A stretch of 64,000 nucleotides of DNA. Origin: Myrmaecium sp. VS I D KN 1. Its lineage: Eukaryota; Ascomycota; Dothideomycetes; Valsariales; Valsariaceae. The position numbers were made by a program, and so were the translations under genes. The DNA is taken from positions 1,240,001 to 1,304,000 of the forward strand of contig JADQAV010000009.1 in the NCBI GenBank assembly GCA_019775845.1, in the 5' to 3' direction. Of the stretch, positions 1 through 64,000 are shown piece by piece. Each line of letters opens with the position of its first letter. Position 1 is the stretch's first letter. The notes under the pieces are model-generated. The model was not told where the DNA came from, ran no database searches, and saw only the letters and a program-made list of their open reading frames with translations.

Positions 1-3000
1 AGTTTCTAAATCTAACTTTTTAAGCCTAGGTTATAACTAATATTTAAATAAAAGGAGGAGATAATCCTAAATATCTTTTTTTATATTTATATAACGTGCT
101 AGGACTACGCTCGCTACTAAAGTAGCTTATTAAATATTTAGAAGAATATTAAGTAGCTATATCTAGCCTAATAGATATAATAGATATATAATAATATTTA
201 TAATAGCTATCCTTAGAATATTAGATTCTTTTTAATCTCTAGAATTTTACTATAAACCCCTCTCCCTAAGGTTATAAAGGCTTAGTTATTAATAAATACT
301 AGGCTAACTCTTATAAGCTTTATTAGAATAGTAACTCTTAAGTTAGTAACTAGTAGTATAGATATATATTACTAGTAATCTTTATTTATTATACTAGAAG
401 TTCTAGGCTAAAGGTAGTCTTATATTATAAGTATAAAGCTAGGAATAGTATTTTAGTAAAATATTATAAGTTTATTAAAGAAGATAGATCTTTACGCTAG
501 AATAGATTATATATTAATTATATATCTAACGAGGGGCCTTTAAAATACTCGGCTAGAAGTAAGTTTAATTCTTCTATATTTAAGATTTAGTTACTAATTT
601 ATCTTCTAGTTATATCTCTCTAGATCTTTTATCTCTCTTCTTTATATAGGCGGTATCTAGCTTCCTATTCTATATTCTATCCCTTATTTAATACTTCTAG
701 AACTAGGGTCTTAGAGGGCTATATCTCGTATAAGTAATAACTAATATTATTTACTACTAGTTTTAGATCTAGGCACTCTTTAGTTATATTTATTTATCTA
801 ACCTTAAGAACTTTAAAAGTCTAAAAGAGAATTTAAATAAAGTTAAAGTACTTAGAGCTAGGAGAGCGTACGGCTATTTTAAGTAATATTCTATATAAGA
901 TATCTAGAGAATTATCTATAAAAGAGAGCTCTACTTCTAGAAGTATAAGAGATACTCCTTTATTTACTAAATTAGATATAGGTAGCTTAGCCCTTAAAAA
1001 AAATAAAAAAGAATAAGAAAAAAAGCCTTCTAATTCCTATCTCTAGATTAAGATTTATTATAGGTTTAGTAGAAGGAAATAAGGTCCTTTTTAATATAAT
1101 TAAGAAGAAGTTAGTTCGGTTTTTAAGTATTTTAAGAATTAGTTTAGGTGTTATAAAACTTCTAAAGACTCTTTAAAATCCGAAAATTACCTAAGTCCCT
1201 AGGCTATAAGTACTACCTAGTATATATCTCTTATACTTACTTAATATACGGGCTCTTACTTAGTATATGTTCCTTATACTTACCCGGTATATAGGCTCTT
1301 ACTTAGTATATATCCTAGCTCTTACCTAATATATAAATCTATTATTTAACTCTTACTACTACCTAATAATATTACCGCTATTTAGTAATATTATTACTAC
1401 GTAATATACTTATAATCTCGCTTCTTATTATATTACTACTACCTTACTATCGCCTAATATTTTACTTAATAAATTTACCTTTATTAGGATACGTCGCTGC
1501 TACGTTACCTTAAACCTATACTTATTTAATACTTTATTAGTAACCCCGCTTTAAGACCCGTAGAATTAAATAATACTTTAATAAGGCTTTATACCGTACT
1601 ACTTTCTTCCTAAGTATATATAGACTTCTTTATTCTTATAGTTTTAGATCTATAGTTTAAATAATTCTAGTTCTTCTTCCTTAAGTTCTTCTTAAGGATT
1701 TGCTTAGCTTTATTCTTACTCTTTTACCCTTAGACCTTCCTTAAGTTAACCTCTTATTACTTATTTTCTTCTCCCTTATCTTTAATTTATAAAATTAGAA
1801 GATTAGACCTTACTTAGGATTACTTCCCTCTATTTCTATCTTAGTTTAAGAGAACGGTACCGTTATCTATAATATTAGGAGAGGAGCTAAGAAATTAAAA
1901 GTATAGGTCCCTTTAAGGTTACTTTCTAAGTATTAGCTAGTTAAAAGTTTTAAATTCTCCCTTTCTTTAAATTAGTAGTTTTTAGTTCTAAGTACGCTTT
2001 AAATTAAGATTATTTAGTCCTTTCCTAAGACTTTTTATTTAAATAAGTAATTTTAGTAAGAAACTATAGTATTTTTAAGTATTAATAAATTATAAAAAGG
2101 GGGTATATAAGGACTAGCCTTAATTTATATAAATTTAATTTAAGAGGTTTTAGAAAGTTAGAAGAATAAAATAAGAAGTTCTTCTATACTTCTTTCTTTA
2201 TTACTTTCTTATCTTCTTAGATAGGGGAACTTTCTTTTTTAAAGAATATATACTTTTTCTAAAGAGCCTATCTAAAAACTAAGATAGCTTTCTCTTTTTC
2301 TATTATTATATTTATTCTTTTTTTTTAATTTATTTACTTTCCGAGGTCTTCCCCTAGGATATTTCTAGCCTTTAGTAACCCGGGTCTTAAGCCTAGATAA
2401 TAAAGTCTTAATTTAAGAATTTACTAACTTTCTTAAGGTCTCTATTAGTTATAATACTTAATTACCCTTTAAATTAGCTACTTTTCTAGTATTAATAAGA
2501 GCTTTAATTCTATCTATAATAGTCTTAACTACTCCCCTACTTATATTTAAGAGATATTAAATTAGTACTTATAAGATTCTAGGCTACTATAGCTCTATAT
2601 TAGGAATTAACCCTAGACGTTATTTTTAATATATTATTACCGAGCTATTAGCCTTATATATACTAGTTTTTAGCCTTTCCTAAGCTTTCCTAATACTTTT
2701 TAAATTAGATTAGGTATTACCTACTCTCCTTCTAGTATAGGAAGTAATATCCTTATACCTCTCTTCTACTAAGAATATATAAGCTTCCTTACTTCTAAAG
2801 TAATTATTAGCTTTTATCTAGACCTAATCTTACTTATTTATAGTTAAGAGGTACTTCTACTTAGGAGGCTTAACCTCTAGCTTATCTAAAGCGTCTTTAA
2901 TATTAATATTAGAGAGTATAATATAAGTTTTATAGAGCTCCTAGACTTTATTAATATCCTTATTATTTTAAAACTCTATTATACTTTTATAATAGGCCTA

Positions 3001-6000
3001 GGCTAGATTATTTCTATATACTAGGTACTTAAGTACCCGCCCTAAGAACGTTTAAAGTATATATATCCCTAATAGATAAGCTTAAATAATTTTATAAGGC
3101 TTAAGCTAATTAGCTATAAACTTCTCCTTCTAAAAGTTTCTTAATAAAACTTATAACTCCTTTTAGTAACGAGGCCTTATTTCTCTAGGAATTATTATAG
3201 GGTCTATTAGCCCTATAGCTATAATATACTATATAAGCCGCTTAGATATAGCTTCTTTAGTATATATTAATACCTTTAATTTTTATAGGATTTCCTTCTT
3301 AGTAGCTAGTTCTTTAATACTATTAACTAGGTCTCTTAGTAGGCGTACTATTCTACTATATATAAGCTAGAATAGAGATATATATATAGCTCTATACTAT
3401 CTTACTTTAATAGTAAATAGAGTTAATAGAGGGAATATATCCTATCTAGTACGATTCTTATTAATATATATTTTATTAAGTATTTTATTTAGTATTTTAA
3501 CCTTCCTATTTATCCTTAGATAGTAAGAGGTAGTAAGATTATACTAAGTTTTAAGCTTCTTAATAAACTTATTAATAACCTTTAAGAGGAAATTCTATCT
3601 ATTATCTAAGGTTAATACTTTAGAAGCTTTATAATTAAGAAAGATCTCCGTATATAAGAACTCTATAACTAATTTAGTTTTAGTATTAGATAGGGCCTTA
3701 GTAACTAGCTAGCTAGTAGTATAATTAATAACTATAATAATTTAATAGTTTCTCTTAGTTATAGTTAGAAGCTATTTAATAAAGTTAATACCTTATTTAT
3801 TAAAGAGCTATAACTTCTTTACTCTATAGAAGCGAGCTTCTACTTTTTACTTATTCCTAGTCCTCTAAGTAAGCTAGTATTAAGAGTATTAGAAATATAT
3901 TTTCTTTATTTCCTTCCTTATAGAGAGCTACTAGGCCCTAGATTTAATTACTTTAAGGAGGCTTAAGTATCTAAAATACCTATAAGAATATATATCTTTT
4001 TAATTAGATCCTATCTAAAGAGAGGAGGTATATATAGAGTTATAATAGATTCTAAATAAGCTAAGGGGGCCTTTTTTTATACTAAGGCTATAGCTTCTTC
4101 CTTAACTTATTATCTTTAGTTAGGATAAATTAAGTATTTTATTCTTTTACTTTAAACCTAAGCCTAAGTAGAGGCTCTATCCTATCCTAGAGCTAGTTAA
4201 TTAAGGCTATAATAAATTAAGATTCCTTATTAAACTAAGCTTTAATAGAGTTTAAAAATATATTTAATTTTAACTTTTAAGAAGTATCTAGCTTCTTAAT
4301 AAAGTCTAGATACTTACTTAAAGTATTAAGTATAATAGCCTAGCTTCCTAAGTAATACTAAATATCTATCTAAAACTTATTAATCTATCTAGCTAATCTC
4401 TTTAAGGGGTTTCTTATAATATTTATATATTTTAAGTTATAATAATCTATTATAATTATTATCCGTTTACTATTTATCTAATAATAATAGGACTTTAATA
4501 CTTCTTTAGTTATAAGCAGCTCTTTCTTATAAACTCGATAATTTAACTTAGCTCCTTAGAATTTCTATCTATTAAAGATAATAAGGTACTATTTCTTATT
4601 ATCTCCTAGTTAGTAAATTACGTATCCTAAGGCTTAGTTTAATATATTTATCTTAATCTTAAAATTCTTAAAGTAGCCTAGCTAGAATAAGATTAGTTCC
4701 TAAAAGATTAACTTCTTTAATTTTAGGAATATATCCTTATAAGTAATATTCTAACGGGCTAGATAGTACTTCTTACTTCTTAAAGTAGTATTAATCTCTT
4801 TTAGTAGGTTATATAGAGGCGCGTTAATTTAAGAGAAGCCCTTAATAAAAGTCCTATAATAAGATATTAATCTTATAAATTTCCTAATAGTATATACTAT
4901 TTTAGGGCGCGGCTAACTAGTAATTATATTAATCTTTATTTTTACAGGTTAAACCTTTCTTTAACAGATAAGATAATTATAAAACTTAATTTCTTTAGCC
5001 CTAATACTATATTTTTTAGGTTTAATAAATAAGGACTACTCCTTTAATATAAAGAGTACCTTAGTAATATATTCCTTATATTCTTCTAATATATTTAAAT
5101 AGATAACTAGGTTATCTAGGTAAATTATAACGAACTTATTTAAATACTACCTTAATATTCTATTTATTATAGTTTAGAAGGTTATAGAAGTATTAGTAAG
5201 TCTAAAAAGTATTATTATAAATTTAAACTTTCTTATATAGGTATTAAATACTGTCTTTAATATATTTTTTTATTAATTCTTAATTACTAAAAGCTAGAGG
5301 TTATATTTAGTTTAATAAAGTAGCGGGCCTTTCTAAATATCTTAATAGTCTTAGGAATCCGAGGCAGGGGATAATTATCTTTAATAATCTTAGAATTAAG
5401 CGCCCTAAAGTTTATATATATACGCTATTTCTTATTTAGTTTTAGTATAAAGAGTACTAGGTATTCTTATTTACTATAAGACTTATAAATAAGGCCTTTA
5501 AGGAGGAGCTTAGTAATTTAGTATTAGAGCTCTTCCTTTTAAAGTATAGATAGGCGGAAAGCTAAGAGGTTAATAAGCTTTATAGCTTTTATAGGGATCT
5601 TATAATTCTAAGAGCGGCTTAGTAGTAGTTTCTTAGGTAGCTTATCTCTAAAGATATTTCTAAAGGATTTAATAAAGCTTTAGAGCTTAGGGTATTTAGT
5701 AGTTAGGATTTATAAAGTAATCTTAATAAAGTCTATAATAATCCGGATCTAGTAAAGCTAAGCTATTTAGCTAGTAAGAAGGTTCTAAACTATTAATTCT
5801 AATTCTCTAGGTATAAGGCTATTAATAATTACTTTACTATTCTTATATAAGATTAAGTAGAGGTAATTCTTTATTAAGATAATATACTTCCTTTTAGAGA
5901 GGCTTAGGTTACTACTAATATATTCCTTAATAATTATCTAGCGGGTAAACTACTTAAATTTAAGATTATATTTAGTAAGTTAATTTATTCCTAAGATTAC

Positions 6001-8341
6001 TTCTAATTAAGGTAGGTCTATTAACCGTACCTTAAAAGTTCCTTAGGAAGTATTAATCTTATATAGGATTTAGATTATTTTAAAGTTAATAAGGATATAT
6101 TTATCTACTAGTCTTACTCTTAGAGGGGTAATTAAAGTAAGTAATTTAGGCTATTTAAGTATAATCTTAGTACTAATAAAAGTATATATAAATCTATTAT
6201 TAACTATAAATTAAGTATATTTAGTATCTCTACTAGGGCCTAATTTCCCTTTATAGATTATTAAAGAATCTTTAATAATATTAAGATATACCTTCTCTTA
6301 GTCCTAATTAATATAAGCTTCTTTAATTTCGGCTAGAAGCTCTAGGGTCTTAGTTTAAAAAGAAGGGAATATTAGTAGAGGAAAGTTAACTATAATTTAA
6401 AGCCTTTAGAAGTATTTAAGATTCTATTAGAATTAGAGTTAGTATTCTTAATTATTATTCTTAGTCTTTTAAGATCTTAGTTCCGGAAGTATTATCTTCT
6501 TCTTTTTATTACTTCTAGTTAGAGAAAAGTCTTATATCTTCTTCTCCTCTTTTAATATAATTAAGGTATTCTTAAGACTTTTTAGAAAGTAGTCTCTTCT
6601 TATTAGAAGATACTCTATTCTTTTTATTAAAGGTAAGCTTTTAGAGATATTTATTACTAAAGAATCTTATTTTATTATAATAGTAGTATTTCCGGACTCT
6701 TTAGCTATTTATTATATTAGCTTATCTTTTAGTATTACTTCTTTTAATCTAGTTTAAGTAGGCTCGCTTCCTTTTTCTAGCTTTAATTTAGATATTATTA
6801 ATATAGATAGCTACCTTAGTATAATTCTTTTAAAAGATTAGCGAGTTTAGAGAGATCCTAATTATATAAACTATATTTAAGTATAATCTTTCCTTAAAGC
6901 GTGTTATTATTTCCCTATTAGTAGGTCTTTTATCTAATTAGAAAGACTTATTTTAGAGGAGAATAATAAATAAGTAGGTATCTCTAGTTTAGTATAATTT
7001 ATTTTAAGCCTTAAATTTATACTCTTCTTTATCTACTAAAGAATATCTATCTAAAAGCTAGTTAAAGTATTATTCTATAATATTAAAGGTTCTAATCTTA
7101 TTAAAGTCTAAAGTAGGATTCTAGAAGTAGGCTATTAAGTAAATAACTTATTTTTACTATTTAATAATAATATCTTTTCTAATATAAGTAGTTATTATTA
7201 TAATCTTTTTTTATTTAAAGTAGTAGTAACTACTACTTTCTAAGATAGTAAGCTAGAGATAGGTAATAACTATTTAATATATATAAATATTATATCTAGT
7301 CTCTTTATTATAGACCGGGGGCTTCCTAAGGAAAGACTTTCTTTTAGAGTAATATAGAGGTAGTTTAGTAGGTCCTTAAGAGGCTAGTTAAGATAATTAA
7401 GGCGGAGGGGTAGTAAGAAGCTAAACTTAATTATTAATTTATTTTTAAAGGGAGGTAAGCTCTATCTAGAGGGCTTAAACTATTAAAAGAACTTCTTAGA
7501 CGTTTAAAGCTTAAATAGCTATCTACTTCCTAAGAGCTATAAGTTCTACTTAAACGGCTAGCGAAACTTCTTAAGGAGCCTTAAAGATTCTTAAAATAGC
7601 TTTTATAACTTTATTTATTAGAAATTAGAAAATATTAAGTTACTCTTAGATATTTAAAAGTAGTACTAGAATAGGAATAGCCTCTTTAATAATAAATAAA
7701 GGCCTATTCCTTAAGAAGTATATAGAATAATAAAGAGGTTTAGATTAAGAGAGTACTAGAGGAACTAAATATATCTTAATATTCTTTTAATAGTATTTAG
7801 TTAAGGTATAGGGGCCTTCTAGATCTAAATTAACTAAAGATTAGTAATAATTAGATATAATAGAATTAAATAGCTAGGTTTAACTAGGGTTAATAAGAAG
7901 ATTAAAGAAATTATTAATTAATTAGTAATCTAAGAGTTTAATCTATTTTTTTATATTTCTTTTTTTTAATTCCTTTATAAATCGTACCTTTTAATACTAA
8001 TAAAGTTTTCTATACTAATAAATTCTATAGAATCTTTTAATCTTAGACCTAAGTTTTCTAGAGGACTTTAAATTCTTTTAAAAAGGGTAAATAATAGTAG
8101 ATTTAGTATTAAGTAGGTATACCCGGTAGTATAAAACTATTATAACTAAATAACTTATATTAAGAGTATTTATTCCTAATCTTAGCTACTAAATTATAGA
8201 ATTAAAAGATATTATATTAATTCTACCTAATTAGTATATAGTTTTAATACTCCTCGCGTAATATTAGATACTAAGCCTTAGTAAGGAATGCTAAGGCTAG
8301 TAATAAACGTGGTTAGAAACCATACTAGTTATTCCTAACTA
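1..8341 (-). mobile_element. RIP-degraded block with Ty3/Gypsy LTR retrotransposon fossil
   Basis: This is a very AT-rich block in which CpA and TpG dinucleotides are almost absent while TpA is hugely over-represented, the pattern left by RIP in ascomycetes. No open frame of useful length exists on either strand. Weak similarity on the minus strand still shows the order of a Ty3/Gypsy pol: a reverse transcriptase region near 5.0-5.3 kb, an RNase H-like stretch near 4.4-4.5 kb and an integrase core-like stretch near 3.6-3.8 kb, so the element runs from high to low coordinates. The part above about 6 kb would be gag/protease by position. The element is broken throughout, with many breaks in every frame. 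I could not find a clear pair of LTRs, so neither end is fixed, and more than one element may be nested here. Age cannot be judged from divergence because RIP changes sequences quickly, but the saturation suggests it has long been silent. Confidence 0.8.
1222..1307. repeat. Two-copy 43-bp imperfect tandem repeat
   Basis: Two adjacent 43-bp units (1222-1264 and 1265-1307) share a CTCTTACTTAGT-type core, and a shortened third copy may follow to about 1330. It lies inside the RIP-mutated block. The copies differ mainly at positions that could be C/T or G/A transitions. It may be part of the retroelement or an older satellite-like sequence. Confidence 0.6.
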
Positions 8342-8635
8342 GGTATCCCGCCTTCAGGTTGTGCACAACGTTAATTATTCAAGCACTTTGATTTTTAATT
8401 CTATGCTTCCGCAATGCTGCCTTGAATCTCCAATGCTGGGGAGGGCAAGCCTTGATTCGACAATATATCACTCCACGGTAGCTCCCATTACACCCTTTCG
8501 GACGGGAATCCCCGGGATCCAGTTGCATGAACAGATTAATGGTATCACTCAAAAGCAAGCCGTCAGATCCCCTTGGTGCGAAGATTTTGGGTGAACATCT
8601 GGCACGCAACAAACGGTCGTGGAACGAAGATCGGC
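8342..8635. other. Composition boundary and tsc1 downstream region
   Basis: AT-rich RIP-mutated DNA stops at about 8341, and GC-balanced sequence with normal CpA/TpG frequency begins within a few bases. The 290 bp up to the tsc1 stop codon presumably holds its 3' UTR. Short open frames of 77-85 codons exist here on both strands, but they resemble no known protein. Confidence 0.6.
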
Positions 8636-11600
8636 CTAAAACCCTCCGCCGAACCTCAAGCCACGGAATCCACCCGATTTCGGTTTCTCCTTCTTTTCCT
8701 CCTTCTCCCTCTCCTTCTCCCTCTCCTTCTCCCTCTCCCTTTCCTTCTCCTTTTCTCTCTCCCTCTCCTTCTCCTTCTCCTTGATTTTCTTACCGATGTT
8801 TTGGGCACCACCTGTTCGCACTGTTAGATTCTGACCTAGTCTGTGATTCGAACGTAATAATTGAAATTAGTACTTACCTCGTCCATACACCCGGACCTCC
8901 GAATTGGGCAGCACTTTCGGGCCCTTGTCTTTGCCGCTGCCCGAGGAAGAGACGCTGTATGCACTCTTGCTGCTGGACTCGAGGTTGTGCTGCGCCCATG
9001 AGGTGATATGGGCCGGGTGGGAAAACATGCCGGGGTGCATCTCCTGCTCCGGGGAGCGGTCGGTGTCAGGAGTCGAAGTACGATCCGACTGCGTACCGTG
9101 CAGCAACGACTCGAGCCGTGCCGGGCGATGCGTGTAGCGCATGTCCGTTGGGCTAGTACTAGTATTCGGAGAGCCATAGTTGTAGAAATCGTCCTCTTCG
9201 TGCAGATGTCCAGTGGTATCCAGTTGTCCCAAGGATAACCCTGCAGCCTGATGGCTTGACTGGCTACCTGGCCGACCCATTGACGATACTGTATATGCCC
9301 GCGATGCATCTCGCCGGTCTCCATGATCCATTCGTCGGCCTCGCGCCATCTCCAATTCGGCTTCCAGCTCGTGGCACTTCACCTCTAGCTCCGTGTATTT
9401 ATCCAGCAAGCGGTGATGAGTCTTTTTGAGCTGCTGCAACCTGGTATTCGCAGCATTGACAGCATTGTCGACTAAGCGCTGAACTGATGGGGTCATTTGC
9501 CCAGGACTGATGGGAGTGTTCTGCCCCGAGGCATATAGCCTTGACTCCAGCTCAGCCAACCTGGCTTCGTAGGCCTTCCTTGTGCCTTCCTTGTCTGCAT
9601 CACGGCTCTGCAGTTTCATATTGGCGACCTCGAGTTCGGTGTGCAACGCATCTCGTTCGTCTTCCACCTTCTTCAATTCCCCGAGCTGCATCTCCAACTC
9701 CCGGATTTTCTCTTGTCTTTCGGTGCTGAGACGTCGTAGTGTTTCAAGGTCCTCCAGATCCTGCGTGAGGGACTGTAACTTATGTGTCGCGCTGAGCTCC
9801 CGGGCTTCACTATCTACAATGAGCTTCCTCATGCGTTCATTGTCTGAATGAACTTGATCAATCTCTCGGCGTAAAGCTTCTCCCTCGCTCAGCCATTTTT
9901 TGTGCTCTTCTCTGTAAAAGCGGATCTTCGCGTTCAGTTCCCCTTCCCACTTTCTAGCTTGGTTACGTCCCGTAGCTGTTTCCCTCTTTAACTGGTTATT
10001 CAGTTCCGTGGCCTTCGTCAGTTTTGCCTTGAGCATACGGATGGTATTGAGAAGGTCTTGTGTATCTGCTTCTGCAGTGGCGTCCTTGAGATATTTCCGC
10101 TGGAGCTGTCCAAGATGTATAAGTTGTTGCTGCTTGAGATACCGCTCAAAGTTCAGGTTATTCCGAAGAAGCACGTTGTCGCGCTGGAGCGTTTTCTCGG
10201 GGTCATAGGCATGGTAGGTGGGCTCTTGAGAGGAGATGACCGCAGGGGTTCCCAACCTCACCACCGAAGCTCCCGTAAGATGTAACTTACTTGGCTCGTC
10301 CTCTTCGCAGAGCTGCTGTGGTGGCAAGGTAGGACTATCCGAGCTATGCTCATTCATCAGTGCTGCAGAGCCAGGCCGAGGAACTTCACCTGGTGATGTC
10401 GGGGCTATTCTGTCACCAGTCTCCGAATGAGGCTCTCTTGTCTCTCTACTGTCATCGGATACTTCGTCTGTGCGAACCACAGGCAAAGGCACCTCAGGCA
10501 GCCTTCTCTGAGGTGGAGGTCCAGGATCCTCGAAAGTTCTCGGAATCGCTAGGCACAAGCTCATACAGTCATTGACCACATCAGCGGGGTCGCTTTTGAG
10601 CCATCGACCCTGATCAAGCTCGTCCTCCCAAGTGGTGGTGAAGAATCCGGGATGCATTAGATGCACCTGCCGGAAGGGCTCCGTTCTTTTTCGCATCATC
10701 TCCTTGTTGATGTCGAAGTCTTCCGCGCCAGGGAAGTCAATCTTCTTCAGCCATTTTCGCGGGTTGCGGATGAAGCTAGTGAAGTTTAGAGGGAAAAGTC
10801 CGTACATGAACGTGAAATAATGAAGGAGTCCGGGGGCGTTGACGTCCGTATTCTCAGAGGATCCGGGTTCCGGTAGCTTTTCCCACAACTCTCCCGATTC
10901 TTCCAAACCACCATCCATATCTTCTTCGTCGGGATCATCACTAAGCTCCTTTTTCTCGCCGGCAACGCCTTTGACAATCTGGTCCCAGCACAAAAGCCTG
11001 CTATATATGAGGAACAGGCGAGGCAAATGTTGGACTAGAGATCCAGTAATATGGGGAAGGAACATAATGAGCACTGTCAAAGCTAATTCGATGATGGTCG
11101 CAGTCTCATCGGTCATGAGGCATTTCTCAAGGTGCAAGAACAGATCCGTTTCCAGGACAAGATAGAGACGAGGGGGTTGATTCCGGACGAAAGAACTCAG
11201 GAGTGTCAAGGCTTGTGTCCGATAAGCGCGAGTGACAAAAAGCGCATCCACAGCGTTCAAAAACTCCTGAAAACCGCAAAATTAGTAATCTGACCATCGC
11301 ATTGTAAACATGAGTTTTTATACCTTCGGCTTACGTCTTCCAAAAGCTATCAATAAATTTTCGAGCTCATGCGCCACGAACTCATCTTCTGCGCGGAAGT
11401 CAGACACCCGCTGTCCGAATCCAGTCCGTCGAAGGTATGCATCCAGCACTCTTCTAGTGAAACTGGCCGACAGCCGGGCTTTCTCCCCATTACTGTCGTC
11501 ATCTGCGTCGAAGACGAGTATTCCAATGATGAAGTCCCGCGCATGTTCCAGGTCGTCCCGTCTATGTCCGATGGCGTCCACGGTCGGTTTGATGGCCAAA

Positions 11601-11970
11601 TCCCACCACTCCGCAAGCCTTTGCTCCCCCTTGATGACCGGGCGCAACTGCCTGAGGACTTCAAGAAATCTGCTCCGCTTGTCCGGGTCGTTCGCAACGT
11701 ATTTCTCATGCAGCGATAACAGCTCCTCATGGAGCTTCTGAGAGTCGGAGTCATCGATATCAGGTTCCGCTTCGAGAAAAGCTTCTAATGTCTGCTGCAG
11801 GTCCTCGGGAAGCGGATTGGGGATTGCGGGGGCGGAGAAGGCGGAGTGCAGAGCCTTAACGGCATCTTTAACAGATCTGTGAGAAAGAAACTCAGGTCAG
11901 CTACAAGTACTTAAAGACAACCATCTCTTCCTCGTGTGCCCTTGAGATCATGAGCTTACACCGAGGACAT
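8636..11970 (-). CDS. tsc1: Hamartin, TSC complex subunit 1
   Basis: Hamartin pairs with tuberin (Tsc2), the GTPase-activating protein for Rheb, and so restrains TORC1. The model has four exons: 11960-11970, 11324-11876, 8878-11266 and 8636-8811, which total 3129 nt or 1042 residues. The first exon encodes only MSSV; the donor GTAAGC follows directly and the frame is kept, which is why this start was chosen. The N-terminal third has the helical hamartin core, with a stretch FLPHITGSLVQHLPRLF near its end. A long coiled coil covers about residues 555-775 and a shorter one about 800-845. The last exon is a Lys/Glu/Arg run of about 35 residues followed by a Gly/Phe-rich tail. The donor of intron 2 (GTATAA, 11323-11322) is weak, but the stronger GTAAGC 10 bases upstream would break the frame. 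The gene sits next to the RIP block yet shows no RIP damage. Confidence 0.88.
8688..8784. repeat. CTCCTT/CTCCCT low-complexity tract in tsc1 exon 4
   Basis: A pyrimidine-rich tract of CTCCTT and CTCCCT hexamers about 97 bp long. On the coding (minus) strand it reads as AAGGAG-type codons and yields the alternating Lys/Glu/Arg tail of hamartin. Such tracts change length by slippage, so strains may differ here. Confidence 0.75.
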
Positions 11971-13318
11971 CGTACGCTAGCTCCCGCCAGTATCGGAAGC
12001 TTGAGATCTCCAAAGAACAAGGATATTTGCGCAAAGTATAGATCGATGATATCAGCCTCCGGAGCTTCAAGTTACCTTGATCGCACGGGAAAAGGGCGTG
12101 TGAGTAAGAAGCATCTCTGATTAGGAGGGATGAGTAAGTGAGATGCTAAGACTTGAGGCTTGACAGGGTGACATGTAGTGTGGCATTGCCCTTTGTCGTT
12201 GACAGCCGTTTCCGTAGCCTGGGGATAAGAAGCGAAGCTTGGGGTTGCGCTAGAGAATGTCACAGCCGGCGGCGCGATATGACAGCGAGGGGGTAAGTAT
12301 GTTATTAAGATCGCGGAAACAGCTGTCGATAATAGAATAGCGAGAGTGGAATCGTTATCTCTGGTCGGCTCGCTCGTCGACTGACTACTCCATCCTTCGG
12401 GGATGGCAGAAAACGCCGCGTGCATTATTGACCTCGACGCTATGGTCGCCTCAGGTGTCTGCCAGTCCATCGAGTCTCTTTATCTCCGCAATGTCCGAAC
12501 TACATATACATTGCTGTCTCACTGCGGGGAGACACTATTTCACGTTCTTGGGATAGAGAACAATGACGGTGCTAGGATTCAGAACGAGAACTGTCTCCTC
12601 TTCTACATATATCTTATAGACTTCATCACCTGCTGCTGTAATATCTCATCCGGGAGCTACCCCATTGCTCCGCTCTAGGAACCATCCGCCGTCTATGGCT
12701 ATCCTACATTGAGCCGAGGGGCAGTCTGACACCATATCCTGAATCGTCGTCTATACAACTGCAGTTCCACTGTCTGTTCCCTTACAGCAACCGGCCTCCC
12801 ATTTCCCTAGTCTAAAATTTTCAGGAAATGCCATTCATCGCCTATAGAAGGCGGATACCGTAGTTGATATTAGCAAACAATCTCAAGCAGTTTTCACCCT
12901 TGCAAAAATACTTGTAGCATTCAAATATCGTTCATACTCTACGGCCATATAGTAAGAAGAAAGCATTGGGAAACCAATTTTATCAATTATTTGATATTGA
13001 AGGGCATACGAAAGGGAAAAGGTTTTATACAGGCTGGCGACAGGGGCGCCAAGATATTCTATAAAAGGGGTAATAGAAGCAGAGAAGACCAGTCGACTCG
13101 GTCTGCCAGACCGGAGGATCATTCCTGCGAGCAACGTCTAAGATATTGCTTTCGTAAAACTCATTGAACGGTTATTGATTTACCGCTCCGGGGGCAGAGT
13201 GCAACCCGTGGTATTGGCATGGAATTTGAATCAGACTAATAGGAAATTGGGGATATTTAAAGGCACATAAGCCCAGAAGAGTAGCAAAGAGCCAATGAAA
13301 GACGGCCGCCTCGTCTCA
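11971..13318. other. Intergenic: tsc1 upstream, exchanger downstream
   Basis: About 1.35 kb between two minus-strand genes. The part next to 11970 must contain the tsc1 promoter and 5' leader. The part next to 13319 is the 3' region of the Ca2+/H+ exchanger. Open frames of 83-132 codons occur on both strands (for example 12072-12470 minus), but none resembles a protein family or carries convincing splice sites. I see no RNA gene or repeat. Confidence 0.5.
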
Positions 13319-15248
13319 TTAGATGGTTCCCGAGTTGCTCTCGGTGACCTCGGGATAGACGAAAGCGGCGACGGCGATGATGATATAGGTCGCCATGAGC
13401 AAGACGCCCTCGAGCCAATCTTCGACTATGTCAGTAGAGTCAACCAGGTCTTAACATGGTTATGACTTACGAGATTTGCCGTCTTGAATCAGGTAGTTTA
13501 CCAATAGAACGGAAATAAAGAGGACCGCAATCTGGAAACCATCAAAGTAGAGATTCATGTCCACTTGACCCATACCCCATCCTGTCGATGCGTCAGTGCT
13601 GTTTTCGGTTTGTATGTTCTCAAAATATTCTTACCAATGATGACGATGAGCGGAAGCACCAGTAGCGCGATTTGCATGCTGGATCCGACGGCAACGCCAA
13701 TGGCCAAATCCATCTTGTCTTTGCAGGCAACGGTCACGGCGGTTGCGTGCTCTGCGGCATTTCCGACGATAGGGAGGAGGATAAGACCGACAAAAACGGT
13801 CGACACACCACCGTCGCCCGTGATCTCGCTGATGCTGTCTGTCATGAACTCGGAGCAAAATGCGACTAGCGTTGTAGAGACGATGAGTGTGACCAAAGCT
13901 CCGACCAAGGAGAGCTGCGGCTCCTCTTCCGGCTCCTCCTCGGATCCTTCCTTGCTCATCTGATCAGTGAAGGTTTGGTCCTGAGCACCACGGGAAGTGA
14001 TAGCAGCCGTGCCCGCTCCCATGCGTGCGATGCCTCTGGATACCTCGCCAGCAGCAACCTTCGAGGACTTCCGCTTTGGAACTTTCTGACTCGGTTCGTT
14101 GTACATGGCGGAATGAGACTTGAGCTGGAAGATGAGATAGCAACCGTAAACCACAAGGAGAATGACGGCAGTGCCGCGCGATAGTGCATCGACATTGTCC
14201 AGTTCAGTAGCATTGGGCCAGACAATGTGGAAGACGGTGGGAACAATCAGACTGCCGATACAGAGAGCGAGAAGGCTTGCTGCCGTCTGCGCTACGGTGA
14301 CGTTGAAATACTGCTCGAGTCGGTTGATGCCGCCGAAAAAGAACGACATGCCCATAACTAAAAGCAGGTTTGACAACATACTGCCGATCAGGGAGGTCTT
14401 CACGATCGTGATTTGGCCTTGCACTAGAGCCTGGATACCGACGATCAATTCGACCGCGTTACTACGAAGAAAGGTTAGTTCTGCCTTCAAATCCATTGGT
14501 CACGATATCCATACCCGAATGATGCATTCAAAAGACCACCAAGCGTCTCTCCGACACGGAGCGCAAGTTCTTCAGTGGCATAGCTCAGCATTCCAGCAAG
14601 CGGAACGATGGCGATGAAGTTGACGACGAAATTGGCCTTGCCATCGACATGGGCGTAGTTGATAGCGAAACCAACAGGAACAGCTATGAGTAATATGTTG
14701 ACCCAGCTCCCGAAAACGACTGCACGGAACTGGTCTTTAACGGGTATCTTCTTGTGGAATTTTGCTGATTTCTTGGACTTCTTCGACTCGGTAGTCATGG
14801 ATTTCTCCAGGTCGTCATCTTTCTTGCCGAAGTTGAACTTTCTCATTCTGGCCTTGCCTGCACCATGGTCGCCTGTGTCGGTGGCAACCACGGTATCATC
14901 TCCTCGGCTCGCTTCCTGCTTGAGACCATTCTCCGGTAGTGGTGGGAAGTCATGAGGGTCTGCGTGACCAGAGTTTGACGAAGGTCGAGCGGCATATGTC
15001 TGCGCATGTTGAGGAAGATTGAATTCTTCGGTCTCTTCCTTATAGGCCTCGTGCCTTCTTTCCTCTTGCGCAGGGGTTACGCAGGTCTCCGAGTGGTTGT
15101 CGGGGACAGGAGAACGGATTCCAAGCTCTTCGTCGTGCTGTTTCGAGTTCGTCCGCGACCTGGTCCTGGCGAATGGGTTGTAGTTCTTACCGCCTGCATC
15201 CACGCTCCATGCCGCATGACGCGCCTTCGAGCGAATTGTATCTGACAT
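13319..15248 (-). CDS. Vacuolar Ca2+/H+ exchanger, CAX/Vcx1 family
   Basis: This antiporter moves Ca2+ into the vacuole in exchange for protons and lowers cytosolic calcium. Exons are 14515-15248, 13635-14461, 13471-13581 and 13319-13425, giving 592 residues. A hydrophilic N-terminus of about 165 residues, rich in charged residues, precedes roughly eleven membrane segments. The two CAX signature repeats are present: GNAVELI at about residues 245-251, split by the first intron, and GNAAEHATAV in the second half. A mid-protein acidic loop (EGSEEEPEEEP) separates the halves, as usual for this family. An alternative start exists: a four-base exon ATGC at 15335-15338, with a perfect GTAAGTG donor, could splice to 15241 and keep the frame, replacing MSDTIR with MHTIR. 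Either start gives almost the same protein. Several Vcx-like paralogues are usual in moulds, so no symbol is given. Confidence 0.9.
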
Positions 15249-18200
15249 CAGTTAATTGATTGTGCGCGAAAAGGATTGAGCGGTATTGATAGGTTTCGGT
15301 GCAACGAGGAAACTTGGGGAGAGCAGCCACTTACGCATTGTGCGACGGTTGATTAAGTAGACGATTTAGCTCGCAGTCTATTTTCAAAGAGTGGAGTGTG
15401 ATACTCCCACGGGTATTTATCACTGCTGCGTGGCGACGTCGGCTGGTAGATGTACGGCCTTCGGAGAGCAGTGGCTTTGTTTGGCCGTGGGGTATTGCGC
15501 CCTGCGCGGCTGTCACGCAAGAGCGACAAGTGAAAAGTACGAATGCTTCGTACCTACAAAGCGGGAGGAGGGACGTGGCAAAGCTGACGTGAAGCTGGAG
15601 GTGACGGTGATGCAGTCGTTAAAATGGGTGAAGTCCAAAAAGCAGCGTGACAAGCCCCTGGATTGAGAAATGCCAAAGTCTTTGGTAGGTAAATTGCTGG
15701 ATGAATTAGGGCGGCGATCAAGCAGCCACAGGCACCGCCTCGTTGTGGTGGCAGCAGCTCCTTCCCCAAAGACGCGCGTTTGATAAATAATGAAGGATTC
15801 GGCAGTGTGAGAACGAACGAGAGAGGACGGTATGAGCAGAGATATGGGATTTGACAACAAGTCATTGACAACATATGTCGCTGGGAGGGGGAGAATAGGA
15901 GCAAGCAAGTCCCCTTGTTTTTGTGGGCTGGGCCGTCCTGCAAGGAGGAGGGACAATAACGTCAGGCGTTGAAATCAGGTATACCACCAGGCCAGTATGA
16001 AATCAGAGGCGGGCCTGTGGTCCGCTCGCCCCCAGCAAGCCTCGTCCCGCAACGACACTAAACGGTTTGGAGAAATGTCCTTGACGATCGCGTGTGGCTT
16101 AGCAAGGGTACCTACTAGGTACGGAGTAGTACCGCAGCAACTGGCGAAATCTACAAGTGAACAGCGTCGCGCTATCAACTCGACGTGGTGGGGAATAGGT
16201 AGAGATCATACCTAGGTACAAACAGCTGGCACGCGAGAGCCGCGCGGTCTAGCCCAGTAGCAACTCACACTCCGACAACAGCATTCGTTCCCTCGTAAGA
16301 ACAGCCAGCGGGTACCTGCAAAGTCCGCGTGAACGTTGCGACGATTCTCTCGCCGCCTCTATCCAAACAGGGCGTTCAGTGCGACAGGATGCCCAACACC
16401 ACCAGCCCCGGATAACTGACGTGGTTGGAACCGGCCCACTTTGCCATTCCCTGAGACCGCCTTCGTCACCCTCCTTGAGGCGACCAGCGCAGCAATCCAT
16501 GCCTCGTTTTGTTGCAGTGTTGCAGCCGTTTGTTCATCAAACAGAGCCCAGCCCGAGGATATCCGTGTGCATGCCAACGATAGACAGGCATACGCTGTTC
16601 ATTTTTTTGAGTGCGAGCTAGCCAGCCTGGAGAAAAAAAGAAGTTTTTGGGCGGCGCCGAGGGGTCGCTTGCTCACATCGATAACTAGTACAGTATTCAG
16701 AGCGGTTGCCTCACCTATACTGTAAACTCCAGCACTCTTGAGCATTCAGTCACAATTGGATAGCGTAGTGAAGGAACGACTTCATAACCGATGGATGGCT
16801 TACCGCTGGGTTTCACCGAGGAACTTTGTACTTAGGCGCATGGGTGCTGATCCAGTCGATGTCACCGTGCCTTTGAACACGATGAATCAGCGCTGGCATA
16901 TCCTGCCATTACAAACAACCCCTTGCATATATCTGTGAGCAGGTATTAAAGCAATCCTCGCGCGCCCAATCTGTCCGTCTTATGGACGGCAAGTTTCTGT
17001 CGAGCAGAATCAAGGCGCTGCCTGCGGACCAATATCAGTACCCGTTTCCACCTGACTAGATGATAACTGTCTTCGAGTGCTGGCGGTGCTCTCGAGGGCA
17101 GGAAACATCTGGTTGTCAGCGCGCTGCCGTCTGTCGCCCAGCACCGATGTCGTTCAGGTTGCTGCTGCTGCAGGGCTCCGGTTCCGCATAACTACATAGG
17201 AGGACCGACGTGCTTCTATGAAGGCCTATAGTCTGAGAGGGTGTGGTTTCACGCTCTGTTTCTTCTGCCTATAGCAACTTCTTGCTAAGCCTTCTCCATG
17301 CGGTAAGCTAGAAATCTCCAGGGGTTCATGTTTCATGAGGGTGGAAACTCGGAAGATGGAAATTCCCCGACGCGCCAGCGAAGCCCCTGGTACGGTAGTC
17401 ATCCATGCGTGCCATGTTCCCTGCATGGTATACATGCCTAAGGTATGAAGTATTCTAGTTTATATCAAAGCTGTAGAGCTCCATCTTACCTATGTATGTA
17501 CAAAGATGTCGTCTGCACGAAATTGAATTGCTCGAATCATCCTGACCGTTGCGATAAGGTTTTAGGTTTACCACCACTGCATACGCCCCTCGGGCTATAG
17601 TCACGTCTATGATCGGGTAGTAGAATGACAGAAGGCTTTCGTTAGTACATAAAGAAACATATATGTGGCTAAACAAACAAAAATACAGTTTTATACTACC
17701 AGTGCCCCGGTAGGTACTCGTACAGTAAGTATATGGCAGATAAATGCGCCATGTACAAAGCAGAACCTCAACTGAAACTACCGGGAGAAACTGCCGCCCA
17801 CGGACTGTTAAGCAGATGTCGGTAGTTCCCGGTGACCCCGGCAGATCTGGAAACATTTGGTGGAGTCTCTTGGTCGAAACACAGCGCTTTCTGATACACA
17901 AGTGGGTAGGTATTCCCTGTCATCCAACGGGAAGGTGCCGGCCGGGTGAGGGGGAGCGAGCATTAGTAATCCACAGGCAGAAGTTTCTTGCTGCCCGCCA
18001 GTTCAGGCAGGAATTGACGTGCACCCACTACTAGTAGGCCAGCTCTCGCTGCCGAACGACGCCGAAAGCTGTACGAATCTTCCATCAGGCGGTTTCGAAA
18101 AGATTCTCAATGTTCGCTCGAGCAAATTGTACCTCGACACGATCCACACTAACGGCAGTAGACGGTGTTCACGCTTTCAAATCATCTTGCCATGGTGGAG

Positions 18201-18274
18201 AGGCTTAATAATGGAGGTTGAAAGTGGATATTTCCATCGAGTACAGCTCCCTTTTCAGACGTCATAGAGAATCA
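15249..18274. other. 3-kb intergenic gap
   Basis: Upstream region shared by the exchanger (minus) and the oxidoreductase (plus). A GATAAATA box lies about 160 bp upstream of the exchanger ATG. Short palindromic TACCTAGGTAC-like motifs occur at about 16107-16134 and 16209-16218. Open frames of 60-150 codons (for example 17455-17901 minus) show no domain, no plausible splice sites and no family resemblance. I find no tRNA or transposon signature. A poorly conserved gene or a non-coding transcript cannot be excluded. Confidence 0.5.
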
Positions 18275-18282
18275 TATAAATA
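18275..18282 (+). promoter_or_regulatory. TATA box of the MDR oxidoreductase gene
   Basis: TATAAATA lies 140 bp before the ATG at 18422. It is followed by a C/T-rich leader typical of well-expressed fungal genes. The position fits a core promoter element, but no transcript start is known. Confidence 0.5.
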
Positions 18283-18421
18283 CAGCCCGCCGGCAACGTT
18301 AAAATATGCCCCTCATCACTTCACCTTTGGCTGCTCTTCCCCATCTCTCCGCAACTCCAACAACGTGCCGTTTTACTAGTGATACCCTCCGCAAACGCCT
18401 ATATTCTCAATTTCTACAGCA

Positions 18422-19582
18422 ATGGCTCCCCAGACCGCGAAGCAGTGGACCATCGAGTTCGGGAAGGACTTCGATGGTTTGAAGTTCAACGAAAACGCAC
18501 CTGTCCCCCAGCTTGGCGACAACGACGTCCTCGTCAGATGTATGTCTGCAACATTCCTGCGGGAAGCAAAGATGCTAACCCATTCGCAGTCCACGCTGCC
18601 TCCCTGAACTACAGAGATCTTATCATCCCTAAGGGACTCTACCCCTTTGCCCAGCGTGAAGGTGTTGTCCCCGCTTCTGATGGCGCCGGTGTCGTCGAAG
18701 CCATTGGCCCCAAGGTGAGCCGTTTCCAGGTCGGTGACAAGGTCGCCACGCTCTTCAACCAAGAGCACATTGGTGGCTCCCTCGATCACAAGACGATAAA
18801 CTCCGGAGTCGGTGGTGTCATCGACGGCTGTCTTAGGCAGTACGGCGCTTTCAACGAGCAAGGACTTGTCAAGATTCCTGCGAATCTCAACTTCCTGGAG
18901 GCTAGCACGCTCAGCTGCGCTGCCTTGACCGCGTGGAACGCTCTCTATGGTCTCCAGGGCCGAGCTTTGAAGCCCGGTGACTATGTGCTCACCCAGGGAA
19001 CCGGCGGTGTCAGCATCTTCGCTCTTCAGGTATGTGCAACATGACATCCACACCCCAAAGCAAGACCCACAATTGCTCACATGAATGATACAGTTCGCCA
19101 AGGCCGCTGGTGCTAAGGTCATTGCTACCACCTCTTCTTCCGCCAAGGCGGAGCTCCTCAAGAAGTATGGTGCCGACCATGTGATCAACTACAAGGAGAA
19201 CCCCAACTGGGGCGAGATCGCCAAGAGCCTGACCCCGAACAAGGAGGGTGTCGACCACGTTGTCGAGGTCGGCGGACCGACCACCATGGCCCAGTCCCTG
19301 AAGGCCATCAAGTTCGACGGCGTCATCTCCATCATCGGCTTCCTCGGCGGCAACACCAAGGACCAGCCGACCTTCCTCGAGTGCTTGAACAACCTCTGCA
19401 CCGTCCGTGGTATCCTCGTCGGCTCCCGCCTGCAGTTCGAGGAGATGAACCGCGCCATCGAGGCCAACGACATCCACCCCATCGTGGACGAGAAGGTGTT
19501 CTCGTTGGAGCAGGCCAAGGATGCTTACCAGTACATGTGGGACAAGAAGCACTTCGGCAAGCTTGTCATCAAGATCGACTAA
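18422..19582 (+). CDS. Zinc-less MDR oxidoreductase, quinone reductase-like
   Basis: A medium-chain dehydrogenase/reductase using NAD(P)H, annotated in relatives as a zinc-type alcohol dehydrogenase or quinone oxidoreductase. Exons are 18422-18539, 18590-19029 and 19094-19582; the spliced length is 1047 nt and 348 residues. The N-terminal GroES-like fold carries ASLNYRDL, the signature of the quinone-reductase branch, where zinc-binding Cys of true alcohol dehydrogenases is replaced. The nucleotide-binding half begins GDYVLTQGTGGVSIFALQ, and QFAKAAGAKVIATTSS follows across the third exon. The substrate cannot be deduced. Codon use is strongly biased to C-ending codons, suggesting good expression. 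It converges with the D-amino-acid oxidase gene, whose stop lies 204 bp away. Confidence 0.88.
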
Positions 19583-19785
19583 AAAGTTGGAGGGAACGTT
19601 TACGAGAGGTTGCATGGTCACTAGTTTATATTTAATGATATCATGATGTCTTCCGCCACGATCACATCGATGGCGCCGCGTATATAGGTATATATTCAAT
19701 ATACAGAAACGTACGTAATTGCCTAAGATCCTGCGCACCTCATCCTCAGGGAGAACCCGCCCTCTTGCATATGTGGAGGTGCAAT

Positions 19786-21258
19786 CTATAGCCTCGCCTT
19801 CTCCCGCAAACACTCCGCCACCAGCCTCTCCGCCTCTTCCGCCGATCCGTACGAGGACTGGTAGCCGTAACCCCCGTGGCCGTACTGATGCACAACCCAG
19901 ACGCCCTCGACCTTCTCCTTCTCGACCCGCGGCCCGCCTTCCCGCATGGGCCGCAGGCCGACGCCATGCCGTACGATGCTGAGGTGCTCGATGCCCTTGC
20001 CGCCCGTGAGGGCGGGGCAGAGCTCGACGCAGCGCTTCATGATGCGGATCGCGAGCGCGGGATCGGGCTGCGAGTCCCATTCGTTGGCCTGGAGACATCC
20101 GCCGAGGATGGTGCCGCCGCCTGTTGACAACACATTCTGGTTAGCACGTCGCTCGAGCATGATCGCGGGGGTTTGAAAGGAAGGGGAGGGGGGTCGACAA
20201 CTTACCCACCGCCCGGTGCATGACATACGTTGCTTCGTCCGGCCCGTCGTCCGTCCCGCTAATAGTCGCCATCACCTTGGGATCGTTTCGTACCAGGACG
20301 GTTTGGCCGCGGCCCGGGTACACCTTGGGGTCGGCGACGCCGCCGATCTTCCGGGCGGCGAGGCCGGTGCAGTTGATGACGACGTCGGCGGGCTGGCCGG
20401 TGTGGTGCAAGGACGCCGCCTCCTTGATGTGGCTGACCACGCCGCGGCGGACGATGACGCCGTTCTTGACGGCTTGGCCGAGCAGGTAGGGGAGGTAGAC
20501 GGCCGTGTTGATGCAGACGGAGGTGAAGGCCGTGGCGGAGTCGATGTCGTCCGGGAGTTCGGCTCGGCTGACGGAACGGAACTGGGAAGCGGGTTTTAAG
20601 TGAGCGAGGGAGGGAATTGGTCGTTCGGAGAGAGGTCGAGACATACATTCGGTACGACGTCTTTGAACCAGGCATCCTGTTTGATCAGCTCGCTGAGCCA
20701 CTCGCCGGTGGCGGAACCGACGTCCTTATGGCGGTTGTATATGATGGAGTCTGAGGGTACAATCAGCTTTATATTCGAACTCATTTGAACAGCTAACTGT
20801 AAGAGGGAATGGGATCCGAGAGTAATTGACCGTGCCTCTTTTGCACAGCGCAAGATATGTGGTGAAGAAAGACCCCTACCTTGATAATGCACACCGGCCT
20901 CGAGTACGTTCTGGGCCAGTCCGTCCAGGTACTTCCACGTCCCCTTCTCGAATTTCTGGAGGCTAGTCCCAGGCTTTCCGACAGGCAGATAGTTGGCTCC
21001 TGCCCACGGGCTCGCGTATTCAATGTCATAATCGCCGGGCATATGCTTGGCAACGACTGTGATCTTGTGCTTCGTGTGCCGGGAGAGCTGGAGGGCCGTT
21101 GTAAGGCCGATGACGCCGGCGCTGTTGGAGATATGAGTCAGTTAATGTGAGAGTGCAATGTCGCACGCTGCGGGAAGCCGAGGTTATCTCGATTCGAGGG
21201 TGGGTGGTAGAGGATCCAAGGGATCTTACCCGAGAATCACGATGTTCGCATCGGCCAT
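19786..21258 (-). CDS. D-amino-acid oxidase, peroxisomal
   Basis: This FAD enzyme oxidises D-amino acids to 2-oxo acids with release of ammonia and hydrogen peroxide. Exons are 21230-21258, 21121-... down to 20880, 20647-20750, 20206-20581 and 19786-20120; total 1086 nt, 361 residues. The FAD dinucleotide motif GAGVIGLTTALQLS begins near residue 10 and is interrupted by the first intron. The family signature HQYGHGGYGYQSSYG lies near the C-terminus. The protein ends in Ala-Arg-Leu, a PTS1 variant, so peroxisomal import is expected. The second intron (20751-20879) is 129 bp, a multiple of three with no in-frame stop, so an unspliced message would still translate with a 43-residue insertion; alignment with known family members favours removal. 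It is divergent from the U2A' gene. Confidence 0.9.
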
Positions 21259-21787
21259 TGTTTGAGGTTCGCTATAGTTTTGAAGGATATGGCACCGACT
21301 AGAGAAGTTTAGATAAGGTGAAGGTGAGGAACGGGAGTTGAACCATCCTCTCCGCTCCTCGCGCTGGGATGAAGAGTGGGGCGATCTTGCACCAAGAAGC
21401 GATCATTTTTGAATTGATGCCACCTGAACGATGTGTAATGCAGGACATTTCCATTCGTATGAGGAAAGAAAGGACATCTGACAGACTAAAGTATAGGAAT
21501 GACACAGTTGGTCGGTTTGACATGGAAATAGGGTATCAGATGAATGGAAGGCTACGCTGAAGCCTAAGGCAGGAAGAGCTACCCCAGGTTTTCGGTCTCC
21601 GGCGAAAGGCGACGTCCGTGCACGGATGAGCCAAGCCAAAATCTCGCGACGGGCAGCTTCCCTCAACCTCATCTGTCTCAGGCATCTCAAGCGCATCCCG
21701 GCATTTTTCGCATCCCAATCGCCCGCTCGCGCTTCCTTCTCGTCACCACTCAGCTTCTCCGGAGTCGCCGATCGATCCTCAGCTATT
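21259..21787. promoter_or_regulatory. Divergent promoter region, D-amino-acid oxidase/U2A'
   Basis: The 529 bp between two start codons facing away from each other must hold both promoters. No clear TATA box or binding motif stands out. Short open frames here are not gene-like. Confidence 0.5.
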
Positions 21788-22809
21788 ATGGTTCGCCTGA
21801 CGGCGGAGCTTATCCGCAGCACTCGGGTTCGCTTCAACCCGGTTGGCGACCGCGTCCTTGATCTCAGAGGTGTGTTGACGCAGAGAACAGATACTACACT
21901 TGTGAAGAGCTCCATTGATAGCGATTTCTCTTCGTGAGACATATAGGCAACCGTATCACCGCCATCGAGAACTTCGGCCCTGCAACTGTAACGTCACCTT
22001 GTCCTGCACCTCTTCGACCCCGACTCGTGTCGCAAACCGGCGCATGCGGTACTGACGATACTTCGATCTCTAGACCGGATATGACAACATCGACTTTACC
22101 GACAATGCGATTGACCACCTCGGCGGCTTCCCCCACTCGGACAGAATACACACCCTGGTCCTGACGAGGAATCGCGTCCGCACAATCGACCAAAGCATAG
22201 GCGAGAAGCTGCCGAAACTGAGAGTCCTCATTATGTTCGACTGCCAGATCGCCGAGCTGGCTGATCTGAACCCTCTTCAGGGCTGCACGGAGCTCGAGAC
22301 GCTTATTCTGATCCGCAACCCGGTAACAACGAAACCGGTATGTTTCTGCGAAAGATTCTCAGGTCGTCTGAGCCGGGCACGCAAGGGCAAACAAACTGAT
22401 TGGACATGCACTACAGAACTATAGGGCATACGTCAGTTGGCTGTGCCCGCAGGTCCGCATGCTCGATCACGTCTTCGTGAAGCAGAAGACACGCAAGGAG
22501 GCCGCGGAGCTCTTTGGCACACCCGAAGAACCCACCGAGTTGGCCAAGCAGGTACGCATTTGCAGCTCGATGCTCCTTAGGAGGACATGCCGTTTACTAA
22601 CCTCTGCGCAGGTGGGATCCGTCCGCACACGCGTCATGCAGCCGACTGCTGGCTTCAGCGGCCGTCCCAGCGACACCGGGGTCGTTCCTCCCCTCTCGGA
22701 TGAGGATAAGAAGCGATACCGCGAACTATTAGAGAACGCCACGCTGCCCCAGCAGATCGAGCAACTAGAGCAAATGATGATGGAAGGGAAGAAGCCTCCC
22801 AAGGCTTAG
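21788..22809 (+). CDS. U2 snRNP A' protein (U2A'/Lea1)
   Basis: A leucine-rich-repeat protein that, with U2B'', binds stem-loop IV of U2 snRNA and is needed for branch-site recognition. Five exons: 21788-21869, 21947-21987, 22074-22337, 22417-22551 and 22612-22809, summing to 720 nt and 239 residues, close to the usual 240-255. It starts MVRLTAELIRSTRVRFNPV, like other U2A' proteins. LRRs follow (NAIDHLGGFP, NRVRTIDQSIGEKLPKLRVL, LADLNPLQGCTELETLIL), then the cap motif RNPVTTKPNYRAYVSWLCPQV split by an intron. The C-terminal part is charged and ends MMMEGKKPPKA. The donor of intron 2 is GTAACG, slightly off consensus, but the branch TACTGAC and frame support it. Confidence 0.92.
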
Positions 22810-24523
22810 GGCATTCCGTCGCAGCATCAACCTTCTGGCGACTGCGGGGTCCGCGGCGAATGCCCGCGCATGAGAGAGTGACATGGAAGATGGCGACAGC
22901 ACGGAGAGGCATTAAGCGGTTAGCCGCAACGGACAGTCATCCAGGAGACTGTGCTGAAACATTTCTGTCGCAAAAGGCGAGATAGACCAACCGCCCGGGC
23001 GGGTTCCCGAGATCACTGGCCTAATCACACACCTGACACGTGGGCGCGGGATGCTACCTTTAGCTAGAGACGGGTCAGATTAATCACATAGGGAGTGGGC
23101 GATTTCTTACGCCCGGAACTGCACCACAGTCTCGAGGCGGGAAATCCGAAGAGGGAAAAATGGGATTGGTTATACGACACGATATTCGGGCATACGAAAA
23201 GAAAGCAAGGAGCATAGAGAAGATCCTTTTGAGCCCTGTATAATACTATATATACTATTTGTTCTCTTCTGCCCTTTTCCATTTTTCTTTTTCTGTTCTT
23301 TTCTCCAAAATATATATTATTAAAAAGGAAAAGAAAACAAGTAAACCTCGAAGCTCCTGAGTTCGGGCACAGGCTCCCCTTGTCCGGATCATAAACCTCC
23401 GACTTCTATTTCTCTCCAGTCCGCAGCAGTACGGGAACGGCTTTTATTGATTGTGATGCCCGGGAAGGAGGGGGGGAGAAGAGAAAAGCAAAATGTCTAT
23501 GTCATCTAACCCAGTCCAATCCACTTGACCAAAAGCAAGACGGTGCACGAGAGTGAAGATCAGCCACACAGCCTTCTTTTCTTTTTCGATATCATCTCTT
23601 AACTATATATATAGGTACAGAAATGGAGGAGTAAGACAGACACACCGTCCTCCGTAGTAGATACGCAGGAGAGGTATAGTACACATGTGGTCCACTTCGA
23701 CCTTCGACCTTCACCCATAAACCAACTCGGACTCTTGTCCCGTTCGATGTCATGATCATTCCACAGGTCCGAGGATATATACCTAGGATACTCAATTGAA
23801 CTCTCACCGGGCAGTTTCCCAGAGACCACATCCCTCGCCATCGATCCCACCCCGTCCTCCTTCTCACCCGTTCCTTCCCTTTCAAGGCCATGACACAAAT
23901 CCCCGCAGCCACTCGGGGAACACGACATAACCACACGAGGAAAGAAGAGGGCATAAAAACAAAGATACGCCCCCGGCAGAGAGCTTTCACATACGAGAAA
24001 ACCGCCCATGATGCTTTCACCGCATTCCCTCCTCTCGCTCACCGCGCGATGCAAGAACACCCGATCCCCCATCCGCACCGGAAGCTCTAAGCACAACCAC
24101 CATTTTGTTCTTCGGATGACAAGTATAGGTAGACAACCCCCCCCCCCCTTCTCCCAAAGCGGAGGGTGAAAGCGAGAATGATGATAATGACGGAAGCAAC
24201 CAAGAGATGCAAAATAGATATAGAGAAGAGATAAAGAACTTGGGGGAATACCTTATGCCCGGCCCCCCATCCCCCTTTCCCCGACACATGCGTCCAGAAG
24301 CCCCTCCGCTCACACCTCATGAGCTCGTAATCCACCTTGCCTTCATATCTCATCCCCGCATCATGCTGTATACATCCGCTAGATTGAGAAGAACAATCCA
24401 AGATCCAATCCGAAAACGCTCCCATAGACACACGTAACGACAGCAGAGAAAAGAGAAGAGAAAACCGAATGATATGCGGTGCAATGCATCGTGCGGGAAT
24501 CAAATGGAAAGGTGCAAACTTTT
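22810..24523. other. Convergent intergenic region, U2A'/PAT1
   Basis: 1.7 kb between two converging stop codons, longer than usual for this window. It contains A/T-rich 3' UTR-like stretches near 23.3 kb and a C12 run at 24137-24148. Minus-strand open frames of 138-165 codons exist (23592-24096, 24087-24503), but they have odd composition, no motifs and would sit in the PAT1 3' UTR. A lineage-specific gene is possible but unsupported. Confidence 0.45.
24137..24148. repeat. C12 homopolymer
   Basis: Twelve consecutive C residues in the non-coding region downstream of PAT1. Length is likely variable and prone to sequencing error. Confidence 0.9.
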
Positions 24524-27219
24524 CTACCCAAGCAATTCGACGTCCAGACCAATGGCCCTCATGAACAGGTTGACATGGCCCAACCGTGCGCTTGCCATAT
24601 CCGCAGGAAGAGCCTTAGCGACTGCGACGGTTTCCATAACGCGATCTTTGACACCGATGACGAGACGTTGCTGTTGATCGGGCGAAGCCTCCACTCCCAT
24701 GGCCGCAAGGAACTGCCAAACGTAAACGTCCTCGACGTCGTTCACCGAGCCAGGGAAGAGATGTGGAAGGTACGGCTCCACAGCATCGAAAAGGCGGTTA
24801 TAGAGTTGTTGCCAGCTCTCCCACTCTTGTGCAGGAAGGTCAGGAGTACTCTGGCGCAGCAGCTCAGCGCGCGACACAAACATGGTAAGAAGAGACAGGC
24901 CGACTCGCGTGCGGACAACAAGGGGGATATGTGTCTTCGAAAGCGCCAAGTCGAGCAAGCCGTGCATCACAGCAAGGGGCTGCTCGTTGATAGTCATATG
25001 AAGGACGTTCATAACAGTGTGCATGAACAGCTCGATTTCAGCGCGGACGGTGGGAGGAAGAGTGAGCTCATCGGGCCCAGGGACGCCAGCAGCCACAACG
25101 TCGAGGGAGTCGAGCTGAACAACGATAATCGTGACAATAGTAATGCGCTGCTTTTCATCGATATGCCGGAAAATGCGAGGCAAAGCCTTCTTTCCCTTGG
25201 GGTGGGAGAGGATGGCAATGAAAGGATGAGGAGTGCTGTCAGGTGGGTTAGCGGACGTATATATTATGGCAGTGTGGTCGACATACTTAGGGATGATAGG
25301 CTCCATGACTTTCAATTCGTCCCACAGCTTTGCATTCAAGCCGTGCAGCTTCTGCTGCCACTCCATGTGTTGCTGGATCATCATAGGGTCGCTATTTTCG
25401 TTAAGCGGCGGTGGGATCCGACGCTCGTGGTCCTCCAGCTGCATGAGTGTGCTGTATATTTTCTCAATGTCACGCAACGTGGTCTTCCTGTCCGTCGCTG
25501 CTATACCGGGCGCTTTGCTGGGGCGACGTCCGGCCGAGGCAGGTCGTACGTCACCACTCTCCGTCCGCTTGATGTTAAGCAGAGGTTTCGGCGTTTTCGC
25601 GTTGCTAAACGAGATCTTGCCGAGCGATCCCTCTATAACGAGCTGCTTGTTCTTGGGTTTAGCCTTGGCAGCCTCTACGGCGCGTTGCACCTGCTGCTCC
25701 ATACGTTGAATATGGTTGTCAGCGCCGCGATGGTGACGACGCCCAGCACCATACCTTCCGCCAGTTTGAAAGAGGTAAGTCTGGGCAAACTGGTTGGCTG
25801 GCTGCTGTGGGTTCTGCCGGGGCGCCCCTCGAATCTGGGTATAAACCTGATAATAGAAATCTTCTGCCAAGGCGGCATCAGGTCCCTGTTCATCAGCTCC
25901 GCCAGTGGAGGTCACAAGCTGCTGCAGTTGGATGCGCGTGATGAAGTTCTTGTCTTGGGGGGTCATCAAGCCGTTGTCCTTGGACAGCAAGTGGATCTTA
26001 TGGTTACGCTTCGCGCGTTTAGCATCTTCCAAGAGGAAAGCAGCACGCTCTTCGTCCGTGAGGTTGAGCAACTGTTCCGGATGCGTTACCACATGCCCCT
26101 GGAAAGAGGGACCGCGGTTGTGGTTGGCCTGGACACCAGGAGCATGAGGATACTGAGGCTGCGCAATCGGTTGACCATGCCCAGAAAGCCTGTTAGGGTT
26201 TTGCAAGATGTGACGAGGCTGCGACGGAGGCCTTGAGATTTGCGGCTGCGGTACTGTCTGTCGATGCGCAACGGGTTCGGTTGGCGGCTGGCGGGGGCGC
26301 TGCAGGATCTGAGGTTGCTGGTGCATATGCGGTGGCTGAACGCCATGTCCCGACAACTCAGCCTGCGTAGGCTGACGAGGTCCAGATGGAGGAGGCTGCA
26401 TGGGATGTTGCTGCGGACGCTGCATAATATGCGGGGGACCTCCGAACCCAGGCGGAGGAAATCCAGCCTGCGGTCCCTGGGCTGGGAACTGCGGCGCCAT
26501 TTGAGGGATTGAAGGCATCGCATGCATCTGAGTTTCAGGAGCGGGCTGGTGCTGAGGGAAAGCGGGCTGAGGTTGAGGAGGCGGCTGTTTGCGCTGAGCA
26601 CGCATAGATGCCTCAACCTCTTCTAAGCTCATCATTTTCTTCGAGGCGGCTGCAGGCGCTGGACTCTCCTGGCGAGAATATTGAGGTTGCGCTTGTGACT
26701 GGGCGGCGGATTTACCCCAGATTCCTGTGCCCCAGATGCTGGCGTCCGCTTGTAACTTTGGGATATGTTCAGGCTCCTTATACTTCTCGTAACCAGTGCG
26801 CGCAGGTTTTGCGGGCTGCTGCACCGGACTGGCCTTTCGGGGAGGTTGCCTAGCTTGAAAGAGCATCTGCTCTTCCTGCAAAGTCTCCGCGACCTTCGCC
26901 GTCTGGCCGGAGAAGTCAAAGTCCTTGCCAATGGACTGCTGCGTCGCAGGCCCTCCACCGAAAGTATCATCGTTGAAGGCGTCATCGGTCTCGTCGAGCT
27001 GGTCGGCTAGCCCATCGTACGTTTCTTCAAAGTCAATGCTGGACAACAATTAGCGAAGAGAAAGACAGGTCGGATATGGATTACCTACGCATCGTCGTCA
27101 TCGTTCGCGTTTTTGCCGGAGAGTCCGGCGAAGGCGTCTGATGGAGCGGCGAAACCGGGAGCATTGGTGGTATGCCCACGGTCCCGCGGGAGGGTGGTGT
27201 CGAAGCCGAAGAACGACAT
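24524..27219 (-). CDS. pat1: PAT1 decapping activator, P-body scaffold
   Basis: Pat1 links deadenylated mRNAs to the Lsm1-7 ring, Dhh1 and the Dcp1/2 decapping enzyme in cytoplasmic P-bodies. It was once called topoisomerase II-associated protein. Two exons (27089-27219 and 24524-27038) give 881 residues. The first exon encodes MSFFGFDTTLPRDR, the conserved start for binding Dhh1. Residues about 190-390 are rich in Gln and Pro (repeated QPQ, PPP), a low-complexity region expected in a condensate scaffold. The C-terminal half is the helical Pat1 domain, for example DHERRIPPPLNENSDPM and LPRIFRHIDEKQRITIVTII, ending near VMETVAVAKALPADMA. Divergent from the mannosyltransferase gene. Confidence 0.92.
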
Positions 27220-28268
27220 GGCGAGACCGCACTTGACGGCAGCTTTCAGCAAGCTATCTCGTCAAGTTGAAGCCTCACGAGAAGCAATCGACGAGGCGCC
27301 GGGGACGCTGCTAAACAGAAGCAATATGGCTACCACTGCAGGAGGCGGTAAGTCTTTTCGTCATGCCAAACGGCGGGGGTGTGAAGCGCGCATGCGAGAG
27401 GGAGGGACAAGCGCTTACATGGACGGACGTGCAATCCGGAGGATGATAGTCAGGCAAGGACGGAGAGGAACAGGCGTAAGAGCGGAAGAGAAAGTGGTGA
27501 TGGTGACGAAAGGGAGCTCGAAGGGAGCTGAAACACGACCACAAGGGCAAAGGTCGCGATGAGTGGTGATGTTGCTTTCGCTTCCGAAGTGGGGAGGAGT
27601 TGGTCGGTGGGCGACGGCGGCTTGGCCCCCAGCCAGCCAGCTGCCTCCACGGGCCCTTTTTCGGTGCCTTGCAACTTGCCGTGCGTACCTTGCTGCCTCG
27701 TCGCCTGGCGGCCTTGTGGTTCCCCCCCAGTGCCCCCCATGCCCCATGCAAACCTGAGGCTCTCGCATACGACGACCGAATCAAGGGCGATGAATCTGGC
27801 CAGGTCGGTCCCTCAACCACCAGTCCACCACGCCCCCCCGACTTACGACGCCTCTGCTGGGTTTAGGTGATGCCTCTCTTTTCGTATTCATTCCCCCTTC
27901 CTTTCCTTCTCCCCTCCTGAACTTCATCCATCTTGCCTCCTCTCCATCCCACTCGTTCTCTCCTTTCTTTTCTCCCCGTCCGGCGCGACTTCATCCGCGC
28001 GCCCGGGGCCCTCGTCCGTTCCAGAGGTCCCAGTGCCTTGCCTTGCGCCAAATAAATAGCGTTAAGCCTTCCCGCTTGCTGCTGACGACTGCGCGCGCCC
28101 GCCGCACCTGCTGCGTTTACCTCTCCATTTAGCCCCAGACGTACACATTTACCCCTTTGCGACACTTCAATCCTTTCTGGTCTGAAGTATCCGTCCAACT
28201 TCACCGGCACGCTGGCGAAAACCAACTTGTCTGAAAAGAATCCACGTCACCAACCATCTTCCGCAACC
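27220..28268. promoter_or_regulatory. Divergent promoter region, PAT1/mannosyltransferase
   Basis: About 1.05 kb between two start codons facing away from each other. A TATA-like CAAATAAATAG lies at about 28048-28058, some 215 bp before the mannosyltransferase ATG. Long pyrimidine tracts (27.88-27.98 kb) fit a fungal core promoter. Open frames here of 60-169 codons overlap on both strands and look like by-products of GC-rich sequence. Confidence 0.45.
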
Positions 28269-29667
28269 ATGGCGGGAACGCAGCGATACCTGCGTTACAT
28301 TGTGTTTGCTTGCTTGGTAGATCTTCCTCTGTCTCTCCCTGGCTCACTTTCTCGTGTCGCTCGCGTCGTGGGAATGATTAGCAGCTAACAGTCACGGACC
28401 ACAGTGCATCCTCCTCGTCTTCTTCATCACCTCCTCTTCTTCCGTCCCGGCGACGCCATGGCAAGATTTCAAGGGAAGCAAGTCCGACTCGTCGTCCGAG
28501 AAATCGGACAAGTCGACTTCGGATAGCACCGGAAGTACCCCGAACACTGCTGGCGACTTTCCTCCCGCGACAATTCCCGGCGACCGCATGAACGCGACTT
28601 TTGTGACCCTTGCGAGGAACAATGATGTTTGGGAGATCGCGAAATCTATCAGACACGTCGAAGACCGCTTCAACCGCAAGTTCAACTACGACTGGGTGTT
28701 CCTGAACGATGATGACTTTGACGACACGTTTAAGAAGGTCACCACTGCATTGGTGTCCGGCAAGACCAAATACGGCAAGATCCCGAAGGAGCACTGGTCC
28801 TTCCCTGACTGGATCGACCAGGATAAGGCCGCGCGTGTCCGTCAGGAGATGCACGAGAAGAAGATCATCTACGGTGATTCGGTTAGCTACAGGCACATGT
28901 GCCGTTATGAGTCTGGTTTCTTCTTCCGCCACCCGTTGATGCTCGATTACGAGTGGTACTGGCGCGTTGAGCCCAGCATCGAGCTCTTCTGCGATATCAA
29001 CTACGATACCTTCAAGTTCATGGCCGAGAACAAGAAGAAATACAGTTTCGTCCTCAGCTTGTACGAGTATGTGGAGACGATCCCCACACTCTGGGATGCC
29101 GTCAAGAATTTCACCAAGCACCATCCGGAGCATCTCGCGAAGGACAACGGCCTGCAGTTCTTGAGCGATGACGGTGGTGAGACCTACAACCACTGCCACT
29201 TCGTACGTCACCTCGCGACTATCCTTTGACCTACTTTTTGATGCTGACTGTTGATAGTGGTCCAACTTTGAAATCGGAAACCTTAACTGGCTTCGGTCCA
29301 AGGCATACATCGACTACTTTGAGTCTCTCGACCATGCTGGTGGTTTCTTCTACGAGCGCTGGGGTGACGCGCCCGTGCACTCGATCGCCGCGGGTCTGAT
29401 GCTCCAGAAAGACGAAATCCACTTCTTTAACGACATCGGTTACTACCACGTACCGTTCACCCACTGCCCGACCGGCGAGCAATACAGACTCGACCACAAA
29501 TGTCACTGCAAGCCGCAGGACAACTTTGACTGGAATGGATATTCTTGTAAGTGGATCCGATCGCTTGACCCTGTATATCCCCGACTAATATCACCTCCTT
29601 AGGCACGTCGCGCTTCTTCGAGATGAACAACTTGCAGAAACCAGAGGGGTACGAACAAGAGCAATAA
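28269..29667 (+). CDS. Golgi alpha-1,2-mannosyltransferase, GT15 (Kre2/Mnt1 family)
   Basis: Transfers mannose from GDP-mannose to O- and N-linked glycans of cell-wall proteins in the Golgi. Four exons: 28269-28316, 28405-29202, 29258-29546 and 29603-29667; 1200 nt, 399 residues. It is a type II membrane protein: a short cytosolic start [10 protein letters not shown], then one membrane segment ([15 protein letters not shown]) split by intron 1, then a Ser/Thr/Lys stem to about residue 65. The catalytic domain shows [45 protein letters not shown] and a metal/ligand-rich [21 protein letters not shown]. The acidic residue in RVEPSIE corresponds to the conserved active-site Glu region of this family. 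Most similar to Mnt1/Kre2 by motif; several paralogues exist in moulds, so no symbol is given. Confidence 0.92.
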
Positions 29668-30890
29668 GTTAGACGCTTGATTTTCTCTTTTTACCAGGGT
29701 CATTTTCCCCCTTTCTATCTTCTGCCCACCTTTTTTCTCCCCCTTGAACTAGCACCACACCAAAAAAACACTCCTTTCACCCGCATTTCCATCCACGTGT
29801 TACGTGTCGCATGTCATCAAGCCTCGACCTTCCACGAAAACGATAGATTGATGGGGAAGAGAAAGGAGGGAGAGAGAGCAACCAATTCCTACGCCCACCA
29901 CATCAACCATCCAAACAACCAAACCACACCAAACCACAAAGGAAGAAAGCACACATAGAGTTTTTGCTGACTTGTTCTGCTTCTGTGCGCCCGCCCTTCC
30001 CCCCCTTCTGGGCGTGCGCGCTCTTTCCTCCGTTTGCCTTTCTCCTTCCACACAGCGCGCCTCGTACCGCTCGCCAGAACACCGTCCTCATCCTCCAGCT
30101 CATCCTGTTCGTCTTCGTGCTCACGATCGGCATCACGATTTATGTGGCGCGGAAGCGGTATGGATGAGTGGTTTTGGGGGATGGGGGCAAAAGAAAGAGA
30201 GAAGAATCGCAATGCTTGGTTTGGCTTGTTTTTGGGTGATTGGTTTGGGGGGTTTTTGGGATGGGGGATGGGGGATAGGGATTAGGATCTCTCTTTTTGG
30301 TTGCTTTCCTTTCTTTTTACTTTCAGAGAGTGCCATTCTTATCTTCGTTCCTATTTGTTTTTGTTCATTTTTTACTATATGAGATGACCGGGAATGACAA
30401 ATCCGTTGGTTTGGGAGGGTTTCATGCTGTCATATAGTGATTGATAACGCTGTAGTGAGTGATGCCACGGGTATATGAGATGGATATTAGTCCGTGACTT
30501 TTTCTAGGGGGGTTCGTGACGTTGGCACGTCCGACGTGAGAGTAGTACTAGTGATGACCGTGATGAACTTTTTTCGAATTTTCATAGACTGGTCCGCGAC
30601 AGACCCTGCCCCGATCTAAATCTCAAGAACAGAGGACTCCCAGCGTACATAAATAGTATGATACCCATGAGAGAGAAGCAAGGAAAACGCCGTCATCAGA
30701 GTGAGAAGACAAGGAAGGATTTTGCGAGACAGATCCGTCGGAAGCTCACTTCACCCCCACCCACCGACAAGCCCTCAAATCGCCTAGAGAAAACCCCCAC
30801 ATGACGTTAACCGGAGCTTGCAACCGAACAGAGAAAATGACAGACGGAAGATGGGAAAAAAATGGGAAAGAGCAACGACTCGGAAAACCC
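29668..30890. other. Convergent intergenic region with an exon-like segment
   Basis: 1.2 kb between the mannosyltransferase and NMD3 stop codons. Apart from the membrane-segment exon-like stretch listed separately at 30056-30167, it contains T-rich and G-rich simple sequence (30.17-30.36 kb) and no other gene-like frame. Confidence 0.45.
30056..30167 (+). other. Orphan exon-like segment encoding one membrane helix
   Basis: A strong splice acceptor (long pyrimidine run ending CCACACAG at about 30055) is followed by a frame with C-ending codons typical of coding sequence. It encodes RTARQNTVLILQLILFVFV and continues to a basic end, RKRYG, then TGA at 30165-30167. The peptide has one clear hydrophobic helix and a basic C-terminal tail. 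I found no in-frame ATG upstream and no good donor that would supply a first exon, so the gene cannot be completed. It could be the last exon of a small membrane protein, or chance. Confidence 0.3.
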
Positions 30891-32496
30891 TTACTCCTCC
30901 ATCGTCATCTCCTCGAACTCGTCCAAAAGCTGGTCCATGGGGATGGTCACGCCCTCGTCCTCATCGTCCTCGTCGCCGGCGTCGGTGGCCGTCTCCATGG
31001 CCTCGGCCTCGGCGGCGGCCTTCTGGGCCTTGTACAGGGCCATGCCGGCCCGGAGCTCCTCGTCCTCCTCGACGTCGCGGAGGAAGAGCTCGAAGTCGCG
31101 CTCGAGGCGGTCCTGGTCCTGCTTCCGGGGCGCCATCTCGCTCTCCTCCTTGGCCATCCGGCGGAGCTTCCAGGTCCGGCCGCGGCCGGACTTGCGCTTG
31201 CGCGGGTAGGCCTTCTTGACCAGGACCACGTCCGGGATTTGGGAGGCGTAGGCTTTGGACTGCTCGAGCGCCTCGAAGAGCTCGCTGTTGAAGTTGGTGC
31301 CAGCGATGTGGTAGCCCATGACGCTGTCGCCCACGTTCAGCAGGCCGCCCAGGTGCGTCCGCGTGAAGTACTCGGCCCCGTTGCTGCCCATGTCGCTCGC
31401 TCGCGCGACCGTCACCTCGGCGAGCATGTACTTGCCCTTGGTCGCTCCGGTGGGCTCGATGTCCAGCACGATGAACTCGGTGAGCTCGGTCACGTCCGCG
31501 AGGGGAGTGAAGGGTGCCCGCCAGTAGATGTCGGTGCTGATGTCGGCGGTTTGAAGGGTCTGGGGATCGATCAGGTTGATGGAAGTGCCGATGCGGTGGC
31601 ACAGCGCGAGCGGGGCGATGTTGCCGACGGCTTTGGCGAGCTTCACCGGCAGCGCGACCAGGTCGTCTTTACAGATCGGCACGATCTCCACCGAGTAACT
31701 GAACTTGTAGGATTTGGTGCTGGTGTGGATGTCCATGCTGATAAGCTCGCTGGAGGCCTTGGAATTCACCGGAACAACGGACTTGAGGAAATCGACAAAC
31801 TTCTGGGCTTGATTTCTGTGCGCGAAGAAAAAGTCGATGCCGTCGTGGATCTCCTTGATGTTGATAGCATCCCGGTGAGCGGAGTGCTTCAGGATCAGTT
31901 GCTCCAGCCAGAGGAAGGTACGCTTATGAGGCACCTTCTGCCTCACTTGCACGACCGCTCTCCATGTGTTATGCGTGTATGACTTCTGGCAATCCGGGCA
32001 CTGCTGGTAGGCTACAACGTACTCAACCTCGAAGGTCTGCTGAAGGATCGTGCCCTCGAAGGCTTCCTGCTGGATTGTGATCTTGACCTTCACGCGGCGA
32101 GAGTGGGGTTCCGTCCAGATGAAGCTGGCATCGATGATGCGGACCTTCTGAAGACCACGAAGTTTCCTCAAGCAGAGGGCCAGAAGCTCTCTGCTCTCAG
32201 GCTGGGCGACCAGCCACTGGTTTGGGGGCGCTAACCATCTGTCGCAATCTCTGCATGTGTGGAGGGTCGCTTCGCGCTGGATTCCTTCGGAGATGTCGAC
32301 GGTAAGTTTTATGCAGTCGTAGCAAAGAGCGCCGGCGGAAGTAGTCTGAGGTGGGAGGTTAGCTCGCTGGAGGCGTGATCACGGGGAGGATTGTACATAC
32401 TCCATCGATCGGAGCACCACAGTTGCAGCAGAGAATAGTCGCCGCATTCTGCTGCGCCGGCTGGAAAGAAATCTGCTGGTCCAAGTCCATGGACAT
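30891..32496 (-). CDS. nmd3: NMD3, 60S ribosomal subunit export adapter
   Basis: Nmd3 binds the joining face of the pre-60S subunit and recruits the exportin Crm1 for nuclear exit. Two exons, 32401-32496 and 30891-32345, give 516 residues, very near the yeast length. The N-terminal zinc module has four Cys pairs: CCNC at residues 23-26, CYDC at 40-43, then CRDC and CPDC. A nuclear localisation-like basic cluster (KKAYPRKRKSGRGRTWKLRR) lies near residue 400. The C-terminus is acidic with a leucine-rich export-like end (IPMDQLLDEFEEMTM). A second ATG two codons later (MDLDQQ) is possible. It is divergent from ATP25 with 395 bp between starts. Confidence 0.95.
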
Positions 32497-32891
32497 GGCG
32501 GGCAAAGGAAGGACGGACGGGAGGTATATGTGAAGGTTGAGGAGGATGATGGGGTATCTAAGAAAGAGAGAGTGGGAAAGAGGAGTGGCAGGTCGAGAGA
32601 GCGGAAGAGGATATGAGGAAGAAGCTGCCCGGGGGAAGAGTGGCAGTTCACAGTTGAGGCTTTGAAATTATTCGGGAGGGGCAAATGTTCCCTTCCCGCC
32701 AGGCCAGCCCTACGGCAAAAAAAAGTCCGGCCGGGCTGGCTAAAACAGTTCAGGTTCTTCCGCGCCTCCGCAGTGGCGGCGCTTCCTCGGCTGCAGTCCC
32801 GTCCCTGTCAAATGTTGCTCCTCCGTCTCCTCCGCCTCTTCTCCGTCTCAGCCTGCCTCCTCTCCTCTTGGACCACACAGAACGGTGCAGC
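32497..32891. promoter_or_regulatory. Divergent promoter region, NMD3/ATP25
   Basis: Short shared upstream region between two genes for ribosome-related functions. An upstream in-frame ATG for ATP25 occurs at 32685. Co-regulation is possible but is only an inference from spacing. Confidence 0.45.
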
Positions 32892-35120
32892 ATGGCTCTC
32901 ACACGCGTCGTCTCCTCGACGCTGCGGTCCAGTGCATCTCGCATTACCGTGCTTCGGTCTCGCGCCTCGTTGACAGGCTCCGGTCCTCTATTCTTCACAG
33001 CCATCGCACATCGATGTCCACCACAGCAATTGCGGCGAATATTCGTGAGCACTGCTGCCAGCTCTCGGGCATCGCATACCTCAGATGATGCAGCTGATCT
33101 GGAGAACCTGTCCACCGAGGAACTGTTGGACGAACTGGAGGAAGGCAAGATTGCTGAACAGGAGTCTGACGAGGATAACGCTGTTCCCTGGTACTTGGAA
33201 GGAGAAGAGGCGCCTATATCCAGCAACCCCGTAGCCGAGCGACAGCAATTACCAGATCTGCCCGAGCATCCTCCACCGCTTCTGCAGGAGTTTTTGGAGC
33301 ACATTTCGGTCGACCTGGGCCTGGACGATCTTACCTTGTTAGACCTACGCCACCTAGATCCGCCTCCGGCTCTCGGATCAAACCTTCTGATGATCATTGG
33401 GACGGCGCGGAGCGAGAAGCATCTACATGTCTCGGCCGACCGCTTTTGCCGTTGGCTGCGAAGCAATTACAAGCTGAGGCCTCATGCGGCCGGTCTCTTG
33501 GGACGGAACGAGCTGAAGATCAAGTTGAGGAGGAGGGCCAAGCGTCTAAAGCTCCTGGCGACTGCAGGTGCTCACGAGACACATGCTTTGGATGACGGTA
33601 TCAGGACAGGCTGGATCTGTGTGAATATTGGGAAGGTTGCGCCCGCACCGGACGCGCCGAAACGGGCGCTTCCACGGCCGGAGGGCTTCGTGGGTTTTGG
33701 CGGAGACTCTGAGGACGTGACTTTGGTTGTTCAGATGTTCACTGAGGAGAACAGGTTAGAGATTGATTTGGAAGGACTGTGGGGCAAGGCAGCAAAGAGA
33801 GCTGGACAAGAGCCCGAAACTGTTGAGGAGGAGCAAGCTGCCGTAGACGATCAGAAGCGATTGGACGATATCTCCATGGGCAGAATCCCGGCGACATATC
33901 CTTCGCAGCAAGTCCGCGGCATCCACACGCTCACTGGTAGTCGACTGGCAGGTTCCTCCCCGTATTCGCTGGGTCTTCCCCAAATCAAAAGTACGCTATC
34001 ACCTCTCACGACGACTGGCCATAAGGAGCTCGCTAACGCCTACTCTCAGAAACCTTCCCTTGGTAACGATGAATCAATCTCCGGATCCTCGGAAGAAGCC
34101 CGTCTTCGTGCGGATTCCATGGCTCGACTTTTGGCAGAGCTCAAGACCATGGATCGCGACACAGCTATAGAAGCCCTCGGGATCGGGTATGGTGATGATG
34201 AATCCACCCCTTTTCTGCGTGCCTTCTATGAACACGTGTCGCTGTATTCGGAACGAGAACTCCGGGAAGCAGAAGTTTCCCTAGTGTGTCATGCCTGGGA
34301 AATTCGTCATCCTGGCTACTCTCTCGGCCACATTCGAGAAGCGCTGCAAAACGTTCAAACGGATTGCCCGCCTGTTTCTGAATCGATTCTCAAGGAGGCG
34401 TTCAAATCCTCCTTGCGTGATATTCACACCACCACTGAATACCCCACAGCCATGGAGCAAGCCCTCTCCATCCTCGAACTCATGCATTTCAGCGGCTACA
34501 ACGTGTTGCAAGCGGACATCGTAGCCAGCCTCTACACTGCCGCCACCCCAACCGACCCCGATCCCACCGACCCGTCCTCCTCCAACCTCCACGAGCTCGC
34601 CGCCTTCCGTCGCAGCATCCTCCTCGAATACCTCGACAAGCACCTCATCTCCCCCTCCCAGCCAACCTGGCTCACCCTGCTCCACGCCGCCGCCCGCGGC
34701 AACGATACTGACGCCCTGTGGGCGCTCTGGTCCGCCATGGCCCGCCGGCTGTACCCGCGCTCCGAGGACCTCTACGTCGCCTTCCTCAACCACATCGCCG
34801 AGGTCGCCGAACGATCGCCCGGCGCCGCGGCCCGCGAGAGCTGCGCCCGCGCGCTCCGCGTCTGCATCCCGGAGATGAATAACGAGGCGCTGCCCGTGAC
34901 GTTCGACGCCGATCTTGCCCGCGCCGTGCTCGCGGTGTTGCGGCAGCTGCATCCCCTCGTCGGGCTGGAGAGGCCGCTGCAGGTGCCTGAGGAGGCCGAG
35001 CTGGAGAGTGCGCTGACGGATCCAAGGTGGTTTGTCTGGAGACAGAAGTGCATGAGGGCGCTGGGGCTGGAGGATAGGGCGAGCAGTGCTATGATTGGAG
35101 GAGACCCGGTTGCGAAGTAG
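32892..35120 (+). CDS. atp25: ATP25, mitochondrial ATP synthase assembly factor
   Basis: In yeast the N-terminal half of Atp25 helps Atp9 ring assembly and resembles the ribosome silencing factor RsfS; the C-terminal half stabilises ATP9 mRNA. The predicted 742-residue protein starts with a basic, Ser/Arg-rich mitochondrial presequence (MALTRVVSSTLRSSASRI). The RsfS-like domain is near residues 155-260 (LLMIIGTARSEKHLHVSADR, LLGRNELKIKLRRRAKR). The mRNA-stabilising domain covers roughly 400-700. The ATG at 32892 was chosen because it begins the presequence with a good context; an in-frame ATG at 32685 would add 69 Ser/Pro/Leu-rich residues. An intron-like segment at 33991-34049 lies within the frame, but its removal would stop translation after a few codons, so it is read through here. 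Confidence 0.88.
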   Translation: MALTRVVSSTLRSSASRITVLRSRASLTGSGPLFFTAIAHRCPPQQLRRIFVSTAASSRASHTSDDAADLENLSTEELLDELEEGKIAEQESDEDNAVPWYLEGEEAPISSNPVAERQQLPDLPEHPPPLLQEFLEHISVDLGLDDLTLLDLRHLDPPPALGSNLLMIIGTARSEKHLHVSADRFCRWLRSNYKLRPHAAGLLGRNELKIKLRRRAKRLKLLATAGAHETHALDDGIRTGWICVNIGKVAPAPDAPKRALPRPEGFVGFGGDSEDVTLVVQMFTEENRLEIDLEGLWGKAAKRAGQEPETVEEEQAAVDDQKRLDDISMGRIPATYPSQQVRGIHTLTGSRLAGSSPYSLGLPQIKSTLSPLTTTGHKELANAYSQKPSLGNDESISGSSEEARLRADSMARLLAELKTMDRDTAIEALGIGYGDDESTPFLRAFYEHVSLYSERELREAEVSLVCHAWEIRHPGYSLGHIREALQNVQTDCPPVSESILKEAFKSSLRDIHTTTEYPTAMEQALSILELMHFSGYNVLQADIVASLYTAATPTDPDPTDPSSSNLHELAAFRRSILLEYLDKHLISPSQPTWLTLLHAAARGNDTDALWALWSAMARRLYPRSEDLYVAFLNHIAEVAERSPGAAARESCARALRVCIPEMNNEALPVTFDADLARAVLAVLRQLHPLVGLERPLQVPEEAELESALTDPRWFVWRQKCMRALGLEDRASSAMIGGDPVAK

Positions 35121-35375
35121 GCAGTTGGTGATTCTGGGATGATGTTTGGGGTATGGTTACGATGTTAATGATCTTCATGGCTATATATCCCTACCTTGAT
35201 AAGGCTGTGGCAATTGATTATGTTTGTGCAAGCCCTGTTACGGCTATATAAGAGCAAGAAAAGGTCAAGCCCGCCACTGAGTACCCCCTTGTCGATGCCA
35301 AAAGATGATCCAGAAAATACCCCAAACTCCGTCGTGATCGCATGCCGTGCAGCAACCATCGAAGCAAGCTCTTCA
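35121..35375. other. Convergent 3' ends, ATP25/dcl1
   Basis: 255 bp between converging stop codons. A/T-rich and presumably the two 3' UTRs; transcripts could overlap here. No other feature seen. Confidence 0.5.
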
Positions 35376-38300
35376 TCACTCCGCCTCCAGCTTCGCCCTA
35401 AGGTTCTCCTCGATCACGTCGGCGTTGCTCTCCACCCGGCAGTCGCAGCCGTACCGCCGGCGGAAGTCGGGCGCGGTGACGCCGTCGAGCAGCTCGAGCG
35501 CGTTGTTGCTGGCCTTGATGCGGGCGTAGCGGCCGCTGACGGCGGTGCCGTGGGCGATGATCTGGAGGTGGACCATGACCATGGCGATGACGGTGGTGCG
35601 GCCGCCAGGGACGAGGCTGGGCGGGTTGGTCCGGGTGGCGATGCGGTAGTGGGCGCAGCCGAAGTCCTCGCCCAGGAGCTTGCTCAGCCGCGTCGTGGGG
35701 TGGCTGTTGGCGAACGCGTCGTAGATCGTCATGTCCTCGAAGAAGTGCTTGATGTGGGCGTCGAAGAAGCGCTGCACGTGCGTGAAGTCGAAGGACGAGT
35801 CCACGAAGACCGCGCCGACGAACGCTTCGACGATGTCCGCGAGGCATTTCGGTGGGTCCTTGAGGTCCATCCACCAGGAGACGTCGGTGCGATGAGAGTG
35901 AGCCTCCTCCACTTCTGCGGCGTAACCGTAGATTTGGTGTTTCAGAACAGCGTCGTTGTGACGGAGATGGCGGTGGAAGCCGAGTTTTATGCAGAGCGCG
36001 CCCAGGAACTTGTTGGACACCATAGGCATTTTGTGCTCGGTGAGCCATTGCGGGTCTTTGTCGGGATACTTATTGTATATATGTGACACGAAGACCATGT
36101 CAAGCAAGGAGTCTCCCAGGAACTCAAGCCGTTGGTAGTGCGGAGTTCTGTCCCATGTGAAAGGCATAGAAGGGTGAATGAAGGCCGACCAGAGCAAGCG
36201 AGGATATTTGAATCGGTAGCCGTGCGAGCATTCAATCTCGTCGGCCAAGGCCAACAGCATGCCGTTAGCCTGGGCAAGTTGATATTTTGGAAGGCTGTAA
36301 CTTTTGAAATAATCAGACCAACTGTCCATTTGATGGTCTTCGTGCCGAACCACCGCAGTCACAGCTCGAACCGCGCTATCCCACTTCTCGGGCTGAAAGT
36401 TCCCCGGTTCGTCATGTTGCAGAAAAGCAGCGCCAATGAAGGCCTCGCAGATATCCGCGACGGTCTTGTCACTGAGCCGATGCTTGAAGACCTCTTCTCC
36501 AACCTTCTTGAATCCCTTACCCGCAGTCATTTTCAACCCTTCTGGATACCATAACCGGCGGGAGAATGCTTGGCTCCGAACATACTGTGGAAGACCGAGT
36601 TCCAAAGCAGCCCTCAGAAGGTTTTTGTTGCAGAGCATTGCCATTCTTTTGCAGTGAAAGAAATATTCGTTGTCGTTGGGGTTCTGGATGAAAACGGACA
36701 AGGATGTCGCCATTTTAAGGAAGCAGTCCCCCATGAACTCTAGCCTCTCATAATTAGAACCCATGCCCCTCTGAAGGTTGATCTTTTCGTTGAGGCTATC
36801 GTCAGTGTTGTCGGAGTCTTTGGTCAACGCTTCCAGTGCCAGTTGGGGCCCGATGTCAAGGCCAAGGAGATTATTGGCCTCCAGTGCAATTAAGTAAGAG
36901 TCGACGCGGTATGATATGGCTGGGAAAACGTAGCACATCGCTACAAACGGTGCGGGAAGCGTGGATATCTTCAAAGGCTCCGGAACAATGTAGCAGGATG
37001 GCATTCGCAGGTCCACCTCCTTTTGCTCGGGTTCTGCGAGCAGATTACGCCGGAACGGAACCCTTTCTGCTTCGATTACAGGCTGGTCCATCGTCCACCG
37101 ATCTCGTGTCTTCTGTTTCGATTTGGTCCATAGACTGACAGTATAGTCAAGTATGTCCACCGCGGTCTTGCCTTTCTTTCCGGTTTGAGAGGACGGAGGC
37201 AGAGGATCCGTGGGTTTCAGGTCTCGGCGGAGGCATCGACCAAAGAAACGACGGCCACCGTCAAACCTATCGACATAGTATCGTGATGCGAGGAATTCCT
37301 CTGGCATCGTAGGATCCCATCGATACTCTTCACGTCCTGCAATCTGGGTCACGATGTCCCAATCAATCAGGCTTCGTAACTCTTTGGGGTCTAACTTCTC
37401 GGAAGTATTGTAATGACGCAATGGTGCCAGATAATAGGGCATCTTTGAAGGTTCATGCTCGTACGTCTTGTTGTAGATGTCAAGAAACACCCTCAAAGTA
37501 ACTGTGGTCAACATATCCACGTCCTCGGATCCGACGTGAAAAGGTTCGGAGAAAGATCGTATAATGACCTGCGTGACCTTTCCACTGTTGAGGTACAATG
37601 GAAAAGGCGGCAGCGAAGGCAAAGCCCCTCGTGTAAGCAGAGCTAAAGGCTCATATGGCCTGTCAAGATGGTTGTCGACATCTAGGATTGTAAGGTAAAG
37701 CCGCTCCGGCATTACTCCCCTATCTTTACTCCAAAATTTAGGTTTGATAAGCATTGGATAGAGGTTCTTCTTCTTGCTCACTGCAAGTACAGCGTTTCTC
37801 AGTTCAGGCAGCCTTTTCTGAATAGTTGGGAGAAACCTCTGGTCAAGGAATCGGTTTATCCGCAGTTGACGGCATAGTTCGTACGCGGCAGAACGTCGAG
37901 CCAACGATTTCCTAGGCCAAGGTTTTCCGATTGCACGCTCAATTGGTGAGCATTCCGGCAGAATGACCTCGCAGATAAACTGTCCATTCTCAACAGAGAC
38001 AACATACTGAGGTTCCGTGGTCGTATTTTCATCGTCCTGGGGCTGTCAAATGTGAATAGTCAAGTTCGAGGAAAGGATCACTATGGGAAATTCCAACTTA
38101 CAAGGCATGACGCAAAATGTGCGATAATTGCCAGGCAAGAACTATAGGTTAGCTTTGCCCCCGAGTTTTTGTCGAGAAACTGTGGGTATTCCTGTTCATC
38201 TGCTATGAGTTCATTGATTTCGTGGTCGAGCAAACGATCAGAAGGTAAGGCCTCGCAGAACTCTCGCATATGCTTTTCCGCTTTTCGAACATGACTCAGG

Positions 38301-40230
38301 GCCTCGCTATGGATAGCGTTGTCCTTCTCTAGCATGTGTAGATATCTTGAATTGCGATGTCTTGCTCGGCCTCTGGATTGAACATATTGAATCATGGTTC
38401 GATAAAGATCAAAGCGAACTACAAGATTACAGCCAGGAATGTCCAAGCCTTCCTCTGCTACAGAAGTCGCAAAGAGGCAGTTCACTTTCCCTTTCTTGAA
38501 GTCTTGTATTGTGAGCAACTGTTGGCGTAAGGATATATTGATCTCACTGGATCTGGTGTTGTTCCCGATGAGAATGCCGGCGCGTAAGTGAGGCCCGCCG
38601 ATGTGACTGTATATTAGTTTTAGTAGCCTTGCCGTGGCCCTCGTTTCGACAAAAACTATGCATCGATGCTCACAAGGCTCCGCGAAGTAGATCTGCAACC
38701 ATTCCAAGAGTTTCAAGACCTTAGAGCTCACATCAGCAAGATTAGGCGCAGGGCAACCAAAATCATGATCCTGGACCATCTGCGCCGCTTCACGCAGACG
38801 CGCGATCTCTGCGTCTAGTTGTTCAACGCGGCTCCCTTTGTGCTGAATCATGAACAGGCGCTGTTCTCTCATCTCCATTTTACGAGCCTCTTCTTCCTGG
38901 AACGTGAATGACCAGTACATATCAGACGCCCAGCGACCAAGCTCAGAGCTTGCCTCTAGAGACCCTTTGAACAGTCTGCTGAAGGCACGGATCTCTCCGA
39001 ATTCTGCCTTTAATTTTTGGTGTAACGGCGTTTCGAATGGGCGTGCTAAACGATCGTATAGAGCAACGAACTCTTCCGGGCGGCTTATATTATTTCTCAT
39101 GAGCGCGAGGTTCGAGGTTGTTGCAATTCTGCTGTGAAGAAGAGTCTCAAGTTCAGTTGCAGCTTCCCTGACATCTACCTTGGCGTCTATAGGTGATGCT
39201 GTCATGCCAAATATTTTAGGTCGTCTACTCGGATCCGATTCGGCAAGATAATAATCCTTAATGATCTTGGAGTACGGATGGTCTCGCTTTGCATGGTGCG
39301 CCTCATCAAAGATGAGAACATTGATGTCAGAAATCTTGATGAATGCGTGCATGAGGCAATCCTGGAGGACTGCAGCAGTGCAGACAATAACCATGAACTC
39401 GTTGAATACTTTTTCCCACGTTTTTTGAGACCACAGGGAGCAACCACAGGCTCCACTGACTCCTTTTACATTCTGTGAGAGACCACACTGGAGGACGCTG
39501 GACTGCTGATAGACAAGATTCACCGAGTCAACCTAGTAGAAATTAGTCCGCATATTGGATGCTGCTAATATACGACGCTCACTAAAAAGAAAGAGATTCG
39601 CTTCTCCATGCCTTTGGCGCGTGCTTCCAGCTCTTGGTCCACCACATGTTGCAAAAGCATTGTCGCAATATGCGTTTTCCCAGAGCCTGTGTCCAGGACA
39701 GCTATGATGTTATTATCCCTGGCTTGCTGGAACAGCTCGGTTTGATAGTCCCGAGCATTCACGATTTTGGATTTGTCGTTATGCTTTGCTAGGATCTCTT
39801 GGATAGAAAGCTGCTCATCGTCAGTAGTCTTGATGACCTTTTCGATCACTTCTTTGGCAGAGCTTTCTGCTTGAGCAGCGGCGAAGCTCTTGAATATTTC
39901 GTTCTGCTGTCGGCGGATCTCGTCCGAGCTGTAGGGACCGATAGCATGGGAGACATCGGCATCGATGTCAGAGTCGTCGGAGCCATCGTCTTTGGTGCTT
40001 TGTTGCTTGACAGAGGTTTGTGGGGGATCTGTCGTCTTAGCAGATACAGCTTCGTTCCCGGAGGCTGCCGCAGGCGCCTTCCACGGCTTCGTTTGATGTC
40101 GGGTAGAATTGTCGTTTGTTGGCGGCACCTTGCCCGGAATGTTGTCTATTGGAACCCGAACCGGAGGTGATACACATGTTGATCGCGTTAGAGCCGCGAG
40201 GTCGATGCGGGATGCGAAAGGGTCTGCCAT
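35376..40230 (-). CDS. dcl1: Dicer-like protein 1
   Basis: Dicer cuts long double-stranded RNA into small RNAs for silencing. Three exons: 39583-40230, 38102-39532 and 35376-38042; 4746 nt, 1581 residues. Domains in order: a Ser/Asp-rich N-terminus; DExH helicase with TGSGKT at 181-186 and DEAH at 292-295; helicase C with QSRGRAR; Dicer dimerisation domain (about 650-750, split by intron 2); a PAZ-like middle of low similarity; RNase IIIa with LEFMGD at 1127-1132 and DICEAFIGAAF; RNase IIIb with LEFLGD at 1332-1337 and DIVEAFVGAVF; and a C-terminal dsRNA-binding domain ending in CDCR. Both RNase III domains retain their Glu/Asp metal-binding residues, so it looks active. The N-terminal sequence and C-terminal dsRBD favour Dcl1 over Dcl2. 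In Neurospora Dcl1 works mainly in meiotic silencing. It is divergent from TAP42. Confidence 0.93.
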
Positions 40231-40659
40231 GTCAACGGTCTGTGATCTGTGAGTTGGCTCCTTGCGTGGTCAAAAGAAAAGACAGAGCGGCCTAGACGTA
40301 ATAGAGGGCCGATATAGAAGACAGACATCAGTCGAGCGGACAGGGCGCAGAAAGAGTGGTTGGGAATCTTGTCTGAATTGATTGAGTACTTGAGCACCTC
40401 GTATAACTGCGCATATGCTGTGGTCACAAGTCACGGCTGACAGTCCGTGACGACGCGAACAAAGCGCCGTGAAGCAAACAAAGTGACTCTTAGGTTCCAA
40501 GTTCCAATGAACGGCGGCACGGTGTCATGTGACTCCATCTTAGTCAGTTTCGCGTTCCGCTGCCCCGCTGCACTTGTCATGGAATCGCCGAGCAGCGCCC
40601 ACCCTTCTATGCTGACGCTGTAACTACAGTACCTAGTGTATCCATAATAGCTTTGGGAA
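40231..40659. promoter_or_regulatory. Divergent promoter region, dcl1/TAP42
   Basis: 429 bp separate the two start codons. No TATA box is obvious. The dcl1-proximal half is GC-balanced and carries GTGACGAC/GTCACGG-like repeats around a short dyad at about 40424-40455. Confidence 0.4.
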
Positions 40660-41835
40660 ATGGAGAATCAGTCTGGAAGTCTTCGAAGCCTCTACCTCGA
40701 GGCGGAGCAGAAGAGGCAGGGGCTGAATGCAATCCCCGACACTAATTGTGACCGCTATCAAGAAAATCTAAGATCTGCCATTGCCGCATACGAACAATGT
40801 CTTCAGGTGGCGGAGCAGGTATCCCTCTTCAGTCCAAATGAGACTCTGGATGACATAGCATCCGGCGATATTGAGTATGTGCTTGCTCTGTTCGGGTCCT
40901 GTTTATGTTATGTTTCTTACGTTTCCAAATAGGTACATGCTCATTTGCTTTCATCTAGCTGAGCTCCTCCAGAAAATCAATGGCACGGAGCGCCGGAAGG
41001 AAAACCTAAAGCGCGCACAGTCATACTATGAAAGGTTTCTCAAGCTTCTTGATTCATATGATATGCTTTCAAAAAACGATGCCAAGCAATACGAAAGATA
41101 CTTAGAAGCTCCTCACTCGTTTTCCACTGCATCGAAGACTGATGCGGCTGCTCGGAGAGAAACTAAGATAGCTAGATTCAGGGAAGAGAAGGAACTAAAG
41201 AAGAAGCTTGAGGTATGCGCTCTTCATCATTCCAAAAAGACAACACACCTGACCGCTTTGCATAGTATCTTAGACAGAATCCTGGCGCTTTGGCAAATGA
41301 TGATGCCGCCTTACGGGAGTTGCAACTGACGAATATCAACCTCTGCGTCCATCATACATTTCAGGCGCTAGAATCGATTGCGCAAGAGCTGGAAATTCTA
41401 ACATTGGCACCCCCTGAACCACCGTCCTATCAAGGCCAGCGCCATGAGGATCCTCGCGAACGAAATGGTCGTGGAGATGGTTACTCTGAGAGATTAGATC
41501 ATCCATCAAGGATCGGAGGACTTTCAGGACCGATTCTGAGCAAAGATGGCAAGCCCTTACGACCATTTACTCTGTTAGATACTCGGCAAAGGCTACAGCA
41601 AGGAGTTTTCCGGCCAGATCACAGTCTTCCCACGATGACCATCGATGAGTACTTGGAAGAAGAAAGACGAAGAGGAGGAATAATCGAAGGCGGCGGTGAG
41701 CAATCCGGTATACGTCCTGAGCCGGATGAGGATAATATGGAAAAGGCGGATGAGGAGACGATGAAGGCACGCGCGTGGGACGAGTTCACGGAAGCGAACC
41801 CCAAGGGGTCCGGCAATACCCTCAACCGTGGATAG
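40660..41835 (+). CDS. TAP42-like PP2A-associated regulator
   Basis: Tap42 (alpha4/IGBP1 in animals) binds the catalytic subunits of PP2A-type phosphatases and passes on TORC1 signals. Exons 40660-40874, 40933-41212 and 41266-41835 give 354 residues. The helical N-terminal domain begins with SLRSLYLEAEQKRQGL and continues through YMLICFHLAELLQKI and RRKENLKRAQSYYERFLKLL, a TPR-like arrangement. A basic stretch (RRETKIARFREEKELKKKLE) follows. The C-terminal motif KPLRPFTLLDTRQRLQQGVF and the tail motif TMTIDEYLEEERRRGGI are conserved in the family. The end, ARAWDEFTEANPKGSGNTLNRG, is also typical. Confidence 0.93.
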
Positions 41836-42261
41836 AGCTAGGAAGTCACGACTGCGGCGGGTATGTGACGATGTAATCCATAAGATTTATGCCACAGCTT
41901 AGTGGTATTCGTATCTTCTTCAGTCATTCTCCAATACGTGTTAAGCTCGGGTTCGAGTAGTTCCTTCATTAAGCTTTTCCTTTCTTAGCCTTGCCGATGG
42001 CTCGAAGGTTTCATTTTATCTGCTGTAAAAAGTACGATTTTTTCCCGTTCTATTTTCACATGCTTTCCATGCACGTGTCTTCCATCCTTTTACTTCCTTG
42101 GGAACCTCCGTCTCAGTGTCTCCGCTTTGCACACCGCCATTGCTTCAAGGCTATCTCGCCACTACTACCCTTCCCACCCTTCACTAGCTTCAGAAAAACA
42201 TCACTTCGCTTCTTGTGGTGCTTCTTCAAAGTAGCGACGTGACAAGAAAGCTGAGCAGGCG
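41836..42261. promoter_or_regulatory. Upstream region of the SNF2/RING gene
   Basis: 426 bp between two genes on the same strand. It holds the TAP42 3' UTR and the promoter of the SNF2 gene. C/T-rich sequence (42.1-42.2 kb) precedes the start. No other feature seen. Confidence 0.4.
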
Positions 42262-45200
42262 ATGGATGCTACGCACGACAACGAGGACCGGGAAGAATCA
42301 CCCTTGTTTGTGCAAGATGACGACTCCATGGATCTGCAGGAAGATTTCAGTCCAATTGCGGACTCGAACCTTCCTCCTGCTGCGCAAGACACCTACACCT
42401 TGCCAAATAGGCCTATTCAGGAGAACGAGCCTCAACTCCTACACGGAGGGTTAGACGGGATGCGGCATCTGTCGGATCATGCTCGGCTTAGCCTTCCTCC
42501 AGATGTCTCGGCGTTTAGTATAGAACGCGAGCCTTACTGCCTCACTCAGCCGTCTTCTTCGGAGCCTCCACCAGATGCCTTGCAAAACAGCAACTCCGAG
42601 GCGCCATTTGCTCAGGCGGTTAGTTCAACATCCTTGGCTCCAAGAATCTCTGGTGGTGGCCGTGGTCCTCTCTTCGGCCAGAGTCTACACGAACCCCAGC
42701 CACCAGAATCACCCAGGCTTCAAGACTACAGATTCGCGTTGGAACCTGTTGATTCTACTGTTAATCTTGAAGATGTTTTACTCTACTCAAATAATGCCAA
42801 CCTTGAAGGGGTTCTCGAAACCGAGGCTTCGAGTAATCTCATGGAAGACCTTTCGAAGCCGGACTACACGGACTTTACTGGGCAAAATGCCGACAATAAG
42901 CCCCCCCTGGGTACCATGACCCATGTCCCTGGCACTCCAAATCGGGCGAGTATACAGAACCGGTTGAAAGACAAGATGAAGGCCCTGCAATTGAACTTCC
43001 AAGCGCAGACGAAGAAGTCTAGTTACCCAGCTCAACATGAGCGCGCAGTCTCCAGCCGAAAAGTTCCCGCCAAACGGATGCGGGCTCAATTTGAGCATGA
43101 CCACGACGACTTCGATGCCTATTCGGACTATGACGAAGACGAAGAAGATGATAATGTAGATGAAGACAAGAGGAAGGGCTTAGAATTCGCCAGAGCGAAA
43201 AAGGAATTCTCGCGAAGAAGGAGGAAGGGGGAGATTGACATTGAAGCAGAGATTGCCTTCATGAAATTGCAAAAAGAGGAGGACATGCGCCGTCAACGTG
43301 CTGCCGAAGAAGAGGCTTATAAGAAGGCCCGACAGAGCGCAATGCCTTTGTCTGACAATGGGATCGACGAGCTCGCGGGTGAGATGGGCGGAGGTGCGGA
43401 TGCGGATGCGAGTGGATATGCAATGTCTGACGATGTGCATGGTGCTGAGACAGCTACAACATCGAAGATCAAGCGCAAGCCCCCGTCCAAGCCCCGCCGG
43501 CCCGCGAAGATGAAGATATCCAAAGCGGACATCCAGGAAAGTATGGCCGTCGGTTTGGAAGATGCACTACGACCAGCGAAAAAGCCTCGGACCAAGAATT
43601 CGGACCCGAAAAAAGAACGCAAGGCAAGAGGAACAGGCAGAAGGCCCAAGAAAGCGTCTGGCAATGGCCCTGCGGACGCACGGAAGGGTAAAAATGGAGA
43701 GAAAGGGAGGGGCGGCCGCAGTCGAAAGAATAAAGCGCCAATGATGGACCTTGCAAGCGTATGGACCGCGAACGTATTTCGTGATGCGCAAGGGAATGAG
43801 GAATTAGAATCCCAGCCGACCTTTACGGCCACGAACAGAAGGAATGCACTGAAGCAACTCGTCGCATCGCTGCCAGAGGAATCACAAGATTCCGCTCGAG
43901 TGGACAAGAATCACCTCCTCGAGGCTACGAAAGCGTTCGTTGGTTACGGTGGCACTCAAACTACCGTGAGAGCCAGTCCCACAGGGGGATGGATAGTCAA
44001 AGGGATGAAAAGCTCCTTAACACACTATCAACTCCTCGGAGCTTCCTTCATGCGTAAAAGGGAGCGAGGTACCGACAAGCCAATTGGTGGTATCAACGCC
44101 GATGCAATGGGCCTTGGGAAAACCGTGATGACACTGGCTAGCATCATCAACGGGAAACCTCCCCCAGAAGCGGCGACACGCTGCACTCTGATCGTGGCGA
44201 CTGGAGCCTTAGTCAACCAGTGGTTGGATGAAATTGATAAGCACTGTGAGAAGGACGCAGCAGGTAGGGTTATCAAGTACGCGGGTGGGAATAAGATCAG
44301 GACGAATGACACGGCCCGGGACCTGTCTGAGTATGATATTGTGGTCACGACCTACAACGAGATGCGAAACTCGTACCCACAAGCGAAGCCACCTCTGCAT
44401 TTGAAAACTCACGCGCAGAAAAACGAATGGTGGGCGGAGTACTACGAGAAAAACAAAGGCGTCTTGCATAGAATCAAGTTCAACCGGGTGGTTCTGGACG
44501 AGGCACAAGTCATCAAGACCCATACTTCGCGGACGGCCAAGGCAGCATGGGCCTTGATGGCGAAGAATCGTTGGGCCCTCTCCGGAACTCCTATCTTGAA
44601 TACGACATCGGAGCTGTATTCTTACTTTAGGTTCTTGAAAGTGCCGCACACTGGCGACTTCAAGGTCTTCAACCATAACTACGCCGGGAAGCCTCATCCT
44701 GACAAGTTAGAGCGACTTAAGGTAATGCTCGACAAGTTCATGATCAGACGTACCCATGCAGACCGTAAGTAACCCCAACTCCGAGCAGAGGTTTACATTA
44801 CTGAGCTACCAAAACAGAACTTTTTGGACGTCCACTTCTAAAGCTACCTAAAGCAGAAGAGAAGGTGGTCATGTGCGAGTTCAACGACTTTGAGCGCAGT
44901 ATCTACGAAATGGTTCGCCGCCGAATGGTCGACAAGATAAACAAATATGCGGCATGTCGAACACTGCAAAAGAACTATGCCACCGTCTTTACCATGATGC
45001 TTCGCTTGAGGCAACTTTGCGGGCACGTGCTGACCGTGGAGTTTGTGCTGAAAGACCTATTTGAGCTTGCAGACCTGGAAAGAATCAAGGACCTCACGTC
45101 AGCTGAGATCAACACCGATAGCGGAGGGGAGCGGCGAGCCTACATGTTGGAACTACGCAAGAGGATTGAGAAGCATGCCTCAAGCCGGTCCTTCACCGAC

Positions 45201-46324
45201 CCCAAGAAGCAACCTGACACAGCCCTTCAGTCGGATGAATCTCAACCTGACACCCTTGCGGATGCTGAAGGTCCGCCAGAGAGTTCAAAGAGCTCTAATA
45301 CCGGCAGAAATTTCGGTCTTTCATATGACTTCAACAAGTATCTCGAAAATCTCCAGCAAGGAGAAAAGTGGGAAGAGATCCATGCCCGTACGTTGTGTAG
45401 CGACTGTCGGCAACCTCCGGATCGACCCTGGATCACAAATTGTAAACACATCTATTGCTTCGACTGTTTGGAATCTCTGAACTACCGGTCAGCGAACAAG
45501 GATAGGGACGCCCCTAGATGCAAAGAATGCGGAGAACAGCTATCGCACTCTGAAAAGTACACGACGCCGGACAAGGGCGACGTGAAAGAAAGAAGCGAAG
45601 AAAAGTTGTGCAAGGACTGGATATCCATGGACGGACCCATTCTTCCATCAGCGAAAACATTAGCAGTCAAAGCTCAAGTTCTGAACTGGATCGCGGAAAA
45701 CCCCAGGGTGAAGCTCATTATATACACCCAGTTCATTCCCATGATCCGCATCATGGAGAAGGTATGCCAAACGGAACGGTGGAAGTATTGCCAGCTTCAT
45801 GGTGGAATGGCTTTCGAGGGGCGCGACAAGGCGATCCGAGAATTCGGTGATCCGGACAAGGGCATCCAGATACTGCTGGCTAGCTTGAGGTGCGGCGGCA
45901 TCGGTTTGAACCTGACAATGGCCTCCAGAGTCATCTGTATTGACCCTTGGTGGAATATCGGTCTGGAACATCAGGCATTCTGCCGTGTTTTGTAAGCGTC
46001 CTTTTCAAAAAATGACTTTGGTGCTTGTATAACTGACTTTTCTGCAGCCGCATCGGACAAGAGAATGAAACGGCGATGACGCGTTTGGTGGTTAGAAATA
46101 CCATCGACGAGCAAATCATCGCATTACAGGAAAAGAAAGAAAGGGAAATCAGCCAGGTCATGGAGGATGGCGGTGGAAAGCGCCGAAAGCTTAATATCCA
46201 GGAACTCTTACGCCTGTTCGGTAATGTGAGAGAAAACGCGAAGGGCGTCCCGTTCATCATGGTAGATGACGAGTCTGATGATGAAGAGGAATTGGATTCG
46301 GGCAGCGAGGAGAGTGACTTCTAG
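42262..46324 (+). CDS. SNF2-family ATPase with RING finger
   Basis: A DNA-dependent ATPase of the Rad5/Rad16/Uls1 group, which combine a Swi2/Snf2 motor with a RING ubiquitin or SUMO-directed ligase. Exons 42262-44764, 44818-45991 and 46048-46324 give 1317 residues. The first 560 residues are acidic or basic low-complexity with several Lys/Arg clusters (KPRTKNSDPKKERKARGTGR). Motif I is DAMGLGKT near residue 617, motif II reads DEAQ near 747 instead of the commoner DEAH, and the C-terminal helicase half has QILLASLRCGGIGLNLTMAS and RIGQ. A C3HC4 RING (CSDC, CKHIYCFDCL, CKEC) lies at about 1028-1077 inside the motor, as expected for this group. Intron 2 falls just before the conserved FRIGQ. 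The exact orthologue is unclear; a DNA repair or chromatin role is inferred from the family. Confidence 0.88.
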
Positions 46325-46827
46325 CCATTTGGATGCATAGAAAAGAGAAGCAGCATAAAGATTGTCGACAGTGGACGAATCTAGGGAAAGAGACTGGACA
46401 ACTTGATTAATTTGGATAGTGCTGAGAAGATTTACCGACGCTCTCGACGCAGAATTTTGGGCAATTTATGGAGATTTATTCAGCACGAAGATGACTAGAA
46501 TGTCGAGGAGGCCAGGGCTGAACACTTCAGAAGCATAGCGCAAAGCAGAACATAATAGCATGTGAATTTGAACAATCAACGCTGGACATTGTTCAAGTAA
46601 TGAAGTGATTACCAGTAGCCTCGCATGATGTCTGGGAAGGTGGACCCTGCCTTCTAGGCGACCCGGTCCAGCAATTGCACCAATGACAGCACAGATAGCT
46701 AACTAGGTCTGCTCCAGACTTGCCGTCTGACATCGGACATGCGACAACCGCCCTCGTCCGACCATACGAGCCACAATGGCGATACTTCCAGAGGACGAGA
46801 CTGCCTATCCTCTTTCCCGCCACCTCA
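46325..46827. promoter_or_regulatory. Upstream region of the Zn2Cys6 gene
   Basis: 503 bp between two genes in the same orientation. It should contain the promoter of the transcription factor gene. No repeat or RNA gene is visible. Confidence 0.4.
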
Positions 46828-49562
46828 ATGGATCAAGAGGGCCGAGAGAATGGCGAGCCCAAGCGGCGTGTCAAGAAGGAAGAGAAGAATGAGAGGAAAA
46901 GGAAGTGGTATGTGTCTCGCCACTCGGTCGCATAGAGAAGGCTCTAACGCCTCGCCCCCGCGGTATCTAGCATATCGAGCGCATGCGTCCCATGTCGTAA
47001 GAGAAAGAGCAAAGTAAGCACCGAAGGGAGCCCTCTTCCCTGTGAACATGACATGTATTGACACTTCATTGTTCTAGTGTGACGGGCGCATGCCCCAATG
47101 CTCTGCTTGCGCCGCGGTCTACAACACGGAGTGTATATACGACCCAGGCTCCGATCACCGCCGGAAAGGCGTCTACAAGAAAGATGTGGATGCCATGAAA
47201 ACGCGAAGCTCGACTCTCCAGACCTTGGTGCAGGCTATTCTCAACTATCCGGAGGACGAAGTCGCGGGTCTGGTCAAGCAGATACGGTCATGCGAGAATT
47301 TAGATGCTGTGGCCGAGTCGATACTAGCAAAAGAACATGGCTTGGAGGAGGAGGAGGATGGAGAAAGAGGGGACGAGAAGCCACGGACGGATAATGGCGC
47401 GACGCCGGCCGACAGTTCACCATTGGAATCCCAGCTGGCGGGGAAAATGGGCGGATTGCGGTTGGAAGACGGTTCCAAACGGTATATCGGAGGGACATCC
47501 AACCTGATATACCTTGAAGCAGCTATTGACAATGCCGAAGCATCCGCGTTGCCCAGCGAAGATCTCTATCAACAGGAGCGCGAACCCGTAACATCCTGGA
47601 CGAGCGTGACAAACAACCCCGAGCTTGTGATGCACCTAATGAACATGTACTTCACATGGCATTACTCCTTCTTCACTACGCTGTCGAAAAGCCTCTTCTA
47701 CCGTGATTTCCTCCTCGGAAAGCCGCCGGCTAATTCTCGACGACATTCGGAATACTGCAGTCCTTTACTCGTCAATGCAATGCTCGCTTTGGGATGCCAT
47801 TTTACCTCTTGGCCAGAAGCCCGAGCCGTACCTGATGATTCTTCGACGGCAGGGGATCACTTTTTCAAGGAAGCAAAACGCTTAATCCTCGAAGGTGACC
47901 TTCATGAACAGCCAAGGCTCACGACAGTGCAGGCACTGGCGCTCATGTCCGTTCGCGAAGCCGGTTGCGCGCGGGAGGCGAAAGGTTGGGTTTACAGTGG
48001 GATGAGCTTTCGTATGGCCTGTGATCTGGGCCTGAACCTAAACGCAGGGGGACTGGGCAAGGGATCCGCGCTCGAAGAGACGGAGGAAGACGCCAGACGG
48101 ATCACTTTCTGGGGTTGTTTTCTCTTCGACAAGTGCTGGTCAAACTATCTTGGCCGTCTTCCTCAACTTCCAACTTCGATCATTACTGTGCCGAAGTTCG
48201 AGGTCTTCCCTGTCGAGGACGCCGAAATATGGTGCCCTTACACGGATTCGGGTTTCAACCAGGCGCATGCGCAGCCTGCGAGGACTCGCGCTCTTGCCCG
48301 TCAGATCTCTTTGCTATGCGAGATCAGCAACGACCTTATGAACTATTTTTACAATCCAATAGACATGGATAAACCTAGAGGAAAGCAGGCAGAGATCAAG
48401 AAGCTGAGCGAGATCCACCAAAGGCTTGAGAACTGGAGGCGCGAGTTGCCCAAGGAGTTTGAGCCAAAAGAAGGCGGTCATCCATCGATGCTCGTAATGC
48501 AGTAAGTAGACTGTTGCTGGTATGCATGCAGTCGGATCACTGACCATGGCTAGCATGTTCTTCCAAATACTCTATATCCATCTCTTCCGGCCTTTTCTGA
48601 AGTACAATCAGAGCACCTCGCCGCTTCCGGCTAGTGTTAGCCCTCGAAAGCTCTGCACGCAAGCCGCAGCCATGATTTCTAAGCTCCTACGCCTGTACAA
48701 ACGATCCCACGGTCTGCGCCAAATTTGCAATATCGCTGTTTATATTGCGCATTCGGCATGTACCATTCATCTCTTGAACCTCCCGGAAAAGAATGCGAAG
48801 AGAGACATCACCCATGGTGTCAAGCATCTCGAAGAAATAGCAGAAGGCTGGCTATGCGCGCGGCGTACTCTATGCATATTAAGCCTACTTGCGCGGAAAT
48901 GGGAAGTAGAGTTGCCCGAGGAGGCTGCCGCCGTCCTTGCACGGGCCGATGCGAAGTTTGGGCCGTATATGGGTGAAAGCAACACGCCAAAAGGAGCAGC
49001 ACGGCAGTCTGAGCAAACTCAGCATCTGGCAAGGACAGTGCGGTCTCCGCTTCAATCTTACGACACTCCGCAGCATGATGGGACGCCGGTCTATATCCCA
49101 GCCGGTATGCCTCCCGCCACTGCCCCTGGGCTTACAAGATCGGTTTCGAGTCGGTTGAGCAGTGGCGCCCCATCATCGCCGCAATCCATCGCAGATGTAC
49201 GCTATGCGCCATATAAGAACCGCGACCAGCCCCTCGCGGAGGCAGCCAGCGTCCTCGGCCCGATCCCTACGAGCGTGCCCACATCCGAAGATTCGCCCTC
49301 GCAACTCTTCGGCGGGAACTCAGAAGCGCTCATGCGGGAGAGCCAGGATTGGTGGCTGCGAGATCAGTCACAGCTTGCACTGGGCTTCGACAATTGGGAT
49401 CTGACGGAGGCGGACGTGGCCTGGTTGAACAACGCGACGGCGATGGGGCCAGCGACGAATGGGGGCGTCCCATATCCTATGACCAATAACATGAACGTGA
49501 TGACCGGACCAACGGGCTACGAAGCCGTGAACACCTATAATGAGGCTGAGTGGTATCAATGA
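46828..49562 (+). CDS. Zn2Cys6 transcription factor, NirA-like
   Basis: A fungal binuclear zinc cluster regulator. Exons 46828-46907, 46971-47013, 47078-48501 and 48554-49562 give 851 residues. The zinc cluster Cys are at 32, 35, 42, 49, 52 and 60 (C-x2-C-x6-C-x6-C-x2-C-x7-C); two introns cut through it, one of them flanking a 43-base exon. YDPGSDHRRKGVYKKD follows, as in NirA and related factors. The fungal-specific regulatory domain (about 190-600) has MYFTWHYSFFTTLSKSLFYR, GWVYSGMSFRMACDLGLNL and RRITFWGCFLFDKCWSNYLG. The C-terminus is Ser/Pro/Asn-rich with an acidic/aromatic end (WWLRDQSQLALGFDNWDL), a likely activation domain. It resembles NirA, the nitrate regulator, but moulds carry several such paralogues and no nitrate gene is nearby, so target genes are unknown. 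Confidence 0.85.
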
Positions 49563-50712
49563 TTCCCCATATTCCCTCCCGCTTTTCCCTGTACCTGGCG
49601 TATGGAATGGAGTCGCGGGGTTTGTATATATTGTGCAATATTCCTAAGGGAACAAGCCAGGCTGGACAGGGGAATCAAGCGGAGAGCTGCGGATGATGGC
49701 AGAAGATACCGGACTCTGTGTATCATCTCGTCACAGGGGATGAGTCGTACATGACCAATATTCCCATTCCATCTTGTCACTCTTGTACTACAAGTCTACT
49801 ATACTGATCAAGAGGCCTATGGTGTTGGAAAAAGTTCTCATTTTTTTGATATTCTTAGGAGGATTAGCTCCTCCCGGAGATCTGGGATGAGTGTGATTTG
49901 CCGATTGTGTCGACCCCCTTAGTTAGCTCCGAAAAGTGAACGTGAGAAAAAAAAAGAAGCATTTGATGAATCAAAGACATGCGTCATCGCTCAAGGGTTC
50001 AGCCAGCGGGGTAACTAATCGTGCATGGTCCGTGGTCCCAGTCCGGGTCCCCACACAACTATGATGCATGCAGGTGTCGATTCTTTTTACGATCCTTTCT
50101 ATTCTTGCCCATCCCATTGGCTAGCCAGTATTGCATCGCGTTTTTCACGTGATACCCCACCATCCATCCTCTCGCTGTGTCTCTCACGGTGTATTGCTGC
50201 AGCTTCATCAATCACTTCCCCACTCATGTACGTCGGGTACTCACATCGCTCACTGAGAGCGGAAAACAGCACCGATGACGACGGTGTATGTACGGATTTC
50301 TCGCCGGGCACCCCTCAGCCGGCGGGGGCACTGGCGCGGACGGGCGGACAGAGCGGGCCTGGGGTGGCCAATGGCGAAACTGGACTTCGGGGCAGCGTGG
50401 TGGGGCTCCGACGCTCCGTCTTTTCTCCGACGCTCACCGCCCGCGGTATCGGCCCTCGATTCGCCCTTAGCTCCAAGTTTTTCTGCAGCCCGCGAGTAGC
50501 CACAACCCTAGCTCGAACAGCCTTTCTACGTACCTTCCTCGACAAATATTTTCCCACTCCCCCTTCTTTTCTTCTTCTTTTCATGTCCTCGTTCCTCTCC
50601 TTCAATTGAAGCCCTCTACAGACCTTTCCTCGGAGCCCGCCTACACCCCCATCACTTGCTGCTGCTACCCTGATTTTCCCCTTTCTTTTTCATTGCGTCT
50701 CCTGTGCGAAGA
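49563..50712. promoter_or_regulatory. Upstream region of the CPSase-ATCase gene
   Basis: 1.15 kb holding the promoter and leader of the pyrimidine gene. The last 150 bp are very pyrimidine-rich, ending in TTTCTTTTTCATTGCG, as in strongly expressed fungal genes. A 194-codon frame at 50025-50609 has no recognisable motif and is probably chance or upstream leader sequence. Confidence 0.45.
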
Positions 50713-53700
50713 ATGGCGGGGCAGTTGACAGGCGGTGCGGCTGCGGGCGCTCCTCAGATGGCCTTGGAGTTGGAGGATGGCTACTTCGTCACCGGCATCA
50801 GCTTCGGTGCCGAGAAGAGCGTTGCCGGTGAGCTGGTCTTCCAGACCGGCATGGTGGGATACCCGGAGTCCATCACGGGTACGTTCTGGACGACAATTGC
50901 TCGCTGCCTCGACCGCCGGAAACCTTTCGAACTAACATATAAATTTTCTAGATCCGAGTTACCGAGGCCAAATCCTCGTCGTCACATTCCCCCTGGTAGG
51001 AAACTATGGTGTTCCCTCCAGGGAGGAGCGTGACAAGCTCTTGGGCGACCTGCCCGCCTACTTCGAGGCTGCTAAAATCCACATCGCCGGTTTGGTGGTG
51101 GCAACTTATGCCGGCGAGGAGTACTCCCACCACCTTGCTACTTCCTCCTTGGGAACTTGGTTGAAAGAGCAAGGCGTGCCTGCTATCTGTGGCGTGGACA
51201 CCAGGGCGCTCACCAAGAGGATCCGGGAAGAGGGTAGCATGCTTGGAAAGCTTCGTCTGCAGAAGGCCCCTTCTCTGCTCCAGCAGCTGGCTCACCCTCT
51301 TTCTCGCGCCCACGCTGAGGCTGAAGCTTTCACCTCTCTTGCCGACGAGGCTCTGAAGGAACGCTTCGAGGAGATTGACTGGGTGAACCCCAACGAGAAA
51401 AATCTTGTGGAAGAGGGTAAGTTGCAATAAATTGTGCAGAAAAGGAGCCGTGGCTAACAGAGATAAAAGCATCCACTAGCCACCCCAAGACATACCACCC
51501 CGATCCGGATGTTGCGTTGATCCATCCCACCGGTCGTCCTGTCAAGGTTGTTTGCGTCGACGTTGGTTTGAAATACAACCAGCTTAGGTGCCTTCTGAAG
51601 CGTGGTCTCGAGGTTGAAGTCGTCCCCTGGGACTATGATTTCCCGAAGCTGGCTGGAAAGGAGTATGATGGTCTCTTCATCTCCAACGGTCCCGGTGACC
51701 CAGCTATAATGAAGGACACTGTCGAGCACATCCGTGCCGCTTTGGAGGAGGCCCGCACCCCGATCTTCGGCATTTGCTTGGGTCACCAGCTCCTCGCTCG
51801 CGCTGCTGGTGCGCAGACCTTGAAGATGAAGTTTGGCAACCGTGGCCACAACATCCCTTGCACGAGCCGTCTCTCTGGACGGTGTTACATTACCTCGCAA
51901 AACCACGGTTACGCAGTGGACTCCAACACCTTGCCTTCCGGCTGGGAGGAGCTCTTCTACAACGCCAACGATGGCAGCAACGAAGGTATCCGGCATGTCA
52001 ACCGGCCGTACTTCAGTGTTCAGTTCCACCCCGAGCATGCTCCTGGTCCCCGCGACACTGAGTTCCTGTTTGATGTATTTGTCGATACCATCATGGAAAC
52101 TCTCCACAACCCCGACGCGCTGAAAGCACCTGTCAAGTTCCCCGGCGGAGATATTGTGGAGAACAAGAAGCAGCACCCCCGCTTGAAGCCCAAGAGGGTC
52201 TTGGTTTTGGGCAGTGGTGGCTTGAGCATTGGTCAGGCTGGCGAGTTCGACTACTCCGGATCCCAGGCTATCAAGGCGCTCAAGGAGGAGGGTATCTACA
52301 CCATTCTCATCAACCCGAACATCGCCACCATCCAGACATCAAAGGGGTTGGCCGATCGCGTTTACTTCCTGCCTGTCAATGCCGAGTTCGTCAGGAAGGT
52401 CATCAAGCAGGAGAAGCCGGATGCTATCTACGTCACGTTCGGTGGTCAGACCGCGTTGCAGGTCGGTATCCAGCTGAAGGACGAATTCGAGGGACTTGGT
52501 GTCAAGGTTCTCGGTACCCCTATCGAGACTGTCATCACTACAGAGGATCGTGAGCTCTTCGCTCGTAGCATGGAGTCTATCGGCGAGAAGTGCGCCAAGT
52601 CCGCCTCTGCCTCCAACGTAGAGGAAGCCATGCGCGTCGTAGGCGACATTGGCTTCCCTGTCATCGTCCGCGCAGCCTACGCATTGGGTGGTTTGGGTAG
52701 TGGCTTTGCCAACAACGAACAAGAACTCCTTGATCTCTGCAACAAGGCCTTCGCTGCCAGCCCCCAGGTCCTCATCGAGCGTAGTATGAAGGGCTGGAAG
52801 GAGATCGAATATGAGGTCGTCCGTGACGCATACGACAACTGTATTACTGTTTGTAATATGGAGAACTTCGATCCTCTCGGCATCCACACTGGCGACTCTA
52901 TCGTTGTTGCCCCTTCCCAGACCCTCTCGGATGAGGATTACAACATGCTGCGCACGACTGCGGTCAATGTGATCAGGCATCTGGGAGTTGTCGGAGAGTG
53001 CAACATCCAATACGCGCTGAACCCTTTCTCAAAGGAGTACTGTATCATTGAGGTCAACGCGCGTCTGTCCCGTTCCTCTGCCCTTGCCTCTAAGGCGACC
53101 GGTTACCCCCTCGCTTTCATTGCTGCTAAGCTCGGCTTGAACATCCCCCTTAATGAGATCAAGAACAGCGTCACCAAGAGCACCTGTGCTTGCTTTGAGC
53201 CGTCTCTCGACTACTGCGTCGTCAAGATTCCCCGCTGGGATCTCAAGAAGTTCACTCGTGTCTCTACACTCCTCGGATCTTCCATGAAGAGTGTGGGCGA
53301 GGTTATGAGCATCGGCAGGACTTTTGAGGAGGCTATTCAGAAGGCCATCCGCGAGATTGAGCCCAACAACATTGGGTTCAACTACGAGGCTCATGCACTC
53401 ATGGACATCGATGACGAGCTTCAAACTCCTTCTGACCAGCGTCTCTTCGCTATCGCGAACGCCATGCATGCCGGCTACAGCGTAGACAAGATCTGGGAAA
53501 TGACCAGGATCGACAAGTGGTTCCTCAGCAGACTCAAGGGGCTGAGCGACTTCGCCAAGGATATGGGTCACTTCAACGCCTCCTCTGTTCCCCGGCATCT
53601 CTTCAGGAAGGCCAAGCAACTTGGCTTCTCGGACCGTCAGCTGGCTAAATTCTGGAACTCCAACGAGCTCGCGGTTCGCCGGGCTAGGGTTGACGCCGGC

Positions 53701-56461
53701 ATTGGCCCTGTTGTCAAGCAAATTGATACCGTCGCTGCGGAATTCCCGGCCTTCACTAACTACCTGTACCTCACGTACAATGGTACTGAACACGACATCT
53801 CTTTTGAAGACCACGGTGTCATGGTTCTGGGGTCTGGTGTGTACCGTATCGGTTCCTCCGTCGAATTCGACTGGTGCTCTGTCCGCGCTGTCAGGACCCT
53901 GCGCGAGTCTGGTTACAAGACGGTCATGGTTAACTACAACCCTGAGACCGTGAGTACGGATTACGATGAGGCTGACCGTCTCTACTTTGAGAACATCAGC
54001 TTGGAGACGGTTCTGGACATTTACCACCTTGAGAACTCTGCTGGTGTCATGCTTTCCATGGGTGGTCAGACTCCTAACAACATCTCTCTGCCACTCCACC
54101 GCCTGAACGTCCGGATCCTGGGTACCTCTCCTGAGATGATTGACACTGCTGAGAACAGGTACAAGTTCTCACGTATGTTGGACCGCATCTCAGTTGATCA
54201 GCCTGCCTGGAAAGAGCTTACTAGCATCGATGAGGCCTTGGAGTTCTGCGAGAAGGTGTCATACCCTGTCCTTGTCAGACCTTCTTACGTCCTCTCTGGT
54301 GCTGCCATGAACACTGTGTACTCCAAGGATGACTTGGCCAACTACCTCAACCAGGCTGCAGCGGTCTCTCGCGATCATCCCGTGGTCATTACCAAGTACA
54401 TCGAGAATGCCAAGGAAATCGAGATGGACGCTGTTGCTTTGAACGGCAAGATGATTGGACATTTCGTTTCGGAGCACGTGGAAAACGCTGGTGTGCACTC
54501 TGGTGATGCTACTCTGATCCTGCCCCCTCAGGATCTGGACCCCGAGACTGTGCGCAGGATTGAGGATGCTACTCGCAAAATCGGCAATGCCCTCAACGTG
54601 ACCGGGCCTTTCAACATCCAGTTCATCGCGAAGGACAACGAGATCAAGGTTATCGAGTGCAATGTCCGCGCTTCCCGGTCCTTCCCCTTCGTCTCGAAGG
54701 TTATGGGTGTCGACCTGATTGAGATGGCTACCAAGGCTATGGCGGGTTTGCCTGTTGAGGAATACCCTCCGGTCAACATCCCCTCCGACTACGTCGGTGT
54801 CAAGGTTCCTCAGTTCTCCTTCTCTCGTCTGTCTGGTGCCGACCCGGTTCTGGGTGTTGAGATGGCTTCGACCGGTGAAGTCGCTTGCTTCGGTCGCACT
54901 AAGTACGAGGCTTACATGAAGGCCCTGATCTCCACTGGATTCAGATTGCCGAAGAAGAACATCCTCTTGTCCATTGGATCCTTCAAGGATAAGATGGAGA
55001 TGCTGCCTTCCATCCAGTCTCTCCACAAGATGGGATACAACCTCTTTGCCACCGCGGGTACCGCCGATTTCATCTCTGAGCATGGCATCCCTGTCAAGTT
55101 CCTGGAAGTTCTTGCTGGACGCGAGGGTGTCGATGGCCAGAAGGCTGAGTACTCGCTGACCCAGCATTTGTCGAACAACCTTATCGACCTCTACATCAAC
55201 CTGCCGTCCAACAACCGCTTCCGCCGTCCTGCTAACTACATGAGCCGTGGCTACAAGACCCGTCGTATGGCTGTTGACTACCAGATCCCTCTCGTCTCGA
55301 ATGTGAAGAATGCCAAGATCTTGATTGAGGCGCTTGCTCGTCACTACGATTTGGAGATCAGCAAGGTTGACTACCAGACTTTCGAGGAACGCCCGTCGAC
55401 CGCCCACGGCCAGGCTATGACCCTTCCTCGGCCCAAGCCTTCCCCTTCTCTGGCCCAGCTGCTCGCCATGTCTCCCTTCAAGGGCAAGAGCGTCATCTCC
55501 GTCAACAACATCACTCGCAGTGATCTTCATCTGCTCTTCACTGTTGCTTCCGAGATGAGGCTGGCCGTCCAACGCTCCGGAAGTATTGACCTTCTCAAGG
55601 GTCACGTCCTCTGCACCATGTTCTTCGAGCCTTCCACTAGGACCTCCTGCTCTTTTGATGCTGCTATGAAGCGCCTTGGTGGCTCCACCGTTGTGGTCAA
55701 CGAAGCGCACTCTTCCACTAAGAAGGGCGAGTCCCTGGCCGACACCATCAGGACTTTGGGTTGCTATGGCGATGCCATCGTCCTCCGTCATCCCGACGAG
55801 GAGTCTGCCGAGACGGCTGTCAAGTTCAGTGACGTCCCCATCATCAACGCTGGAAACGGCAGCCGCGAGCACCCTACCCAGGCTTTCTTGGATCTGTACA
55901 CCATCCGTGAGGAGCTCGGTACCGTCAACGGCCTGAACATCACCTTTGTTGGCGATCTTCAGTATGGGCGCACTGTCCACTCTCTCTGCAAGCTCCTCAG
56001 GCACTACGATGTCACCGTCAACCTGGTTGCTCCTGCCGAGCTGCCGCTGCCCGCCAAGGTTCGTGAGGATCTTCAGGCACGCAGCCAGCTCGCTATGGAG
56101 AGCCACGAGCTCACTCCTGAGATCCTGGCCAAGACTGATGTCCTTTACTGCACTCGCGTTCAGAAGGAGCGTTTCCCTGATCTGGCAGTCTACGAGAAGG
56201 TCAAGAACGCAATCGTGGTGGACAACGCGGTTATGAAGAATGCCAAGGACAAGATGATCATCATGCATCCTTTGCCTAGGAACGCTGAGATCAGTGAAGA
56301 GGTGGACTTCGACCCGAGGGCGGCGTACTTCAGACAGGTAAGTGAAACACGACCGAAGTCTCCCATCCCCTGGTCCCATCAATTAGATGCTAACAAAGGT
56401 TTAGATGAGATACGGCCTCTACACCCGCATGGCGCTGCTGGCGCTTGTGATGGCTCCATAG
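50713..56461 (+). CDS. Carbamoyl-phosphate synthase/aspartate carbamoyltransferase lacking the DHOase-like domain
   Basis: Makes carbamoyl phosphate from glutamine, bicarbonate and ATP, then carbamoyl aspartate: the first two steps of pyrimidine synthesis, controlled by UTP. Exons 50713-50878, 50952-51416, 51470-56337 and 56405-56461; 5556 nt, 1851 residues. Domains: glutamine amidotransferase 1-395 with GICLGHQLL (nucleophile Cys313); CPSase with two ATP-grasp halves from about 442; allosteric region to about 1513; linker 1514-1544; ATCase 1545-1851 with [30 protein letters not shown] and HPLPRNAEI. Known fungal homologues (yeast Ura2, Aspergillus pyrABCN) are 2200-2280 residues because an inactive dihydroorotase-like domain of about 330 residues and a longer linker lie before ATCase. 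Here VDYQT (ending at 55380) is followed almost at once by the ATCase in a single uninterrupted exon. All catalytic motifs look intact. Confidence 0.93.
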
Positions 56462-57693
56462 AGGAACGACACGATGTAATCATAGGCTTCACATCTTCCC
56501 GGCGTTTTGTTCGAGGCGGCGAACCACTCAACCCCCCAAAAGCCTCCGTCTTTTTATTTTCCCTTTATGTTTAGACTCTTCAGCTATAGGCACTTTTCCC
56601 CTTACTACGATCATTGGGTAGATTAGCATAACCAATTACCCATTGATATGATGATGACGATGATGATGTATGACGACAACTTGGGACATGTGTAACGGGC
56701 TTGGTATTTTCTATTTTCTGGCATGGGGGGAAGTTCTTTCAGTTTGGATTTTTGGCGTTTTTGCATTTTTCATCATCGTTTTTCTCTATGCGTTTGAGCG
56801 AGGCGTCATTTCGGATTTGTTTCATTTGGTTTGGTTTGGTTCGGGGCGGTTATTTATTGTATCGCGTGGGCGTTGGATTCTCATTGGCTGGTTGGGCTAT
56901 TTATGGGGGCGTTCTCCACTGGTTTTTTTTGGTTCTCTTTCCAGGGTCCCTTTTTTTTTCACTCTTCCTGCAGGCTGGTCACTGCACCGGGAAAAAGAAC
57001 GACTGGATGGTGGGATTGTTATTCTGTTTGGCATTTACACATGGGTATTTTGGCGGGACGAAATAGAGGAAGGGAAAAGAAATGATCATCAAGCATTACA
57101 GACGATGATTCTCGTCTGGATTTTCTATCCATTTCTTTATTTTAGGCTTCCTTCGTTCCCTCTTTTTTTTTTCCTTTATATATATATATATATAATCAAA
57201 GGTTTAAGTTCAAGGAAGAAGAATGTTGTCGTGGTGTATTATGATTCATTGGTAGCGTAGTCGTTCGTAGTGGTGAGGGGAGGTTCTTACTGTTTCTGAA
57301 TGGCAAAGGCAAAATGAGTGCTAGAATCGCTAAAGGGGGGAGATCAAGAGAGAAAGGAAAAAAGAAAAAAAAAAAGGGAAAATATACAAGATCCTTACAC
57401 TGTTCATTTCCCCTCCTCCATCGCTATACCGTGAACATCTTCGCCGAAGCCGAAACGCCTGTGAAGGGAAAGGAGACCAGTAAACCGAAAAACAGAAGAA
57501 GAACCAAGATTGGCGATGGGGCATGATACAGTCGTCGTAAGAAAAGAAGGAGATCATGATCCAAAAAGAGAACTACGCTTCATGTACAGCAGCAACAATC
57601 ATTTTGACGTTCGGGGGGTCGTGGTCTGATATTCTTCAGGGACACGAAGGAGGGACGTGTCTCTGCCCCTTGGTCGGGGCACGTATGCCTCAA
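56462..57693. other. Convergent intergenic region, CPSase-ATCase/Nyv1
   Basis: 1.2 kb between converging stop codons. It includes an ATG/ACG trinucleotide microsatellite near 56647-56675 in the probable 3' UTR, T-rich stretches, and a (TA)9 run at 57177-57194. A 196-codon plus-strand frame (56670-57260) is T-rich with hydrophobic translation and looks like chance. Confidence 0.45.
57177..57194. repeat. (TA)9 microsatellite
   Basis: Nine TA dinucleotides in non-coding sequence between the CPSase-ATCase and R-SNARE genes. Confidence 0.9.
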
Positions 57694-58600
57694 TCAATGG
57701 CTGATGCACCTGGACCAAGCTGTAAACGAGAGTGGGTTAGCAATTAACGTCCACTGTGCTTCTTTACTCCCCAGAGTCGAGCCTTGACTGCGGCCGATAC
57801 TTATCAATGGCAAAACAAGCAACATTGGTTTTTCGTCCGAATGAGGGCATAACGAAGGAAAGTTGAAATCAATCAAACTTACCAGGCAAACCACAGCCAA
57901 ATCCGACAAAGAGGTAGATGAGCAAGAGAACCACAACGACGAGGAGGGCCATGAGCTTGACGTTCTTCCACCACATGCGACGGCGGAGGTTGCGGCTGCG
58001 GACGCGGAAGTCGCGGGCGTCGCTGCCGAGGCGGTCGGTCTTGTCGACGAGGAGGTCGATGCGCTCGCCGCGCTCGAGGAGGGCCTCGATGTTCTCCGTC
58101 ATGATCTCGCGCACGCCGTCGATCTCGGCGCGGGCGACGCGCATCGCGTCGCGGCGGCCGGCGGGCGTCTCGCCCTGGAGGGCCATGAGCTCGCGCATGC
58201 GGCCGTTGAAGGCGGCGCAGCCGTAGGGGGGCAGGGCGGCGAAGTCGGTCGAGGCGGCGGGGAACCGGCGGAGGAACTCGGCTTTGAGGCCGACGAGGTA
58301 GCCGAAGGGGATCCGGCGGCCGAGGTCGGCGGCGGCGATGACGAGGAAGGTGAGGTGCCCCGCGGATGCCTGCCCGGATGGGTACTCGCTGGGAGCGGAG
58401 GAGATGTAGTGGATTTGGTGGGGGCCGTGCGTGTAGGTCAACTTCTCGGGCTTGTCGTGCGAGATCTTGGGGAGGATGAGCGCGGCGAGGGAGGAGGTTT
58501 GCGAGCTGGCGGAGGCGGCATGCTCGGCGAGGATGGTGTGGTTATGGGCGATGCAGGAGTAGAGGAGGGGGTGGGAAGCGTCGGAGGAGGAGCCGGCCAT
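57694..58600 (-). CDS. R-SNARE, Nyv1/VAMP7-like synaptobrevin
   Basis: A vesicle or vacuole SNARE that drives membrane fusion. Two exons, 57883-58600 and 57694-57719, give 247 residues. The longin domain is N-terminal (SHPLLYSCIAHNHTILAEHA to about 130, with IPFGYLVGLKAEFLRRFP). The SNARE motif follows with the R-SNARE zero-layer Arg in ALLERGERIDLLVDKTDRL, then RSRNLRRRMWWKNVK and one C-terminal membrane helix (MALLVVVVLLLIYLFVGFGC). The final exon adds only AWSRCISH. The start at 58600 is the first ATG of the frame; the frame stays open upstream to 58984 only because the leader is CT-rich and reads as Ser/Pro codons. Longin plus R-SNARE marks it as VAMP7/Nyv1-type. Confidence 0.9.
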
Positions 58601-60033
58601 GGTTGCGGTGGCTGCTGTTGGAGGCAATTCTCGGGGGATAGGTGCTTGAGGTGGTGTTGCTGGCCGGCGGGGAGGTGGTGATTCGGCCGGTGTAAGATTC
58701 GATGCCGAAAGTGATGGAGAGGTGGAGAGCGGAGGCGGTGATGAGGGTGGCGGTCGGGGCGGAGGTTGGTTTTGCGGGATTGGTTCGTAGTCGGTCTGCT
58801 CGTCCTGCGGCGGTGGTCCGATTCGTGGCGATGAAGATGAGGATGAAGATGAAGACGAAGAAGATGAGGAGGAGGGGGAGGGGGAGGAAGTGGTGGAGAT
58901 GAAAGAAGAGGAGCCTGGAAGTGGAGGAGGAGGTGGTGGAGAGTGGGTTGCAGACGTGGTGTAGGAGCGAACATAGCTGGACAACCGATGGAAGAGCTGG
59001 GGCCGAGCTGTGGCTGAGGCGGACGGGGCGGGGAGGGGGAGACGTCAGTGCTCGCTCGGGCTTGATCTCTGGTCGGCGATCGTGGCACAGGCCAGGCAGT
59101 TGGCAGGGAAGGGCAGGCCAAGGCAGGGCGGAACGGCAGGGCGGGCAGGAAGGAAGGCAGGAAGGGAGGCTGACGGGAGGGAGAGTGAATGGCTTACCCA
59201 AGTGCTCAAAGAACTCCACGCGCGACCGGACGACGGGCGACATGAGTTTCCTCCTGGTATGCTGCTATCCTGGCGGTCCTGGGTATCCTGCTGGGAGGGT
59301 TTCAAGCTGGAATGTGCCGTCGCCTGGCGCGCCTGTAGGAGCAGCGTAGCCATGCACCCATGCAAGCTTGTACGCTTGCGGCAGCTGAGCTACACTTTTT
59401 TTTCGTCCCGTCATCGGCGGTTATTCTTTGTTCCAACATGCATTTTGTGAACTGGTCGCCAATGTACTTTCTGCTCACTTTGCCTTCATTTCATGTATTT
59501 CATTTCATTTGTCCTAGTCTCTGAACTAGATACAAGAAGCTTTTTCCAAGCTTGAGTCTCTCTCTCAGAAGATCCTATCTGAGTAGTATAGCGTGGAGTG
59601 GACAGCCATGTCCACCATCATCGTATTCGCGTGCAGTGCACGAAGCGCACCGCCTTTCATCAATAGCACCGTTTGCCCCAGTGCAGCATCCATCCAGCTT
59701 GCGTAAGCCCTCCGCTCCGGATGCGCAGAACTCTCTATGTGTAGTGTAGTGTAGTAATCGTACAAACCAGACCGTAAAAGAAAAAGGGGGGTATCATATG
59801 TTTATGCGAACCGCCTCTTGCGCCGACCCGAAAAGTTCATCAGAACCCGCTCCCTCCCTGCCTCCCAGAACCAGGCGTGAGCCATATTCGCACAGCGCGC
59901 CGTTGTGTGAGAAACAACCAGAAAAAAAAAGTATAAGAAGGAGAAAAAAGTTCGCCCTGGCTTCTCGTGTGAAAGCTGCCTGGGCGGTTACTGGCTCGGA
60001 ACGTTCTGTGACGATTGCACCTAGGTACGGTAC
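58601..60033. other. Upstream region of the R-SNARE gene, downstream of Ulp1
   Basis: 1.4 kb. The first 400 bp upstream of the ATG are simple pyrimidine/purine sequence, including a GAT/GAA/GAG trinucleotide tract at about 58829-58890. On the plus strand, 59095-59180 is a G-rich tract with many GGCAGG/GGAAGG units. A short frame beginning with ATG at 59241-59243 (minus) runs into a GTAAGC donor and may be an upstream ORF or leader exon. Nothing gene-like is seen between 59.25 and 60.03 kb. Confidence 0.45.
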
Positions 60034-60037
60034 CTAG
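60021..60037. repeat. 17-bp palindrome overlapping the ulp1 stop
   Basis: CTAGGTAC and its exact reverse complement GTACCTAG are separated by one G. The right arm includes the TAG stop codon of the Ulp1 gene. Similar TACCTAGGTAC motifs occur near 16.1-16.2 kb. Confidence 0.8.
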
Positions 60038-62187
60038 CCTTCCCAATCGAAATCCCCCGTCATGCTACCGTGGAGTAAGGTCGCAGCGATGTTATGCCGG
60101 GCATACACCATGTCGTTATGACCAAACGCCTCCTTAGGCACCAATCCGCGAACGCGTGCAAAAGCGTTGAAGCAGGTGTAGACGCCGCAATCCCTGCCGT
60201 TCGCCTGCTTGGAGGAGTTGCTCTCCCGCGGACGATGCGGCCACCACGTCCAGTCATCCTCCTTGTACGCATCCTTTAGCTCGAATGCGAGCCACTGCCG
60301 GGCGAACTTGATGGCCCGCTCGCCGGAGCCGTGTAGGGAGTCGTAGTACTCGATGTGCCGAGCCTTGGGCGAAACGACGAGCAGCGTCCAGTGGTTGTGC
60401 GTGCAGATCGGGAAGAAGACGTGCTCGGCTTCGAGGATCTTCTTGCCGGGCAGCTTCGCACGGCGTGTCCAGCCGGTGATGCCTTGCGCGCCTTTCGTCT
60501 CGAACGTCTTGTGCCAGGCGGAGTTGAAGGCGTGGAATGGTGGTGCTCGGCCTGCTTTCTTATCTGAATCCGTATAGCCGCGCTTCTCCTGCGCACGCTT
60601 GACGAGATGACTCAGGAAATTGTTGACGATCTCGTCGTTGAGCCAACCCATGCCGGAGCCGTACTCGTCCAGGAGAGTAGTGAAGTCGTGTGCTGTCAAA
60701 GGCGAAACACCTGCGGGCGTGACCGTCTCCATGACATCGCCCAACATGCCAACCTCCGCAACCTTCTTCTTCCATTCCGGAGAGATCTGTTTGATCAGTC
60801 TTCGCGCGGCTGCAGCAGCCTTCTTCTTCGCCTCCTCCGCCCGTCTAGCAGCTTCTTCCGCCGCTTTCTGTTCCGCAATCCTGCGCTCCTCCAAAGCCTT
60901 CCGCTCCTCTTCCAGCTCCTTCTCCTTCCGAATCCTTTCTGCGCGCTTCTGTTTGCGGAGGTCGGACAACTCCAGCTGTCGCGTCGCTTCGAGCAGCTCG
61001 TCATCAGACTCGAGAGCCTCCCCGTTCCTGGACCGGGAGAGCATTTCGCTAAGAGGATCAGGCGCATTGAAATGGCGCTCGAGAAAGTCTTCCAGCGAAG
61101 CCGGCCGCTCCTCTACGCTGCGCCGACGGAATGCGCGCGGCGCGGCGTCATCAAACGAAGCCTGCTTCTCAGTAAAAGATGACCGTCTGGTGGTCTCCTT
61201 CTTTGGGAATCGCAGCAGCCTCCTTCCATTCAATGCATTATTGAACCTACGGTTCTGTCTTGCAAGATTGGCTTTGGCAAAGCCAGTACGGCCCGATAAT
61301 TCGTCATCCTCAGAAGTGTCACTAGATGAGGAATCGCCGGCATCTTTCCTGGTTTCACGGTATTCAGGCTTCATCGCATGAGTATGGTTGACAGAATCCG
61401 GACCATGCCCGCCACCGACGTTGGCAGGCATCGCAATCGGTGCGTTCCTGATCGGACTGCCACCTGAGGATGTGATAACGAATGCTTTGGCGATGCTGAT
61501 GCCCTTCGCTTGGGGTCGAGTTGTTTTGTCTGTATTTTTAGCGGCTAGGATGCGCGCTCGTCGCATGCGACTTTCTTGGATCCTGTGCATAGTGACTGGG
61601 TGCTCATGCGGGCTGATAGAGCGGGACGCGGATACGCCGCGCATCTCGTCGAACCCCGATGTATCGTCTTGCTCGAAGTTCATTTCTTCCGCGGAGATGA
61701 TGGCGTCCTCGGCGACGGGCCATTGTCCTGGGATCACTCGGATCCTCTTCGCAGGACTTGTATATAAGGCAGCAGTGACATTTGGCGGGGGTACCGCGGG
61801 CTTCGGAGGAAGAAGCTTATTCGCGATAGCCTTGCGCACCCTGCCGTAGATCGACTTCGCGCGCTCTTTCAAGCTCTGTGCGAACGTAGTGGGGCGCGGT
61901 CGTTGGGGGACCTGCTCAAAGCTGGTCACGGGTGGTTCCGAGGACCGTTCCGAACTGAGATCTTCTGCCTCTTCCAATTTGCGCTTGGACGCCTTCTGAT
62001 ATTCCATCGGGGGTTTGTTGAGGTCTTCCTTGGCGATCGCCGCATACCATTCGGGATCGAACATGTAATCGGGCGCGAAGCAGTGCTCCATGGCGTCGTC
62101 GTACGCCCGAGGCAGCGACCGTGTATATCCGGGTGACTGGAGAGATCCATGCGCAATGGCAGGGTTGTAAGGACCGCTGTCCTGCAT
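60034..62187 (-). CDS. Ulp1-type SUMO protease (C48)
   Basis: Cleaves the SUMO precursor and removes SUMO from proteins at the nuclear pore. Single exon, 717 residues. The N-terminal 430 residues are disordered and basic; about 430-510 form a long Glu/Lys/Ala coiled-coil helix (EEERKALEERRIAEQKAAEE). The catalytic domain covers about 515-717: LTAHDFTTLLDEYGSGMGWLN with the Trp/Asn entry to the fold, then His599 in HNHWTLL, Asp616 in YYDS, the oxyanion region and Cys667 in GRDCGVYTC. Triad spacing (17 and 51 residues) is nearly that of yeast Ulp1. A nuclear role is inferred from the family. Confidence 0.92.
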   Translation of the reverse strand: MQDSGPYNPAIAHGSLQSPGYTRSLPRAYDDAMEHCFAPDYMFDPEWYAAIAKEDLNKPPMEYQKASKRKLEEAEDLSSERSSEPPVTSFEQVPQRPRPTTFAQSLKERAKSIYGRVRKAIANKLLPPKPAVPPPNVTAALYTSPAKRIRVIPGQWPVAEDAIISAEEMNFEQDDTSGFDEMRGVSASRSISPHEHPVTMHRIQESRMRRARILAAKNTDKTTRPQAKGISIAKAFVITSSGGSPIRNAPIAMPANVGGGHGPDSVNHTHAMKPEYRETRKDAGDSSSSDTSEDDELSGRTGFAKANLARQNRRFNNALNGRRLLRFPKKETTRRSSFTEKQASFDDAAPRAFRRRSVEERPASLEDFLERHFNAPDPLSEMLSRSRNGEALESDDELLEATRQLELSDLRKQKRAERIRKEKELEEERKALEERRIAEQKAAEEAARRAEEAKKKAAAAARRLIKQISPEWKKKVAEVGMLGDVMETVTPAGVSPLTAHDFTTLLDEYGSGMGWLNDEIVNNFLSHLVKRAQEKRGYTDSDKKAGRAPPFHAFNSAWHKTFETKGAQGITGWTRRAKLPGKKILEAEHVFFPICTHNHWTLLVVSPKARHIEYYDSLHGSGERAIKFARQWLAFELKDAYKEDDWTWWPHRPRESNSSKQANGRDCGVYTCFNAFARVRGLVPKEAFGHNDMVYARHNIAATLLHGSMTGDFDWEG

Positions 62188-62925
62188 TGTCGCGTCCGTC
62201 AGTCGCGCGACGGGGGCGGCGAATGTTGTTACGTGTACCGTGAAAGGCGCCGCTTGTTATCGTGATTAGAAAGAGGTATAGTGAGTCTGTGTGTGGGTTG
62301 CGGGGTAGGGAGTGCGCAGTCAGAGTGGTGTGTGATGGCAAGGACGGTCGCAACGGTTCTTGTTGCGATCAAAGTTGGTTGCTTGCAGGTGGACGGAGAT
62401 GGTCGATGCTTACGTAATGCCCGGCAGCACTGAGGGCGGGCACATGCGCGGGGAGTTCACGCTAGAAGCAAACGCCGGGAAGTGGGGCCAATTCAGACGC
62501 AACGAAACGGCCGAGATGGATTTATCTGCCTAGTCCCCAAAATCATTGTACAGCGCGCCCTGATTCCGTGATGACCTTCAGCTTCTTTGTCCCTTCTCGA
62601 GGGGGCGATGCGAGGTAACAACGTACTAAGTTATCGCCCTAAGAGCGGGAAGGGCCCGAACCTAACGCGTGTGATTCGTACCGGAAGTCATGCATCTCCG
62701 GACTGTGAGATCTCTCGATCTCACCGTTGTCAGGGGCCAAAATGCGGGGAATAACTAGCTTTCTCCGGTTGCCCCAGCCTCGGAAGAGCGTTTCAAGAAC
62801 GATCTCCGAGATTCACGGACTTTAGTATTTTGGCAATGAACCGCTGTGCGTGCCTTGCAGCCTTGACAGATATTAATACATTGGACACTCTACCTCAGCC
62901 TTGCTGGGATCAAGCACCGTTTTTC
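62188..62925. promoter_or_regulatory. Upstream region of the Ulp1 gene
   Basis: 738 bp between two minus-strand genes. It holds the Ulp1 promoter and, at low coordinate distance from 62926, the ALG2 3' region. A CCCCT/AGGGG stress-type element (CAGGGGCC, about 62730) lies beside a short inverted repeat. No gene-like frame. Confidence 0.4.
62705..62724. repeat. Short perfect inverted repeat
   Basis: GTGAGATC and GATCTCAC form 8-bp arms around a TCTC loop; the symmetry extends three more bases with one mismatch. It could be a dimeric regulator site or a hairpin, but no function is shown. Confidence 0.7.
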
Positions 62926-64000
62926 TCATAGAACCCACCAAGCAAGCCCTCCGAAAACTGCACCAACAACACCTGCTACCATAACAACGCCGGCAGCGCT
63001 GATAATGGGAGGACGTGGAGCGTGCATCATCGCCTCGATTTCACCCTCCAGTCGCTCCGCCATCTTGGCAGTGGAGAATTCCGCCTTCACACGTTCACGC
63101 CCTTGCCGTCCCATGCTATCCTGCTTTTCGAGATTCCGATCATCAACCACGAACCGCATGACCTCAGTCCACTCCTGCACATTTGCTACGTTCCTAAGCC
63201 ATCCAGTTTCTCCCTCGACGACGGTCTCTGTCGGTCCCCCTTCGTTGGCCGCGAGTACCGGGGTACCGGCAAGCATCGCTTCCAACGGCACGATTCCGAA
63301 ATGCTCGTTACGAGGAGTGTAGACCAGTAGCCTTGCTGAGGACAGAAGAGCCGCCTTGAACGCATTCGGGACAGAATGCAGGAAAAGCACGGAGATGTCG
63401 TCGGGAATGGCCTGAGCGGTGATCATGCTCTTTGCTGTTGCGTGCTTGAGCTCAAGAGAGTCTGCGAGCGCAACAAGCTCACTGTACGTAGATAGATTTT
63501 CCGGCACGCGAGGATCGTAGCCCCCTGTATGAACTATGAGCAACGTGATGATGGAGAGCAATCTCACAGCACTCACCAGCAATTACAAGCCGAGTCGCCT
63601 GTCTCTCTTCAGGTGTCAAACCGGCATAGGCTTTGATAGCCAGCGCTATGTCTTTCTTCTTTTCATATCGGTTGATGCTCAGCAGCACCTTCTTGTCCTC
63701 CCATAGCCTATCGCTCTTATTGTCCACCTTGATAGAGGTATCGACACATGGATATACGACCTTCGGATCTCTGCTCTTCAACCTAGGAAAGGCCTGGCCA
63801 AAGACACCTTTCGTAAAGTTGCTGTTCACTACGATCGTATCGCTGCATCCCGTGCTCCAGCTTTCGACCCAGTCGAACGGAGCTCTGTACAAGCTCTTCA
63901 GCGGCCCGCCTTTCTTCGCCAGAAGTTTGTCGGGAAAGTGGCAATAGAATAACACTCGTGGGTCGGGCAGCATGAACCGGAGCAACGGGATCCCTGCGCT
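62926..64000 (-). CDS. alg2: ALG2 alpha-1,3/1,6-mannosyltransferase, 5' part beyond the window
   Basis: Adds the second and third mannoses to the dolichol-linked oligosaccharide on the cytosolic face of the ER (GT4 family). Two exons are visible, 63577-64000 and 62926-63524, encoding the last 340 residues; the full protein is usually about 460-510, so the N-terminal part is cut off by the window end. Motifs: DPRVLFYCHFPDKLLAKK, the KxxYRxPFD stretch (LKSLYRAPFDWVE), INRYEKKKDIALAI and the GT4 E-x7-E motif in NEHFGIVPLEAMLAGTPVLA. A C-terminal hydrophobic segment (AAGVVMVAGVVGAVFGGLAW) would anchor it to the membrane. The intron donor is GTGAGT. Confidence 0.93.

Follow-up and report, generated by a model that had tools for sequence, protein, structure and literature searches.

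The window, i.e. the whole stretch of 64 kb analysed here, belongs to contig C66 of its own assembly (25.66 Mb, 66 contigs) and carries on its plus strand a four-exon gene (50713-56461). Once its GT..AG introns are removed, 1851 codons followed by a stop codon can be read without interruption. In the encoded protein, Pfam recognises the CPSase small chain, the GATase, the CPSase oligomerisation domain, the MGS domain and both carbamoyltransferase halves, as well as the CPSase pre-ATP-grasp and ATP-binding domains, each present twice. This fusion order, glutaminase - CPSase - ATCase on a single chain, is that of the fungal CAD-like (Ura2/pyrABCN) proteins. The inactive dihydroorotase-like (DHO-like) domain expected between the CPSase and the ATCase of these proteins is absent and a 30-codon junction is found instead. 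Indeed, T1514, the last residue of the VDYQT motif, ends at 55380 and S1545, the first residue of SPFKGKS, starts at 55471, both inside exon 3. The sequence-only reading of this DNA had given exactly these coordinates, with about 30 residues between them in one exon, and a spliced product of 1851 residues; the four-exon open frame confirms both. Elsewhere in the window, a Dicer-like gene is found on the minus strand (35376-39523), with two RNase III stretches, a dsRNA-binding domain and the C-terminal part of a helicase; its reading consists of one open frame at 35376-37904 and another at 38081-39523, which an intron or a break would separate.

Table 1. Exons and C-terminal domains of the CPSase-ATCase gene (positions in the window)
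Feature	Position	Strand	Content
Exon 1	50713..50878	+	Start codon and N-terminal part of the CPSase small-chain domain; Pfam PF00988, residues 18-155
Exon 2	50952..51416	+	Remaining CPSase small-chain domain; PF00988
Exon 3	51470..56337	+	GATase, CPSase large-chain halves, MGS, junction and nearly whole ATCase; one open frame
Exon 4	56405..56461	+	Final ATCase residues and stop; aligns with the Ura2 C-terminus
MGS-like domain and CPSase C-terminus	54997..55380	+	PF02142, 72.3 bits, residues 1387-1486; ends VDYQT (residue 1514)
30-codon junction	55381..55470	+	Occupies the place of the DHO-like domain and the bulk of the inter-domain linker of Ura2
ATCase domain	55471..56461	+	PF02729 and PF00185; intron 56338-56404 inside

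The extent of the missing block was delimited by BLASTP against yeast Ura2, the reference being a provisional sequence of 2214 residues. Its length is consistent with the domain limits of P07259 given in a passage of PMC4625875 (CPSase 441-1482, ATCase 1910-2214), and its DHO part retrieves the PDB chain 5nnl as top match. Two blocks were obtained with this provisional sequence. The first pairs residues 10-1514 of the window protein with Ura2 16-1500 (1090 identical columns out of 1511, i.e. 72%) and the second pairs residues 1482-1849 with Ura2 1846-2210 (207 out of 370, i.e. 56%). The blocks overlap on the side of the window protein, since a little over 30 residues at the start of the second block already belong to the first. 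Ura2 1501-1845 thus has no counterpart at all in the window protein, and Ura2 1846 to about 1894 has only this overlapping one. On the ungapped diagonal, the right-hand homology resumes at about P1534 (Ura2 1895) and is recognisable from about P1534-L1538 onwards. On the left, homology stops at T1514 (Ura2 T1500), two residues short of H1502, which aligns with the first residue of 5nnl, a chain of 342 residues entitled 'Inactive dihydroorotase-like domain'.

The left edge of the gap lies at a domain boundary, and the right edge within the inter-domain linker. Furthermore, the residues ahead of the window ATCase are similar to those preceding the ATC of C. thermophilum. The protein thus lacks both the DHO-like domain and the greater part of the linker, whose final part seems to be kept. 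A gap of about 360 residues that falls between two domains and preserves the reading frame is not a chance pattern. The alignment with yeast Ura2, proposed as a check when the junction was first noticed, hence bears out the absence of the domain and of most of the linker, as judged with the provisional reference.

The remaining activities seem to be untouched. In the ATCase, 13 of the 14 active-site positions of the E. coli enzyme (provisional letters and positions) are identical; the fourteenth, S80, lies in a gapped loop and is T in the window protein, whereas C. thermophilum and yeast each have V. Comparison with E. coli CarB shows that the functionally important E-x-N residues are kept in the two CPSase halves, and the glutaminase part retains its motifs GICLGHQ and QFHPE. 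These three sets of residues agree with the initial claim that the catalytic motifs are intact. The protein would be made and work as a glutamine-dependent CPSase plus ATCase.

Such a junction could also be an artefact, the real gene possessing a DHO-like domain and about 1.1 kb having been collapsed or dropped during assembly. The fungal CAD-like proteins described in the available parts of the literature do carry this domain, and one copy of a repeat adjoins the junction. However, the repeat search of 54800-56000 (minimum 14 bases) detected no long repeat and only this pair (15 nt, 87% identity), whose copies at 54980-54994, in the MGS part, and 55475-55489, just right of the junction, are 495 bases apart; short two-copy families of this kind often arise by chance, and the pair is too short for a collapse to be expected. 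Codon usage, which was scored against the CPSase of the same gene and is hence self-referential for the two CPSase halves (0.72 and 0.75), is alike on both sides of the junction, with 0.77 for the MGS, 0.74 for the junction itself (30 codons only), 0.74 for the ATCase and 0.66 for the GATase. The comparison genes gave 0.55 (PAT1), 0.45 (hamartin), 0.63 (acetyl-CoA carboxylase) and 0.70 (NMD3). The similarity across the junction fits a single gene, the NMD3 value indicating that such a score is not unique to it. In addition, no orphan DHO-like piece was found in the 66 contigs. A collapse would need to have removed just the domain, from its boundary to a point inside the linker, in frame and without leaving an orphan piece, which makes an assembly error unlikely. 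A chimeric assembly was also considered and was disfavoured after testing.

The sequence-only reading had offered two explanations, a natural loss of the domain or a short paralogue residing beside a normal full-length gene, and had proposed to search the rest of the genome for a full-length copy. None was found in the 25.66-Mb assembly. Only one ATCase was detected, the sole other match being best fitted by an ornithine-carbamoyltransferase-type model. This other gene (C36:105552-106565, minus strand) contains one TAG within the matched stretch, perhaps in an intron. Among the eight matches of PF02786 (CPSase_L_D2) in the assembly, two belong to the gene under study, two to contig C2, where TIGR01369, the model of the CPSase large subunit, gives the best match to a stretch, one to the acetyl-CoA carboxylase gene (L005) and three to other places. 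The C2 CPSase is probably the arginine CPSase. No second pyrimidine CPSase-ATCase was found in the assembly. The conserved catalytic residues of the window protein also speak against a paralogue. In favour of a paralogue, it can be noted that the assembly might be incomplete, since 5.8S rRNA gave no match in it (39 of the 779 first-look candidates were scored) and the rDNA may therefore be missing or undetected. Nevertheless, with a single ATCase and no DHO-like stretch genome-wide, the paralogue is a very remote prospect.

Two queries, the C. thermophilum letters and the provisional yeast letters, found no DHO-like stretch in the assembly. As a control, the C. thermophilum ATC query retrieved the window ATCase (64% identity, 8e-122) and also reached the carbamoyltransferase gene of C36 at 31-33% identity; at this sensitivity, an ordinarily diverged DHO-like domain would be expected to show up. 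Similarly, the model TIGR00857, which does detect the DHO-like sequence of C. thermophilum (E 8e-22), matches in this genome only three stretches of one gene on contig C40; for the two main frames of this gene, allantoinase models (NCBIfam) give the best match. Pfam-A, by contrast, recognises the DHO-like domain neither in C. thermophilum 5nnl nor in the provisional yeast Ura2 letters, so that the lack of a Pfam match in the window protein is uninformative. These searches also bear on a domain encoded by a separate gene and joining the complex in trans, as in the Pseudomonas ATCase. Two-chain complexes of ATCase and pseudo-DHO do occur in bacteria, according to the available part of PMC7053772. 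However, neither of the two queries nor TIGR00857, whose only target is the allantoinase-like gene, revealed a candidate, and a pseudo-DHO in trans, the feature of class A2 ATCases, was not found in the assembly; the chance that such a partner exists is next to nil.

A type-II DHOase, recognised by TIGR00856, is probably encoded elsewhere in the genome (C24:136111-137298). The match comprises three stretches of 191.1, 84.9 and, weakly, 15.1 bits, none of which exceeds the whole-protein cut-off of 292.95, and one TAA lies in the first of them. The main stretch, 164 residues long and free of stops, matches TIGR00856 alone. The three stretches are read as exons of one type-II DHOase-like gene, separate from the CPSase-ATCase gene.

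The domain could also have been lost through an exchange rather than a simple deletion, the ATCase part having been swapped for a transferred or gene-converted ATCase. The three-way comparison of the ATCases (292 columns) found 40 changes specific to yeast, 34 to C. thermophilum and 30 to the window protein, whereas the acetyl-CoA carboxylase, the single yardstick gene, gave 54, 33 and 16 (521 columns), which is a weak contrast. By this carboxylase, the genome studied groups with C. thermophilum against yeast, so that the host would be a filamentous ascomycete. Tps1 matches two solved proteins almost equally well, those of M. oryzae and A. fumigatus (423 and 422 bits). The ATCase pattern is nearer to a star and could reflect an unusual evolutionary past of the domain. 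However, among solved structures the best match of the window ATCase is the ATC of a fungus, C. thermophilum (414 bits), followed by the human CAD structure 5g1n (305 bits) and the archaeal ATC 1ml4 (283 bits). The codon usage shared by both sides of the junction and the end of a fungal linker seemingly kept ahead of the ATCase also speak against an exchange, which is thus very unlikely. The same counts do not support a faster evolution of the ATCase after the loss (30 changes specific to the window protein vs 34 to C. thermophilum). As for fungal relatives, none was seen in viral contigs, where five stretches matched the pattern and none was confirmed, nor among the best 80 of the 336 confirmed relatives (from 342 stretches) in genome contigs; these 80 display 57-63% identity and are all titled bacteria or archaea.

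Altogether, the two-block match with Ura2, the preserved frame, the kept catalytic residues and the lack of any other copy support the first of the two explanations offered initially. Very probably, the gene is a Ura2/pyrABCN orthologue from which the inactive DHO-like domain, together with the larger part of the linker, was naturally lost in frame. Judged on these comparisons, it is an orthologue that fails one defining feature of the family architecture. If the domain is a general feature of fungal CAD-like proteins, as the available parts of three papers indicate (PMC4581275, PMC9863657, PMC6245113), the loss would be secondary.

The consequences for the junction itself were explored with an AlphaFold2 model of MGS-junction-ATCase, built from 20 rows (the window sequence, five bacterial or archaeal ATCases and 14 MGS stretches). 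The best of five models has a mean pLDDT of 83.6 and a pTM of 0.62, and its domains are mostly confident. The pLDDT falls below 50 at model residues 153-179, i.e. residues 1507-1533 of the protein, and a short helix covers 1538-1543. In the model, the CPSase and the ATCase would thus be joined by a flexible tether of about 27 residues.

What can be proposed for the hexameric assembly, the channelling and the UTP control of the 1851-residue protein is what we infer from related systems. An in-frame deletion at domain boundaries would have taken away the DHO-like domain along with much of the linker, all but its last part, that precedes the ATCase. The ATCase would still trimerise, carbamoyl phosphate would be handed to it by proximity on the short flexible tether, and N-carbamoyl-aspartate would pass to the separate type-II DHOase. 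In the model of CAD outlined in the available passages of PMC9863657, DHO dimers join ATCase trimers into a hexamer, to which CPSase dimers possibly contribute; the same passages report that mutations disrupting ATCase trimerisation lead to CAD dimers and that those disrupting DHO dimerisation lead to trimers. It is reasonable to link the loss of the domain with the building of the hexamer. As the pseudo-DHO dimer, the proposed link between two ATCase trimers, is missing, the complex would be either a trimer or a smaller form, for which the chances are about even, or a hexamer held by CPSase dimers, for which they are slightly poorer. Moreover, the loss need not be neutral, since the Pseudomonas ATCase requires its pseudo-DHO for activity (PMC7053772, in the part available). 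It can be suggested only tentatively that a fungal CAD works without any DHO or pseudo-DHO, which would make this domain dispensable for channelling and feedback, the ATCase trimers being joined by CPSase dimers or the complex remaining a trimer. If such a DHO-free CAD does work, the DHO-centred model of the CAD hexamer would not be universal.

The available literature agrees with the initial statement that fungal Ura2/pyrABCN proteins normally carry an inactive DHOase-like domain, nearly all of the descriptions calling it inactive. In the passages concerned, fungal CAD-like proteins are said to carry a DHO-type domain (PMC6245113), which is qualified as 'active or inactive' in one case (PMC6022934). 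The fungal fusion is also said to run 'usually' through a pseudo-DHOase domain (PMC4581275), a wording that leaves room for exceptions, and the available text of another paper names the CPSase and the ATCase with no mention of a DHO-like domain (PMC4720407). No DHO-less fungal CAD was described in the titles, abstract openings and passages searched. Such a form may nonetheless occur clade-wide and have gone unremarked. As Pfam misses the fungal DHO-like domain (two sequences out of two), such losses may go unnoticed in architecture tables built on Pfam and may be more frequent than supposed.

The persistence of a DHO without activity has been interpreted in structural terms, the domain providing the dimerising element within the hexamer (PMC9863657, as far as its available passages go). 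A natural enzyme devoid of the pseudo-domain is the experiment that this DHO-centred model needs, and what the pseudo-domain does would be directly visible from the enzyme's oligomeric state, channelling and UTP inhibition. Furthermore, a CAD-type complex has fallen apart in cryo-EM according to these passages, and a protein about 360 residues shorter than Ura2 may aid the structure determination of the complex.

Among known systems, the class A bacterial ATCases, in which three dimers of DHO or pseudo-DHO bridge two ATCase trimers (PMC7053772, available passages), share with the window protein an ATCase of the same family. They differ from it in that its ATCase is fused to a CPSase and that no DHO or pseudo-DHO partner was found in the assembly. 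Like animal CAD, the window protein carries the CPSase and the ATCase on a single chain, whereas animal CAD, as the available part of PMC9863657 states, also has an active DHO, of which there is none here. Aspergillus pyrABCN belongs, like Ura2 and the C. thermophilum CAD-like protein, to the fungal CAD-like proteins. Compared with Ura2, the protein is shorter (1851 vs 2214 residues) and has no counterpart of the linker stretch RRFS of the provisional sequence, a protein-kinase-A site. Unlike Ura2 and the C. thermophilum CAD-like protein, it is also devoid of the inactive DHO-like domain and of the greater part of the linker. Nevertheless, it displays the same order as both (glutaminase - CPSase - MGS - ATCase on one chain), resembles the provisional Ura2 over residues 10-1514 and the C. 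thermophilum ATC letters at the identities given above and, as in fungal CAD-like systems, is accompanied by a separate DHOase-like gene, the type-II one of C24.
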